Assembly: GCF_040958095.1 (NCBI RefSeq)
Contig: NC_091181.1
Coordinates: forward strand, 26,192,230-26,256,229
Direction of reading: 5' to 3'
DNA: 64,000 nucleotides
From: Procambarus clarkii
Taxonomy: Eukaryota > Arthropoda > Malacostraca > Decapoda > Cambaridae
Shown here one piece after another: positions 1 through 64,000 of this stretch. A program made the position numbers and the translations under genes. How positions within the stretch are numbered: the first letter of the stretch is position 1; each line of letters starts with the position of its first letter. The notes below the pieces were generated by a model. It searched no databases and was not told the DNA's origin. It saw only the letters and a program-made list of their open reading frames with translations.

Positions 1-715
1 TGAGATACATTCCGTATCTTTCACAAACAGCTTTGTTCATGTCTGAAGATGAAGGAAATATTTGTACAGCTTCCTTGTATAAATGTTCTGACACAATCAG
101 GTTAAGACATTCTTCTTTATGATCATCTGTGTCCCTCAAACACTCTAAGGCCTTCTGAAACCGTCTTAGGTGGACATTGATCTTAAATCTTCGATAATTT
201 TCTTCAAGTTGTTTAAGGTCATTCAGGAAGGGAAGATACTCTTTTGGATCTTTTTGGGACTTCTCTGCAACCATCATAACAAGATCGAAGTCATATGTTC
301 CAAGTGCAACATTGTACAACTCATTGACATCAGCAATATAGAGTAAATGTCTCAATCCTTCATCGGCAGAGACTTTAAACTTTTTATCTTTTTCTTCCCT
401 CATTTCTTGAATCTTCTTTAAAGCAACATCCATCTGGCTGGGAGTCATTTTAATATAAGTAGTCAAAATTGGTAAAAGGAACTTGTCCTCATCAACAGCA
501 ATCATTGCCTCTCTAACAGCTTTACAGACAACATCAATCTTGCTTCCCAACTTTTGACTTTTGCAACCTTTATTCTGCCCACTACTGTAGTTGAATGAGT
601 ACATGGTTTGTGTAACATCAATCTCACTCAGACTAGCTATAAACAGGTCTATCCAATGCGGGTTATCAACATTTTGAACAAAGTGAGTAACATGAGCAAG
701 AAAATCTGCTGGGTC
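1..715 (-). CDS. ELP1: ELP1 exon 3, distal part (alpha-solenoid region), frame-shifted from the upstream part, runs off window
   Basis: This is the continuation of the Elongator subunit 1 reading frame, one base out of register with the upstream part. Read on the minus strand from 715 it is open for about 238 codons to the window edge. It starts DPADFLAHVTHFVQNVDNP and includes TYDFDLVMMVAEKSQKDPKE, close to the vertebrate ELP1 segment that follows the WD40 propellers. That segment belongs to the TPR/alpha-solenoid half, which mediates dimerisation and holds the catalytic ELP2-ELP3 lobe. No stop and no splice site is needed anywhere in it, so the exon continues beyond position 1. The family is usually about 1,300 residues, so roughly the last 300 lie outside the window. 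Identity is from recall of the family. The intact reading on both sides of the break argues for a one-base error or a very young lesion rather than an old pseudogene. Confidence 0.93.
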
Positions 716-716
716 A

Positions 717-2765
717 GTGGTCGTAAATGAGATTCAAGTCTATCCGCTGAATTCTAATAATATCCATTACTTTATGATACTTGTGCTCATTCAAGAGAAA
801 CTTCAAAGTGTGAACTGCTAGGGGTCGGGGACTAACTACTTCAAGATTGCCACGAGGCATCTGCATTACTACTCGTGTGTCTTGAGGCACAGCTGTGACA
901 ATACGAGAACCTCTTTCTACTCTCCGTGACCCAACAACCCCACCAACCTCAGCACTTCCAGTAACTAGTTTACTAAGGGCATTTTTCATGAGTGGCACTA
1001 TTTGAAGCAGATGGTTAGTTGTAGTTATTAGTAAGTGATCAACATGAATGTGGTAAGATGTACAATTTGCAAGGAGCTGATTATTTCCCCAATACAAACG
1101 ATTCCTGGAAGTCAACCCCAGAGGAATGATTTCAGATCCATCATCAACTGGGCAAAGACTAACTTGCTGGCATACACTAGGGAACTTTACTTCTTCTCCA
1201 TTTTCAGTGTACGGCTCAATCACCTGCGTCTGAAGATTTAGTACAAGTAGTGCTCCAGATATAAGCTGGAGGACAGCAATTACACCATCAGGAGAAGGCG
1301 CTATACTAATTACTGATTCTTCTACAGGTATTAAAGCCTTTACTGATACTCGTCCTGCCTCGGATCCTATGGAATGAAGATCAATTATAAAAACCAAACA
1401 ATTGTCTTCATTCTTGCAGCATGCTAAAATTGTGTTCTTTGCTACCCAAACCCAATTGCACAACTGAGAAATTTCTGCCGACTTTGGAATTTCTTCATGG
1501 TCCCATTCTATTTTAAGCTGAGCAATCACTCGATGTACCTTGACCTTAACAGTGAAGCCATTTCCTCCCGCTCCAGTGATCTTTACATTACAGCCATGAT
1601 CATCCAAGATGTCATTTGCGTGTGCTTGGGTCAAGAATGTCAAAGTTTCAGATCCGTGCAAAACACAAAGATTGTTGCTGTTGCAACCAGGAGGATCAAA
1701 GGCCTCAAGAAATCCTGAGTCTTCCACACACTGAGAATTATCTGGTGAAGCTTCACAGGTTTTGACTATGGATGGAGCGAACATTACAGCATTTATCTGC
1801 TCTGTGAATGTGACTCTGTATGCTGACATTGGAGGTGGCACAACCGACTGTCTGAAAGGTGTCAAAAGTAAATTTGTGCCATCAATCACTGCAACTAGAG
1901 CAAGATCAAGAGGACCAATTCCACGAGAAATGTGGTTCACTGTAACCCAACTGTAAGAATGGAGACGAGTGTGAGTAAGTAAATGTAACAAAAGTGGGCT
2001 CACATTATCCCAGCATAAATAAATGATGCCTTCTGTAAACCTTAGCTCCTGCTTTAAATACCAGTGGTAGTTTCCAGTTGTCCACAACTGGACTATATCC
2101 TTTGTTATCTGACCATCTACAGTCTCAGTTACAGTCTTTGGCTTAAGCCAAACCAAAAGAACACTAGAATCTTGATTCCAAGCAACTTCATTTACAAGCA
2201 TCTCATTGGGCTTAAAAGGCAAATTAAATTCTCCATGCTTAAGGCCATTCTTTTCAAAAAATACTACCTCATGTTTATTGGCGAGTCTCTGAGAGGAGGC
2301 GATCAAACTTCCTGCAGGTTTCCAGGAAAGAGCTTGTTCTAACCCGTTTAAATCTTCACTAGTGTACTGTAAGATTCCCTCGCGATTAATTATTCGAAGA
2401 CGCCGACTCTGTGTGCCCCGTGCAATATAGCTTACAACAAAGAGCTGGCCGTCGCCACGCCAACTGATCCTTGGTTTGTGATCGTCCCATTCAGAAGCTG
2501 TTATATTATTAACTGTCTGTGTCACAACTTTAGCTGCCTGTTTACCCTCTGTACCATGAAACTGTGTCTCCTTTTTTCCCCAACCAACATTAATGAATTT
2601 ACTTTGTCCAAAGTCGTCCTGATTGAGGGAAAATTCAACAATTGGATCAAAATCTGCTGTCATTACTACTACATTAGCTTCTCCAGTCACTAAGATAAGA
2701 AGTTCTTGGTCAGGGCTCCAGCAAGCAGCCTCCAGGCCAGCAGAGACAGTACCCACAACTTCAAC
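717..2765 (-). CDS. ELP1: ELP1 exon 3, WD40 beta-propeller region
   Basis: This encodes residues 98 to about 780 of Elongator complex protein 1 (IKAP), the scaffold of the Elongator complex, which modifies wobble uridines (cm5U/mcm5U) of cytoplasmic tRNAs. Diagnostic stretches on the minus strand are SWKPAGSLIASSQ, KFINVGWGKKETQFHG, VQLWTTGNYHWYLKQ, VAVIDGTNLLLTPFRQSVVP and VERGSRIVTAVPQDTRVV, ending MQMPRGNLEVVSPR and DLNLIYDH. These span the two N-terminal WD40 propellers. The acceptor is TTTTACAG before GTTGAAG, so the exon begins at 2765; the four codons MILQ upstream are intron, not a real start. Phase is 0 and continues from exon 2. The frame stops at TGA (716-714), directly after LIYDH, where the family normally continues with an N/D-P dipeptide. 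It is unusual that more than 2.7 kb of ELP1 coding lies in one exon, since vertebrate ELP1 is split into many small exons. Confidence 0.96.
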
Positions 2766-2943
2766 CTGTAAAATCATACAAAATATTTAGCCATTACTTC
2801 AATTAATATTCACAATACAGTACCGAGATGGTTAGGGCATGCAGTACAGACAGATGATGGCAGACTAGTGAAGAGAGTACAGTATTTAAATTAATTTAAT
2901 GATTGGGAGAGAAGAGAAAGAACAGGAAGGCGATGTGCTATAG

Positions 2944-2958
2944 TGTGCGTGTGTGCGT

Positions 2959-3010
<52 letters not shown>
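2944..3010. repeat. (GT)n microsatellite at SINE 3' end
   Basis: A run of GT/GC dinucleotides that is (AC)n on the minus strand. It forms the terminal tail of the adjacent minus-strand SINE. Confidence 0.95.
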
Positions 3011-3011
<1 letters not shown>

Positions 3012-3012
<1 letters not shown>

Positions 3013-3318
3013 ACTAGTTGTGTTTACTAGTTGTGTTTTTGCGGGGGTTGAGCTTTGCTCTTTCGGCCCGCCTCTCAACTGTCAATCAACTGTTTACTAA
3101 CTACTTTTTTTTTTTCCCCCCACACACACACACACACACACACCCCAGGAAGCAGCCCGTGACAGCTGACTAACTCCCAGGTACCTATTTACTGCTAGGT
3201 AACAGGGGCACTTAGGGTGAAAGAAACTTTGCCCATTTGTTTCTGCCTCGTGCGGGAATCGAACCCGCGCCACAGAATTACGAGTCCTGCGTGCTATCCA
3301 CCAGGCTACGAGACCCCC
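3012..3318 (-). mobile_element. tRNA-derived SINE (family T, tail A), essentially full length
   Basis: On the minus strand the element begins with a tRNA-like head whose B box reads GGTTCGATTCCCGC. The putative anticodon loop CTCGTAA would be Thr(CGT). A conserved core follows (TTACCTAGCAGTAAATAGGT through GGGCTGCTTCCTGGGG), then an internal (GT)n and a 3' tail (TTGATTGACAGTTGAGAGG to AACTAG) that matches the 3' end of LINE A in this window. It is flanked by (GT)n on both sides (2944-3010 and 3322-3347). It is a SINE and not a working tRNA gene. Confidence 0.85.
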
Positions 3319-3390
3319 TAGCGTGTGTGTGTGTGTGTGTGTGTGTGAGGAAACAGGTAAAATGAGTGAGCGTATATTTTTTAATTTATT

Positions 3391-3646
3391 TATATATACA
3401 ACAGTTCTTACATTCTTGTACAGCCACTAACACGCATAGCATTTCAGGCAAGTCCTTTATCCTAATATTCCCCGGAATACGACTCGCCAAATCGTTTAAC
3501 AATCAGGTACCCATTTTACTGTTGGGTAAACAGAGGCTACAGGTAAAGAGTGGCGCTCAGTAGATCCTCCCCGGCCAGGATACGAACCCAGGACAAAGTG
3601 CTCGCGAAATGCAAGGCGAGTGTCTTACCATGTCGCCATGGGGACT
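3391..3646 (-). mobile_element. SINE-2 copy, diverged
   Basis: On the minus strand it starts AGTCCCCATGG, has a tRNA-like B box (GGGTTCGTATCCTGG) and continues through CCGGGGAGGAT to a 3' end with TTAGTGGCTGTACAAGAATG. It matches the copies at 16572 and 23972 with many substitutions. Confidence 0.75.
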
Positions 3647-3805
3647 GTCAAATATATAGTACTGTACCATATCTTTTATACTGCAAGATATATGGTACTA
3701 GACAAGGCTAGGTGGAGACTATTTTTAGAATAGTGTGAATGTGTTTATCCACTCTGAATATACCAATACACAAAGAACACTGTACACTTGTATACTCTGA
3801 CACTT

Positions 3806-3992
3806 CAGTGTCAGAGTAGTTAACAGATGGAATGCATTAGGGAGTGATGTGGAGGCAGACTCCATACACAGTTTCAAATGTAGATTTGCTAGAGCCCAAT
3901 AGGCTTAGGAATCTGCACACCAGTTGATTGACAGTTGAAAGGCAGGACCATAGAGCCAGAGCTCAACCCCACAAGCACAACTAGGTGAGTAC
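3806..3992 (+). mobile_element. LINE A (CR1-like) 3' end fragment
   Basis: The sequence from GTGTCAGAGTAGTTAACAGA through GGAATGCATTAGGGAGTGAT to the tail CACAACTAGGTGAGTAC matches the C-terminal coding end and 3' UTR of LINE A at 38480-38668. It is strongly 5' truncated and has no (AC)n after the tail. Confidence 0.8.
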
Positions 3993-5012
3993 TTGATCTT
4001 ACAAAGTGGTGTGGTGCGGTTGAGAATGGCTACTAGAGTGAAGTTTTTTTCCAGAAAGCATTACATTATGACATAATGAATGGATAAGTGATATTTTGTC
4101 TTATTATTATTTACTACTGTATCTATATTCTGTTTTTGCTATACTGCATTGTCCACCTATTTTTCTCTGTGCTGATGCCTCCCCATCCTGTATGAGTGTG
4201 ACTGTGAAAGGCATTACGAAAGTCTGCATGTTACCATAAGTATCTATCACCATTATTGACAATGATTTTCCATCCCTTCTATCCAAGTACCTTTCCATCT
4301 CATAAGAAAGAAGAGCAAGTAATTATCAAATACAAGCACTAAGGCTGGAAAGCTATATAGCACTGTGTCACGTAACATTCAAGAGGTACTAGATATCATT
4401 CACAATGCCGATACGAGAGTAGAAAGGGATAAGACGAGTGATGCCAAAGGAGTCAAATTCACCAGGAATGTTATCGAGGGATATACGAGTTGGAGAAACG
4501 GTGAAAAAGCTAAATGTTCAGTCATTCAGACAACAACTGCCACGCTCTGTAAGAAGGTACGAGACCGCTACCAGAACAGTGCAGTCTACCAGTAAAGTGC
4601 AGGTGGATATTCCTTGTGCCCATGAGTTGGACATGTGTGTGGCCAGTATGTATCCAAGCCGGAGACGTTTTCAATATCCTGTCCCTTGGTGACAGGAGGA
4701 AGGCCATAGGATTAGGTCATGTGTGACAGTATGTGACTTGTCATTCGCAACAGCTTACCATCTATCTTGCCAATGGTTATGGATGATGCTACCAATAACA
4801 CGTTATAAATCCAAGTAGAAAATTCACTTGTGGGAGATGGAACAGGCACGAACAGCCTCTTAGCAGTGGCGCCCATGAGGTCACTGAAAGCAACACACAT
4901 GACCGAGATCACAGCAAAATTCAACCATCTTATATCTGCTAAAAATGCGATACACCCAATGTTAGATTTTGAAGACCCCCCCAGGATGCATAGGGTTAAA
5001 AAAGACTCCAGG
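3993..5012. other. Intronic sequence without recognised features
   Basis: About 1 kb of unremarkable sequence. Short open frames occur on both strands around 4365-5018 but resemble nothing I know. I see no repeat or splice structure in it. Confidence 0.4.
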
Positions 5013-5300
5013 ACCTAGATTCAGGAAGCTCTGTGTATTTCTTCGTAAGTGGGTTTGCTACGAAGGTTCCCAAGTGTACCCTAAGAAGATGCTTAGGTGC
5101 AATTCAATAATGTCCACTTAGGAAGAAATTTGTTGGTTCACTTGCGTGCCGATAGAGGTCACTACTGTGTTTCGTTTGGCCAATCAGAGAGCAGCAACAT
5201 TCTTCATATTGAAGATTTAGCGCTGGCTTATCGGAGCTCTACTGCCTCCTATTTACGTCGAATTTTCTTATAAAATTAGTATATTTCGAAGTAAAACAAT
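5013..5300. mobile_element. Possible MITE end (GATTCAGGAAG type)
   Basis: It starts GGACCTAGATTCAGGAAG and carries CTTCGTAAGT and CTACGAAGG motifs. The inverse of this start occurs at 8060-8092 (GGGGCCGGATTCAGGAAGG read on the minus strand). The two could be the ends of one disrupted element or two solo MITEs. The same type of terminus (GGGGCCAGATTCACGAAAG) occurs in the intact palindrome at 61481-61746. Confidence 0.4.
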
Positions 5301-5464
5301 GTTTTTTCAACTTCTACAGCCAGCACCGACATTGTAGTAAACAAATATGTTACATTTGTTGTTTACCTACGTAATTCTAAGAGATACTGTGTAGCTGCCC
5401 TTGTTGCTCGGAAGATGCGCTGACAATTATTGTACAGTATATATTTACAGTACTGAATTTACCC

Positions 5465-5660
5465 AAGAGCCACTATCTATCTAGTGGCCTCAAAGAGGAC
5501 AGAAAGCCGGCAGCTTGTTAAAGGGCCCGCCAATTGTCCTAATGATATTTTTTAGCTGGAATTTGGCATTTACGGCTTCAGTGGGTAGGCGGTTCCATGG
5601 GTTTATAGCCCTCTTGGTGGAAAAAAACATCTGTTTTCAGTCCTACTTGAGAGAACATAC
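5465..5660 (-). mobile_element. LINE C 3' fragment
   Basis: Plus-strand GAGCCACTATC...GAGGACAGAAAGCCGGCAGC and GGCATTTACGGCTTCAGTGG correspond to the antisense of the LINE C 3' end at 16045-16540 (same GGCATTTACGGCTTC and GTTCCATGG strings). It is 5' truncated. Confidence 0.65.
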
Positions 5661-6620
5661 TCTCCAACACTATATCTGTGATTGCCCTGTTATCAGTGAC
5701 TTCATACCAAATGGTATGAGGTATTTTCAGCTCTGTAATTACTTCATACACTCAGGAATATTGGAAGATATTCTTGTGCTGCACCCAGATTTTGCCAGTG
5801 GAGGCTAATAGTTCATTCCATGTATGACTGGCCATCCTGTGAGGTGAGGATGTTGGATGAGCTTGTAGCTGGTTTTTGATCTACACTGTGTGGTCCTTTA
5901 TACAGAATAGGGAAGCAGCACATTGCTGTGTATACCTAAACATGTTTAAAAATACATTGTTTGAGAGGAGTCTTGTAGAAACTGGTAAGAGTAATTATAA
6001 TATAATGTTTCCATGATTCAGTGCTTACCTCTTGTGAAAATCGTGAAGAGTTGTTTAGTCAGAGTTGATTTGTTTTTTGTATTGAGGCTGGTATTTTCTA
6101 AATTGATTCCATGTACAGTATGTCTAACCATCCTGTGAGATGGGAGTATTAGATAAACTTATAGCTAGTTTTTTATCTACACTGTGTAATATTCCATATA
6201 GAATAGGGTAGCAGCACATTGCTGTATATACCTAATCTTCTTAATAAAAAAAATCAGTAATAAAGATTTTAAATTATAGTTGGTATTATTACAAATACAG
6301 TACTGTATTATACTTATTAAATCATGTTGACTATGGATCATTAAGATCTCATGTTGATATGTAATAGTCATATTTCTTTTGAACTGCTAATCCATGCTAA
6401 TCATTCATTAAATTGTGCATTATGTCTCAATTTTTCACTTCCTTGGATATACTGTGCAGTACAAAAAGATAGGATAAAAATAAACCAATAATATTTCTTT
6501 CATTATATTTTTCATTTAAATAACTGCATCAATATTCTTACAGCTGACAGGATTTGTTTTACCATACAGGTGCATTATTTGTTAAAAAAAAAAATTGGTT
6601 TATTGTTACACACAATGGTG
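5661..6620. other. AT-rich intronic stretch with a local duplication
   Basis: Two diverged copies of a roughly 120-bp segment are present: one at about 5815-5945 (CCATCCTGTGAGGTGAGGAT) and one at about 6115-6245 (CCATCCTGTGAGATGGGAGT). Each is followed by a GTAGCAGCACATTGCTGT-like motif. I could not identify the source family. Confidence 0.5.
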
Positions 6621-7210
6621 CTACATAGCCTTCCCAGCTTGGTGCCTTCTTTTAATACTTACTAATTAAAAAATAAATACTAAATACATTTTATTCAGGA
6701 AAAGTACATACAGTTGATTTACAAACATAATGTTGGATTTATAGACAGAGCTAGTACATACAATACCTAAAGCCACTAATACTCATAGCATTTCGGGCAA
6801 GGTGTGAGGGAAAAAACACAGACTAAAACTTAATAGTAATCGAGATTAGGTATAAATTGTGTTGAAAGGAATAAAAAATACAAAAAGGGGGGGTTAACAT
6901 AGCATAAATCAGCAATTGCACATGTTGGTGAACAGCGTTGTTTAAAAAATAGCAAGACATGGGTTGACATTTAGGAGGTAAGTTAGGTTACATGGAGTTA
7001 ATTAGGCAGTACTTGGTTTAACTCTTAAACTGGTTGAGAGAGGTACAGCCTTTGACATGATTTGGGAGGTCATTCCACATTCTGGGTCCCTTGATTTGTA
7101 GAGCACTTCTAGTTTGGTTACACACAGCCAAATTGAGTAACAGGAAGAGGTCTTGGACACAAATTTGTTCCATGCTAAATGTAGAGGAATCAGCTGAGTA
7201 TTCCTCAAAT
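6621..7210 (-). mobile_element. LINE E (CR1/L2-like) 3' end with UTR
   Basis: On the minus strand a coding end reads LYKSRDP followed by a WN-like site, typical of the final part of CR1-group reverse transcriptase ORFs. A roughly 400-bp 3' UTR follows, reaching TTTATTCAGG in antisense. The same unit, in the same orientation, occurs at 17037-17490. A separate short string (ACATAGCCTTCCC) at 6623 recurs at 7290 and may mark another element edge. Confidence 0.65.
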
Positions 7211-7904
7211 AAAATAAGTTGCCTCAGCTTATAAGGTAAATAAAATAAGCATTTCTCAAATAAGTAGCTGCCTCACCTCACTGCCTTACTCCTACATAGC
7301 CTTCCCGGCATGGTGCCTTCTTTTGATAATTACTTGTTCCACACCCAAATTGTATAACAGGAAGAGGTCTTGGACCCCTACTTCCCTCTCTCTCTTTTTT
7401 AATAGTCTATATAGTCATAATTATAGCTTTAAGTATTCAATGAATAAAGTTTTTGACATTTTTACCCTTCTCCTTACCTAACATCATTTGTGCAGCATAT
7501 TTTTATTTTATGTCTCACCCAGATTTAATTTAAAAATAAAACCAAACTAAATAAATTAGAAAAGGGTATGTATAGCTAAGGTACACCCTTACTACTAGGT
7601 GAACAGGAGCATTTGGTGATAGTAAATGATCCCATCAGGCAGGGCTCATCACCTTCTCTCATATTTCATGTTTACCAGTGTTTATTTACTTAATAACTAC
7701 GGGTATAATATCTTGCTATTATAAAACTAATTCTACTATCATAAAAGACATATTTACTTTGTTTCAAGCAGAGAATGCATATATAACTAACACGAAGGAC
7801 TCCTCTTCACTAGATTCAATTTTTATAATCTTTTGTTTAAGTTCCAAAATCTTAAAATCGATCCCAGTGTTATGTAGTAGAGAAAAATTGAGTTATATCC
7901 AGTT
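7211..7904. other. AT-rich intronic sequence
   Basis: Low-complexity AT-rich sequence with a TCTCTCT run near 7390. It holds a second copy (7290-7335) of the ACATAGCCTTCCC motif seen at 6623. No gene is seen. Confidence 0.45.
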
Positions 7905-8092
7905 TACGTAAAGCTACGAGTGCCCGACAGCACACTTAGATCCCGGAATGAACTTACGAAGGTTTTTCCACTTAGTGTAGCTACTTGAATACCGACGTAG
8001 CCGCCACGAAGGCGCTAAGAAGGAAAACATTCGTAACTAAGAAGAAAAACCTTCGTAAGTACCTTCCTGAATCCGGCCCCAGGGTCCTAAGA
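7905..8092. mobile_element. MITE fragment with imperfect inverted repeats
   Basis: CTTCGTAAGT, CTTACGAAGG and AAGAAGGAAAAC segments fold back on each other. The right end, CCTTCCTGAATCCGGCCCC, is the inverse of the 5013 terminus. No clear target duplication is visible. Confidence 0.45.
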
Positions 8093-9880
8093 GCACTGCA
8101 AAAATTACCTACATAAATAAACAATTGTTGTCTTAAGAGCACATAAGATCACATGAAGCTTTTCAGTTGAAATACTTGTCTCTTGGGAAAGGTAGCACAC
8201 AAAGATCTCAATCAGGAAAGATAACAGCAAAGGAAACATTATCAGTAGATTTCAGCGCATCCATAAACAAAGCAGCAGCATGAAAATGGTGGTGGAAATG
8301 CTGAGAGAAGAGGCCTTTCAGGTATTAGGAGAGGTCATTAGCCTTCACTGTACAGGTGAGGGCTTTAAACAAATTTACAGTCGGAACTTATGGTGGGGGG
8401 TAAAGTGGTCACGTTGCAAGGGAACACATGTGGACGTGCAAAGAGCAAGACTCCTGCAAGTGATTGCAATAATACTGCAGTCTTGTACCAGAAAACAATT
8501 TCCAAATTTACATGTGGAAATTTACATGTGGAAATTTACATGTGGCTCAGGGTTGGAGAATAGTGAAAGGCCCCAAGCAGAGGTGTGAACCAGTACAATG
8601 TAAGTTGTCAACACGATGAAGCTTTGAGAGTGAAGCCAATCAATGTGCAGGGCATCCATAGTCCAGTTTGATGAGATAATCGGAGACACAAGTAGAAGGG
8701 TGTTCGTTTATCTGCACCCCAGGGGGTACACAACAAGACTTTTAGTGTAACTAAAGGGTCTTGGATGATTCAGCCTGCAGGTAATAGAATGGGATGCCCA
8801 TCAGAGGCAGGCATCAAATATTAACCCAAAGAGATTTGCATGATCTTTTTATACAAGTTGACTTCCATGCAAGAACAAGGGTAGACAGTGGATGATATTT
8901 AACTAGTAAAAGCCATAGTACAAGTTTTTGTAGTAGAGAACTTAAAGAAGTGCCTGGTAGCAGGAGTACACACTGCCAATTACAAACCGGAGCTGGTGCT
9001 GAAAATTAAACATCATTACCAAAACAACAAATGTTAAGTGTGTCTAAATAAAACCTATATTAAAGCCTGGTCAAGAGAGAGGAGGGGAGACCATTGAGGA
9101 CAACTAGAGTAGTGATCAAAAGGCTGCTTTGGGAAGTACTTTCATATTAGAAAAAATATAACCAATAAATGTAATAAAATGCCTCTTTCTGGTGGGCCTT
9201 TTATTAGAGATAAGGATGCAGACCACCTAAGTTATTTAATGAAAATGATTTAGAAAGTTCCTGGTTGTACTGTACTTCTTTTGTATGCAAGTTATGACAC
9301 AGGTATTTGTTTGCCTCAGTGTAAAATAACAAGACCATAGGCTAATATGCCTTTAATCGTAAACATTACGATAGCCTCATTTCTTGGAATGAGAAGGCAT
9401 CAGCTCAGAGAAAATAACTTAACACTACAGTGCAGTCAAAGGTTATGAAAGTAAAATACAAAAATTCTTCCAATTAAATAATGTGATGTGTAATTAAATG
9501 CCATTTTCTGGTTGGCACCTCAGCAGCTTCCCTAGCTTTAGGCACTGGCACCAGAGGGGAATGGCAGACATGCCAGGTTTCTGTGGCAATCTCTGCAAGC
9601 CACATGCTAGACCCATTCACATAACTAGTCACCTCCACACCACAAGGAGTGAGTGGGGATCAAAGATCAACCCACCGCTGTGATGAACAGCTCTTTAAAT
9701 GGGGTACAGAACACCTAAAACGCTTACAAAGAATGTTTGGAAATTAGCCTTTATTCCTTTTGTGTCACAGTAGATTGTTAACTTCACTTTAGTCTAAATT
9801 TTTAAACATAAATAATTTATAGTCAGCAATCCAGTGATAATGGAACTGATGTTTGTTCAAAACAATTGAAAAATTAAATA
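8093..9880. other. Intronic sequence, no recognised features
   Basis: This is mostly unique-looking sequence. At about 8497-8551 an 18-bp unit (TTTACATGTGGAAA core) is repeated three times in tandem. I see no convincing coding potential. Confidence 0.45.
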
Positions 9881-10811
9881 CAGTGGGGCCTCGATTTACG
9901 ACGGTAATCTGTTCCCAGGGACGTATCATAAGTCGAAACGATTTTTCCCATAAGAAATAAAGAAAAATGAATTAATCCGTTCCTGACTCCCCAAAAACTT
10001 CACTTCAAAGTAAATTTTATACCTAATTCACCCAAATCTTTACTACAAATGTACAAGTTATTACTTACCTTTACTGATGACTCCTGTTGGTGTATGGAAG
10101 ATAGTGAGGAGGGGGGAGGAGGAGAAGTGTTATTGTTTGGAAGGGAAGTCCCCTTCCATTATAACATCAGGCAGTGATGTAATAGAGTTTACATCACTCT
10201 GGGGTACACTCTCTGCTACGTTTTGCTGGCATACCACTAGAACCTGGTTGTGGTTCACTGCTAGTGTGTCTCACTAAAAATTTGTCTAGCATTTTTCCCT
10301 TTGTTTTAACATTTGTCTGTAGTGATGCATCACAGTGTCATTGAAAAGGTTAAGGCAACGGCCTACAGCAGCTTGATTTGGGCGAGTCGTTTCAGCAAAA
10401 GTTTACAGTTCTTCCCATGCTGCACACATTTTCTTAATTTTTGAGGAAGGGATATTCTGTACTGTCTCTATGGTCATCCTCACATGTGTTTTCATATGTT
10501 GAACCTACCATTGAGTTTCTTGGGACCCATGGCGTGATATATAATAATCAGTTTTAAGTTCAAAAAGCAAAAAATCACCAAAAAAATTGAATTTCTTATA
10601 AGCGTGATCATCACTAAGCGGACGGCTCTAGTAAACTAAGGCAGGTCGGCCCACGCAACCGGGAACCATGCGCTCGGTCGACCTGAACGTGTATCAACAA
10701 ATATCGTTAGTCGACGACACTATCGTAAGTCGAGTCACATTTTCCGATCAAATTTATATTGTAACTTGAAATTATCGTAAGTCAGGGCAATCATAAGTCG
10801 AGGTGCCACTG
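9881..10811. mobile_element. Tigger/pogo-like DNA transposon, degraded
   Basis: Termini are inverted repeats: the left end is CAGTGGGGCCTCGATTTACG and the right end read on the minus strand is CAGTGGCACCTCGACTTATG. Both are flanked by TA (9879-9880 and 10812-10813), the expected target duplication of Tc1/mariner/pogo elements. CAGTGG-CCTCG-TTACGA termini are characteristic of Tigger elements. Minus-strand translation between about 10400 and 10200 gives short protein-like pieces (RQMLKQREKCLDKFLVRH), apparently a remnant C-terminal tail of the transposase, but with stops. At 931 bp it is shorter than autonomous Tiggers (about 2.5 kb). Confidence 0.8.
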
Positions 10812-11228
10812 TAATGGAAATGTCACTCACATAGCATTCCAGAGCTGTTGACACCAATGTAATATTTCTAAGGTCACGGCTTTCAATATGAAGGTTCCAT
10901 ATCAAAGACTGAGACAAGTTGAAGAATTTTACTAATATGTTTTACGAGACAAAATATACAACTGAACTATAGTAATACAAAGATCTAGATAGAACTATAT
11001 GGAAGATTATTTGAGCACAATTGAAAAATCTTAACATTTTTATCAAGTGCAAGAAACAAGATTGCAAGCAAACCATTAGTTTGAAGATCGACTCCGTAAA
11101 TATGGAAACCCCACTTTCATAATAACAGATGATTGGCTAATGCCTCATGTAACAGATTATTCCCATATATTAATTCATGGTACAGTACTGTATTTCAAAA
11201 TCAAAATTCTCGCATTCAGTTACGTTAC
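10812..11228. other. Intron 2 sequence between Tigger element and exon 2
   Basis: AT-rich sequence holding only the exon 2 splice donor (GTAACG at 11228-11223, minus strand). Nothing else is recognised. Confidence 0.5.
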
Positions 11229-11387
11229 CTCCTGGGTGTCTTTATTGACGGTGATGACATCTCCTTCCTGGGTAACTGCACAGATTGCACTGTTGGCTGT
11301 GATAACATCAGCTTTGACAATGTTCCCTGGATGGATCTCATGATCCCCCCATACAACACCACTGAATGATGCATCACCAGCATCACC
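11229..11387 (-). CDS. ELP1: ELP1 exon 2 (residues 45-97)
   Basis: The 53-codon minus-strand exon starts after TTATTTCACAG (acceptor AG at 11389-11388) and ends CCAGGAG before donor GTAACG. Phase is 0 at both ends, so it joins exon 1 and exon 3 in frame. Its end reads AICAVTQEGDVITVNKDTQE and splices to VEVVGTVSAGLEAACWSPDQ. This reproduces the first-blade pattern of ELP1 (a T/S-x-x-G-D-V-I strand, then the ECVGSV and WSPDQEL motifs). It is too short and lacks a start, so it can only be found by splice logic. Confidence 0.9.
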
Positions 11388-13266
11388 CTGTGAAATAAGA
11401 ACATACTTAAGACTATTTTATATATTTACAATTTTGGTGGGTACGTTAGCAAGGAGTGGGTAAGAGCTGCGAAAAACATAAATGCAGTCACACCTGTTGT
11501 TGTGGTCTAAGGGAAAACTAATTTCAGTTAAGTTTCTATTGAGCATAAATATAAAAAACTAGATTTAGATTAATAAATGGTATATTAAACTTTGCAATTT
11601 AAATGAATGTAAGATGAATGAAAAACTAATTAAAATATGATACTGAAGAGATAACAAAATTAATAATTAGATCAGTGAGTGCATAAAATGTTCTTTTATG
11701 AACCAGTACATCAAGTGCTCCAGACACCAGAGCCCAAATGACCTGCCCAGGACACCATTTGCTGCCAGACCCTCATTAAACACCCCACTATGACAACCGA
11801 CTTTTCAGGTGGCCTTGCCATGTTAGTCTTCACTGTTTCCCAGCCCCAGTATCTGAATTAACAACAATCAATCTACTTACTATAATACAAAAGAAACACT
11901 ATTTACACTCAACATCTCCCCCTCCCCTTTCAAGCAATAAATGGAAACCCACAGAAAACTAATTATCCCACTGTCAGATACCATAAGCAAATCAAAACTA
12001 CCCAGACCCTTACAGGTGTCAGCACGATCAACAGAAACTCGAGGGAGCTAGCAAACCTCAATAATAATTCTTATAATATTAGTTCTTAATACCTCAATTA
12101 CCCAAACATTGTAGAAGCAAACTGACATAAGTGGGGGAGGTAATGTAACCAAGCTATCAGCTTGGAAAAGAGCATTTCATACACTCAACATGTGGCGATG
12201 TCTTCACAGTCACAAGCTACAGTATGCATAAAGACGAGAGGGACTATGTACCAGCCATGATGTGGAAGGGTCGTCAAAAGGAGACAAACCAAAACCCATG
12301 AACATAGGAACCATAATGCCATGCAAAAGACATATGAATTGTGGTCCAATGTGACACATCGGTGCTGAGGAAAACAGAGTTGGAAAATATCAGGCAAAGG
12401 TGATTTTGATCTCCAGAATCCCCAGATTCACATTACAGATGTAGTCATGGCCGAAATGAACAAAGTACGGGACAAATTTCTGGAACTCATGAATGCAAGG
12501 ATAAGTCCTGGCTGACTGAGTTTAACCACCCGATGCAACAACTGGGATAGACAAGCCTTAGAACAACAAATGAGCAACCAAGGATTATGAATGAGAGCCT
12601 CTGAATTAAAAAACAAAGTCGCCTGAAGATAAGCTTTGTTGCTACCCTGTACTGTAACATGCGATGAATAGATGCATAGAGAAACCAAGCAGGAACCAGA
12701 GTGGGGCCATACCTGGAGCATACCAGGAGAGGATTTTGGGAGTCTTCTACTCCCCGAGCCCGGCCTCAGGCCAGGCTCGATGTTGGAAGGACGCAGTTAA
12801 AAGCCAAAAAACTGATTCCCCCCAAGCCAAAGAAAAAGAACCCTAGACAAAAACATTGCATGGAGTTCCCCAACAATACTGCATGTTACTACTGTAATGC
12901 AAAGAGAAAAACTGCCTTTAGATCACATCCTCCAAAGAGGACAACACTTGGAAGTAAGGGAAAACAGAAAATCAAGGAGTACAGTACATTCATAGACAAG
13001 AAAGGCTCCTTGCAGTATGAAAGGAACAAAAATGGAAGAATGCACAGTCCAAGTGAAGAAAGGAAGATACTCTAACAAATAAACACAAATCTTCCATTTT
13101 TGTACATATAAAGCTGATACATCTGAAGCTCTTTAAAAATATATATCAAATATTTGTTAAGCCTTACTTTGGACATTGTGGTTTATTTTGCCATTAACTG
13201 CTAATACTGGTGCTGACCAATGAATAGTAACTCTACCCAACAGAAAATGAACTGCACTACACTCAC
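11388..13266 (-). other. ELP1: ELP1 intron 1 (about 1.9 kb)
   Basis: Bounded by donor GTGAGT (from 13266) and the acceptor of exon 2. It contains a short LINE G tail fragment at about 12733-12783 (plus-strand TTCTACTCCCCGAGCCCGGC). A 124-codon plus-strand open frame (12701-13075) partly overlaps that fragment, has no recognised similarity and is probably fortuitous. The rest is unassigned. Confidence 0.75.
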
Positions 13267-13398
13267 CGTTGTTAAAAGCTGGATTCCTTCTGTGTTGACA
13301 TGATAGATCGAACCAGTTATATCATCCACACACAGTAGACCTAGGGAGGAGGCACATATTTCCCTGCTGGTGTGGTCATTCAGCATGAGGTTCTGCAT
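13267..13398 (-). CDS. ELP1: ELP1 first coding exon (residues 1-44)
   Basis: The exon reads MQNLMLNDHTSREICASSLG and ends NTEGIQLLTT before donor GTGAGT. The start M-x-N-L resembles the ELP1 family start (MRNLKL in vertebrates). In-frame stops TGA TAA lie within 20 bases upstream of the ATG, so it cannot extend 5'. The -3 base is G, acceptable for initiation. The exon ends in phase 0, matching exon 2. Confidence 0.88.
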
Positions 13399-13420
13399 AA
13401 CTGCTTGATGTTATCAATAC
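13399..13420 (-). other. ELP1: Possible ELP1 5' UTR segment after a splice acceptor
   Basis: A pyrimidine-rich tract ending TTCATCCCCAG lies just upstream on the minus strand (AG at 13422-13421), 22 bases before the ATG. This would put the transcription start in a further upstream exon. The CCCCAGGTATT string recurs at about 13550 in a palindromic context, so the acceptor could lie in repeat DNA. Confidence 0.35.
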
Positions 13421-13659
13421 CTGGGGATGAAGATGATGAGTCACAATAACGTGGCTGAAGATATGAAGATTAAACCACAAACCAGAAGATGAGAATATGA
13501 TGATGTTTCGTGTCCTCCCCCAAGATCTTTCTGGGGTAACATAAATAAATCCCCAGGTATTTATACCTGGGGATATGAATATGGGTCACCATCTGCCATG
13601 GCCACTCATAAAAATGTATAGTACTTTAAATATCTAAGAACATGAGAAGACAATACCTG

Positions 13660-13990
13660 TTGATTGGATTCTGGGAGTTCTTCTACTCCCCAAGCCCAGC
13701 CCGAGGCCAGGCTTGACTTGTGAGAGCATGGTCCAACAGGCTGTTGCTTGGAGTGCCCCGCAGGCCCACATATCCACCACAGCCCGGTTGGTCCGGTACT
13801 TCTTGAAGAAAACTATCTAGTTTTCTCTTGAAGATGTCCACGGTTGTTCTGGCAATATTTCTTATACTGTACAGTACAGTACTCAGTAGGAGTATGTTGA
13901 ACAACCATTGACCTCTGAAGTTTATTATTAAAGAAACTGCAGGAAGCCTATTGGCCCATTCAAAACAGCTCCTATTTACTGTATTTCCAC
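13660..13990 (-). mobile_element. LINE G (CR1-like) 3' end
   Basis: The minus-strand reading IARTTVDIFKRKLDSFLQ then VPDQPGCGGYV is a CR1-group reverse-transcriptase C-terminus (the F-K-x-x-L-D motif near the end). It ends in a 3' UTR with GGCTTGGGGAGTAGAAGAAC. It is related to the plus-strand copy at 47020-47305 and the scrap at 12733. Confidence 0.7.
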
Positions 13991-14057
13991 CCAAACTCTT
14001 TCATATATACTGTACAGTATATATGTCTATACAGTATTTATGCTGAAACCATTCAGG

Positions 14058-14246
14058 TTATTTTATATCTATTATACTACAAATTAATTTGTTCCATAGA
14101 CTAACCACCCTATTTCCAAACCAGTATTTTCCTAGGTTTTTCCTGAATCTAAACTTATCCAATATATGTTTTGTGTTGTATTTGTCTTGATATATGTAAC
14201 ACCTTATTAACACTTTAACTCTGTATATCAACCAGGGTCGTTTCAT
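14058..14246 (-). mobile_element. LINE fragment, family unclear
   Basis: The minus-strand reading KYWFGNRVVSLWNKL matches the F-x-N-R-V-V-x-x-W-N-x-L motif of CR1-group LINE ORF2 C-termini. It is short and bounded by unassigned sequence, with no target duplication seen. Confidence 0.55.
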
Positions 14247-14805
14247 CAGTGGTAAACATGTCGATCACAAACAATTTTGGGTCCAGCGTACGAAGCTCTC
14301 ACACCTAGGGAGATAAACTTACTTGGGGGGTACACGAGGCTCACATCTGCTTCCTCAGGCCCCCAATAAGAAGATGTCATCTCTGAAATAATCAGAGGCA
14401 CCCCTCCTGGGTGCGAAAGCTTCAGTACTTAGACAGCAACCATGAGTAGCATATGCAGTGGCAACTCATAGCACTGCCATTGTGATCCTGCCTACAGCAT
14501 CACTTAACCCTTAGGCTGCAGTCATCGTCCTGGATTGATTTACTGGGTAATGCAGATATCGTCACATGACAATTTAAACTACTATTTGTCTGGGTTTTAC
14601 ACATATGATGCAAATAAGAATATAATAGGTATATGTGGATGTGATGGGAGTTTATCTTGACCCTTGAAAGAAAACCTGCTATCATTTCATGATTGCAAAT
14701 GTGGTTATCATCATGAATGTTACTAGGGAAATGCAGTTGTAGTCATATGACGATTTAAACAAGTACTGTCGGAGTTTTGCATGTATGAACCACATATCTT
14801 GAGGT

Positions 14806-15270
14806 TATCTTGAGATAATTTCGTCCCAGCAGCTCGGTCTTCGACCAGGCAGCATATATTTTGTTACACACCCTCAGGAAGCAGCCCGTAGCAGCTGTCT
14901 AACTCCCAGGTACCTATTTACTGCTAGGTAACAGATGCACTAGGGTGACGATGCCATAAACACAACATCCTGCCCTACAGTGTGGCAAGTTTCCCTCTAA
15001 CATATACTTCTGTTTTAATTGTCACTCCTCCATCTACAACACAATGCAATAAACACTTTTGAAGCTCATATCATTCTCAACATAAATGCGCCTCCCTACA
15101 TTTGTACTGGTGCAGTCATTGGGAGGATAAACCCTTCATGCAAACTGCACCTACTATCAACAAGAAGAAAGAAACTCTGCCCATTTGTTACCGCCTCCAC
15201 CGGGAATCGAAGCCGGAACTTCAGGACTATGAATCCAAAGTGCTGTCTACTCAGCTGTCAGGCCCCTTGA
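14806..15270 (-). mobile_element. SINE family T (tail B), split by a roughly 207-bp insertion
   Basis: Plus-strand CTTGAGGTTATCTTGAGATA at 14808 is the antisense of tail B. The core (AGCAGCCCGTAGCAGCTGTC, TATTTACTGCTAGGTAACAG) follows, and then a tRNA-like head (AATCGAAGCCGG in antisense) up to 15270. Between 14958 and about 15164 the core is interrupted by unrelated AT-rich sequence. Head and core together match the uninterrupted copy at 26391-26652. Confidence 0.75.
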
Positions 15271-15599
15271 CAGCTGGCTATGGCCCCATATGGATATAAT
15301 ACCTATCTGTGGATGTATATAAAGGAAAACAATATCCCCAACAAAATGAATTCATCTTTTTTTATAATAATACTTATTTGATTAGATCAATTGCTTAGTA
15401 GGCACAATATTAATAATTTGAAAAAAGTAATAATTATGACAGTGTTGGCTTAGGGTGGGGTGAACCGCCTGCAGGAACCACTGCCTATGTGCTCACTGTA
15501 ACCATTACTAAACACCAACAGTGCTGAAACACATAAAAAATAACATTTAATCAAACAAAAAAGACATGAATTCAATTAATGTCTTTAATTAAAAAGACA
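15271..15599. other. No recognised features
   Basis: AT-rich intergenic sequence. I see nothing supportable. Confidence 0.4.
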
Positions 15600-15880
15600 A
15601 CCAATCATCAAAAACCAGCCGTTTACCGGTAGGCGAAGACGTGACATTAAACTTAGCCGTCGCCATGTGTAAATGACAGGAATATACCTTACACTACAAC
15701 ACACCTTCAGGAGCCACAAGCTCGCTCTCTCTCTTTCTCTCTGCTATCCTGCGCACACACACAGGGAACTCCAACACGGGAAAATATCAACAAATTTGTA
15801 CGGAGTCGTGGCGTTGCTTAGAGTTAGAGAGGAACGTGAAGCTCCAGGCATCCTAGATGTAAATATTTACATCTTCAAGT
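15600..15880 (-). promoter_or_regulatory. Candidate ELP1 promoter and 5' UTR exon region (weak)
   Basis: A CpG-containing island (GACGTGAC, GCCGTCGCC, ACACGGG, GAGTCGTGGCG) lies about 2.3 kb upstream of the ELP1 ATG in an otherwise AT-rich stretch. On the minus strand it offers donor-like TGTAAG|GTATAT and GAAG|GTGTGT sites that could join the acceptor at 13421. This is placement by context only; no promoter element is decisive. Confidence 0.2.
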
Positions 15881-16044
15881 GTATAAAAAAACAGTAATTA
15901 TAAATTTATATAATATATACATATATATATATAAATAAATAAATATTTCTATATAGATAATTTATAATAATCTAAATTCTAAAAAGAAAATAAGATTACA
16001 TACGGTAAGCTGACTCGAAACAATTCAAATTTATTCACTATTTC

Positions 16045-16540
16045 ACCTGATTTACCTGAGAGCTCCTAACACTAGCGTCCTCGACGAGGACAGGAAGCCA
16101 GCGGCTTGCCGAAAGTTCCTCCATTTGCCTTGATCTTTTCCAACTGTACCTTAAAAGTTAACAGATTTTTGGCATTTACGGCTTCGGCGGGTAGGCAGTT
16201 CCATGGATTACTAACCCTGTGCGTGGAAAAGCATCTCCTGTTCTTACTCTTATATTGTGGCTTTTTGAGCTTGACACCGTTGCTCCTTGTTTGTGTTACA
16301 TCTGACCTCTTGAAGAAATTTTCCTGATCAACTTCCTCCATATTGTTCAGTATTTTAAGAGTTTCAATGAGATATGAGGTTTCAATGTTGTTCAAAAGCA
16401 AAATCAAAAAGTACTTAATTTCATCCTCATAGTTTCCTACCTTGTGCTCCAAACTCAAGCTGTATCTTGTACTACCCACGTCCCCAGTAGTAGTACTTAA
16501 GACATATATCCTAACCAGTGTAATCACCTCTGTCAACTTA
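16045..16540 (-). mobile_element. LINE C (CR1-like) C-terminal fragment
   Basis: The minus-strand open frame (16072-16536) ends with a recognisable reverse-transcriptase C-terminal region: ETLKILNNMEEVDQENFFKR, then KNRRCFSTHRVSNPWNCLPA and FKVQLEKIKANGGTFG. The N-terminal third of the frame, with YEDEIKYFLI, is degraded. The 3' UTR includes the antisense of GACGAGGACAGGAAGCC. Related copies lie at 5465, 19410 and 27990. Confidence 0.75.
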
Positions 16541-16571
16541 TGTTGCTCGAGTCGAGTTGCTCGGAACTCGA

Positions 16572-16846
16572 GTCTCCGTGGTGTAGTGGTAAGACACTCG
16601 CCTGGCGTTCCGCGAGCGCTATGTCATGGGTTCGTATCCTGGCCGGGGAGGATTTACTGGGCGCAATTCCTTAACTGTAGCCTTTGTTTAACGCAACAGT
16701 AAAATGTGTACTTTGATGAAAAAACGATTCTTCGCGGCAGGGGATCGTATTCCAGGGACCTGCCCGAAACGCTACGCGTACTAGTGACTGTACAAGAATG
16801 TAACAACTCTTGTATATATCTCAAAACAAAACAAAACAAAAAAAAA
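16572..16846 (+). mobile_element. SINE-2, full-length young copy
   Basis: It begins GTCTCCGTGGTGTAGTGGTA (A-box-like), has B box GGGTTCGTATCC, and ends GTATATATCTC followed by (CAAAA)n. Over about 250 bases it differs from the copy at 23972 at roughly five positions by my count. Its 3' part (CCTGCCCGAAACGCT...GTGACTG) resembles the LINE E 3' region. Confidence 0.88.
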
Positions 16847-17036
16847 TGTTGTAGTTATTTGTTGATATAAAACCTTGCTACAATGTACCCTTTCATCTTA
16901 CCTGATATGTTAGATTAAGGACCTGCCTAAAACGCTATGCGTGTTAGTGGCCTTGCATGCATGTCAAAATACCAATCTTATGTAATCTCACCAACCCATT
17001 GTACCTTCTTGCAAATAAATTTATTAGTATTCAAAT

Positions 17037-17490
17037 TCAAAATTCAAATGTTTATTCAGGTAAAGTACATACATACAAAGGGTGATACAAATATTGCTGA
17101 ATTTATAGATAGGCTAGTACATACAATGCCTAAAGCCACTATTACGCAAAGCGTTTCGGGCAGGAAAAACACTAAAGACTAAAACTTAATACTAATTGAG
17201 ATTAAAGTATAAAATGTGTTGAGATAATATAAAAATAAAAAAGGGGGAACATGGCAGAAAAACAGCAAAAATACAATTTGGTCGACAAACAGCATTGTTT
17301 AAAAATAACAGACATGGGTTGACATTATAGAGGTAAGGTAGGTTACAGGGAGTTAATTAGGTAGTGCTAAGTTTTTATCTTAAACTGGTTGAGAGAGGTA
17401 CAGTCTTTAACATGATTGGGAAGGTCATTCCACATTCTGGGTCTCTTGATTTGTAGAGCATTTCTAGTTTGATTAAGTCGTACTCTTGGA
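17037..17490 (-). mobile_element. LINE E 3' end, second copy
   Basis: This is colinear with 6685-7130: antisense poly-adenylation side TTTATTCAGGTAAAGTACAT, then GCCACTATTACGCAAAGCG, a GGGGGAACATGG region, and finally the antisense coding end with CATTCCACATTCTGGGTCTC (minus-strand RDPRMWND). Confidence 0.75.
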
Positions 17491-17499
17491 ATATCATAT

Positions 17500-18490
17500 A
17501 GTAGTATTAGTAGTATAGTAGTAGGCATCCTTCAGTCTTGGGAGACTATGGAGTTGCGCTCTGGTTGCTCTCCAGGTAGCAAAGCCGGGGTAGGTCGATA
17601 TGGAGGAGAAGCTGTTACCCATGCAGCAGGTCCCTCCCATCCCCCCTCTCCACGTTGCTGAAATTATCTAATGGAAAGGCGACGCCAATACACATGGTTC
17701 CAGCACCGCAACCCGTTCTCGCAAATTCGTAAAGTCAATATTGACTTATTAACTACGTGCATAGGTGATATACTAAACATAATAGATACCCTTAAAAAGA
17801 TTCATAGAAAACACCGACCTTACCTAACCTTGTTAGTATCTTAAGATAAGCATCTTATTGCTTCGTAATTACAATTATTACTTAACCTATACCTATTATA
17901 GGTTAGGTAATAATTGTAATTACGAAGCAATAAGATGCTTATCTTAACATACTAAGTAGGTTAGGTATGGTCGGTGTTTTCTATGAATCTTTTTAAGGGT
18001 ATCTATTATGTTAAGTATGTCACCTATGCACATATTTAATAAGTCAATATTGACTTATTAAATTTGCGAGAACGGGTTGAGCACCGTCACAGGAGCTGCC
18101 AGAACGAGGTCGAAGTCGACAACGAACTGCCTTAGGGGCTCCAACTCTGGATTTTTCCTCGAGGTTGACTCCTGAAGCCTTTCCCAAAAGATGGGTATGG
18201 CCGCAAGGCAGCGGAGGTTTAGGATCAGAGTTTTCCTTCCCCTAGATGAGCTGCCTTTTTAGGCTATCGAGTCCCATCTACCCGGAGCAGCTGGTTTTAA
18301 GGCGCCAGAGGTACGCCCTCGCCCCTTCTGCTGTCAGAAAAAGCAGTTCCGCCGGACTCAAAGACTAAGCCACCCGTGCAGGCCAGAAGTTGGGCTTGGT
18401 TGTCAGAGTCTATTGAAGACGCACGCCGTAAGGAAGCTTTTTATAGGTCATGGGAGCTCGTTCCCCATTACTACCCCCTGGCTATGACAA
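17500..18490. other. Unassigned GC-richer unit interrupted by a MITE
   Basis: The segment starts GTAGGCATCCTTCAGTCTTG and ends near TATGACAACCCCTTGGAACC. It is contiguous once the MITE at 17709-18079 and one copy of its 7-bp duplication are removed. A 41-bp piece of it (18262-18302) is present again inside the minisatellite at 18936-19325. It looks like part of a dispersed repeat, but I cannot name it. Confidence 0.45.
17709..18079. mobile_element. 371-bp near-palindromic MITE with 7-bp target duplication
   Basis: Termini CAACCCGTTCTCGCAAATT and AATTTGCGAGAACGGGTTG are exact inverse repeats. The inversion continues for about 180 bases on each side to a centre near 17890, with internal CCTAACC motifs. 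It is flanked by AGCACCG at 17702-17708 and 18080-18086. There is no coding capacity. Confidence 0.9.
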
Positions 18491-18506
18491 CCCCTTGGAA
18501 CCAATT

Positions 18507-18566
18507 ATTATTATTATTATTATTATTTATTATTATTATTATTATTTATCATCATTTTTATTATTA
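18507..18566. repeat. (TTA)n microsatellite
   Basis: A run of ATT/TTA triplets, interrupted by ATC. A related run occurs at 18700-18720. Confidence 0.9.
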
Positions 18567-18935
18567 GAGCCGCCCTGTCATGCCTGGTGTGCATTGTTGT
18601 TAGCCCTGTGGCCCTCAACCGTTCCTGGTACGTGAGTTGACTTAACTCTGGTACGATTATTGTCGCCCGGTGTTGCACTTTCTCCAGAGCAGCTATAACT
18701 TTTTTTATTATTATTATTTAACAAGCTTAGGTATACACAGTAATGTGCTGCCACCATATTCTATATGAAAGATTACACAATGCAGATAAAAAAAACTAGC
18801 TGTAAGTTCCTCTAATATTCCCATCTCACAAGATGATTAGCCATACAAGGAATCAGGGAAGAAAACAACCTGCCTCAGTACAAAAACAAATCAACTTTGA
18901 TTAAAAATCAGGTGAGAGCAAGAAGTGTAAGGCCC

Positions 18936-19325
18936 CCACTAGCCCTATTAGTGGGGGCTAGGACTAGCCCTATTAGTGGGGGCTAGGACTAGCCCTATTA
19001 GTGGGGGCTAGGACTAGCCCTATTAGTGGGGGCTAGGACTAGCCCTATTAGTGGGGGCTAGGACTAGCCCTATTAGTGGGGGCTAGGACTAGCCCTATTA
19101 GTGGGGGCTAGGACTAGCCCTATTAGTAGGGGCTAGGACTAGCCCTATTAGTGGGGGCTATCGAGTCCCATCTACCCGGAGCAGCTGGTTTTAAGGACTA
19201 GCCCTATTAGTGGGGGCTAGGACTAGCCCTATAGTGGGGGCTAGGACTAGCCCTATAGTGGGGGCTAGGACTAGCCCTATAGTGAGGGCTGGGACTCGCC
19301 CTATTAGTGGGGGCTAGCCTATTAG
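18936..19325. repeat. 25-bp minisatellite, about 14 units, with a foreign 41-bp insert
   Basis: The unit is built on GACTAGCCCTATTAGTGGGG plus GCTAG. The right-hand units are 23 bp, with ATAGTG in place of ATTAGTG. At 19156-19196 the array is interrupted by an exact copy of 18262-18302 (TCGAGTCCCATCTACCCGGA and onward). Confidence 0.93.
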
Positions 19326-19409
19326 CCCCCACTAGCAAAATCTCTGACGATGAGGTCTCCATGCTTGGCTACAGTAATCCAAATGGGAGCGCACCAGCGA
19401 TTTATACAA

Positions 19410-19520
19410 TTATCCGAGTTTACCCGAGAGCCACTAACACTAGTGGCCTCGACGAGGACAGGAAGCCGGCGGCTTGTCGAAGGTCCCCCCCTCCCCCCCC
19501 CCCCATTTGCCTTGATGATC
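19410..19520 (-). mobile_element. LINE C 3' tail fragment
   Basis: GAGAGCCACTAACACTAGTG, GACGAGGACAGGAAGCCGGC and CATTTGCCTTGATGATC match the antisense 3' end of LINE C at 16045-16130. A C-homopolymer interrupts it. Confidence 0.65.
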
Positions 19521-19587
19521 ACTAATTTAATCACTACTTTCTTTTCCTTTTAGTTAAAGGTCCGCCTGATTATTCCAAATGTTTGGT

Positions 19588-19826
19588 TAGGGGAGCCGGC
19601 CGGCCGAGCGGACAGCACACTGGACTTGTGATCCTGTGGTCCCGGGTTCGATCCCGGGCGCCGGCGAGAAACAATGGGCAGAGTTTCTTTCACCCTATGC
19701 CCCTGTTACCTAGCAGTAAAATAGGTGTTAGTCAGCTGTCACGGGCTGCTTCCTGGGGGTGGAGGCCTGGTCGAGGACCGGGCCGCGGGGACACTAAAAA
19801 GCCCCGAAATCATCTCAAGATAACCT
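19588..19826 (+). mobile_element. SINE family T (tail B), full length, Thr(TGT)-like head
   Basis: The head GGAGCCGGCCGGCCGAGCGG folds as a tRNA. Its anticodon arm CTGGA-CTTGTGA-TCCTG would read TGT, and its T arm is CCGGGTTCGATCCCGG. The family core follows, with a short deletion (AATAGGTGTTAGTCAGC), then tail B (GGCCTGGTCGAGGACCGGGC to CTCAAGATAACCTCAAGATA). Tail B matches the 3' end of LINE D. Confidence 0.87.
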
Positions 19827-19829
19827 CAA

Positions 19830-20020
19830 GATAAGAAGATAGCTTTTGTGACTGCTGCCCCTACCTGTCGTGCAACTTTCATTGAGTGATGGACTTGAAC
19901 TCCGTGGTCCTTTTCTTTATCAGTCTGCTGTAATGTAATGCTATTAATTTGGTAGTTGTGGCGTGGGTTGCTATGTCCCACATGCAGGGTCTTGCATTTG
20001 TCAATATTAAAAAGCATTTA
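19830..20020 (-). mobile_element. LINE reverse-transcriptase fragment
   Basis: The minus-strand reading FNIDKCKTLHVGHSNPR, then NSITLQQTDKEKDHGVQV, is the region just after the catalytic palm in CR1-group LINEs (FN-x-x-KC-x-x-xH-x-G). The usual KDLGV motif appears as KDHGV. It is truncated at both ends. Confidence 0.75.
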
Positions 20021-20024
20021 CCAG

Positions 20025-20880
20025 TGTTTGGTGGGTGCATGGATTTGACTTTGGGTCTTTGGAGGTCGGGCCTCCAAACAAAAGCTCAAAAGTGATTCCA
20101 TGCACCCGCCAACCCCTCTGTTTATGAGGGGTTGGGGTAAACCGCTTTTCATTCATAAACAGGGGGTTTGGCGGGTGCATGGAATCACTTTTGGATCTTT
20201 GTTTGGAGGACAAGCTGTTACACACGACTCACAACTGATTTCGTTCGAACACTTCCGGAACAAGTGCTTCACTGATGAATTTTGTTCGAACCACTACGCA
20301 GTAAATGCTTCACCCACGTACTACAAATAATCACCAAGAGAATCTAAACACCTAACCTATGCCTATATAATGAACAATATGTTAATATATTATAATAATA
20401 AATTATATTGGAGAAAATTCCTGTTTTGTATTAACATTGTTATAATTTATGAATGCGTCTGTGGGGGTCGACCGCTGGATGTAATGGACTTGAGTCGAGG
20501 ACGGGTTGTTACATCCAGCGGTTGACCCCACAGACGCATTCATAAATTATAACATGCTGTTCATTCAAAACGGGAATGTTCTCAAATATAAATTAATATT
20601 ATAATATATTAACATATTGTGCATATATAGGCATTGATTAGGTTAGGTGTTTAGGTTCTGTTGGCGATTATTTGTACTTGTTGTACGTGGGTGAAGCATT
20701 TACAGCGTTGTGGTTCGAACAAAATTCATCAGTGAAGCACTTGTTCCGGAAGTGTTCGAACGAAATCATTTGTGAGTCGTGTGTAAACCGTTTTTCATTC
20801 ATAAACAGGGGGGGTTGGCGGGTGCATGGAATCACTTTAGAATCTTTGTTTGGAGGACGGGCTGCATGTAATGGACTTGA
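20025..20880. mobile_element. Nested palindromic element (fold-back type)
   Basis: An inner palindrome spans 20218-20786. Its arms start TTACACACGACTCACAA and its centre carries GCTGGATGTAA / TTACATCCAGC near 20474-20519. An outer unit of about 80 bases (AAACCGCTTTTCATTCATAA through TTTGTTTGGAGGAC) flanks it as a direct repeat (20137-20216 and 20784-20868). Another copy at 20041-20130 is inverted. Confidence 0.8.
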
Positions 20881-20894
20881 GTCGAAGACGGGTT

Positions 20895-21060
20895 GCAGAT
20901 ATAGTTGGGCGCGTTTTCTATCACCCAATGGGCCTGTTCATTTAGCAGTAAATAGGTACCCAGAATGCAAACCACAACAACTCGACTCGAGTACCTATTT
21001 ACTGCTAGATGAACAGACACATCAGGTGAATGGGAAAAGTCCCCAAACGTTTTCGTTCTG
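20895..21060. mobile_element. Inverted SINE-core fragments
   Basis: TTTAGCAGTAAATAGGTACC (20940) and its inverse GTACCTATTTACTGCTAGAT (20991) are pieces of the SINE family T core, placed head to head about 30 bases apart. Confidence 0.6.
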
Positions 21061-21168
21061 CCGCTGAAAGTGAGTCCGGGATCTTTCATCTGTTACCCTA
21101 CATGGCCTAGTTCCAATCTTGTGGGTAAGAGACAGTTTCCTTTTATTAGATGCGCCTGAAATTATAAG

Positions 21169-21411
21169 ATGTACTATACTGAAAACTATTACCACTCAGT
21201 TTTAAAAAATCTTAAGCTATTTAATTATGAAACCTTCACCGACGGCTCTATACAGTCAAGAAAATGCAAGACAGCTTGTATAATAAATGCACAAACTGAA
21301 GTAGTCATGCGAAGAATGCAAAGATTTTATGACTGGAGCAATACAACTCATACGTCATATATTAAGGAATCTACAGAGTGGTTTCGTCGTCATATAGATA
21401 TCAATTATTAA
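21169..21411 (+). other. Small open frame with an FTDGS motif (possible RNase H remnant)
   Basis: The 80-codon frame contains NYETFTDGSIQSRKCKTACI, which recalls the first strand of a retroelement RNase H (Y-T-D-G-S). No E, D or H/D motif follows convincingly. It may be a decayed retroelement or chance. Confidence 0.2.
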
Positions 21412-23971
21412 AAAACAATTCCTGCTGACTCGAAGTCTAAAGTATTTGTGTCAAAAATGAATTGTGTTTGTGCGCCAATGTAAACATGTTTTGCAGCCAA
21501 TGTGTGTGTGGTTATCCCATCCTATTGTGCCATTCATAAACATGTTTTCCATTGATCGACGAGGCTTATAAAACCTAAAATATAAAATGACTTTGTATAC
21601 TGACTAATAAATACATTAGAATCCCATTAATATTTTCTGATCTAGGATAAAGCTCTGAAAGCTACAGTGATTCAACTTAGCATTCTCGATCTCTCTTATT
21701 TATGAACCTCTTTATTGATTTATGACTGAATTATTATATACACGATTTAGGCCCAAATCGCATTTAATCTTTGTAAATAATAAAGATGTTGAAATAAAAT
21801 ATTGTAGTGTAAGGCATTCGTTTGCACATGCGTCCGTTCGTTGACGCATTAAGTATGAGGCTATTACGACGTCAAACCTTATCTATTCGTGGAAGGGTTC
21901 GTGTTCTGGCCCGCGCCTCCATGACGGGAAAACACGTCGTCCGTTGCACCCTGATGTTACGTTATAATATGTTAAATGTTTCATATTGCGATCACTTTTA
22001 TTATGATTTTGTCTACTTGATTGTGAATGTATTTCCTATCCAAGCTCTTGGTATAATTTAAAGTTGCATACATCATTACTGATCGACAAGATTACTGCAG
22101 TTGCCTAGATTAAGAAGTTTACTTCTGCGGACTTGACTTCATTGAATGTTAAAACAGAATATAATCAGTCTTACAAGTGTGCATTAGGGGATTAGACATA
22201 GCCAAAGCACTATATATCAAAAATTCTTATATAACTAGCAACTCCAGCTTACATTAAGACCATCTACATAACCAAGATAGAACTGTGAATACATATATCA
22301 TAGCTAGGACACCAGCCGACCTATGAAAATGCAAGGCCAGATTACGCATTTCCCAGATTGGGTAATACGTCACCTCGCCTTATTCCACATGAAATATATA
22401 ATTTTAATAAGTATTCATTGTGTCGGGGGACAGGAAGCCAGGGTATATGCATACACGTTTGGCTTAATTTTGCATGCAAAAATATATATTGAAAATAAAG
22501 AATGTAATAATATTATGTCATGCACCATTAAGATTTTTTTAATATGCTCATATTTAAATATTTCCACAGCTCAAATTTCCAAAGCGTTGAATATTTGAAA
22601 TGCTTATTGCCGGTGAGCCCACCAGCTGTTGACAGCCACACATAACCTGAGCTTGTAAAAGTACCTTAATCACCTTCAGTGATTAAGTGCTTAATTGCAC
22701 ACTAGTTTATCAGCTATCTCACCCTGTCGGAGTAAAAGAGACAAATGTATGTGAATGCATGTGTGTGTGTATATATGTATATGTGTGTGTGAATGTATAT
22801 GATTGTGTATAAAGTATATATGGAAGCTGATCAGAATTACATTTCACCTTTGTAAATGCACATTAATGACACTATGTAAAAGAAACATCGAACACTTTAT
22901 GTAGGGAATACGTAAATATATATATCTATGTATTTACGTATGTAGGTTAGCTTAGCATTTTAAAAGCACCGAATCACCTTCTGTGGTTGATTGTTCAATA
23001 AACCTCTGAACTATATGTTTAACACTTCTCTAACCCTGTCCATGGAGGACAGTAGAAAATATATATATGTTGGTTAGCATTGTAAATGTGTGGCCACGTC
23101 TGTGGTAGAAAATAATAATAATAAAAGAAAAATCAGCGTGACAATTTTGAGTCACATGGCCCGATGGATCTCTAAAATTGGTGAAAATTATATGTATATT
23201 AAAATTAACAGCACTCGAGATCACTGCACTGTTTAAAGCTATATTAAAAAGATAAAATCAGTCCTGAACAGGTCGTCTTGACAATTTCACATTAAATCTT
23301 TCTTAATTAATACAGTATTTGCTTCTCATTTCTTATTATTTGTTTTCTTAAACTTGTTGATTTGTTTACGTAGCTTTAAAGTATCTCCTGTTTAGATAGT
23401 ATCTATTGTGACGGTCGTCAATAGTTACAAATTCGTACGTATTTAGCTTTCAGATAGTAGTATACTGACGAGTAAGGAATTCTTATAAAATAAATAAGTT
23501 AAAAAAACAAACTTATATATTCCTAGGCCTAGTATAGCACACACATGTACTATATTAGGCCTCAGATTATATATTACCGTGTATTAGGCCTCACATATTA
23601 TCGTGTATTAGGTCTAGGAAGGTTAGGTTAGTTTATAGTTTGTCAAAACAGCTCAAGTAAACAAATATTTTTCCGGTTTGTCCAACTCAATAGCTCAGAT
23701 TTCTACTTTCTAATTTTGTTGTACGTCTGTGTATATATACTATGGTCCTCATGGTTACTATAAGTGTTACTGAAACACAGGAGGGTGGGCTGGGTTACGG
23801 TATGTGAGTCTGACGTCATATATCCTGGCTATGGTAAGAGTATTTGTTTTTCTAGAGTTCGAAGATGAGGATCAAGTGGGGTAACTTGCGTATTCCGGAG
23901 ATGGTTTCATGTGTTGTGTTTCTCTCCGTTGAGAGAAGGTTCTCCTCGGAGGATAAATAAAGTCTCCGTGG
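21412..23971. other. AT-rich intergenic stretch without recognised genes
   Basis: About 2.5 kb with short GT/AT-rich runs (22755-22810) and a repeated TATTAGGCCTCA-type motif near 23520-23610. Several 60-90 codon open frames look random. I see no supportable gene. Confidence 0.5.
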
Positions 23972-24221
23972 TGTAGTGGTAAGACACTCGCCTGGCGTTC
24001 CGCGAGCGCTATGTCATGGGTTCGTATCCTGGCCGGGGAGGATTTACTGGGCGCAATTCCTTAACTGTAGCCTCTGTTTAACGCAACAGTAAAATGTGTA
24101 CTTGGATGAAAAAACGATTCTTCGCGGCAGGGGATCGTATTTCAGGGACCTGCCCGAAACGCTACGCGTACTAGTGGCTGTACATGAATGTAACAACTCT
24201 TGTATATATCTCAAAAAAAAA
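23972..24221 (+). mobile_element. SINE-2, full-length young copy
   Basis: It has the same start, B box and GTATATATCTC-poly(A) end as 16572-16846, with about five differences. The A tail is uninterrupted (nine A). Confidence 0.88.
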
Positions 24222-24637
24222 GGTTCTCATTACAAAGACGCGTTTACAGTTTTTATAAAGATTTATATATTTCGCTATGAGTAGAGAAAGTTCTTATTGG
24301 GACAACACGTTTCGCTCTGAGCAGAGAAAGTTCTCCTCAGAGTGATGCACCTCGTAGTACGCAGTATTGACCAATCTAAAAAAGGTGTTTCAAGGTCTTG
24401 GCTCTCCTGTATTTTCGGATTCGGATTCGGTCTTTTTTTTCAGTTACAGTACCGCTCCTGTGCCAGGTAAGTCTACTACGGGCTCACCATAGCCCGTGCT
24501 ACTTGGACATTTCGTTCTGAGTAGCTAAATCTAAAACAACAAGGTCTTTTCCCCCGTGTGAGACGCAATCTATACAAAATGTTTTCAAATGAATCGGTGT
24601 GTTGTTAGCGAAGTGTGCGATGTTTGTTGCTCATCTA

Positions 24638-24833
24638 TCAGTGACTGCGGGGAAAGTGAGGTCTAGCTCCTGATGCCCTGCCTATAGTGGCCCTCTTGCA
24701 CCCGGTGCGATAAAGCTTCGCTGTTCTGACAATATCTCTGTCGAACCTTTCTCTAAAGTTGTGGCTGGAGGTGGCTTCCAGAACTTCTTCCACTTGATTT
24801 TGATTGTTGACGCCGGAAGCGGCTAGTTTATTG
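24638..24833 (-). other. Possible retroelement coding tail next to minisatellite
   Basis: The minus-strand reading VEEVLEATSSHNFRERFDRD then IVRTAKLYRTGC looks protein-like. It runs straight out of the 37-bp tandem array, which would encode its upstream part. The family is not recognised. Confidence 0.25.
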
Positions 24834-25738
24834 TGCACCCCATACTCATGCTGTGAGCGGTAGTTTATTGTGCACCCCATACTCATCCTGTGAGCGGTAG
24901 CTTATTGTGCACAATACTCATCCTGTGAGCGGTAGTTTATTGTGCACCTCATCCTGGGAGCGGTAGCTTATTGTGCACCCCATACCTAACCTGTGAGCGA
25001 TAGTTTATTGTGCACCCCATACTCATCCTGTGAGCAGTAGTTTATTGTGCACCTCATCCTGTGAGCGGTAGCTTATTGTGCACCCCATACCTAACCGATT
25101 GTGCACCCGATACTCATCCTGTGAGCGATAGTTTATTGTGCACCCCATACTCATCCTGTGAGCGGTAGTTTATTGTGCACCCCATACTCATCCTGTGAGC
25201 GGTAGTTTATTGTGCACCCCATACTCATCCTGTGAGCGGTAGTTTATTGTGCACCCCATACTCATCCTGTGAGCGGTAGTTTATTGTGCACCCCATACTC
25301 ATCCTGTGAGCGGTAGTTTATTGTGCACCCCATACTCATCCTGTGAGCGGTAGTTTATTGTGCACCCCATACTCATCCTGTGAGCGGTAGTTTATTGTGC
25401 ACCCCATACTCATCCTGTGAGCGGTAGCTTATTGTGCACCCCATACTCATCCTGTGAGCGGTAGTTTATTGTGCACCCCATACTCATCCTGTGAGCGGTA
25501 GTTTATTGTGCACCCCATACTCATCCTGTGAGCGGTAGCTTATTGTGCACCCTATACTCATCCTGTGAGTGGTAGTTTATTGTGCACCCCATACTCATCC
25601 TGTGAGCGGTAGTTTATTGTGCACCCCATACTCATCCTGTGAGCGGTAGCTTATTGTGCACCCTATACTCATCCTGTGAGTGGTAGTTTATTGTGCACCC
25701 CATACTCATCCTGTGAGCGGTAGTTTATTGTGCACCTC
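24834..25738. repeat. 37-bp minisatellite, about 24 units
   Basis: The unit contains GTGAGCGGTAGTTTATTGTG and CACCCCATACTCATCCT. The left part (24834-25130) has truncated and variant units. From 25150 the array is nearly homogeneous, with a higher-order alternation of GTAGTTTATT and GTAGCTTATT variants. Confidence 0.95.
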
Positions 25739-25780
25739 TGCGAACGTTATTCTGGATCTTGGGTTAGTTCTACCTTGTGA

Positions 25781-25997
25781 AGCCACTAGCACGCATAGCA
25801 TTTAGTTCAGGTCCTTAATCCTAATTTTTCCCCGGAATACGACCCGCGAAATCACTTGGTACCCATTTACTGCTGGATGAACACAGGCTACACTTAAAGA
25901 TTGGCGCCCGATCAATCCTCCCCGGCTTGGATACGAACCCTGGCCAAAGCGCTCGCGCAGCGACGGGCGAGTGTCTTACCACTGTGCCACGGGGACT
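25781..25997 (-). mobile_element. SINE-2 copy, diverged
   Basis: Antisense of the SINE-2 end (GCCACTAGCACGCATAGCAT) through GATACGAACCCTGG (B box) to CCACGGGGACT at the 5' end. Confidence 0.75.
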
Positions 25998-26091
25998 GGT
26001 TAACATTACGTGGGTGTAAACATATCAGGGTGGCGATATGTCTGTGTCAAAACGTAGATATTGACGGGTCGAGAGGTGGGGTCATATCTTG

Positions 26092-26331
26092 AGGTTATCT
26101 TGAGATGATTTCGGGGCTTTTAGTGTCCCCGCGGCCCGGTCCTCGACCAGGCCTCCACCCCCAGGAAGCAGCCCGTGACAGCTGACTAACTCCCAGGTAC
26201 CTATTTACTGCTAGGTAACAGGGGCATTCAGGGTGAAAGAAACTTTGCCCATTTGTTTCTGCCTCGTGCGGGAATCGAACCCGCGCCACAGAATTACGAG
26301 TCCTGCGCGCTATCCACCAGGCTACGAGACC
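26092..26331 (-). mobile_element. SINE family T (tail B), Thr(CGT)-like head
   Basis: The plus strand reads tail B antisense (CTTGAGGTTATCTTGAGATG), then the core, then GGGAATCGAACCCGCGCC (B box) and a TTACGAGTCCTGC anticodon arm. This is the same head as at 3012 and 51217, but with the other tail. Confidence 0.87.
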
Positions 26332-26390
26332 CGGGGAAAGTGTGAATTTTATTCTGGTAGCAAGAGATACACGCATTCCTGAGCACCATC

Positions 26391-26652
26391 TTGAGGTTAT
26401 CTTGAGATTGTTTCGGGGCTTTTAGCATCCCCGCGGCCCGGTCCTCGATCAGGCCTCCTTTTTGTTACACACCCCCCGGGAAGCAGCCTGTAGCAGCTGT
26501 CTAACTCCCAGGTACCTATTTACTGCTAGGTAAACAGGGGCATCAGGGGTGAAAGAAACTCTGCCCATTTGTTTCCGCCTCCACCGGGGATCGAACCCGG
26601 AACCTTAAGACAACGAATCCCGAGCGCTGTCCACTCGGCTGTCAGGCCCCCA
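26391..26652 (-). mobile_element. SINE family T (tail B), different tRNA-like head
   Basis: Tail B antisense (CTTGAGGTTATCTTGAGATT) and core (AGCAGCCTGTAGCAGCTGTC) are followed by a head with B box GGGGATCGAACCCGG and GACAACGAATCCCGAGCG. This matches the head of the interrupted copy at 14806. Confidence 0.85.
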
Positions 26653-26834
26653 TGTCGATTAGAGTAATACCCGATTCCCCAGGGTGTTAGATCAGCCGAG
26701 CTGGTTGTTTTACGTGGCATAGTGTGTACGTGTCACACACACGTCACACATGTGTAACATTTACACGTGACACGTGTAAATGTATGTGTCATTTACGTGT
26801 CAAACCTCCAATCAGCTGTAAATCAGGTCTTTCT

Positions 26835-27690
26835 ATGGGCTACAGAAAATAATATGGTGTTTAACGAAGATAAGTTTCAGCTCATGCGCGATGGAAAAAA
26901 TTAAAATTATAAAAACAGAAACCACGTACAAAACTCAGGCAAATCATAACATAGAACGGAAAGGCAATGTAAAGGATCTGGGTGTACTCATGTCGGAAGA
27001 CCTTACCTTTAAAGAACACAATAAAGTAGCCGTCACAACTGCAAGAAAAATGACAGGTTGGATAACAAGAACTTTTCACACTAGAGATGCTATACCGATG
27101 ATGATACTTTTGAAAACGCTTGTGCTCTCTAGAGTGGAGTACTGCTGCACAATGACAGCCCCTTTCAAAGCTGGAGAAATTGCTGACCTGGAGAGCGTGC
27201 AGAGATTCTTTACTGCTAGAATCCACTCAGTCAAACATCTAAACTACTGGGACCGACTAAAGAGCCTAAATCTGTACTCCCTTGAGCGCAGGCGGGAGAG
27301 ATACATAATAATCTATACTTGGAAAATAATAGAGGGGCTGGTCCCAAACCTGCACACAGAAATAACATCACATGAGACCAGAAGGCATGGCAGGATGTGC
27401 AGAATACCCCCGTTAAAAAGCAGAGGTGCAACAGGTACTCTGAGAGAGAACTCTATCAACATCAGAAGCCGGAGACTGTTCAACACGCTTCCACTACACA
27501 TAAGGGGCATAACTGGCCGACCCCTCACAGTGTTCAAGAGAGAACTTGACAGATACCTGATCAACCAGACTGTGACTCATACGTCAGGCTGCGAGCAGCC
27601 GCGTCCAACAGCCAGGTTGACCGGGCCTGCTGGTCGACGACCGGGGCGCGGGGACGCTAAGCCCCAGAAGCACCTCAAGGTGAGGTAGTG
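26835..27690 (+). pseudogene. LINE D (CR1-group) reverse-transcriptase C-terminal part, frameshifted
   Basis: The upstream part reads ENNMVFNEDKFQLMRDGKN and hits a stop. A second frame (26891-27688) is then open for 265 codons. It has NVKDLGVLMSEDLTFKEHNK, LVLSRVEYC, then HLNYWDRLKSLNLYSLERRR and a terminal FKRELDRYLINQ. These are typical post-palm (thumb and tail) motifs of CR1-group LINEs; catalytic FADD is upstream and missing, so the copy is 5' truncated. The 3' UTR, GGTCGACGACCGGGGCGCGG then ACGCTAAGCCCC, is the parent of SINE tail B. A plus-strand sister, more decayed, is at 43872. Confidence 0.85.
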
Positions 27691-27924
27691 TCGTAAGCTT
27701 GATGGAGAAGTATTACACAGCCGGGGACACCTTATGTTCATCCAGTGATCTCTTGAGTGTGTCGATTAGAGATCGATTAGAACATATACCAAGTGGCAAA
27801 AGTCTTGTCTAGTCTTGTGGTGTTAGTCTAGACAAGTCTAGTTAGTCTAAGTTAGTCTTGAATACACTGGGCCAACAACACTGTAAACCAACCATGACAA
27901 TAAATGGAATTCAACCGTCAAGAA

Positions 27925-28005
27925 ATTTATCCGTCACGTACAACATCGTACGTACATCCGTCACGTACAACATCGTACGTACATCCGTCACGTACAACAT
28001 CGTAC
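27925..28005. repeat. 27-bp tandem repeat, three units
   Basis: CCGTCACGTACAACATCGTA-type units in tandem just 5' of a LINE C fragment. Confidence 0.85.
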
Positions 28006-28350
28006 GAGACGGATCTCATCGAAACGTTTAAATTACTGAACAATTTGGAGGATGTTGATCCAGACAACTTCTTCAAAAGGTCAAATGTAACATCTGATCT
28101 GCTACATGGGTAACAGCTTCTACCCCGTATTAACCTACCCTGGCTTTGCGCCCTGGAGAGGCCACTCGACCAGACCGACAACTAGAGCGCAATTCCATAG
28201 TCTCCTGAGACTGACGGATGCAACGGTGTCAAGCTCAACAAACCACAGTGTAGAACAGACAACGGGAGATGCTTTTTCACCCACAGAGTTGAGTAGCGCT
28301 GACCAATATACTCGCCCCTCGGGACACTACTTAAGAGGGTTATAAACCCA
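28005..28350 (+). mobile_element. LINE C fragment
   Basis: The plus-strand reading ETFKLLNNLEDVDPDNFFKR aligns with ETLKILNNMEEVDQENFFKR of the 16045 copy. A different frame later gives GCNGVKLNKPQCRTDNGRCF then FTHRVE, matching that copy further on. Intervening bases (about 28100-28200) are diverged and frameshifted. Confidence 0.75.
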
Positions 28351-28624
28351 TTGAATTGAAATTGAAATAAGTGTATTGAGGTAAAATACACACAAAGGGA
28401 TGAGGTAGCTCAAGCTATTCTCACCCCGTTCAGTACATCGTGTTAATACATACATAGACACACATCACAAGCAATAAACATATTACCAAACATTCTAAGA
28501 GATAAACATATACATTTCTTCCTTTACACAAGTAGTATGGTATCAGACGTACACACAAATACTTTTATGACCTAAGTATACTGTATAGTCAGTCATAGTC
28601 ATACTGTATACAGTCAGTCATACT

Positions 28625-28840
28625 GTATACTGTATGGAGTCAGCCTCCACCACATCACTTCCTAGTACATTCCATTTACTACTACTACTACTACTACTGA
28701 AAAACTTCTTTCTAATGTCTCTGTGGCTCATTTGGGTACTCAGCTTCCACCTGTGTCCCCCTTGTGCGTGCGCCACCCGTGTTAAATAATCCATCCTTGT
28801 CTACCCTGTCAATTCCCTTGAGAATTTTGTATGTGGTAAT
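28625..28840 (-). mobile_element. LINE A fragment
   Basis: Plus-strand TATGGAGTCAGCCTCCACCA, TGTCTCTGTGGCTCATTTGG and CAGCTTCCACCTGTGTCCCC are the antisense of the LINE A C-terminus. A (CTA)n run has expanded inside it at 28677-28698. Confidence 0.8.
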
Positions 28841-28936
28841 CATTAACTGTCATTAATACTTCATCTTGAATAATGTCTATGGAAGCAGACCTACCTCCTG
28901 AAATACTAGTTTCATAAACCAAATGTACCTTCTTGT

Positions 28937-29020
<84 letters not shown>

Positions 29021-29140
29021 CACGAAAATAAACGTGATTAAAAATGTGACAGCGTCAGACCACGGAGGAAAATTGAAACAGCAATTTCCTTAAGTACTTT
29101 CGTATATTAATACATCTTCAGAAGGAGTGGTCTGACACTG

Positions 29141-29218
<78 letters not shown>
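28937..29218. repeat. (GT)n and (AT)n microsatellites flanking a small inverted-repeat unit
   Basis: (GT)n covers about 28937-29018 and (AT)n about 29143-29218. Between them, about 29045-29142 begins TGACAGCGTCAGACCAC and ends GTGGTCTGACACTGTCA, an imperfect terminal inverse repeat. Insertion beside or within microsatellite DNA recurs in this window. Confidence 0.85.
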
Positions 29219-29223
<5 letters not shown>

Positions 29224-30461
29224 TAGACAGATAAATATAAATATAATATAAAATATATATAGGGGTACCACCTCTCTGGTGCAATATGAAATATAATATA
29301 TTGCGTGTCAAGAACATTTATGTTCGATATTACACAGCTAAACACAGTAAGATTTGACCTCAGTTCATGGGACTAGTTTGTCACAAGCACTACCTCTGAA
29401 GCCTCGTATCATCACCTCAACAATTATTTTAGCTTATTCTCCCAAAGTTTGTATGCTGTACTCCCCTATAACTATTTTGTATGCCGTGACCCCCATAGCT
29501 ATCTTGCACGGTGTACTCCCTATAGGCACTTTGCAAGGTATAATATAATACTATGCAAATATATGGTATGTGAGCAATAGCCTAAATTACTCAACATCTC
29601 TACTTGTGAGCAAGTTTCCGTTCTTGATAACTGACTCATGGTGACGTCACTGTGACGTCACGGCCAGTCAGAACATTTCATTTGTTTCTCTGTTTTCTAG
29701 CTGAGCTCTGTCTTATACAAGACGGCATTACAAATTAAGCAGTTTTTTAGTTATACCTTTTAATTAGTTCTTCGTGTTATATATAGAATGGTTTGAGCAT
29801 TTGATTCATCGATAAAAAAAATTGAAAAATTATTAGCTGGCACCTCATGAGAATCCCGTGGGAGGCGTTGCCAAGGTGAGCTATGACTCATAGCGTGTTC
29901 CGACCTGCGGGTGACTTGCAGCCGCCATTTATATCCCATCTGCCTTTTTCTCCTCCTCATTGATATTCGCGGCTGAAGCTTTCATTTACGCAATAAAGTT
30001 TCCTTGGATAGAGAATTAAAGCACATGTAATTGCCTGCTCTTGCTGTGTTTCCGTGTGGGGAAGCTGCGGCTGTGGCTTGGGCTAGCCTGACGCATCGGG
30101 ACTCGAGGGAGAGCACATGGCCGACCGTCCGAAACCGCGAAGGCGCATCTCCCGCCACGCTCACCTCACTCAAGATCACCAGCTTGGCGATTCCGGGAAG
30201 TCACCTGGAATGTTGACAGTTTTGGTATGCGATGCAATTTTTTTTTTAACATTGATTACATTCACTGCGTTGGGCAGATTTGAGTTTGTGAAGAGTTCTT
30301 GTAGTCGATGACATTGGCAATTTTATTTAGGAAAAAGTATATATACACACACAAAAGGTTACAGGCAGAATGTTGGACTCAATCGGTCATTGAGGGTGAC
30401 CTCACGACCAGTTTTATCCTTCTCTAAATGAACGTCGTGTGTCTAAAAATGCTACTTGTTG
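29219..30461. other. No recognised genes
   Basis: Mixed-composition intergenic DNA with a repeated TATGCTGTACTCCC / TATGCCGTGACCCC motif at about 29450-29525 and a GTGACGTCACTGTGACGTCA duplication at about 29641-29661. I see nothing coding. Confidence 0.45.
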
Positions 30462-30609
30462 CGCTGGCGTCGCTGTGTCAGCATCGTACCCAGCGCTGGC
30501 GTCGCTGTGTCAGCATCGTACCCAGCGCTGGCGTCGCTGTGTCAGCATCGTACCCAGCGCTGGCGTTGTTGTATCAGCATCGTACTCAGCGCTGGCGTTG
30601 TTGTATCAG
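30462..30609. repeat. 32-bp minisatellite, about 4.5 units
   Basis: The unit contains GCTGGCGTCGCTGTGTCAGC and ATCGTACCCA. The last two units have GTTGTTGTATCAGC in place of GTCGCTGTGTCAGC. Confidence 0.92.
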
Positions 30610-30975
30610 CTACTTGCTGACGCATTACGCACTCTTATCACTCACGTGGAGCAAGCGGCAGGTACTGATATCGTTGGTATGCTGCTAGTGTGGTCAAGTG
30701 GTGGGGGATAACAGCATGTGGCTTGGGTACAGGATGTGGCTTAGTACGGTAGTGTTGGGTGTGGCCCTGTACGCTAGAGTAGTCAATAGGGGCTGTTGTA
30801 AGGAGTGTGGCGTAGTATAACACACTAGAGTGATCATTTGATGCAAATGCAGAAACATGTAATCAGTATTTCTATAAATGTTTGTTAACACAAAAACCGT
30901 TTTCACAATTATTTAAATTGAAAAAATAAAATTGTACACTTTACCCCCTATTTTTCGCAGAGTCCTAAGTCGGTC

Positions 30976-30979
30976 CTAT

Positions 30980-31045
<66 letters not shown>
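30976..31045. repeat. (AT)n microsatellite
   Basis: A pure AT dinucleotide run directly abutting the MITE that follows. Confidence 0.95.
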
Positions 31046-31048
<3 letters not shown>

Positions 31049-31421
31049 GTACCTAGTAGCCAGAACGTACTTCTCAGCCTACTATGCAAGGATTAATTTG
31101 CCTAATAAGCCAAGTTTTCATTAAATAATTGTTTTTCGACTACCTAACCTACCTAACCTAACCTAACTTTTTCGGCTACCTAACCTAACCTATAAAGATA
31201 GGTTAGGTTAGGTTAGGTTGGGTTGGTTAGGTTCGGTCATATATCTACGTTAATTTTAACTCCAATTAAAAAAAATTGACCTCATACATAACAAATTGGG
31301 TAGGTTTATCATTTCATAAGGAAAAAATTAGAGAAAATATATTAATTCAGGAAAACTTGGCTTATTAGGCAAATCGGGCCTTGCATAGTAGGCTGAGAAG
31401 TGAGTTCTGGCTACTAGGTAC

Positions 31422-31424
<3 letters not shown>
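31046..31424. mobile_element. MITE in (AT)n with telomere-like CCTAA tract (copy 1)
   Basis: It starts GTCGTACCTAGTAGCCAGAA and ends with its inverse, TTCTGGCTACTAGGTACGAC. Inverse terminal repeats extend about 80 bases with few mismatches. The centre holds CCTAACCTAACC and its complement GGTTAGGTTAGG around a short loop. The flanks on both sides are (AT)n, consistent with a TA target duplication that later expanded, or with insertion into an existing AT run. It has no coding capacity. Confidence 0.9.

Positions 31425-31491
<67 letters not shown>
31425..31491. repeat. (AT)n microsatellite
   Basis: The AT run between the MITE and the palindromic SINE pair. Confidence 0.95.
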
Positions 31492-31495
<4 letters not shown>

Positions 31496-31529
31496 AACAA
31501 GCCTGAATGGTCCCCAGGACAATATGCAA

Positions 31530-31919
31530 CTGAAAACTCACACCCCAGAAGTGACTCGAACCCATACTCCCAGATGCCACGCAACTGGTATGTACAAGAC
31601 GCCTTAATCCACTTGACCATCACGACCGGACATAATGAGGTGATAGCCAAGGCTATTTGAACCACCCCACCGCCGGCACTCGGATAGTAATCTTGGGCAT
31701 AGCATTTTACCATTTGCCCCAAAGAATGAGGTGATTTGGTAAAATGCTATGCCCAAGATTACTATCCGAGTGCCGGCGGTGGGGTGGTTCAAATAGCCTT
31801 GGCTATCACCTCATTATGTCCGGTCGTGATGGTCAAGTGGATTAAGGCGTCTTGTACATACCAGTTGCGTGGCATCTGGGAGTATGGGTTCGAGTCACTT
31901 CTGGGGTGTGAGTTTTCAG
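31530..31919. mobile_element. Head-to-head pair of tRNA-derived SINEs forming a palindrome
   Basis: Two 183-bp arms (31530-31712 and 31737-31919) are almost perfect inverse repeats around a 24-base spacer. The right arm on the plus strand shows an A-box-like GGTCAAGTGGATTAAGGCG and B box GGGTTCGAGTCAC, resembling a Leu/Ser-type tRNA head. A roughly 38-base extension (31492-31529) precedes only the left arm. Confidence 0.9.

Positions 31920-31988
<69 letters not shown>
31920..31988. repeat. (AT)n microsatellite
   Basis: The AT run directly at the right end of the palindromic SINE pair. Confidence 0.95.
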
Positions 31989-31991
<3 letters not shown>

Positions 31992-32448
31992 ATTTACCCA
32001 AAAGCAGGAATAGATTAGCTTAGAATAGTCAGAAGGAACAAGGATTCAGAGAATAAGTATGGAAGATTAAACAAAAAGCCTCATTGAGCAAACGCATAAT
32101 ATTTGATTATAATATTGTATTGAGACATTCTAACCCTCCCAATCAGAGTTTTTCTTAAACTGCTGCGCAATATTGTAACTTACAATATTGTAACTTAAAA
32201 TATTGTAGCTTTTAGTTTAATCTTTCATACTTATTCTCTGACCCCTTGTTCCTGCTGACAGCACATAACTGCTATACACATTACATATAGTTAAGCACAT
32301 AATTGTATACACAAATATATATACATAAGTTTACGGGTCTTTTCTCACTACAAGATCCTATTCAGTATCTCTGAGCAATATACGTATAAGTTATCCCCAC
32401 TCTAAATACAAGTCCTCAGTCGTACCCTTATGCTAAAAATATATGAAC

Positions 32449-32567
32449 TGCTGTGCGCATTAGTGGCTTTTAGGCATTGTATGTTCTAGCTCTATCTAAA
32501 AATCCAACATTATGTAACTCATCTAGCATGTATGTACTTTTATCTGAATAAACATTTGATTTGATTT
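32449..32567 (+). mobile_element. LINE E 3' end fragment
   Basis: GCGCATTAGTGGCTTTTAGG, then TGTATGTACTTTTATCTGAA and TAAACATTTGATTTGATTT, match the sense 3' end of LINE E (antisense at 17037-17162). It ends in a TTTGATT-type tail. Confidence 0.7.
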
Positions 32568-32869
32568 ATATACACAAATTACCCCTTGTTAACTGCAAGT
32601 CCTCAGACGATCTCTCTTATAAATCTTCTGGCAAGAACCTATTAATTTGGAGATATGATAAACAATTTGAAAATGCTTTTCTCTGGGTTTTATACTTCAA
32701 GAATGTGAGCTGCGCCCTTTTGAGCTTAGAGACATGCGATTATTTATTTAGACTCTTCCATCCGTGTGTGTGTGTGTGTTTATAAACAACAAATCATTAT
32801 CAGTGCATCGATAATATAGATAACCGGTGACGGATGTATAGAGGTGTACCCCGCTCCTCCATGGGGACA

Positions 32870-32935
32870 GATTCTCAGGAATCTGTACATCAGTTGACAG
32901 AGAGGCGCGGGACCCAAGAGCCGAAGCTCTTGGCT
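32870..32935 (+). mobile_element. LINE A tail-like fragment
   Basis: AGGAATCTGTACATCAGTTG, GAGAGGCGCGGGACCCAAGA and GCCGAAGCTC are a diverged version of the LINE A 3' end, running into (AT)n. Confidence 0.55.
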
Positions 32936-32937
32936 TC

Positions 32938-32961
32938 TATATATATAATTATATATATATA

Positions 32962-33051
<90 letters not shown>
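32938..33051. repeat. (AT)n microsatellite
   Basis: An AT run, partly interrupted at its left side. Confidence 0.95.
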
Positions 33052-33054
<3 letters not shown>

Positions 33055-33443
33055 GTACCTAGTAGCCAGAACGCACTTCTAGGCCTACTATGCAAGGCCC
33101 GATTTGCCTCATAGGCCGAGAGATTTTCTTTATTTGCAATAAATTCTTTCCAATTAGTATATTTGAATTATTATTATTATATTATATTAAAAACATAAAT
33201 TATTGACTTAGTTATGTTAGTTTAGGTTAGGTTTAGATAGGTTAGGTTAGGTTCGGTCATATATCTACGTTAGTTTTAACTCAAATTTGGAAAAAATAAC
33301 TCGTACACAATGAAATGGATAGCTCTATAATTTCATAAGAAAACAATCCTGAAAAACATATAAATTCAGGAAAACTTGGCTTATTAGGCAAATCGAGCCT
33401 TGCATAGTAGGATGAGAAGTGCGTTCTGGCTACTAGGTACGAC
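33052..33443. mobile_element. MITE in (AT)n (copy 2)
   Basis: Same termini as copy 1 (GTCGTACCTAGTAGCCAGAA and its inverse). The right two-thirds is clearly similar to copy 1 (TTCGGTCATATATCTACGTT shared). The left inner region is replaced by AT-rich sequence. GGTTAGGTTAGG is retained. Confidence 0.9.
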
Positions 33444-33444
33444 A

Positions 33445-33508
<64 letters not shown>

Positions 33509-33665
33509 TAATCTGTCGGGTTCCAGACAGAGATCGTCACGGCCCTCTTTCAGCCGAGGCCCGCTTCCTTCAAGACCAAGCAGAAGGAAGAGTGATAATT
33601 ATTAAATACAACAACTATTATTATTATAATAATTATTATAATAATAATAATATAATTAATAATTA
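33444..33665. repeat. (AT)n and (TTA/ATA)n low-complexity runs
   Basis: (AT)n at 33447-33512, and TTATTATAATAATT-type triplet repeats at 33600-33665 that can fold back on themselves. Confidence 0.85.
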
Positions 33666-34129
33666 TCATTCTTAAATGATAATTTAAGTGCTCAGAGTTA
33701 TCCTCGAAATGCTCAGCGAAACGGGATGCAACGAAGAGGCTCCTCGCTGATGCTGCTTCCTCGAGTATTGGTCTTACATACGTGGCGTGCGATATTCTGA
33801 ATGAATCTGTATTTTTGGGGCCTAGAGACTGTTGTTATATTTGCCATCACCGCATGTGCCGCTGATGTTACCTGATGGTGTTTATACGTCACCCTTGACG
33901 TAATAACCACAGTTGTCCAGTTAATAAGGTTCACCCGACCTCCGAGTTAAGATGTCTTCGACCTCTCAGACTAGGCTTGACTTTCACGTAGTCATGCTAA
34001 GCTCACGGGCTAGTTGTCCCTAATATAGTCTGGGCCTCAACTAAAGCACAAGAGACCCTCAAAACGAGTCTACGTTGGATAACCTTGCTATCCCCCCAAC
34101 AGGTGGTTCACCTTCTATTTTTTTGTAGT
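33666..34129. other. No recognised features
   Basis: Unassigned intergenic sequence. Confidence 0.4.
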
Positions 34130-34330
34130 TGGGGGGACAGGAAGCCTGCGAGGCTGTCATCGAGGTCGCCTATAGGACAACTATTTGTGACCTCCCGGGT
34201 ACAACCACCCTCAACGGCTGAATAACTTCCGGGGGAGTACCTACTAGGTGAACAGCGGCACTAGGTGAAAGGAAGCGTGCCCAACCGTCCCTGTTCCAGT
34301 GTGGGATCGAACATGATATGGTCGGTTGTA
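34130..34330 (-). mobile_element. SINE-like element, type 3
   Basis: The plus strand reads GGGGGACAGGAAGCC...TACCTACTAGGTGAACAGCG...GGTGAAAGGAAGCGTGCCCA, then GGGATCGAACATGAT (antisense B box). A tRNA-like 5' end and a GGGACAGGAAGCC 3' motif suggest a third SINE type. Short pieces of it occur at 22424, 60435 and 62105. Confidence 0.5.
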
Positions 34331-34879
34331 TGGCGAGGACGAAACCCAAATAACGCAAATGACAGGAAAAAAATGAATGTAGTTTGACAATTTCAAATGA
34401 CCTTGTTAAACGCCTTATGGGGTCACGGACCTAACCCCCTTCCCCCCCCCCCTTTGCCCTGACACAGGAAGGAAAAAAAGGGGCAGGGGCCTGAAAGAGG
34501 GAAAGGGGGGGGGGGGTGGTAAAATGAGAGTGACTCAGAAGCGGGTGGCCGACGCAAGCCACAACACTGCATTTATCCGGATTGAAATCGAACAACCGTC
34601 TTCCTAATCAACGTTTGCTGCACATCCAGGTCTCTCTCTCTCCCTGTTAACTATTAGACGTCTTGTTGATATTTTCTGCGCCAGCTTCGTATCCTCCAAG
34701 GATGTAACTAATCGTATCTCCACAGCCAGGTCATTTGCATATATCGGGAACATGTTGTCTGTGGATGTCCAGTACCGAGCTGTCTCGCACTCTGTATGGC
34801 ACTCCCCGACGATCTGATTTCTCGTCTCTCACTTTTTATCTACTGCTTTCTACCCCGAGAGGTCCCCGTCACCCATCTT
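34331..34879. other. Intergenic sequence with C/G homopolymers
   Basis: Poly-C (34439-34452) and poly-G (34506-34516) runs. Otherwise unassigned. Confidence 0.4.
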
Positions 34880-34890
34880 TGCACGTGCGT

Positions 34891-34932
<42 letters not shown>
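34880..34932. repeat. (GT)n microsatellite
   Basis: GCGTGCGTGTGC grading into GTGTGT. Confidence 0.95.
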
Positions 34933-34934
<2 letters not shown>

Positions 34935-35205
34935 ACGCGCGCCATGACTCACCCAGGCGCGCGGTGGCGTCACCACAGGTGGGGGCTCGACATCTTGCCA
35001 ATCACTGCGAACCTGTTCCTGTATTCTACAGCTGTACCACGCTGTAGTCTGCTTGTAGCGCCGCACGTCTCCTACCACACTTACGGTACAAGTTACAGCA
35101 CCAGGTATCTAGGGGGCTGCATCGACTAGATCTAGTAACTAGTAGCGACTTTTAGTTCACTCCCAACTGGTTTCCCACACACCTACCGCAGTCCTAGTAT
35201 CAAAC

Positions 35206-35320
35206 TCCTAGTACTACAGCCTAGTTCTGTAGCCTAGTGCTACAGCCTAGTGCTACAGCCTAGTGCTACAGACTAGTGCTACAGCCTAGTGCTATATTCT
35301 AATACTATAGCCTAGTACTT
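35206..35320. repeat. 13-bp tandem repeat
   Basis: About six degenerate units of TACAGCCTAGTGC, with variants at both edges. Confidence 0.85.
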
Positions 35321-35529
35321 CAGCTCTAGTACCACACACTCAAAATCAAACTAGTAGCCTCATCCTCCAAGTACAACACTTCTAATATCACAAGACCATC
35401 TGCAGCACTACAAGCCAGTGTAACAGTAGAACTGTAACAGAGGAACTGTAACAGAGGATCATAGCTCTAACATGAAATGTTGTAGTTCACATGAAGGGAA
35501 GATACGGCCTTTGTAAAGTTGGTAGTGAG

Positions 35530-35942
35530 GGGTCCGTCTAATTACCAAAAACTACCACATACTACACACGCTTCAGAAAACTTCCTGGCAATACGTTAGT
35601 AATGAATAAATATGATATATTAAGTTAGGCTGACCTAACCTAACCAAACCTAACCTAACCTAACCTATCCTAACCTAACCTAACCTAACCAAACCTAACC
35701 TAACCTAACCTAACCGAAGCTTGGATCGTCGACTTGATTTGGCGTCACCAGCTTTTTATTTTCGTCTAATTTCTTTATAAAAAGATACTTTTTCAGATTA
35801 AAATTATGTTTTTTCGTGTTGTACATTCAGCACCAACATTATAATGAGTAAATATATCATATTTATTCATTACTAACGTATTGCCAGGAAGTTTTCTGAA
35901 GCGTGTGTAGTATGTGGTAGTTTTTGGTAATTAGACGGACCT
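35530..35942. mobile_element. 413-bp MITE, hAT-like, with 8-bp target duplication and CCTAA core
   Basis: Left terminus GGGTCCGTCTAATTACC; right terminus in inverse AGGTCCGTCTAATTACC. The inverse repeat extends about 85 bases. It is flanked by GTAGTGAG at 35522-35529 and 35943-35950. An 8-bp duplication is typical of hAT elements. The interior carries a roughly 90-base CCTAACC tract (35628-35716). There is no ORF. Confidence 0.9.
35628..35716. repeat. Interstitial telomere-like (CCTAA)n tract
   Basis: CCTAACCTAACC-type repeats with AACC and ATCC variants. TTAGG is the canonical arthropod telomere unit, but this tract lies inside a MITE. Confidence 0.85.
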
Positions 35943-36065
35943 GTAGTGAGTGAGTCTGGTAGTTGACCTGACTGGCTAGGGAGGCTCATCCTCCCGGGGG
36001 ATTTGAGCTCATATGTAGAATACAGCAGCGCCACGGGGACCCTGTGTCGAGGTTTCAAACTACGA

Positions 36066-36303
36066 TAAAAAAAATTTTTTTAAATTTTGCCCCGAGGGGC
36101 GAGTTTATTGGGCAGCGCCACTCATCTTGTGAGTGAACATACCGCCATAGCAGAATGTACAACACTCCCCAATAGGAAGAAAACCCGTTGGGTTGTTCAT
36201 CCTGTCACTTGTACCCAGACACAGCTGGGACTTGCTTAAATGTCTCAAGTGAACAGCTCCTCAAACAAGAAGATTAACATTTATCAACCCTTAAAAGCTT
36301 ACG
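36066..36303 (-). mobile_element. 3' UTR of the RNase H-bearing LINE
   Basis: On the minus strand the sequence after the stop runs to CCCAATAAACTCGCCCC (with an AATAAA signal), GGGGCAAAATTT and an A/T-rich end near 36066. Confidence 0.65.
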
Positions 36304-37476
36304 TTATCTTGCGGGTGCAAAATGGGGAAATCTTTTAAGAACAGTATCAATATTTGACAAATAGTGTTTTCCTAACTCAAACAATGTGGGGTTTATTATT
36401 CTACAGTTATTCCTAATGTCTCTCAGGTGTTCACATTCACGTAGATAGTGGTCAAGGCGGTGTCCGTCACTCTCACCACAGATTCTGCAACTTTGCTGAT
36501 CAACTGTTGTTTCCATTCCAAATCTCCATGGATATTTGTATCCAAGACGGATTCTCGCTATTACAGATTCTCTCCCTCGTCGTCCTCCTCTTCGGCCATA
36601 CTGATTGGGATTGCCAGCTGCAACCATGTTGTACCATCGTACAGATTCACTGGTTTGTGCTTCTATCCTCCTTTCCTCAGTTACCTTGTCACGGTGATGT
36701 TGCCTGATAATACCTCTAATTTGTAGTTGAGTCTTGGGTATGAAGTATTCAATATGGTCTCCTTCAGCGCCTTCAGCAGCCAGCACATCTGCTCGTTCAT
36801 TTCCACATATTCCAACATGGGAGGGGATCCACAGAAACTTGATGACTCTTCCCTGGTTGGTAAGTACTCTCACAGCTCTCTTGATTTCAGCGACTATTGC
36901 AAGATTTTCTGCCTGATTTTTACTTAGGCTTTGCAGCGCTGCTTTTGAATCGGTGCAAATCACTGCACCATTAGTGTTCCGTTCAAGAAACCTTAACGCC
37001 ATAACAATGGCAGTTAGCTCTGCTTGCGTTGAAGAGGCATAGTTCTCAATACGTGCTTTTTCTTCATTTCTGCGTTGGAAGGTATTATCCTTGATTACCG
37101 TGTATGCTGCACCAGCCCTGCCATTGATAGGATTAGATGACCCGTCAGTGTAGATTTGATCTAGTTCATCTCCGGCTTCTTTATAAATGTCCTCGAGATA
37201 CTTGTGCCTCATTTCTTGTGGTATCATGTTGGATTTTTTCATTGCCATTTCATTGATGATGATCTTGCATGAGTCATCCTCCCAGGGAGGTAACCTCTCT
37301 ACAGGCAGGAGCTCACGGGCTTGCTCAAGCAGGTGAAGCTCTTCAAGGTAGCAGACTGCTCTGTGATGCCATTTTTTGCTTCTCCTGTTTCCCCCTGAAA
37401 GTAGCACAGAGCTCAGTTTTTTCTTGGCAATATCATTGTAATGGGGATCTCTGGCTATCCTAATTGCAAGCTTAGC
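36304..37476 (-). CDS. Non-LTR retrotransposon ORF2 C-terminus: RNase H domain plus CCHC knuckle
   Basis: On the minus strand the frame is open from the junction at 37476 (AKLAIRIARDPHYNDIAKKK) through the 367 codons beginning at 37407 to a stop at 36304. The RNase H fold is complete: YTDGSSNP (first Asp), SSTQAELTAIVMALR (Glu), VICTDSKAAL (Asp), and IPSHVGICGNERADVLA (His and Asp). A C-x2-C-x9-H-x4-C knuckle (CRICGESDGHRLDHYLREC) follows near the C-terminus. This layout is typical of I-group LINEs. RT and endonuclease are absent; the copy ends where it meets a LINE A insertion at 37477. No internal stop was found, so it may be relatively young. The first ATG at 37407 is not a true start. Confidence 0.88.
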   Translation of the reverse strand, partial: AKLAIRIARDPHYNDIAKKKLSSVLLSGGNRRSKKWHHRAVCYLEELHLLEQARELLPVERLPPWEDDSCKIIINEMAMKKSNMIPQEMRHKYLEDIYKEAGDELDQIYTDGSSNPINGRAGAAYTVIKDNTFQRRNEEKARIENYASSTQAELTAIVMALRFLERNTNGAVICTDSKAALQSLSKNQAENLAIVAEIKRAVRVLTNQGRVIKFLWIPSHVGICGNERADVLAAEGAEGDHIEYFIPKTQLQIRGIIRQHHRDKVTEERRIEAQTSESVRWYNMVAAGNPNQYGRRGGRRGRESVIARIRLGYKYPWRFGMETTVDQQSCRICGESDGHRLDHYLRECEHLRDIRNNCRIINPTLFELGKHYLSNIDTVLKRFPHFAPAR

Positions 37477-37477
37477 A

Positions 37478-37640
37478 TTCTACCAAACATTGGTCAGCAA
37501 ACATTGAGAGGAATGAGTCTATTCCCGCCGGGAGATCATTTACGCATATCAGAAACAGGATAGAACCAAGTACAGAGCCCTGTGGGACTCCACTGGTGAC
37601 TTCACGCCAATCTGAGGTCTCAGATTCACGCCAATCTCAG
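37478..37640 (-). mobile_element. LINE A RT-core fragment, inverted relative to its 3' part
   Basis: The minus-strand reading WREVTSGVPQGSVLGSILFL, then ICVNDLPAGIDSFLSMFAD, is the palm region of CR1-group RT, including the FAD of the FADD catalytic box. The partner 3' part lies on the plus strand at 37850-38668. Confidence 0.85.
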
Positions 37641-37682
37641 ATTTCCCAATCTCAGATTTCCCAATCTCAGATTTCCCAATCT

Positions 37683-37770
<88 letters not shown>

Positions 37771-37802
37771 TGTCTTCTCTTTTCTATCCTGGGCTGTACA
37801 TG

Positions 37803-37849
<47 letters not shown>
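37641..37849. repeat. TCCCAATCTCAGATT-type tandem repeat, (GA)n and (CA)n
   Basis: Three short units with CCCAATCTCAGATTT, then (GA)n 37684-37766, a 40-base spacer, then (CA)n 37807-37849. Confidence 0.92.
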
Positions 37850-37850
<1 letters not shown>

Positions 37851-38665
37851 GCTGCAGGAATGGTCGAACAAATGGATGTTAGAGTTTAACCCAAGCAAAT
37901 GTAATGTAATGAAGATAGGAGTAGGAAGCAGGAGACCAGATACAAGGTATCACTTGGGAGATGAAATACTTCAAGAGTCAGAGAGAGAGAAAGACCTGGG
38001 GGTTGATATCATACCAGACCTGTCCCCTGAAGCTCATATCAAGAGGATAACATCAGCAGCATATGCCAGGTTGGCTAACATAAGAACGGCCTTTAGAAAC
38101 TTGTGTAAGGAATCTTTCAGAACATTATATACCACATATGTCAGACCAATCCTGGAGTATGCGGCTCCAGCATGGAGTCCATATCTAGTCAAGCATAAGA
38201 GTAAACTGGAAAAGGTTCAAAGGTTTGCCACCAGACTAGTACCCGAGCTGAGAGGTATGAGCTACGAGGAGAGACTACGGGAATTGAACCTCACTTCGTT
38301 GGAAGACTGAAGAGTTAGGGGGGACATGATCACCACATTCAAGATTCTCAAGGGAATCGACAGGGTTGATAAAGATAGGCTATTTAACACAAGGGGCACA
38401 CGCACTAGGGGACACAGGTGGAAACTGAGTGCCCAAATGAGCCACAGAGATATTAGGAAGAACTTTTTTAGTGTCAGAGTGGTTGACAAATGGAATGCAT
38501 TAGGAAGCAATGTGGTGGAGGCTGACTCCATACACAGTTTCAAGTGTAGATATGATAGAGCCCAATAGGCTCAGGAACCTGTACACCTGTTGATTGACGG
38601 TTGAGAGGCGGGACCAAAGAGCCAGAGCTCAACCCCCGCAAGCACAACTAGGTGAGTACTAGGTG

Positions 38666-38668
<3 letters not shown>
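37850..38668 (+). mobile_element. LINE A RT C-terminal half and 3' UTR
   Basis: Plus-strand LQEWSNKWMLEFNPSKCNVM, KDLGVDIIPDLSPEAHIKRI and LYTTYVRPILEYAAPAWSPY, then RGTRTRGHRWKLSAQMSHRD and SVRVVDKWNALGSN. A single TGA at about 38308 replaces a residue of LEDxRVRG; otherwise it reads through. The 3' UTR ends CACAACTAGGTGAGTACTAG, a 12-base duplication, then (AC)n. The family is CR1-like. Confidence 0.88.

Positions 38669-38756
<88 letters not shown>
38669..38756. repeat. (AC)n tail of LINE A
   Basis: A dinucleotide run directly after GTGAGTAC, interrupted once by CC. Confidence 0.95.
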
Positions 38757-38757
<1 letters not shown>

Positions 38758-38971
38758 GTCCAGCCACAACACCACATAATTGTCCAGCCATAATCAACAC
38801 CTGCTACACCTGCATTTACCCCCTCCCCTCCCTCCCCCCCGTCACCTCGGGTGTTTTTCCTTACACCTTTCACCACTACGAGCGTATCCGGGTCCTGTAG
38901 GCACTAAGGTGCAATGTGAGAAGCTTTCTCAGTGCTCAAGTTTACTTCTACTGGCTTGTCTTACTACCTTT

Positions 38972-39003
<32 letters not shown>

Positions 39004-39369
39004 GTCATTCGAATCCAGTTGAAGATTTCAGTGATACATTTTATTAGTTAAATAATTCCAGAGTAGTCACCTCGCTCCGCTACAATCACAACCTTCCTAT
39101 TAATACAACCTCCATTACCCCATATACACAATCACCCCCCCCCATCAAAAATATCACCACAACCCCAATTATCAGTCACAACCCTATCAACACTAACACC
39201 TAAATCATCACAATCCCCCCATCTACACAACGTCTATCATCATAACCTCTTATATTGACCACAACCCCCCCACAACATCACAACCTCACCCCACCCCCAC
39301 AACTCCCCATCAATACAACCCCCATCATCACTATATATCCCACCATCACAACAACAACAACCCCCCCCC
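38757..39369. other. C-rich and TAA-rich low-complexity sequence
   Basis: (TAA)n at about 38973-39005, followed by ACAACCCC-rich sequence that grades into the minisatellite. No gene. Confidence 0.6.
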
Positions 39370-40945
39370 GTCAATACAACCTCCCATCAACACAACCCCG
39401 TCAATACAACCTCCCATCAACACAACCCCGTCAATACAACCTCCCATCAACACAACCCCGTCAATACAACCTCCCATCAACACAACCCCGTCAATACAAC
39501 CTCCCATCAACACAACCCCGTCAATACAACCTCCCATCAACACAACCCCGTCAATACAACCTCCCATCAACACAACCCCGTCAATACAACCTCCCATCAA
39601 CACAACCCCGTCAATACAATCTCCCATCAACACAACCCCGTCAATACAACCTCCCATCAACACAACCCCGTCAATACAACCCCGTCAATACAACCTCCCA
39701 TCAACACAACCCCGTCAATACAACCTCCCATCAACACAACCCCGTCAATACAACCTCCCATCAACACAACCCCGTCAATACAACCTCCCATCAACACAAC
39801 TCCGTCAATACAACCTCCCATCAACACAACCCTGTCAATACAACCTCCCATCAACACAACCCCGTCAATACAACCTCCCATCAACACAACCCCGTCAATA
39901 CAACCTCCCATCAACACAACCCCGTCAATACAACCTCCCATCAACACAACTCCGTCAATACAACCTCCCATCAACACAACCCCGTCAATACAACCTCCCA
40001 TCAACACAACCCCGTCAATACAACCTCCCACCAACACAACCCCGTCAATACAACCTCCCACCAACACAACCCCGTCAATACAACCTCCCACCAACACAAC
40101 CCCGTCAATACAACCTCCCACCAACACAACCCCGTCAATACAACCTCCCACCAACACAACCTCCCACCAACACAACCCCGTCAATACAACCTCCCATCAA
40201 CACAACCCCGTCAATACAACCTCCCACCAACACAACCCCGTCAATAGAACCTCCCACCAACACAACCCCGTCAATACAACCTCCCATCAACACAACCTGC
40301 CATCAACACAACCCCGTCAATACAACCTCCCACCAACACAACCCCGTCAATACAACCTCCCACCAACACAACCCCGTCAATACAACCTCCCACCAACACA
40401 ACCCCGTCAATACAACCTCCCATCAACACAACCTCCCACCAACACAACCCCGTCAATACAACCTCCCATCAACACAACCTCCCACCAACACAACCCCGTC
40501 AATACAACCTCCCACCAACACAACCCCGTCAATACAACCTCCCACCAACACAACCCCGTCAATACAACCTCCCATCAACACAACCTCCCATCAACACAAC
40601 CCCGTCAATACAACCTCCCACCAACACAACCCCGTCAATACAACCTCCCATCAACACAACCTCCCATCAACACAACCCCGTCAATACAACCTCCCATCAA
40701 CACAACCCCGTCAATACAACCTCCCATCAACACAACCCCGTCAATACAACCTCCCATCAACACAACCCCGTCAATACAACCTCCCATCAACACAACCCCG
40801 TCAATACAACCTCCCATCAACACAACCCCGTCAATACAACCTCCCATCAACACAACCCCGTCAATACAACCTCCCATCAACACAACCCCGTCAATACAAC
40901 CTCCCACCAACACAACCCCGTTAATACAACCTCCCACCAACAACC
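39370..40945. repeat. 30-bp minisatellite, about 52 units
   Basis: The unit is CCCGTCAATACAACCTCCCA followed by TCAACACAAC, with a TCA/CCA variant that dominates from 40025 to 40640. Because 30 is a multiple of 3 and the unit lacks stops, long frames stay open on both strands (plus-strand repeat PRQYNLPSTQ, minus-strand repeat MGGCIDGVVL). These are not genes. Confidence 0.96.
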
Positions 40946-41079
40946 CACTAACAGTATGATGCACACGAATGACGTAGTTGGAGACCGGCACTTTCTAAAC
41001 CTCAGATGTCATCCCGCGGTCTCCCACCCCACTCTCCCCCCTCCCACTATTGTGTCTCCCAGCACCCCTCCCATAGCCC

Positions 41080-41560
41080 CCAGGTCCCTCCCAGCCCTCA
41101 GGTCCCTCCCAGCCCTCAGGTCTTTCCCAGCACCCCTCCCAGCACCAACGTTCTCTCCCAGCACCCTTCCCAGCACCCCTCCCAGCACCCTTCCCAGCAC
41201 CAACGTTCCCTCCCAGCACCAACGTTCCCTCTCAGCACCAACGTTCCCTCCCAGCACCCTTCCCAGCACCAAGGTTCCCTCCCAGCACCCTTCCCAGCAC
41301 CAACGTTCCCTCCCAGCACCAACGTTCCCTCCCAGCACCCTTCCCAGCACTAACGTTCCCTCCCAGCACCCCTCCCAGCACCAACGTTCCCTCTCAGCAC
41401 CCCTCCCAGCACCAACGTTCCCTCTCAGCACCCCTCCCAGCACCAACGTTCCCTCCCAGCACCCCTCCCAGCACCAACGTTCCCTCTCAGCACCCCTCCC
41501 AGCACCAACGTTCCCTCCCAGCACCCCTCCCAGCACCAACGTTCCCTCCCAGACAGCTTT
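41080..41560. repeat. Compound 12/19-bp minisatellite
   Basis: CAGCACCAACGTTCCCTCC (19) and CAGCACCCCTCC (12) alternate irregularly, giving a roughly 31-bp higher-order unit. Open frames here are repeat translations. Confidence 0.93.
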
Positions 41561-41682
41561 CTCTCGTGCTCGACTTGACGTCCTCAGGAGGCTTGCCAAA
41601 CCGGATCCTGGAAAAGCTGTGACGCAAAGTTTATGTTATGAAGGTCGACGTTTGGATCATCATAGTGCATAGCTGTCAGCCT

Positions 41683-43770
41683 GGCGGGGGGGGGGGGGGC
41701 GCTGCTGTGTGTGTATAGTCCCGTGGGGGGCGCTGTTGTGTGTGTATAGTCCCGTGGGGGGCGCTGTTGTGTGTGTAGTCCCGTGGGGGGCGCTGCTGTG
41801 TGTGTATAGTCCCGTGGGGGGCGCTGCTGTGTGTGTAGTCCCGTGGGGGGCGCTGTTGTGTGTGTAGTCCCGTGGGGGGCGCTGCTGTGTGTGTATAGTC
41901 CCGTGGGGGGCGCTGCTGTGTGTGTGTATAGTCCCGTGGGGGGGCGCTGCTGTGTCTATAGTCCCGTGGGGGGCGCTGCTGTGTGTATAGTCCCGTGGGG
42001 GGCGCTGCTGTGTGTGTATAGTCCCGTGGGGGGCGCTGCTATGTGTGTATAGTCCCGTGGGGGGCGCTGCTGTGTGTGTATAGTCCCGTGGGGGGCGCTG
42101 CTGTGTGTGTAGTCCCGTGGGGGGCGCTGCTGTGTGTGTATAGTCCCGTGGGGGGCGCTGCTGTGTGTGTATAGTCCCGTGGGGGGCGCTGCTGTGTGTG
42201 TATAGTCCCGTGGGGGGCGCTGCTGTGTGTATAGTCCCGTGGGGGGCGCTGTTGTGTGTGTAGTCCCGTGGGGGGCGCTGCTGTGTGTGTATAGTCCCGT
42301 GGGGGGCGCTGCTGTGTGTGTATAGTCCCGTGGGGGGGGGGGGCGCTGTGTGTGTATAGTCCCGTGGGGGGCGCTGCTGTGTGTGTAGTCCCGTGGGGGG
42401 CGCTGCTGTGTGTGTAGTCCCGTGGGGGGCGCTGCTGTGTGTATAGTCCCGTGGGGGGCGTTGCTGTGTGTGTAGTCCCGTGGGGGGGCGCTGCTGTGTG
42501 TGTAGTCCCGTGGGGGGCGCTGCTGTGTGTGTAGTCCCGTGGGGGGCGCTGCTGTGTGTGTAGTCCCGTGGGGGCGCTGCTGTGTGTGTGTATAGTCCCG
42601 TGGGGGGCGCTGTGTGTGTGTAGTCCCGTGGGGGGCGCTGCTGTGTGTGTAGTTCCGTGGGGGGCGCTGCTGTGTGTGTAGTCTAGTGGGGGGCGCTGCT
42701 GTGTGTGTAGTCCCGTGGGGGGCGCTGCTGTGTGTATAGTCCCGTGGGGGGCGCTGCTGTGTGTATATAGTCCCGTGGGGGGCGCTGCTGTGTGTGTATA
42801 GTCCCGTGGGGGGCGCTGCTGTGTGTGTAGTTCCGTGGGGGGCGCTGCTGTGTGTGTAGTTCCGTGGGGGGCGCTGCTGTGTGTGTAGTCTAGTGGGGGG
42901 CGCTGCTGTGTGTGTAGTCTAGTGGGGGGCGCTGCTGTGTGTGTAGTCCCGTGGGGGGCGCTGCTGTGTGTGTAGTCTAGTGGGGGGGCGCTGCTGTGTG
43001 TGTAGTCCCGTGGGGGGCGCTGCTGTGTGTGTAGTCCCGTGGGGGCGTTGCTGTGTGTATAGTCCCGTGGGGGGCGCTGCTGTGTGTATAGTCCCGTGGG
43101 GGGGGCGCTGCTGTGTGTGTATAGTCCCGTGGGGGCGCTGCTGTGTGTGTATAGTCCCGTGGGGGGGCGCTGCTGTGTGTGTAGTCCCGTGGGGGCGCTG
43201 CTGTGTGTGTAATCCCGTGGGGGGCGCTGTTGTGTGTGTAGTCCCGTGGGGGGCGCTGCTGTGTGTGTAGTCCCGTGGGGGGCGCTGCTGTGTGTGTAGT
43301 CCCGTGGGGGGCGCTGCTGTGTGTGTAGTCCCGTGGGGGGCGCTGCTGTGTGTGTAGTCCCGTGGGGGGCGCTGCTGTGTGTGTATAGTCCCGTGGGGGG
43401 GCGCTGCTGTGTGTGTATAGTCCCGTGGGGGGCGCTGCTGTGTGTATAGTCCCGTGGGGGGCGCTGCTGTGTGTGTAGTCCCGTGGGGGGGGGCGCTGCT
43501 GTGTGTGTAGTCCCGTGGGGGGGGGGCGCTGCTGTGTGTGTAGTCCCGTGGGGGGCGCTGCTGTGTGTGTAGTCCCGTGGGGGGCGCTGCTGTGTGTGTA
43601 GTCCCGTGGGGGGCGCTGCTGTGTGTGTAGTCCCGTGGGGGGCGCTGCTGTGTGTGTAGTCCCGTGGGGGGCGCTGCTGTGTGTGTAGTCCCGTGGGGGG
43701 CGCTGCTGTGTGTATAGTCCCGTGGGGGGCGCTGCTGTGTGTGTAGTCCCGTGGGGGGCGCTGCTGTGTC
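41683..43770. repeat. 29-31 bp G-rich minisatellite, about 70 units
   Basis: The unit contains GTCCCGTGGGGGGCGCTGCT and a GTGTGTGTA or GTGTGTGTATA end. Each unit has a run of five or more G on the plus strand. Length variants differ by TA and by G-run length. The 578-codon minus-strand frame is repeat translation. Confidence 0.96.
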
Positions 43771-43871
43771 AACACCTACTATGCCACATGGTTTTCAACA
43801 CCACACTCTAAATTAATCATTAGTAAGTTGATACAAGAACCTACAATAATAACTACATAAGTAAAACAAAA

Positions 43872-44870
43872 ATGCAGATGTGGTATACACGGACTTTACA
43901 AAGGTATTTAATAAATGTGACCATGGAGTGATAGCACACAAAATGAGGTCAATGGGAATAACTGGTAAAGTAGGACGCTGGATGCTCAGTTTTCTGTCGA
44001 ACAGAACACTAAGAGTAACAGTCAATCATATAAAATCGAGTCCAAGTGCAGTTAATAGCTCGGTACCTCAGGGTACAGTCCTTGCACCACTGCTTTTCCA
44101 TATTCTCTTATCAGATATAGACTCAAATACAAGTCACAGCTTCGTGTCATCCTTTGCAGATGACACAAAAATCAGCATGAAAATTACCTCTGCTCAAGAC
44201 ATTTAAAAACTACAAGCAGATATTAATAAAGTTTTCGACTGGGCAGCAGACGACAACAACATGATGTTTAACAGTGATAAATTCCAGGTACTCAGGTACG
44301 GTAAAAATGACGACCTTAAACATAATACAGGGTACAAAACACAATCAAATGTACCCATTGTAGGAAAACAGCATGTAAAGGATTTGGGAATAATGATGTT
44401 TGACGACCTAACGTTTAGGTCGTCATAGCATAACCAAGCAAACATTGCGTCAGCCAGAAAAATCATCGGATGGATTACGAGAACCTTCAAATCCAGGGAT
44501 CCCATCACAATGGTTGTACTATACAAATCACTTGAGCTGTCCCGGCTTGAGTACTGCTCAGTGCTAACTTTCGTCTTCAGACCAGGAGAGATTGCTGAAA
44601 TAGAGGGAATACAGAGAACATATACGGCATACATAGACGCGATAAAGCACCTAAATTGTTGGGATCGTCTCAAAGCTCTCCAAATGTACTCCCTATAAAG
44701 GAGACGAGAGAGATATCAAATAATATACACGTGGAAAATACTGGAGGGACAGGTCCCAAATCTACACAGTAAAATAACAACATACTGGAGTGAACGATAT
44801 GGAAGAAAATGCAGAATAGAACCCAGTTGTTCTGCTTTGAGGGTGTTGGGGATTTTGGGACTTAAACCTC
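43872..44870 (+). pseudogene. LINE D-like reverse transcriptase, decayed
   Basis: The plus-strand reading TDFTKVFNKCDHGVIAHKM (motif A, with D-F-x-K-x-F-N), then NSSVPQGTVLAPLLFHILL and SFADDTKISMK (FADD box intact), stops at TAA near 44203. It resumes as NMMFNSDKFQVLRYGKN, KQHVKDLGIMMFDDLTFR, a TAG, SLELSRLEYCSVLTFVF, HLNCWDRLKALQMYSL, another stop, then RRRERYQIIYTWKILEG. Three in-frame stops make it dead. The part before 43872 (endonuclease) is missing and abuts the minisatellite. Confidence 0.85.
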
Positions 44871-47019
44871 CAAAATAGAGCTCTGGCTATTGCACCAGAC
44901 CGTTATTTGCGTACTGGCGGACAACGTCCCCAACCACTGACGGAACAATCAACCGACCTCAGCAGTCACACTCCCGCTACCGTCGGTCGACCAGCAGTGG
45001 ACACTGGAGTGCTTGTAATTCACCTAGGAGATCTCCCTGTACGCCTCTTGATCTTGGAGAGGGGGTTTAGCATCACATATTTAGGGGTGCGGCTCCAACT
45101 CACCCTACTCGAGGCGCCGTGACTCCCCATTCTCTCCTTGTTTGGAATAATCTCCTAAATTCAAATTTCATGAATTAGTATCTTCTGCCACCCTGTACGC
45201 AGCTGTGACCCTTTCTCTCTTCTACTTTCTGGGAAACCTCACCAGGACAAGAGCAAAAGCCAGTTAACATATACATTTAATATACAAAGAAAACATACAT
45301 AATACATGACATATAAAATAGAACATTATCATACAACCCTCTAACCTGCTAGAACCCGGTAGCATTCCAATAGCGTATTCTTGCTTCACCAACCGTCCAT
45401 ATCAAGTGGCTGCCCAACTCTTGGTTTACCACTTACTACTCCCTCACTACATGGGGCTGAAATCCTGTCACAACAATACTGTATCCTCAACCCTAAAAGT
45501 ATATGAAACTCGGCTCGGGGCTGAAACATTAGAAACATCTACATAAGTATCCCCCAACAAAAGAAGAAATCAATCTCACACCTTACACTGCGTCTTACAC
45601 GCCAATCAGCATTCAAACACTCTCCTTATACAATTGTGTGTCTACCATTAACCTCTGTTCTGCTCCTAGAGGCTCACCACCAATATCGTCTGTCTCACCA
45701 CCAGCGTCTATCCTCCAGGTCCTCCAAGCTATCAGGAAAGGCACTTCTGCAGTTCTCCCAATCTGCTGCACAACAAAGTCCTCCTCCAACATCAGTGATG
45801 CTTCACCACTGATGCCACAGAGACACGTGTAGCTCCTCTATTCTGCTTGAAGTCAACTCCTCACTATGGAGTTCTGCTCTACCACAGAGTTCAGCATACA
45901 CTTCTTCTCCAGCCTCGAAGTTCTTCCATTACCTTCTACTCTAGCCTCGAAGTTTCTCCACGAACTCCTTCCCAAACAAACCTGCAATTCCATTACCATG
46001 ACAATAAAAATGTTTTCCTAACAAAACATAATTAAATGTATTCACAAAAAATAAACTCCTCCATCCGACATCCTTATGCCTGCACTACGGTTCTGCCAAT
46101 GTGGGTCCTCCCCCATCCTGGGCGGGTCCACCTGGGAACATGTTTTGACACATCTCTCCCGTCCCGACGATGGGGGGTTCCCCCCCTCAGTCACCCACTG
46201 ACCTTCGGCGAGGGCAGATATACCACCGCTCCCTCTAGCATTTCCTCCCAACTTCAATTACTTATTTTAGCTCACTGTCTTAACAAAATATCTATTCTAC
46301 ATACACATATGTTCACTATGATTGCTGGACACATGATCAAACACTAGTGGCTAAATTAACAACTGATTAAACAGGTTTACCGCCGAAATCTCTGACGTGA
46401 CAACGCTCACTCACTGGAGCTCAAACATGGCGCTCACATAGGCCACCCACAAAAATGCATCAGGACTGCCTCACAAGGCTTCCTCCAGTCCACCACTTGA
46501 GTTCACAACGTCGCCTGGCAGGTTCCACAACAGGAATGCCTGCTTACTTTCATCCTCTTGAAGGCACAACAATTAGAGTTTCACCAAGGCACGACCAACA
46601 CACACTTGCAGGTCGCCTCTAATTTACCAAAATCACAGAGAAATGGTGTACTATGTCCCCAACAGCTTCCTCACACTTAGACAAGTAGTCATCACTCCAG
46701 CACTAACACAGGGAACTATATTCTGCCTTATTTCCGTGAGAATCAACGATGTACAACCACCTCTGACGACAGTCGTGACTCAAGTGAGGTCACGACCTCC
46801 TCCTAGCTTCACTTCACGTCCCCAAAGTATCAACATCTCATTTCATGTCACTTACTACCAACGCCCGTCCTCTGCTAGTATCCTGAAATTACTCACTGAC
46901 GTTTACTCAATTATTTAATATATACATCTTTCTTCTGACCTCTCAGTCAGGCCCGGAAGGTAGAATGACTCTCAGAAAGGTAGACTCGTTCCACCCAGGC
47001 TACTTGGGGTCATAACACA
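44871..47019. other. About 2.1 kb without recognised features
   Basis: CT-rich plus strand with several 60-100 codon open frames that look random. TCTTCTCCAGCCTCGAAGTT and TCTAGCCTCGAAGTTTCTCC (45900-45960) form an imperfect tandem. I could not identify a repeat family or gene. Confidence 0.45.
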
Positions 47020-47305
47020 GTCAGTTATAGAACACTGTATAATCATCAGAGGTCCACGGTTGTTCAACATCCTCCCAGCGAGGATGTACAACATCCTCCT
47101 AAGAAATATTGCCGGAACAACCGTGGACATCTAAAAGAGAAAACTACATAGTTTTTTTGAAGGAGAGCCGGACTAACCGGGCTGTGGTGGGTATGTGGTC
47201 CTGTGGACCGCTCCAAGCAACAGCCTGGTGGACCAAACTCTTACAAGTCAAGGCTGGCCTCGGGCCGGGCTTGGGGAGTAGAACAACTCCCAGAACCCCA
47301 TCAAC
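47020..47305 (+). mobile_element. LINE G 3' end
   Basis: Plus-strand RNIAGTTVDI, stop, KRKLHSFFEGEPD, stop, PGCGGYV aligns with the antisense copy at 13660. The UTR GGGCTTGGGGAGTAGAACAA follows. The coding part has two stops. Confidence 0.75.
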
Positions 47306-47641
47306 CAGGTATCAAGCAGGTATTAATCCAGTGCTCGTGGATGACCTCCACTGGGAGGTGGAGGTCATCCTGTACTGATCCCGGGGTCAGGGCCCCCACT
47401 GTCCCCTGAGGGGGATGTCTGTGAGGACCGGAGGTGAACAGAAGACCGGAGTCTGCTGTAGGTGCTATAGTAAGTTCTCCTGAGAGTATAGGTGAGGTCT
47501 TGGAGGAGCGGACGACCAGTTGGGACGGGCAGTTGGGCGGCGGCCTCAATATATGCATCCTGGCCGAATGGCGGCTCCGGCAACTCCCTCGCCATTCATG
47601 GCGTCATGTCTGCAGGCATTGTGGGTTGGTCCCTTCCCGTG
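47306..47641. other. Unassigned sequence with a short perfect hairpin
   Basis: GATGACCTCCA-CTGGGAGG-TGGAGGTCATC at about 47340-47368 is a perfect hairpin. The rest is unassigned. Confidence 0.5.
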
Positions 47642-48519
47642 TACTCACCTACCTGTACTCACTTAGTTGTGCTTGCGGGGGTTGAGCTCTGGCTCTTTGG
47701 TCCCGCCTCCAAACTGTCAATCAACTGGTGTACAGATTCCTGAGCCTATGTATACTGGGCTCTATCATATCTATATTTGAAACTGTGTATGGAGTCAGCC
47801 TCCACCACATGCATTCCACCTGTTAACTACTCTGACACTCTAATATGTCTGTGGCTCATCTGGGTACTAAGCTTCCACCTGTGTCCCCTTGATCGTGTTC
47901 CACCCGTGCTATAAAGTTTCTTTCTCCACCCTGTCAATTCTCCTGAGAATTTTGTAGGTGGTTATCATGTCTTCCCTTGCTCTTCTGTTTTCCAGGGTTG
48001 TGAGGTTCAGCTCCTTTAGCCTTTCCTCATAGCTCATACCTCTCAGTTCCGGGACTAGTCTGGTGGCATACCTCTCAATCTTCTCTAACTTTGTCTTGTG
48101 TTTAACTAAGCATGGACTCCATGCTGGAGCTGCATATTCCAGCATTGGTCTGACATAGGTGGTATACAAGGTCCTGAACGGTTCCTTACACAAGTTTCTA
48201 AAGGCAGTTCTTATGTTGTTGGATCTAGCATATGCCCTGGTGATATCCTTTTGATGTGGGCCTCTGGGGACAGGTTCGGTGTGACATCAACCCCCCAGAT
48301 CTTTCTCTCTATTTGACTCTTGCAGGATTGCATCTCCCAGATGGTACCTTGTGTTCAGCCTTCTGCTCCCTTCGCCTAATTTCATTACCCTACACTTTCT
48401 TGAGTTGAACTTTAGTAGCCATTTTCTAGACTATTCCTACAGTTTGTCCAGGTCATCCTGTAGTCTCTATCATCATCTGTCGTGATTCTTCTTATAATTT
48501 TTGAATCATCAGCAAACGT
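47642..48519 (-). mobile_element. LINE A, RT C-terminal half
   Basis: Minus-strand FRTLYTTYVRPMLEYAAPAW then SYEERLKELNLTTLENRR, with frameshifts later. The 3' tail in antisense is ACTTAGTTGTGCTTGCGGGG. Its 5' end (antisense GAATCATCAGCAAACG, the FADD region) abuts ACGTACGTACGT and (GT)n at 48520-48546. Confidence 0.85.
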
Positions 48520-48546
48520 ACGTACGTACGTGTGTGTGTGTGTGTA
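48520..48546. repeat. (GT)n junction between LINE A and LINE F
   Basis: On the minus strand, LINE F ends TAGGTAATTAC(AC)n and LINE A begins immediately after. Confidence 0.9.
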
Positions 48547-49019
48547 ATTACCTAAGTGTAGTTACAGGATGAGAGCTACGCTCGTGGTGTCCCGTCTTCC
48601 CAGCACTCTTTGTCATATAACGCTTTGAAACTACTGACGGTCTTGGCCTCCACCACCTTCTCACTTAACTTCTTCCAACCGTCTACCACTCTGTTTGCGA
48701 AAGTGAATTTTCTTATATTTCTTCGGCATCTGTGTTTAGCTAGTTTAAATCTATGACCTCTTGTTCTTAAAGTGCCAGGTCTCAGGAAGTCTTCCCTATC
48801 GATTTTATCAATTCCTGTTACTATTTTGTATGTAGTGAGCATATCACCTCTTTTTCTTCTGTCTTCTAGTTTTGGCATATTTAATGCCTCTAACCTCTCC
48901 TCGTAGCTCTTGCCCTTCAGTTCTGGGAGCCACTTAGTAGCGTGTCTTTGCACCTTTTCCAGTTTGTTGATGTGCTTCTTAAGATATGGGCACCACACAA
49001 CCGCTGCATACTCTAGCTG
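48547..49019 (-). mobile_element. LINE F (CR1-like) C-terminal fragment
   Basis: Minus-strand open frame 48576-48998: CPYLKKHINKLEKVQRHATK, SYEERLEALNMPKLEDRRKR, GDMLTTYKIVTGIDKIDRED and FANRVVDGWKKLSEKVVEAK, ending at a stop after DGTPRA. The 3' UTR runs to TACACTTAGGTAATTAC. The 140-codon frame has no internal stop. The 5' end abuts (GT)n at 49021-49051. Confidence 0.87.
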
Positions 49020-49184
49020 GTGTGTGAGTGTGTGTGTGTGTGTTTATGTTTATGTTCATGTTCACACTTGTGTGTGTTTGTGTGAGGACAATTGAAATTT
49101 AAACAAATTTATTGAGGTATAAATACACACAAAGGGATCCAGCCTCACCACAGCTGGATGCCCAGCTGAAAGAGAGCCCCGTTA

Positions 49185-49619
49185 CATAACGCCTCGTAAC
49201 TCTGATGCTCTTATTGGTCGCCCAGATGGTATCACAGTGAACCCCTAGAAGAATGGCAAGCAGTTGGTATGGGACTACACGTGCGTATCAACCCTGGCTA
49301 ACACCTACATTGACCTCAGTGTTGCACAACCGGGTGGCGCTGCCACCCACAGGGAATCACCCAAATCCCGTAAGTACAGAGAACTGGATCACCACTACAA
49401 TTTTGTCCCCATTGCTTCTGAGACACTCGGCGCCTGGGGTAAAAGTGCTACCAGTTTTTTGAAGGAACTGGGTTCTAGGCTAATGGAAACAACAAGGGAC
49501 CCTAGAGCTGCAAGCTTCCTTTTCCAGCACATCAGCGTGGCGATTCAGACAGGAAATGCACGCTGCATTCAGGGTTCCTGCCCGCCATCTGAGGAGCTGG
49601 ACGAACTCGACAACTTATG
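49185..49619 (+). pseudogene. Retroelement fragment with PD-(D/E)XK-like motif (family uncertain)
   Basis: The plus-strand reading GRPDGITVNP, stop (TAG), KNGKQLVWDYTCVSTLANTY, then FVPIASETLGAWGKSATSFL and ELGSRLMETTRDPRAASFLF with QHISVAIQTGNARCIQGSCP. The R-P-D-G ... L-V-W-D-x-T-C pattern recalls the restriction-like endonuclease of site-specific non-LTR elements, and similar proteins are multi-copy in molluscs and other invertebrates. One TAG breaks it. The name is tentative. Confidence 0.5.
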
Positions 49620-49682
49620 ATAATCATCTTTGTACCCTATATGTAACTCCTTTTTTGTAACAAAGTTGAAATAAAACGAATG

Positions 49683-49688
<6 letters not shown>

Positions 49689-49772
<84 letters not shown>
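49689..49772. repeat. (AT)n microsatellite
   Basis: A pure AT run. Confidence 0.96.
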
Positions 49773-49775
<3 letters not shown>

Positions 49776-50647
49776 GTGTGCTGCTTGGCTTGACTTCCCT
49801 CATACAGACGAGGGGAAGATGGGGGGGTGGAGTGTAGGGAAGGAGAGCGGGAAGTGGGGAATAAAGGCGAGGGTATAGGATAGGGGAAAAAGGGGTATAG
49901 GGTAGGGAAAAGAGGGATATAGGGTTGGAGAGAGTGTGGCAATTGTGGCTACCCTCACAATATTTTGTAGGGTGACTGGTGTGTATTAGAAGACAATCAT
50001 AGGCGGGTCGGGGTCGACCCCCCACACACACACTTTCTCCCCTCTTATATACCAGCTTCCACCGTCACTAAACAGATACTTCACCCTCACTAAGATTCAT
50101 CCAGCATATCATTTTTTGATGTTTATATATATTAGGAGCCCACAGCCTCTATAGATGCCATACGCTGCCTATAGATGGAGTGCCATAACAGTGTACCATA
50201 CACAACACTTTTCCATACAACAGTGTGACACAGTGTCAACAATCTGGCACCACTGTGCCTTAGAAGTGTGACACAGTCTCCACAACCACAGAGGAAAAAA
50301 AAACAGAAATTAAGAAATAGATTGAGCGATCTATTGCTCAATTTGGCGACGAACTATGCACTCTACCCAGAGAAAGTCGAGAGAGAGATAGCTTAGATCT
50401 ATCTATATCTAAGTCAAGAGAGAGAGATTGAGCATCTCGCGGTCTATGAAGGACGGAGTGAAACGAGGGGCACTTAAAGAAGTCGACTTTGGCACCAGGC
50501 GGTTCTCTTGAGGCTCGAACCCGGGTCTCATGAGGCGAGCATGTGCAGGCTGCATTGGGACGATCAGACGGTGTTTACCTGCACGCTGAGAGGAAGGTTG
50601 ACGTCCCGGAAGTGATGTAATAGTGAGCCTTTGTTTGTTTTTAGTGC
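49773..50647. other. No recognised genes
   Basis: Purine-rich sequence at 49810-49935. A possible tRNA-like B box in antisense (GGCTCGAACCCGGGTC) near 50510 has no supporting A box. Otherwise unassigned. Confidence 0.45.
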
Positions 50648-50855
50648 ATGCTGTCAGCCCCAGCTGTCAGCCCCAGCTGTCAGCCCCAGCTGTCAGCCCC
50701 AGCTGTCAGCCCCAGCTGTCAGCCCCAGCTGTCAGCCCCAGGGGGTCAGCCACAGCTGTCAGCCCCAGGGGGTCAGCCACAGCTGTCAGCCCCAGCTGTC
50801 AGCCCCAGCTGTCAGCCCCAGCTGTCAGCCACAGCTGTCAGCTACAGCTGTCGGC
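50648..50855. repeat. 13-bp minisatellite
   Basis: About 16 units of GTCAGCCCCAGCT, with GGGG and CACAGCT variants. Open in several frames because the unit lacks stops. Confidence 0.95.
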
Positions 50856-50957
50856 CCCCAGCTGGCAGGGTAGTGTTTGTGATGCCTGCTGTTAGTGCCA
50901 TCTGTCAGTGTTAATGCCTGGCCTCATACCCACGCCCTTCCTGCCTCCAGACAGGGA

Positions 50958-50958
50958 T

Positions 50959-51039
<81 letters not shown>
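50958..51039. repeat. (GA)n microsatellite
   Basis: A pure GA run. Confidence 0.96.
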
Positions 51040-51042
<3 letters not shown>

Positions 51043-51216
51043 GGAGGAAGTGAGGGAGACGGGCAGGAAATAGGAAGAGGAAGAAAAATGGAGGATGTGG
51101 AAATAGAAAAGTGCCAGAGAGGTGGTGGGGGGGGGAGGGGAGATGGCATGGGTGTTGTTGGCATAATGTCAACAAGGTGATCTTGAACCCCCCCCCCACC
51201 CCACACACACACACTG

Positions 51217-51506
51217 GTAGGTCTGGTAGCCTGGTGGATAGCACGCAGGACTCGTAATTCTGTGGCGCGGGTTCGATTCCCGCAAAAGGCAGAAACAAAT
51301 GGGCAAAGTTTCTTTCACCCTGAATGCCCCCTGTTACCTAGCAGTAAATAGGTACCTGGGAGTTAGTCAGCTGTCACGGGCTGCTTCCTGGGGTGTGTGT
51401 GTGTGTGGTGTGGAGAAAAAAAAAGTAGTTAGTAAACAGTTGATTGACAGTTGAGAGGCGGACCGAAAGAGCAAAGCTCAACCCCCGCAAACACAACTAG
51501 GTGAAT
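51217..51506 (+). mobile_element. SINE family T (tail A), full length reference copy
   Basis: Head GGTCTGGTAGCCTGGTGGAT with anticodon arm CAGGA-CTCGTAA-TTCTG (Thr CGT-like) and B box GGGTTCGATTCCCGC. The core runs from CCTGTTACCTAGCAGTAAAT to GGGCTGCTTCCTGGGG, followed by internal (GT)n, an A-run, and tail A: TTGATTGACAGTTGAGAGGC to CACAACTAGGTGAATAC. It sits between (AC)n at 51199-51213 and (AC)n at 51507. Confidence 0.88.
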
Positions 51507-51527
51507 ACACACACACACACACACACA

Positions 51528-51596
<69 letters not shown>

Positions 51597-51605
51597 CCAC
51601 ACACC
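51507..51605. repeat. (AC)n SINE tail microsatellite
   Basis: AC repeats with CG and AT interruptions, directly after the SINE tail. Confidence 0.95.
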
Positions 51606-51619
51606 CACCCACACACATC

Positions 51620-51720
51620 CCCAGGAAGCAGCCCGTAACAGCTGTCTATACTCCCAGGTACCCATTTACTGCTAGGAGTGAACAGGCGCATCAAGGTGAA
51701 ATAAACTCATTTGTGTCTAC
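51620..51720 (-). mobile_element. SINE family T core fragment
   Basis: Plus-strand CCCCAGGAAGCAGCCCGTAA then GTACCCATTTACTGCTAGGA is the antisense core. The head is missing. Confidence 0.7.
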
Positions 51721-51833
51721 TTGTGAGGTATGTGTCCTCACAACCTGTCCTGTGTGAGGACAGGTTGCACGCAATGTGCCTGGATTACACCTGACATTTG
51801 CAACTTACTCTTCAGCCAGTCTCTCTCGTAGCA

Positions 51834-51890
51834 ATAATAATAATAACAATAATAATAATAATAAAAATAATAATAATTAATAATAAATTA
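51834..51890. repeat. (TAA)n microsatellite
   Basis: An AAT-triplet run with interruptions. Confidence 0.9.
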
Positions 51891-51993
51891 CTTTCAGCAC
51901 TGAAAATAAAAACTTAGCATTATCATGCCAATAATTATACTGAGCATTATAGAAAATCCGTTTGGTTAGGTAGATCATTTTGTTGTTAGTGTT

Positions 51994-52245
51994 AGTGGTG
52001 GTGGTGGTGGTGGTGGCTGTGGTGGTGGTGGTGGCTGTGGTGGTGGTGTTTGTGGTGGTGGTGGTGGTGGCTGTGGTGGTGGTGTTTGTGGTGGTGGTGG
52101 TGGTGGTGGTGGCTGTGGTGGTGGTGGTGGTGGCTGTGGTGGTGGTGTTAGTGGTGGTGGTGGCAGGGCGCCACAGCCAACACAGACCACCACCACCACC
52201 ACCACCACCACCACCACCACCACCACCACAGCCACCACCACCACA
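51994..52245. repeat. (GGT)n followed by inverted (ACC)n
   Basis: GGTGGTGGTGGCTGT-type repeats at 51994-52165, then CACCACCACC at 52186-52245. The two can pair as a long imperfect hairpin. Open frames here are poly-Val and poly-Pro repeat translations. Confidence 0.93.
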
Positions 52246-52736
52246 CAGGTGAGTGCCAGGCGGCCAGCATCTTCCGGTTCCCCTGTAAATATGTGTGACG
52301 TGATCACTGTCACAGTGCCGGCGGGAGGGGGTGCCGGGGGGGGGGAGAACAGATGGAAGGGGGGGGAGCAGGAAAGGTGGGATGGGGTGTTAGAGAGGAG
52401 GAATTAGGGGGGGGGGAGGTAAAGAGGGGGAGTAGGGGCTTTCCAACTATTTGGAGAGGTGGGGGGGATATGCCCCAGAAGGGGGGGGGGTCAGAATCAC
52501 CATATGATGAACCACTAAGGGTGCCTGGAGTGCCAGGTGCATCCCTAGCGGGGCACTGCCAAGACGGTGGTAGAATAGTGCCAGCACTGTCGCCCCCCCC
52601 CCCTGTCAGTAGGGAGGGCCACCAGGTGGGCCTTCACAGTGCCCCGCGACCAACGCTAACTGCCTTGTTCACTCCACCAGCTGACAACCCGGAAGTGGCA
52701 CCGGGTGTGTGCCTGTCCGCCTCGCTCCAGGGGGTG
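52246..52736. other. G-rich unassigned sequence
   Basis: Many G-runs of 5-9 bases between 52326 and 52490. No recognisable element or gene. Confidence 0.5.
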
Positions 52737-53697
52737 TACTCACCTAGTTGTGCTTGTGGGGGTTGAGTTTTGGCTCTTTGGTCCCGCCTCTCAACTGTGA
52801 ATCAACAGGTGTACAGGTTCCTGAGCCTACTGGGCTCTATCATGTCAACACTTGAAACTGTGTATGGAGTCAGCCTCCACCACATCACTGCCTAATGCAT
52901 TCCATTTGTCAACCACTCTGACACTGAAAAAGTTCGTTCTGATATCTCAGTGGCTCATTTGGGCATTCAGTTTCCACCTGTGTACCATAGTACACGTGCC
53001 CCTTGTGTTAAATACTGTCTTTATCTACCCTTATCAATTCCTTTGAGAATCTTGAATGTGGTGATCATGTTCCCCCTGACTCTTCTGTCTTCCAGCGACG
53101 TGAGGTTTAATTCCCGTAGTCTCTCCTCGTAGCTCATACCCCTCAGTTCGGGTACTAGTCTGGTGGCAAACCTTTGAACCTTTTCCAGATTAGTCTTATG
53201 TTTGACTAGATATGGACTCCATGATTGCATGGAGTCCATGATAACTCCATGATAGCTGCATACTCCAGGATTGGTCTGATATATGTGGTATACAAAGTTC
53301 TGAATGATTCCTTATACAAGTTTCTAAAGGCCGTTCTTATGTTAGCCAACCTGTCATATGCCGCTGATGTTATCCTCTTGATATGAGCTTCAGGGGACAG
53401 GTCTGGCGTGATATCAACCCCCAGGTCTTTCTCTCTCTCTGACTCTTGAAGTATTTCATCTCCCAAATGATACCTTGTATCTGGTCTCCTGCTCCCTACA
53501 CCTATCTTCATTACATTACATTTGCTTGGGTTAAACTCTAACAACCATTTGTTCGACCATTCCTGCAGCTTATCCAGGTCTTCTTGAAGCCTCAAGCAGT
53601 CCTCCTCTGTCTTAATCCTTTCATAATTTTGGCATCGTCAGCAAACATTGAGAGGAATGAGTCAATACCCTCCGGAAGATCATTTACGTATGTAAAT

Positions 53698-53699
<2 letters not shown>
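52737..53699 (-). mobile_element. LINE A, RT palm-to-end fragment
   Basis: Minus-strand YVNDLPEGIDSFLSMFADDA then LQEWSNKWLLEFNPSKCNVM, KDLGVDITPDLSPEAHIKRI, TRLVPELRGMSYEERLREL. The frame breaks near 53215-53250, where a palindromic ATGGACTCCATGATTGCATG segment is inserted within the LEYAAPAWSP region. The 3' tail antisense begins TACTCACCTAGTTGTGCTTG at about 52737. Confidence 0.87.
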
Positions 53700-53786
<87 letters not shown>

Positions 53787-53800
53787 GCGCGCGCGCACGT
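53700..53800. repeat. (AC)n microsatellite at LINE A 5' truncation point
   Basis: AC repeats grading into CGCG. Unlike other junctions the polarity is (GT)n in the element's own orientation. Confidence 0.95.
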
Positions 53801-54002
53801 GTACCTCATCATGTTGCATAACAAAACATTAATAAAATAAAGTTTCAACCCATACAAGTAAGGCCTTAATAAGGTTATATGGTACAACGGCCAACGTATG
53901 ACTAAGGAAAACAGACATTATCGCGGACAAAGGCTGAGAACTTGGACAGATTCAAATTTATAACAAATGTCAGCATGGCATTAGAGAAGGAGAGGCATGT
54001 TA

Positions 54003-54246
54003 TCTTGAGGTTATCTTGAGATGATTTCGGGGCTTTAGTGTCCCCGCGGCCCGGTCCTCGACCAGGCCTCCACCCCCAGGAAGCAGCCCGTGACAGCTGA
54101 CTAACACCCAGGTACCTATTTACTGCTAGGTAACAGGGGCATAGGGTGAAAGAAACTCTGCCCATTGTTTGTCGCCGGCGCCCGGGATCGAACCCGGGAC
54201 CACAGGATCACAGTCCAGCGTGCTGTCCGCTCGGCCGACCGGCTCC
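54003..54246 (-). mobile_element. SINE family T (tail B), Thr(TGT)-like head
   Basis: Antisense tail B (CTTGAGGTTATCTTGAGATG), core, then GGGATCGAACCCGGGACCAC (B box) and CTCGGCCGACCGGCTCC at the 5' end. Same subfamily as 19588. Confidence 0.87.
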
Positions 54247-54370
54247 ACATGTGTGATAAATTACTGTCACCGAGACTACATGAGATGGCGTGACTGCATT
54301 TTCCAGGACTATTAAAAGCATTTGGTAACGTGCTGTGATATCTGCAGACACGCTAACATGGAAATGGGGG

Positions 54371-54530
54371 TGCCTTGAGGTGCTTCCGGGGCTTAGTGTC
54401 CCCGCGGCCCGGTCGTCGACCAGGCCTCCTGGTTGCTGGACTGATCAACCAGGCTGTTAGACGCGGCTGCTCGCAGCCTGACGTATGAGTCACAGCCTGG
54501 TTGATCAGGTATCCTTTGGAGGTGTTTATC
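54371..54530 (-). mobile_element. LINE D 3' end
   Basis: Plus-strand CTTGAGGTGCTTCCGGGGCT, GGTCGTCGACCAGGCCTCCT, then antisense coding for the terminal HTSGCEQPR and LIN motifs (CGGCTGCTCGCAGCCTGACG). It matches the end of the 26835 copy. Confidence 0.8.
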
Positions 54531-54940
54531 CAGTTCTCTCTTGAACACTGTGAGGGGTCGGCCAGTTATGCCCCTTATGTGTAGGGTACCTCGTGGACAA
54601 GAAACAGAGGGCCAGTTCTCTCTTGAACACTGTGAGGGGTCTGCCAGTTATGCCCCTTATGTGTAGGGTACCTCGTGGACAAGAAACAGAGGGCCAGTTC
54701 TCTCTTGAACACTGTGAGGGGCCGGCCAGTTATGCCCCTTATGTGTAGGGTACCTCGTGGACAAGAAACAGAGGGTCAGTTCTCTCTTGAACACTGTGAG
54801 GGGTCGGCCAGTTATGCCCCTTATGTGTAGGGTACCTCGTGGACAAGAAACAGAGGGCCAGTTCTCTCTTGAACACTGTGAGGGGCCTGCCAGTTATGCC
54901 CCTTATGTGTAGGGTACCTCGTGGGCAAGAAACAGAGGGT
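54531..54940. repeat. 82-bp minisatellite, five units, made from the LINE D coding end
   Basis: Units start at 54531, 54613, 54695, 54777 and 54859 (exact 82-bp period). Each contains CAGTTCTCTCTTGAACACTG and GTTATGCCCCTTATGTGTAG, the antisense of LINE D (TVFKRELD... and HIRGITGRP). The units differ by single bases (GGTCGG, GGTCTG, GGCCGG, GGCCTG). Confidence 0.94.
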
Positions 54941-54949
54941 CGTGGCTAA

Positions 54950-55600
54950 ACCAGGACACGTGGCAATGGACACCTGTAGCAAGCAGAGTCCCTCAGGGTT
55001 CGGTTCTGGGTCCTGTGCTATTCGAAATTCATGTGAACAACCCACTTCCCGTCAAACACACACCGAAACTACGACGTTGGTACAACGTTTGAACAAGTTT
55101 TAACACCTAACCAGTTATAACAACCAATATAGCAAGTTGTAACAACGTTCTAATACGTCATAAACACGTTAGGCCAAGATGTAACAACTTTATTACAAGT
55201 TGTAACAAGCGGAAAATAGAGACAGTTTCGGTTTGTGTTTCGAGGGTTATGGACAAAATTCACATATATGGTGCAGATAACGCAAACTAATGAGAGTAAA
55301 GACAGCAAAATGCTGTAGGAAGACCATCACACGCCGCAGAGCGGACACATAAATGGCTACTAGATATCAATCCCAGTAAGTGTAAGGTAATGACTATATG
55401 AAAAGGGGAAACAAGCACCGGAAATAAGCTTCACCATAAGGTATTTGCATGAATCATATAAGAACAGCGTTAATTAGCTGGGAAACCTCTGAACAGCGCT
55501 CAAAAAACGTAATCAAGGATCCTCTCAAGGCAATATATGGAACGTATATCAGACCAGTTTTGGAGTATGCAGCAACATAATGTAATCACTATATCTCGAA
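54950..55600 (+). pseudogene. CR1-group LINE RT remnant interrupted by a MITE
   Basis: The plus strand reads VPQGSVLGPVLFEIHVNN up to about 55050. After the MITE (55054-55240), a degraded FADD-like GADNAN region (about 55270) and WLLDINPSKCKVMT (about 55352), then YGTYIRPVLEYAA (about 55538). Multiple stops and frameshifts. Confidence 0.7.
55054..55240. mobile_element. 187-bp MITE, copy 1 (inserted in LINE)
   Basis: Left end AAACACACACCGAAACTACG; right end inverse AAACACAAACCGAAACTGTC. The interior is rich in GTTGTAACAA / TTGTTACAAC-like inverse motifs. It interrupts a LINE RT between the VNNPLP and GADN segments. Nearly the same sequence occurs at 61267. Confidence 0.82.
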
Positions 55601-55663
55601 ACAGCTGCTTTTAGCCTTCGGTCCAAAGACACAGCTCTATCTTGAGTCCCTTCAGTCACCAAC

Positions 55664-55803
55664 TCATGGGCACACCCCCCACCCCCCTGTCTCAGTCCCA
55701 ATCCCAACACTCACCCCAGCCCCGACTCTCAGCCCCAACTCTCAGCCCCAACTCTCAGCCCCAACTCTCAGCCCCGACTCTCAGCCCCGACTCTCAGCCC
55801 CAT
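55664..55803. repeat. 13-bp tandem repeat
   Basis: CAGCCCCAACTCT units with GACTCT variants. Confidence 0.9.
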
Positions 55804-55849
55804 TCCCTTCAATAGTACTAGTTCTGTCAACTGGCCTCACTTCCTATGT

Positions 55850-57170
55850 CGCCCCCAACCCAGGCCTCAGCCCCCAGGCCACAGTCCCCAGCCCAGGCCA
55901 CAGTCCCCAGCCCAGGCCACAGTCCCCAGCCCAGGCCACAGTCCCCAGCCCAGGCCACAGTCCCCAGCCCAGGCCACAGCCCCCAGCCCAGGCCACAGCC
56001 CCCAGCCCAGGCCACAGCCTCCAGCCCAGGCCACAGCCCCCAGCCCAGGCCACAGCCCCCAGCCCAGGCTACAGCCCCCAGCCCAGGCTACAGCCTCCAG
56101 CCCAGGCCACAGCCCCCAGCCCAGGCTACAGTCCCCAGCCCAGGCTACAGTCCCCAGCCCAGGCCACAGCCTCCAGCCCAGGCCACAGTCCCCAGCCCAG
56201 GCCACAGCCTCCAGCCCAGGCCACAGTCCCCAGCCCAGGCCACAGTCCCCAGCCCAGGCCACAGCCTCCAGCCCAGGCTACAGCCCCCAGCCCAGGCCAC
56301 AGTCCCCAGCCCAGGCCACAGTCCCCAGCCCAGGCCACAGTCCCCAGCCCAGGCCACAGTCCCCAGCCCAGGCCACAGTCCCCAGCCCAGGCCACAGCCT
56401 CCAGCCCAGGCCACAGCCTCCAGCCCAGGCTACAGTCCCCAGCCCAGGCTACAACCTCCAGCCCAGGCCACAGTCCCCAGCCCAGGCCACAGTCCCCAGC
56501 CCAGGCCACAGTCCCCAGCCCAGGCCACAGTCCCCAGCCCAGGCCACAGTCCCCAGCCCAGGCCACAGTCTCCAGCCCAGGCTACAGCCTCCAGCCCAGG
56601 CCACAGCCCCCAGCCCAGGCTACAGCCCCCAGCCCAGGCCACAGTCCCCAGCCCAGGCCACAGCCTCCAGCCCAGGCTACAGCCCCCAGCCCAGGCCACA
56701 GTCCCCAGCCCAGGCTACAGCCCCCAGCCCAGGCCACAGTCCCCAGCCCAGGCTACAGCCCCCAGCCCAGGCTACAGCCTCCAGCCCAGGCCACAGCCCC
56801 CAGCCCAGGCTACAGCCCCCAGCCCAGGCCACAGTCCCCAGCCCAGGCCACAGCCTCCAGCCCAGGCCACAGCCCCCAGCCCAGGCCACAACCCCCAGCC
56901 CAGGCTACAGCCCCCAGCCCAGGCTACAGCCTTCAGCCCAGGCCACAGCCCCCAGCCCAGGCTACAGTCCCCAGCCCAGGCTACAGTCCCCAGCCCAGGC
57001 CACAGCCTCCAGCCCAGGCCACAGTCCCCAGCCCAGGCCACAGCCTCCAGCCCAGGCCACAGTCCCCAGCCCAGGCCACAGTCCCCAGCCCAGGCCACAG
57101 CCTCCAGCCCAGGCCACAGCCCCCAGCCCAGGCCACAGTCCCCAGCCCAGGCCACAGCCTCCAGCCCTAA
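55850..57170. repeat. 19-bp minisatellite, about 70 units
   Basis: The unit is CAGTCCCCAGCCCAGGCCA, with AGCC/AGTC and GGCTA/GGCCA variants. As 19 is not a multiple of 3 and no frame contains a stop, all plus-strand frames are open and give a 19-residue protein repeat (SPAQATVPSPGHSPQPRPQ). The 447-codon frame is therefore not evidence of a gene. Confidence 0.96.
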
Positions 57171-57327
57171 GTCCTGGAGGTCCAAGTGAAAGCTCCTTGG
57201 CTCCCCTGCTGCCGGTGTGGGCGTGTAAACTGGTCTGTGTGTCTGTGGACCAACTTGGAGCGAGTCTACCCTCTGATTTCTCCAACAATATTAATAGGGG
57301 TTTGATACCTTTTGTGGCTTCGACTTC

Positions 57328-57330
<3 letters not shown>

Positions 57331-57360
<30 letters not shown>
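57331..57360. repeat. (GT)n tail of LINE B
   Basis: (AC)n on the minus strand, directly after the LINE B tail ACAGGTGAGCAC. Confidence 0.93.
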
Positions 57361-57362
<2 letters not shown>

Positions 57363-59356
57363 CACCTGTTTGTGTCTACAGGATCGAGCATTGGCACTTT
57401 TGGATCCCGCCTTTCTAGCCATCGGTTGTTTACAGCAATGACTCCTGTCCCATTTCCCTATCATACCTAGTTTTAAAATTATGAATAGTATTTGCTTCCA
57501 CAACCTGTTCCTCAAGTGCATTCCATTTTTCCATTACTCTCACGCTAAAAGAAAACTTCCTAACATCTCTGTGACTCATCTGAGTTTCCAGCTTCCACCC
57601 ATATCTCCTCGTTCTGTTACTATTCCGTGTGAACATTTCGTCTATTTCCACTCTGTCAATTCGCCTGAGTATTTTATACGTTCCTATCATATCCCCCCCC
57701 CTCTCCCTTCTTTTTTCTAGTGTCGTAAGGTTCAGTTCCTTCAGGCGCTCTTCATATCCCATTCCTCGTAATTCTGGGACGAGCCTCGTCGCAAATTTCT
57801 GAACCTTTTTCAGTTTCCTTATGTGTTTCTTCAGGTCGGGACTCCATGATGGCGCGGCATACTCTAAAACTGGTCTCACGTTGGCAGTGTAAAACATCCT
57901 AAATGCCTTCTTACTTAGGTTTCTGAATGATGTTCTAACTTTTGCCAGTGTAGAGTACGCTGCTGTCGATATCTTATTTATATGTGCCTCAGGAGATAGA
58001 TTAGGTGTTACGTCCACACCCAGGTCTCTTTCACGCGTCGTTACAGGTAGGCTGTTCCCCTTCATTGTGAACTGTCTCTTTGGTCTCCTATCACCTAATC
58101 CCATTTCCATAACTTTACATTTGCTCGAGTTGAACTCCAGCAGTTCCATCATCTCTGGAACCTGTTCAGGTCCTCTTGGAGGATCCTACAATCCTCATCT
58201 GTCACAACTCTCCTCATTAATTTTGCGTCATCCGCAAACATCGACATGTAAGATTCTACTCCTGTAAACATGTCGTTAATGTATATTAGAAATAGAATTG
58301 GTCCCAGCACCGATCCTTGAGGTACTCCACTCGTTACTGTTCGCCAGTCCGACTTCTCGCCCCTTACCATTGCTCTCTAGCTCCTTCCTGTTAGGTAGTT
58401 CCTTACCCATGCTAGGGCCTTTCCGCTTACTCCTGCCTGCCTCTCAAGTTTGAATAGCAGTCTCATGTGCGGTACTGTATCAAAGGTTTCTTGGCATTTT
58501 AGAAATAAGCAGTCTGCCCAACCTTCTCTGTCCTTCCTTATCCTCGTTATTTTATCATAGAATTCCAAAAGATTTGTTAGGCATGATTTCCCTTTCCAGA
58601 ACCCATGTTGATGTTTGTTTACAAACCTAATGTTCTCTAGGTGTGCAACTAGTCTTAGAATAATTAGTCTTTCAGGTATTTTGCAGGGGATGTTTGTCAG
58701 TGATACAGGTCTATAGTTAAGTGCCTCCGCCCTATTACCTTTCTTGAAGATTGGTGCCACATTTGCCTTCTTCCAGCAACTGGGCAATTCTCCCGACATA
58801 AGTGACTCATTAAAGATCCTTGCCAGAGGCACGCTGAGGGCCTGCGCTGCCTCTTTTAGTATCCACGGTGATACTTTGTCTGGTCCAACCGCTGTTCTTA
58901 ATCTTATCTCTTGGTTGTTCACCGACATCTTTCTTCTTATATGACTGTGTAGTAATTTAGGTTGCTTTTTCGCTTTGATCGCAATATCGTTCTCATAATT
59001 TCTTTCCGATGCTCTTCTTATGTTAATGTAATCATTCCTATCTCTGTTGCATCTGATCCTGTTGTCCTCTGTCCTTTGTCTTCTGTACTTCCTCCACTCC
59101 CGCCTGCTTCAGATTTTTGCTTCCTGACACTGTCTATTAAACCATGGGCTATTATATTCCCTCCTACTTTTTTCCTTTACTGTTGGTATAAATCTCTCTT
59201 CGACCTCCTGGCATTTCTGTATGACTTGGTTCATCATATCTTGGACTGTTTTTCCTCTAATTTCTTCCTCTAACTGCACTTCTCCCAGATACCCCCTTAT
59301 CCTCTTATAGTCTCCTTTCCTGTAGCCCCCCTTTACTGTAGTCAACTCTCCTTTTT

Positions 59357-59357
<1 letters not shown>
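57361..59357 (-). pseudogene. LINE B (CR1-like), linker through RT to 3' end, with several frame breaks
   Basis: Four minus-strand segments read in order. 59345-59109: YRKGDYKRIRGYLGEVQLEE and FIPTVKEK (endonuclease-RT linker). 58928-58377: [51 protein letters not shown]. 58370-58149: WRTVTSGVPQGSVLGPILFL and SYMSMFADDAKLMRR. 58152-57430: LLEFNSSKCKVMEMGLGDRR, ERDLGVDVTPNLSPEAHI, RPVLEYAAPSWSPDLKKHIR, to KTRYDREMG. In motif A the family's catalytic Asp position shows Lys (FLKCQETFDTVPH), while FADD is intact. Frame breaks near 58370 and 58150 and lost endonuclease make it non-autonomous. Confidence 0.9.

Positions 59358-59418
<61 letters not shown>
59358..59418. repeat. (GT)n junction, LINE A tail to LINE B 5' end
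   Basis: On the minus strand the LINE A tail CTAGGTGAGTAC runs into (AC)n, and LINE B starts directly after it. Confidence 0.95.
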
Positions 59419-59422
<4 letters not shown>

Positions 59423-59661
59423 CACCTAGTTGTACTCACCTAGTTGTGTTTGCGGGGGTTGAGCTCTGGCTCTTTGGTCCCGCCTCTCAACCGTCAATCA
59501 ACAGGTGTACAGATTCCTGAGCCTATCGGGCTCTGTCATATCTACACTTGAAACTGTGTATGGAGTCAGCCTCCACCACATCACCCCCTAATGCATTCCA
59601 TTTGTCAACCACTCTGACACTAAAAAAGTTCTTTCTAATATCTCTGTGGCTCATTTGGGCA

Positions 59662-59665
<4 letters not shown>
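59419..59665 (-). mobile_element. LINE A C-terminal and 3' end fragment
   Basis: Antisense GTATGGAGTCAGCCTCCACC, GTCAACCACTCTGACACTAA and CTCTGTGGCTCATTTGGGCA. The 3' tail is duplicated (ACTCACCTAGTTGTACTCAC). 5' truncated at (GT)n. Confidence 0.87.

Positions 59666-59698
<33 letters not shown>
59666..59698. repeat. (GT)n junction, SINE tail to LINE A 5' end
   Basis: On the minus strand the SINE tail ACTAGGTGAATAC runs into (AC)n, then LINE A begins. Confidence 0.95.
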
Positions 59699-59700
<2 letters not shown>

Positions 59701-59990
59701 TCACCTAGTTGTGGCTGGGGTTGAGCTCTGCTCTTTCGGCCCGCCTTTCAACTGTCAATCAAGTGTTACTAACCACTAACTAAATTTTTGTTTTCCACAC
59801 ACTTACACCCCCAGGAAGCAGCCCGTAACAGCTGTCTAACTCCCAGGTACCTATTTACTGCTAGGTAACAGAGGGAATCAAGGTGAAAGAAACTCTGCCC
59901 CCATAGTTTCCCACCGGTGCCGGGATTCGAACCCCGGTCCACATGACTACGTATCCAGCGTGCTGTCCACTCAGCCATCGACGCCCCACT
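59699..59990 (-). mobile_element. SINE family T (tail A)
   Basis: Antisense tail A (CACCTAGTTGTGGCTGGGGT, GGCCCGCCTTTCAACTGTCA), core, then a head with B box GGGGTTCGAATCCCGG and an anticodon arm containing TACGTAG. The 5' end is near ATCGACGCCCC. Confidence 0.85.
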
Positions 59991-60271
59991 CAGCCACCGG
60001 CGCCCCACTCAGCCACTAGGATTCCTGATGCCCCCCCCCCCTTCCTTCCCTCCACCACTCCCTCCTGAGCATGGAGGTGTCTCCTGCTGAAGGCTGGGTG
60101 GAGCTGGCCGCCTCCACCTCCAGCGTCTGACTGAATATGGAGAAGCCCTGGAGCCAGCCAGGCCCGTGAAGCAACATGCGACGCGGTATTCACCATGCCG
60201 CTTACGCCAGCCTTACGCACACATGCGCACATTCACAACTAATGCGTATAATACCCGTTGTTGGGAATAGC
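59991..60271. other. No recognised features
   Basis: A GC-rich stretch with no coherent coding signal. Confidence 0.4.

Positions 60272-60340
<69 letters not shown>
60272..60340. repeat. (AT)n microsatellite
   Basis: A pure AT run. Confidence 0.96.
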
Positions 60341-60342
<2 letters not shown>

Positions 60343-60689
60343 GTAATATATAATATATAGGTAGATATAGATATAATATTATGACATGACGCTTCATATG
60401 GATGCAACCATTGAAGAATGGCCTATCTTCCGGTTAGAGGCATTAGGTGAAAGGAAACGTGCCTAATCGTTTCTGATCATTGATTAACCATTAACCATGA
60501 AAAATATAATTTCAGCCTTAAATTATACCTATGGCGAGAAGCCTGGCAAATACACACAGCATAGCGGAGCAGGAGGACCTTAAGATGCTCTACAAGGAGC
60601 CCAGTAGACAGTCAGTGGACGGGGACGGTGACGCGCGACAGGTTTGAGGGAACCTGAAGACGGAGGGAACTTGACAGAAGACAGGTGTC

Positions 60690-60937
60690 TTCAGGCACCA
60701 ACATCGACCAAATGCTCTCAGACGCAGGTTCGAATCCTCGTCACGGCCCTTGTGGATTTGTTCATCGAGAAACAATGGGCAGAGTTTCTTTCACCCTATG
60801 CCCCTGTTACCTAGCAGTAAAATAGGTACCTGGGTGTTAGTCCGCTGTCTCGGGCTGCTTCCTGGGGGGTGGAGGCCTGGTCGAGGACCGGGCCGCGGGG
60901 ACACTAAAAGCCCCGAAATCATCTCAAGATAACCTCA
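60690..60937 (+). mobile_element. SINE family T (tail B), diverged head
   Basis: B box CAGGTTCGAATCCTCG, then GAGAAACAATGGGCAGAGTT, the core (TTACCTAGCAGTAAAATAGG), and tail B (GGCCTGGTCGAGGACCGGGC to CTCAAGATAACCTCAAG). The first half of the head is unclear. Confidence 0.82.
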
Positions 60938-61021
60938 AGAAGATCACCAAATGGCCTAAAGAGGCTGTAGAGATCACATCACTCTTTGCTATTTCCCGGT
61001 ATCGGGCGGCCGGGTCGCATC

Positions 61022-61085
61022 CCTACCTTGAGGTGCTTCCGGGGCTTAGTGTCCCCGCGGCCCGGTCGTCGACCAGGCCTCCACC
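61022..61085 (-). mobile_element. LINE D tail fragment
   Basis: CCTTGAGGTGCTTCCGGGGC to GTCGACCAGGCCTCCACC equals the antisense LINE D 3' end. An (ACA)n run follows at 61088-61117. Confidence 0.7.
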
Positions 61086-61266
61086 CTACAACAACAACAA
61101 CAACAACAACAACAACAGCTGATCACCAGAAATGTTGGAGATGGGATTTTCCTGAGTGTAAGATGGGGACCGTTCTTGGAAGAGTCGTAAACCCCTCAAA
61201 CAGACGCCAAGTCACACCTTCGTTGAATAGTGACTGCTGCTTGATGCTAAACTGGCGGGTCCCGCC

Positions 61267-61456
61267 AAACACACACCGAAACTACGACGTTGGTACAACG
61301 TTCGAACAACTTTTAACACCACCTAACCAGTTATAACAACCAATATAGCAAGTTGTAACAACGTTCTAATACGTCATAAACACGTTAACCCAAGATGTAA
61401 CAACTTTATTACAAGTTGTAACAAGCGGAAAATAGAGACAGTTTCGGTTTGTGTTT
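61267..61456. mobile_element. 190-bp MITE, copy 2
   Basis: Same termini and interior as 55054-55240 (AAACACACACCGAAACTACG and its imperfect inverse), with a 3-base insertion (ACC) and a few substitutions. No ORF. Confidence 0.82.
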
Positions 61457-61480
61457 CCAGGGACGTGTCCCCGTAGCCTT

Positions 61481-61746
61481 CAGGGGCCAGATTCACGAAA
61501 GCACTTACGCAAGCACTTACGAACCTGTACATCTTTTCTCAATCTTTGGCGACTTTGTTTACAATTATTAAACAGTTAATGAGCTCGGAAGCACCAGGAA
61601 GCTGTTTATAACAATAACAACAGTTGATTGGCAAGTTTTCATGCTTGTAAACTGTTTAATAAATGTAACCAAAGCCGTCAAAGATTGACGAAAGATGTAC
61701 TGGTTCGTTAGTGCTTGCGTAAGTGCTTTCGTGAATCTGGCCCCTG
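61481..61746. mobile_element. 266-bp MITE with long terminal inverse repeats (CAGGGG ends)
   Basis: Left CAGGGGCCAGATTCACGAAA and its exact inverse TTTCGTGAATCTGGCCCCTG at the right. The inverse match continues about 45 bases with one or two mismatches. No clear target duplication. CAGGG termini suggest a hAT relative. Confidence 0.85.
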
Positions 61747-61774
61747 TACTCTAGGTCTGAGAGCCTTCCAAATC

Positions 61775-62025
61775 TCTGTACATAACGTATGTAAGACCTA
61801 TCCTAGAATATGCAGCCCGCGGCCTTGTAAAATTCATCGTTGAACAAATTACACAACGTGAAGTTAGTCTAATTGTATGTTGTAAAACTCGTATTTAATC
61901 TGCGAGAACTGAGCTATGAGGAACGTCCAAGAAATTTTGACTTTTCTATCTACGACATAAAAAAACAGAAGAGGGAGACATAGTAACGACGTATAAGATT
62001 TGGCGGGAAGCTAATACAGAATAAA
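61775..62025 (+). pseudogene. Decayed CR1-group LINE fragment
   Basis: The plus strand gives TYVRPILEYAA (about 61785-61817), then LRELSYEERPRNFDF (about 61900) and a TTYKIWREA-like end, separated by stops and shifts. Confidence 0.65.
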
Positions 62026-62164
62026 TATGGTGTAAATGTTCAACAAAATGATCAGTTGAACATTGATGAAACTTAGTCAGGGATCACTTGTCCATTATAA
62101 TATAATTATAATTCATTGTGTCAGGGGACAGGCAGCCAGTATATATATATATATATATAGTATA

Positions 62165-62207
62165 CCCCCTCAGCGTCGAATTACAATTAGGTGAGTACAA
62201 TTAGGTG

Positions 62208-62294
<87 letters not shown>

Positions 62295-62376
62295 TTGTTG
62301 ATTGACAGTTGAGAGGCGGGACCAAAGAGCCAGAGCTCAACCCCCGCAAGCACAACTAGGCGAGTGCAACTAGGTG

Positions 62377-62407
<31 letters not shown>

Positions 62408-62552
62408 CCACCCACACACGCCCACACACGCCCACACACCCACACACACCCACACACCCACACACACCCACACACCCACCCACACACGCCCACACACCCA
62501 CACACACCCACACACCCACACACACCCACACACCCACACACACACACACACA

Positions 62553-62611
<59 letters not shown>
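62165..62611 (+). repeat. Chain of LINE A/SINE tails joined by (AC)n
   Basis: GTACAATTAGGTGAGTAC then (AC)n 62213-62293, a tail A unit (TTGATTGACAGTTGAGAGGC to CAACTAGGCGAGTGCAACTA), then (AC)n with CCCAC and CGCCC variants 62382-62611. The last run leads directly into LINE B. Confidence 0.93.
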
Positions 62612-62612
<1 letters not shown>

Positions 62613-62614
<2 letters not shown>

Positions 62615-64000
62615 ACCCAGGCAGGAGTATGATGACAACAACAAAGCATGTATAGATGAACTGCAGAAGGCAGCAACACTAGCCCACAGAATGAGAGCGA
62701 AGCTGCTGATCATGGGGGACCTAAATCATGGAGAGATAAATTGGGAATCAAGGAATCCCCATGGAGGGGACGAAACGTGGGGAGCAAAATTAGTAGATGT
62801 TATAGACAGGAATTTCCTGACACAACATGTGAAGGAAGACACAAGGGAAAGAGGAGGAGATGCACCGAGCCTATTAGACCTGATTTTCACCCAGAACGTA
62901 GAAGATATCGAGAATTTAGAGCATGAAATACCTCTAGGGGCCAGTGACCATTGTGTCCTAGTCTTTGACTACATGATGGAATTCAAACTTATGACCATGG
63001 GACAAGAGATCTGGGAAAGGAGAGCTGACTACAGGAAAGGGGACTATATGAGGATAAGGGACTATCTGGGTGAAGTGCAGTGGGAGGAAGAAATTAGAGG
63101 AAAAACAGTCCAAGATATGATGGACCTAGTCATACAGAAATGCCAGGAGGCCGAAGAGAGATTTATACCAACAGTAAAGGGAAAAAATAAGAAGGAATAT
63201 AATAACCCATGGTTTAATAGACAGTGTCAGGAAGCAAAAATGGCCAGCAGGCGGGAGTGGAGGAAGTACAGAAGACAAAGAACAGAGGACAACAGAAGCA
63301 GATACAACAGAGCTAGGAACGATTACATTACCATAAGACGAACATCGGAAAGGGACTATGAGAACGATATTGCAATCAAAGCGAAAAAACAACCTAAGTT
63401 ACTACACAGTCATATAAGAAGAAAAATGTCGGTGAACGACCAAGTGACAAGACTAAGGAAGACAGAGGGGGCATATACTGAAAGTGACAAGGAAATCTGC
63501 GAGGCACTGAATGCCAGTTTCCATGGAGTGTTCACTACCGAGCCTGAGCAGCTCCCATTGTTGGAAGGGGTTACCCTAGATGAAAGACTATCAGATATAG
63601 AGGTGACAGCAGAGGAGGTAATGAAACAGTTGACAACTCTAGATGCAACTAAAGCAGTTGGACCAGACAAAGTATCACCGTGGATACTAAAAGAAGCAGC
63701 ACAGGCCCTCAGCGTGCCTCTGGCAATGATCTTTAATGAGTCACTTATGTCAGGAGAATTGCCCAGTTGCTGGAAGAAGGCAAATGTCGTGCCGATCTTC
63801 AAGAAAGGAGATAGGGAGGAGGCACTTAACTACAGACCTGTATCACTGACAAGCATCCCCTGTAAAATACTGGAAAGAATAATTAGGCTACGACTGGTTG
63901 CACACCTGGAGAACATTAGGTTTGTGAACAAACATCAACATGGGTTCTGGACAGGGAAATCGTGCCTAACAAACCTTCTGGAATTCTATGATAAAATAAC
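62613..64000 (+). CDS. LINE B (CR1-like) endonuclease-RT ORF, 5' truncated, open to window edge
   Basis: An uninterrupted frame of 462 codons from 62613 to the right edge, with no stop. It begins inside the apurinic-type endonuclease: [18 protein letters not shown], then [17 protein letters not shown] (catalytic D and N), [11 protein letters not shown] and [14 protein letters not shown] (the S-D-H motif). The linker follows ([39 protein letters not shown]). RT starts at [20 protein letters not shown], then [40 protein letters not shown] and [19 protein letters not shown]. The FADD catalytic box would lie beyond the window. It is close to the 57361-59357 copy but without its frame breaks. The 5' end is cut at (AC)n, so the endonuclease N-terminus is missing. 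Confidence 0.92.

What the first reader, a model, noticed from the sequence alone, without database searches (positions are those of the whole stretch)
57331..59990. Head-to-tail retroelement chain joined by (AC)n: SINE, LINE A, LINE B
Read on the minus strand: SINE (59990-59699), (AC)n, LINE A fragment (59665-59419), (AC)n, LINE B (59357-57361), (AC)n. All three elements share one orientation, and each 5' end begins exactly where the previous element's (AC)n tail stops. This is what is expected if new copies are target-primed in the (AC)n tails of earlier ones. Non-LTR elements that home to microsatellites are known in other clades (Waldo, Kibi, Dong), but I know of no such description for CR1-like elements and their SINEs in decapods.
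Basis: partly seen in the sequence, partly recalled or inferred. Interest (0 to 1): 0.85.

Follow-up and report, generated by a model that had tools for sequence, protein, structure and literature searches.

The report
Retrotransposons stacked inside AC-repeat tracts
In this 4-billion-base animal genome, two related LINE families and their partner SINE insert again and again, nearly always the same way round, into runs of AC repeats, including the AC tails of earlier copies, which builds head-to-tail chains; homing to AC repeats was known in other retrotransposon families, so this is a new and strongly supported variant of a known behaviour.

Summary
The chain is real: on the minus strand SINE, (AC)35, LINE A fragment, (AC)61, LINE B, (AC)31, junctions within two bases of those reported. 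The pattern holds genome-wide. Of 109 copies outside the window, 55 have (AC)10+ on the sense strand just before the 5' end and 2 have (GT)10+; random sites in 20 random regions give 0.4%. Of 1,461 exact SINE heads, 93 lie within 30 bp downstream of a sense-oriented element tail and 0 downstream of a reversed one (about 0.7 expected). Insertion favours AC tracts with strong polarity, as annealing of an AC-ended RNA to a nicked TG strand predicts. LINE B has a PF14529 endonuclease and a reverse transcriptase; clade unresolved. AC/TG-repeat targeting is already reported for Mino and Togen. Unexplained: 39 of the 93 SINE junctions have 7 bp or less of AC.

The parts
59699..59990 (-). SINE; 3' ~70 bp resembles the LINE A 3' end and ends ...CAACTAGGTGAAT; tRNA-like head (boxes by eye, recalled) preceded by partial head repeats
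   Evidence: ARAGORN finds no tRNA here
59664..59698 (-). (AC) tract, 35 bp, between SINE and LINE A
59420..59663 (-). LINE A, 5'-truncated 3' fragment (~245 bp), ends in two 14-bp ACAACTAGGTGAGT repeats; youngest unit of the chain by nearest-relative identity
59359..59419 (-). (AC) tract, 61 bp, between LINE A and LINE B
57361..59358 (-). LINE B, 5'-truncated and decayed; coding sequence broken over several frames (58377-59108, 58149-58376, 57430-58185)
57330..57360 (-). (AC) tract after LINE B, 31 bp
62182..62210 (+). 14-bp tail repeats (TACAATTAGGTGAG) of an earlier element, start of a second chain
62211..62293 (+). (AC) tract, 83 bp, of the second chain
62296..62380 (+). LINE A 3' fragment (~85 bp) two bases after the (AC)83 tract, followed by an AC-rich block to 62612
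37847..38669 (+). LINE A 5'-truncated copy starting at the end of the (AC)44 tract 37806-37849 and followed by AC 38669-38755

Best explanation
LINE A, LINE B and the SINE are copied by target-primed reverse transcription whose priming step favours AC/TG dinucleotide tracts. The element RNA ends in ...GGTGAGTACAC, with more or fewer AC units. A nick in the TG strand of an AC tract exposes a 3' end that can pair with this RNA end and prime synthesis, so the new copy lies with its sense strand on the AC strand. Such tracts are either ordinary microsatellites or tails of earlier copies, so repeated insertion stacks elements head to tail. In the window the SINE and LINE B came first and LINE A was inserted later into the AC tract between them. 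Shown: location, polarity and enrichment. Supported but not proved: the order of insertion. Inferred: nick, annealing and priming, and whether the endonuclease or the RNA end sets the preference.
For:: 61 of 118 resolvable copies (55 of 109 outside the window) have (AC)10+ within 50 bp 5' on the sense strand; (GT)10+ in 3 of 118 (2 of 109). Same test at random sites: 20/5000 AC and 20/5000 GT in 20 random 3-kb regions, 137/5000 AC and 125/5000 GT in all loci. Genome-wide SINE heads: 1,461; AC12 run within 30 bp upstream 191 (C-ended) plus 226 (A-ended; some copies may be in both); GT12 before 12 distinct copies; AC12 (C-ended) 300-329 bp upstream 15. Tail before head 93, reversed tail 0, about 0.7 expected from 127,258 tails (my arithmetic). 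Neighbouring units within 150 bp: 49 head-to-tail, 4 same strand with upstream 3' end incomplete, 13 opposite, 2 collinear pieces set aside. LINE B EN PF14529 and RT PF00078. Nearest scored relatives: LINE A 100% (rounded) in 9 other copies over the whole fragment, LINE B 94%, SINE 88%.
Against: 57 of 118 copies have no AC tract 5', including the window SINE itself. A test for target-site duplications failed: 15 of 57 non-AC copies share a 7+ bp stretch on both sides, null mean 10.75, maximum 17. 39 of the 93 tail-SINE junctions have 7 bp or less of AC, so a long tract is not needed. Nothing biochemical is shown. Nearest-neighbour identity is only a rough clock, and only the best 40 candidates per query were scored. 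Copies were picked by similarity to the window's own elements.
Confidence: 0.78

Rival explanations
1. Template jumping: during one insertion event the reverse transcriptase runs off the 5' end of one RNA and continues on the 3' end of another, so a whole head-to-tail chain is made at once.
For: Many junctions are tight, with almost no AC: 39 of 93 tail-SINE junctions have 7 bp or less of AC; two LINE A copies join at GAGTA|CACAAGGGG in L006; L096 joins LINE A to a SINE with 5 bp of AC. Jumping is known for R2-type enzymes (recalled).
Against: 36 of 61 AC-flanked copies follow an AC tract with no tail recognised by the motif test; by eye at least two of these 36 (L030, L014) are tails that the test missed, and one call among the 25 (L045) is doubtful. 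In the window the middle LINE A rounds to 100% identity with 9 other copies while the SINE and LINE B on either side are much more diverged from their nearest scored relatives, which one event cannot easily give. L095 holds a 50-bp LINE B piece (98% to L020) beside LINE A sequence at 87% to the LINE A reference.
Confidence: 0.2
2. AC tracts are merely fragile or open DNA that collects insertions, without any pairing with the element tail.
For: Enrichment at AC tracts alone would fit.
Against: Polarity: AC 55 to GT 2 (binomial p 2e-14), SINE heads at least 226 to 12, tails 93 to 0. A strand-neutral hotspot predicts equal numbers.
Confidence: 0.04
3. Assembly artefact: reads or contigs wrongly joined at AC repeats.
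For: AC tracts are hard to assemble; one locus (L017) has a run of N at the 5' flank.
Against: A false join at AC cannot place a 5'-truncated element start beside AC unless that element already follows AC (inference). 39 of 93 tail-SINE junctions have too little AC to mislead an assembler.
Confidence: 0.03
4. Composite units: chains were made once and then amplified as a block (segmental duplication or read-through RNA).
For: Some junctions occur twice: two identical pairs (on C20 and C84) and two near-identical pairs (on C50 and C63); L052 and L066 are two copies of one SINE locus.
Against: By eye, the rest of the 93 listed junctions differ in sequence or in AC length, and truncation points differ between most copies.
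Confidence: 0.05

Closest known systems
Mino (R1-clade LINE that inserts into AC repeats; Kojima and Fujiwara 2003, cited in PMC3124438)
   Same: Same target, AC repeats; 2 hits reported in the decapod P. monodon (passage)
   Different: R1 clade; the LINE A and LINE B proteins here show no CCHC motif in the stretch read (that R1-type proteins carry one is recalled). The passage I read mentions no SINE partner or chain; the 2003 paper itself was not seen
Togen (fish families related to NeSL, (TG)n-specific; PMC4640811)
   Same: TG/AC dinucleotide tract as target (passage)
   Different: From the passages, the NeSL group belongs to the LINEs with a restriction-like endonuclease; LINE B here has a PF14529 endonuclease
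CR1-L3 and Rex LINEs that seed microsatellites in snakes (PMC6050309)
   Same: LINE 3' ends adjoin microsatellites and spread them (passages)
   Different: The passages I saw do not speak of the same repeat before the 5' end, nor of chains
[quoted passage not shown]
   Same: LINE and SINE with microsatellite-like 3' ends; tail-target pairing discussed
   Different: That paper reports that Bov-B copies are rarely flanked by targets that resemble the 3' repeats (section 4.1); here 61 of 118 sampled copies are
Alu insertion into A-rich tails of earlier Alu copies (recalled)
   Same: Head-to-tail stacking because tail and target are alike
   Different: L1 machinery and A-rich target; no test made here

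Membership tests
Non-LTR retrotransposon (LINE) | Reverse transcriptase domain | tested here: met
   PF00078 E 1.1e-31 (LINE B, L021) and 2.3e-34 (LINE A, L005); two partial hits in the window LINE B
Non-LTR retrotransposon (LINE) | Endonuclease domain upstream of RT | tested here: met
   LINE B relative L089, PF14529 E 5.5e-10; not examined for LINE A
CR1 clade | Phylogenetic placement of RT within CR1 | not tested
   No LINE reference set on hand; the nearest solved structures are R2 and L1 proteins, which does not decide it
Mino / R1 clade | C-terminal CCHC motif (recalled feature) | tested here: not met
   No CCHC-like motif in the 608-aa and 546-aa open stretches; ORF1 was not examined
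Site-specific microsatellite-targeting LINE | Insertion confined to the target repeat | tested here: not met
   Only 61 of 118 copies are AC-flanked: a strong preference, not strict specificity
Site-specific microsatellite-targeting LINE | Fixed orientation relative to the repeat | tested here: met
   AC 55 to GT 2 outside the window; tails 93 to 0
SINE/LINE pair with a common 3' tail | SINE 3' end derived from the partner LINE 3' end | tested here: met
   LINE A 1663-1733 matches the SINE 3' end of L096, 92% over 71 bp; window sequences. Descent, as opposed to likeness, was not tested
tRNA-derived SINE | tRNA-like head | tested here: inconclusive
   ARAGORN none; mascRNA match below its gathering score; A and B boxes by eye only (recalled)

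The most novel reading that the evidence does not exclude
The elements recognise the end of an earlier copy (...GTACAC) as a junction in its own right, either as an insertion target or through template jumping between RNAs, so that LINE A, LINE B and the SINE form a self-targeting system that grows head-to-tail chains even where almost no AC repeat is present.
Probability: 0.22. Interest if true: 0.72.

Novelty: new variant of a known kind. Interest (0 to 1): 0.55.

Why it matters
[quoted passage not shown] a 2026 paper says there is no consensus and finds little tail-target likeness in Bov-B (PMC13295347, section 4.1). This genome gives a large natural test with the opposite result: 61 of 118 sampled copies sit in tail-like DNA with near-absolute polarity. 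It also suggests a feedback loop: tails add AC tracts, tracts attract copies, which could help explain AC-rich, transposon-rich genomes (inference).

Tried and rejected
Single-event origin of the window chain (rejected on identity differences). Strand-neutral hotspot (rejected on polarity). Extra preference for tails over other AC tracts (not seen: 18 of 44 against 47 of 130), although tail-SINE junctions as such far exceed chance. Target-site duplication search (not significant). tRNA and Rfam searches of the SINE region gave nothing firm. The PDB search with the endonuclease piece found nothing at E 0.1.

Rows dropped before the counts: loci L001, L009 and L039 (duplicates of the window); copies shorter than 60 bp, not reaching within 30 bp of the reference 3' end, or starting within 60 bp of a sequence end; LINE copies reaching the first 20 bases of the reference (so the window LINE B is not counted); and one copy (L017) with N in the 5' flank. 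The scripts used the window plus loci up to L088.

Literature: ten searches of the held library were answered (listings capped at 8 to 20 papers, one with none). No listed title or abstract opening that I saw described AC-tract insertion by CR1-like LINEs or SINEs in decapods; this covers that library, those terms and those listings only. The Alu-tail listing was not followed up by reading. Of papers, I saw passages or one section, never a whole text.

Full report
Observation. The minus strand reads SINE 59990-59699, (AC)35, LINE A 3' fragment from 59663, (AC)61, LINE B 59358-57361, (AC)31 (lengths in bp). A second chain lies on the plus strand at 62182-62612: 14-bp tail repeats, an 83-bp AC tract, an 85-bp LINE A end two bases later, then an AC-rich block.

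What the units are. The genome (G000, 4.03 Gb, 2,308 contigs) is held but unnamed; I did not test the decapod assignment. A 247-bp LINE A query drew 555 candidates, a 401-bp LINE B query 4,490 and the SINE 5,374; in each case 40 were scored. LINE A and LINE B are related: their open stretches (546 aa in L005, 608 aa in L021) are 64% identical over 544 aa and both match PF00078. The window LINE B is 5'-truncated: all 5 relatives fetched continue upstream of its 5' end, three of them over the whole stretch fetched, and L089 encodes a PF14529 endonuclease end. L092 is itself truncated just after TCACACACACC, and L091 after CGTACACACAGG. The window LINE B reading frame is broken. The SINE shares about its last 70 bp with LINE A, as expected for a SINE/LINE pair. 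Clade is not settled; the best PDB matches are to R2 and L1 proteins.

Test of 5' flanks. In the window plus loci up to L088, 118 copies had a usable 5' end (47 SINE, 40 LINE A, 31 LINE B); 61 have (AC)10+ within 50 bp upstream on the sense strand and 3 have (GT)10+. Without the window it is 55 and 2 of 109. The same test at 5,000 random sites gives 20 AC and 20 GT in 20 random 3-kb regions, and 137 AC and 125 GT in all loci. Fisher p is 6e-82 and 1e-51; sites within regions are not independent, so these p values are optimistic. The copies are not a random sample: they are the best matches to three queries from the window, plus what lies near them.

Whole-genome pattern counts. The SINE head GGTGGCTGAGTGGACAGC occurs 1,461 times. 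An AC12 run ending in C lies within 30 bp upstream in 191 matches and one ending in A in 226; one copy can give more than one match, so the number of copies is at most 417 (29%), and probably above 200. GT12 occurs before 12 distinct copies (32 rows). The C-ended AC12 run 300-329 bp upstream gives 15. An element tail AGGTGARTACAC lies within 30 bp upstream of 93 heads and its reverse complement before none. With 127,258 such tails in the genome (the backwards control pattern gives 1,251) about 0.7 would be expected either way (my arithmetic). Two pairs among the 93 are identical and two more nearly so. Neighbouring units within 150 bp in the sampled loci: 49 head-to-tail, 4 same strand with the upstream 3' end incomplete, 9 tail-to-tail, 4 head-to-head, 2 collinear pieces set aside.

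What is targeted. Of AC tracts of 14+ bp, 18 of 44 followed by an element and 47 of 130 not followed by one are element tails. Counted the other way, 25 of the 61 AC-flanked copies have a tail motif just before the AC; by eye the test missed at least two (L030, L014) and one call (L045) is doubtful. So AC tracts of either origin are used about in proportion. For SINEs a long 3' AC run goes with a 5' AC run (11 of 23 against 1 of 24, the one being the window SINE; p 0.0007), which suggests that part of the supposed tail is the target. LINE B keeps a long 3' run in 6 of 11 copies without 5' AC, and LINE A in 5 of 15, so these families also carry or grow their own. Target-site duplications could not be shown above chance, although single cases such as ACAGAAAAAC in L052 and L066 (one duplicated locus) begin with ACA.

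Order of insertion in the window. LINE A rounds to 100% identity with 9 other copies over the whole fragment, whereas the nearest scored relative is 94% for LINE B and 88% for the SINE, and LINE B is decayed. The simplest order is SINE and LINE B first, LINE A last, into the AC tract between them. This argues against making the chain in one event. Another locus shows a longer chain: L095 reads AC tract, LINE A end, AC tract, 50-bp LINE B end, SINE.

Mechanism. The polarity follows if a nicked TG strand anneals to the AC end of the RNA and primes its copying. That step is inferred. A strand-neutral hotspot is contradicted by the polarity, and assembly error is made unlikely by junctions with little AC. 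Template jumping is not excluded for the 39 of 93 tail-SINE junctions with 7 bp or less of AC; among 71 local tails 19 are that short, so a long AC run seems not to be required. The pattern cannot see long AC runs (gap of at most 30), so the two distributions are not strictly comparable. This is the most interesting loose end.

Known relatives. Mino, an R1-clade LINE, inserts into AC repeats and gave 2 hits in the shrimp P. monodon (PMC3124438, passages). Togen families of fish are (TG)n-specific (PMC4640811, passage). CR1-L3 seeding of microsatellites is reported in snakes (PMC6050309, passages), and an SSR-transposon link in penaeids (PMC7878876, passages). In Bov-B the targets rarely resemble the tail (PMC13295347, section 4.1). 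A review notes that other LINEs end in non-A repeats, with slippage during reverse transcription proposed for UnaL2 (PMC3747384, passages). The case here differs in combining two LINE families, one shown to have a PF14529-type endonuclease, with a SINE, a preference that is strong but not strict, and chains. I file it as a new variant of a known kind.

Noticed in passing
G000:C1:2656409-3049506 (listed rows): 50 same-strand element tails in two blocks (28 from 2.66 Mb, 22 from 2.96 Mb) with recurring spacings: probably a tandem or segmental duplication built on these elements.
   Followed up: no
window 59967-60016: The SINE head is preceded by 2.6 copies of a 19-bp repeat containing the head motif; doubled heads also appear in some strings.
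   Followed up: no
L089-L093, and the 5' end of LINE B at about window 59300-59358: A 20-bp unit (GGAAAGGAGAGTTGACTACA) just downstream of the endonuclease coding of LINE B varies in copy number among copies (L091 has several).
   Followed up: no
window 52735-53691 (minus strand): A LINE A copy whose 5' end lies beside the complement of the (AC)86 tract 53699-53784: the one wrong-polarity case among the 9 copies counted in the window.
   Followed up: partly
window 55873-57167: A 19-bp minisatellite (68 copies, CCCAGGCCACAGCCCCCAG) keeps long open frames on the plus strand (up to 590 aa) and shorter ones on the minus strand, right beside the chain.
   Followed up: no
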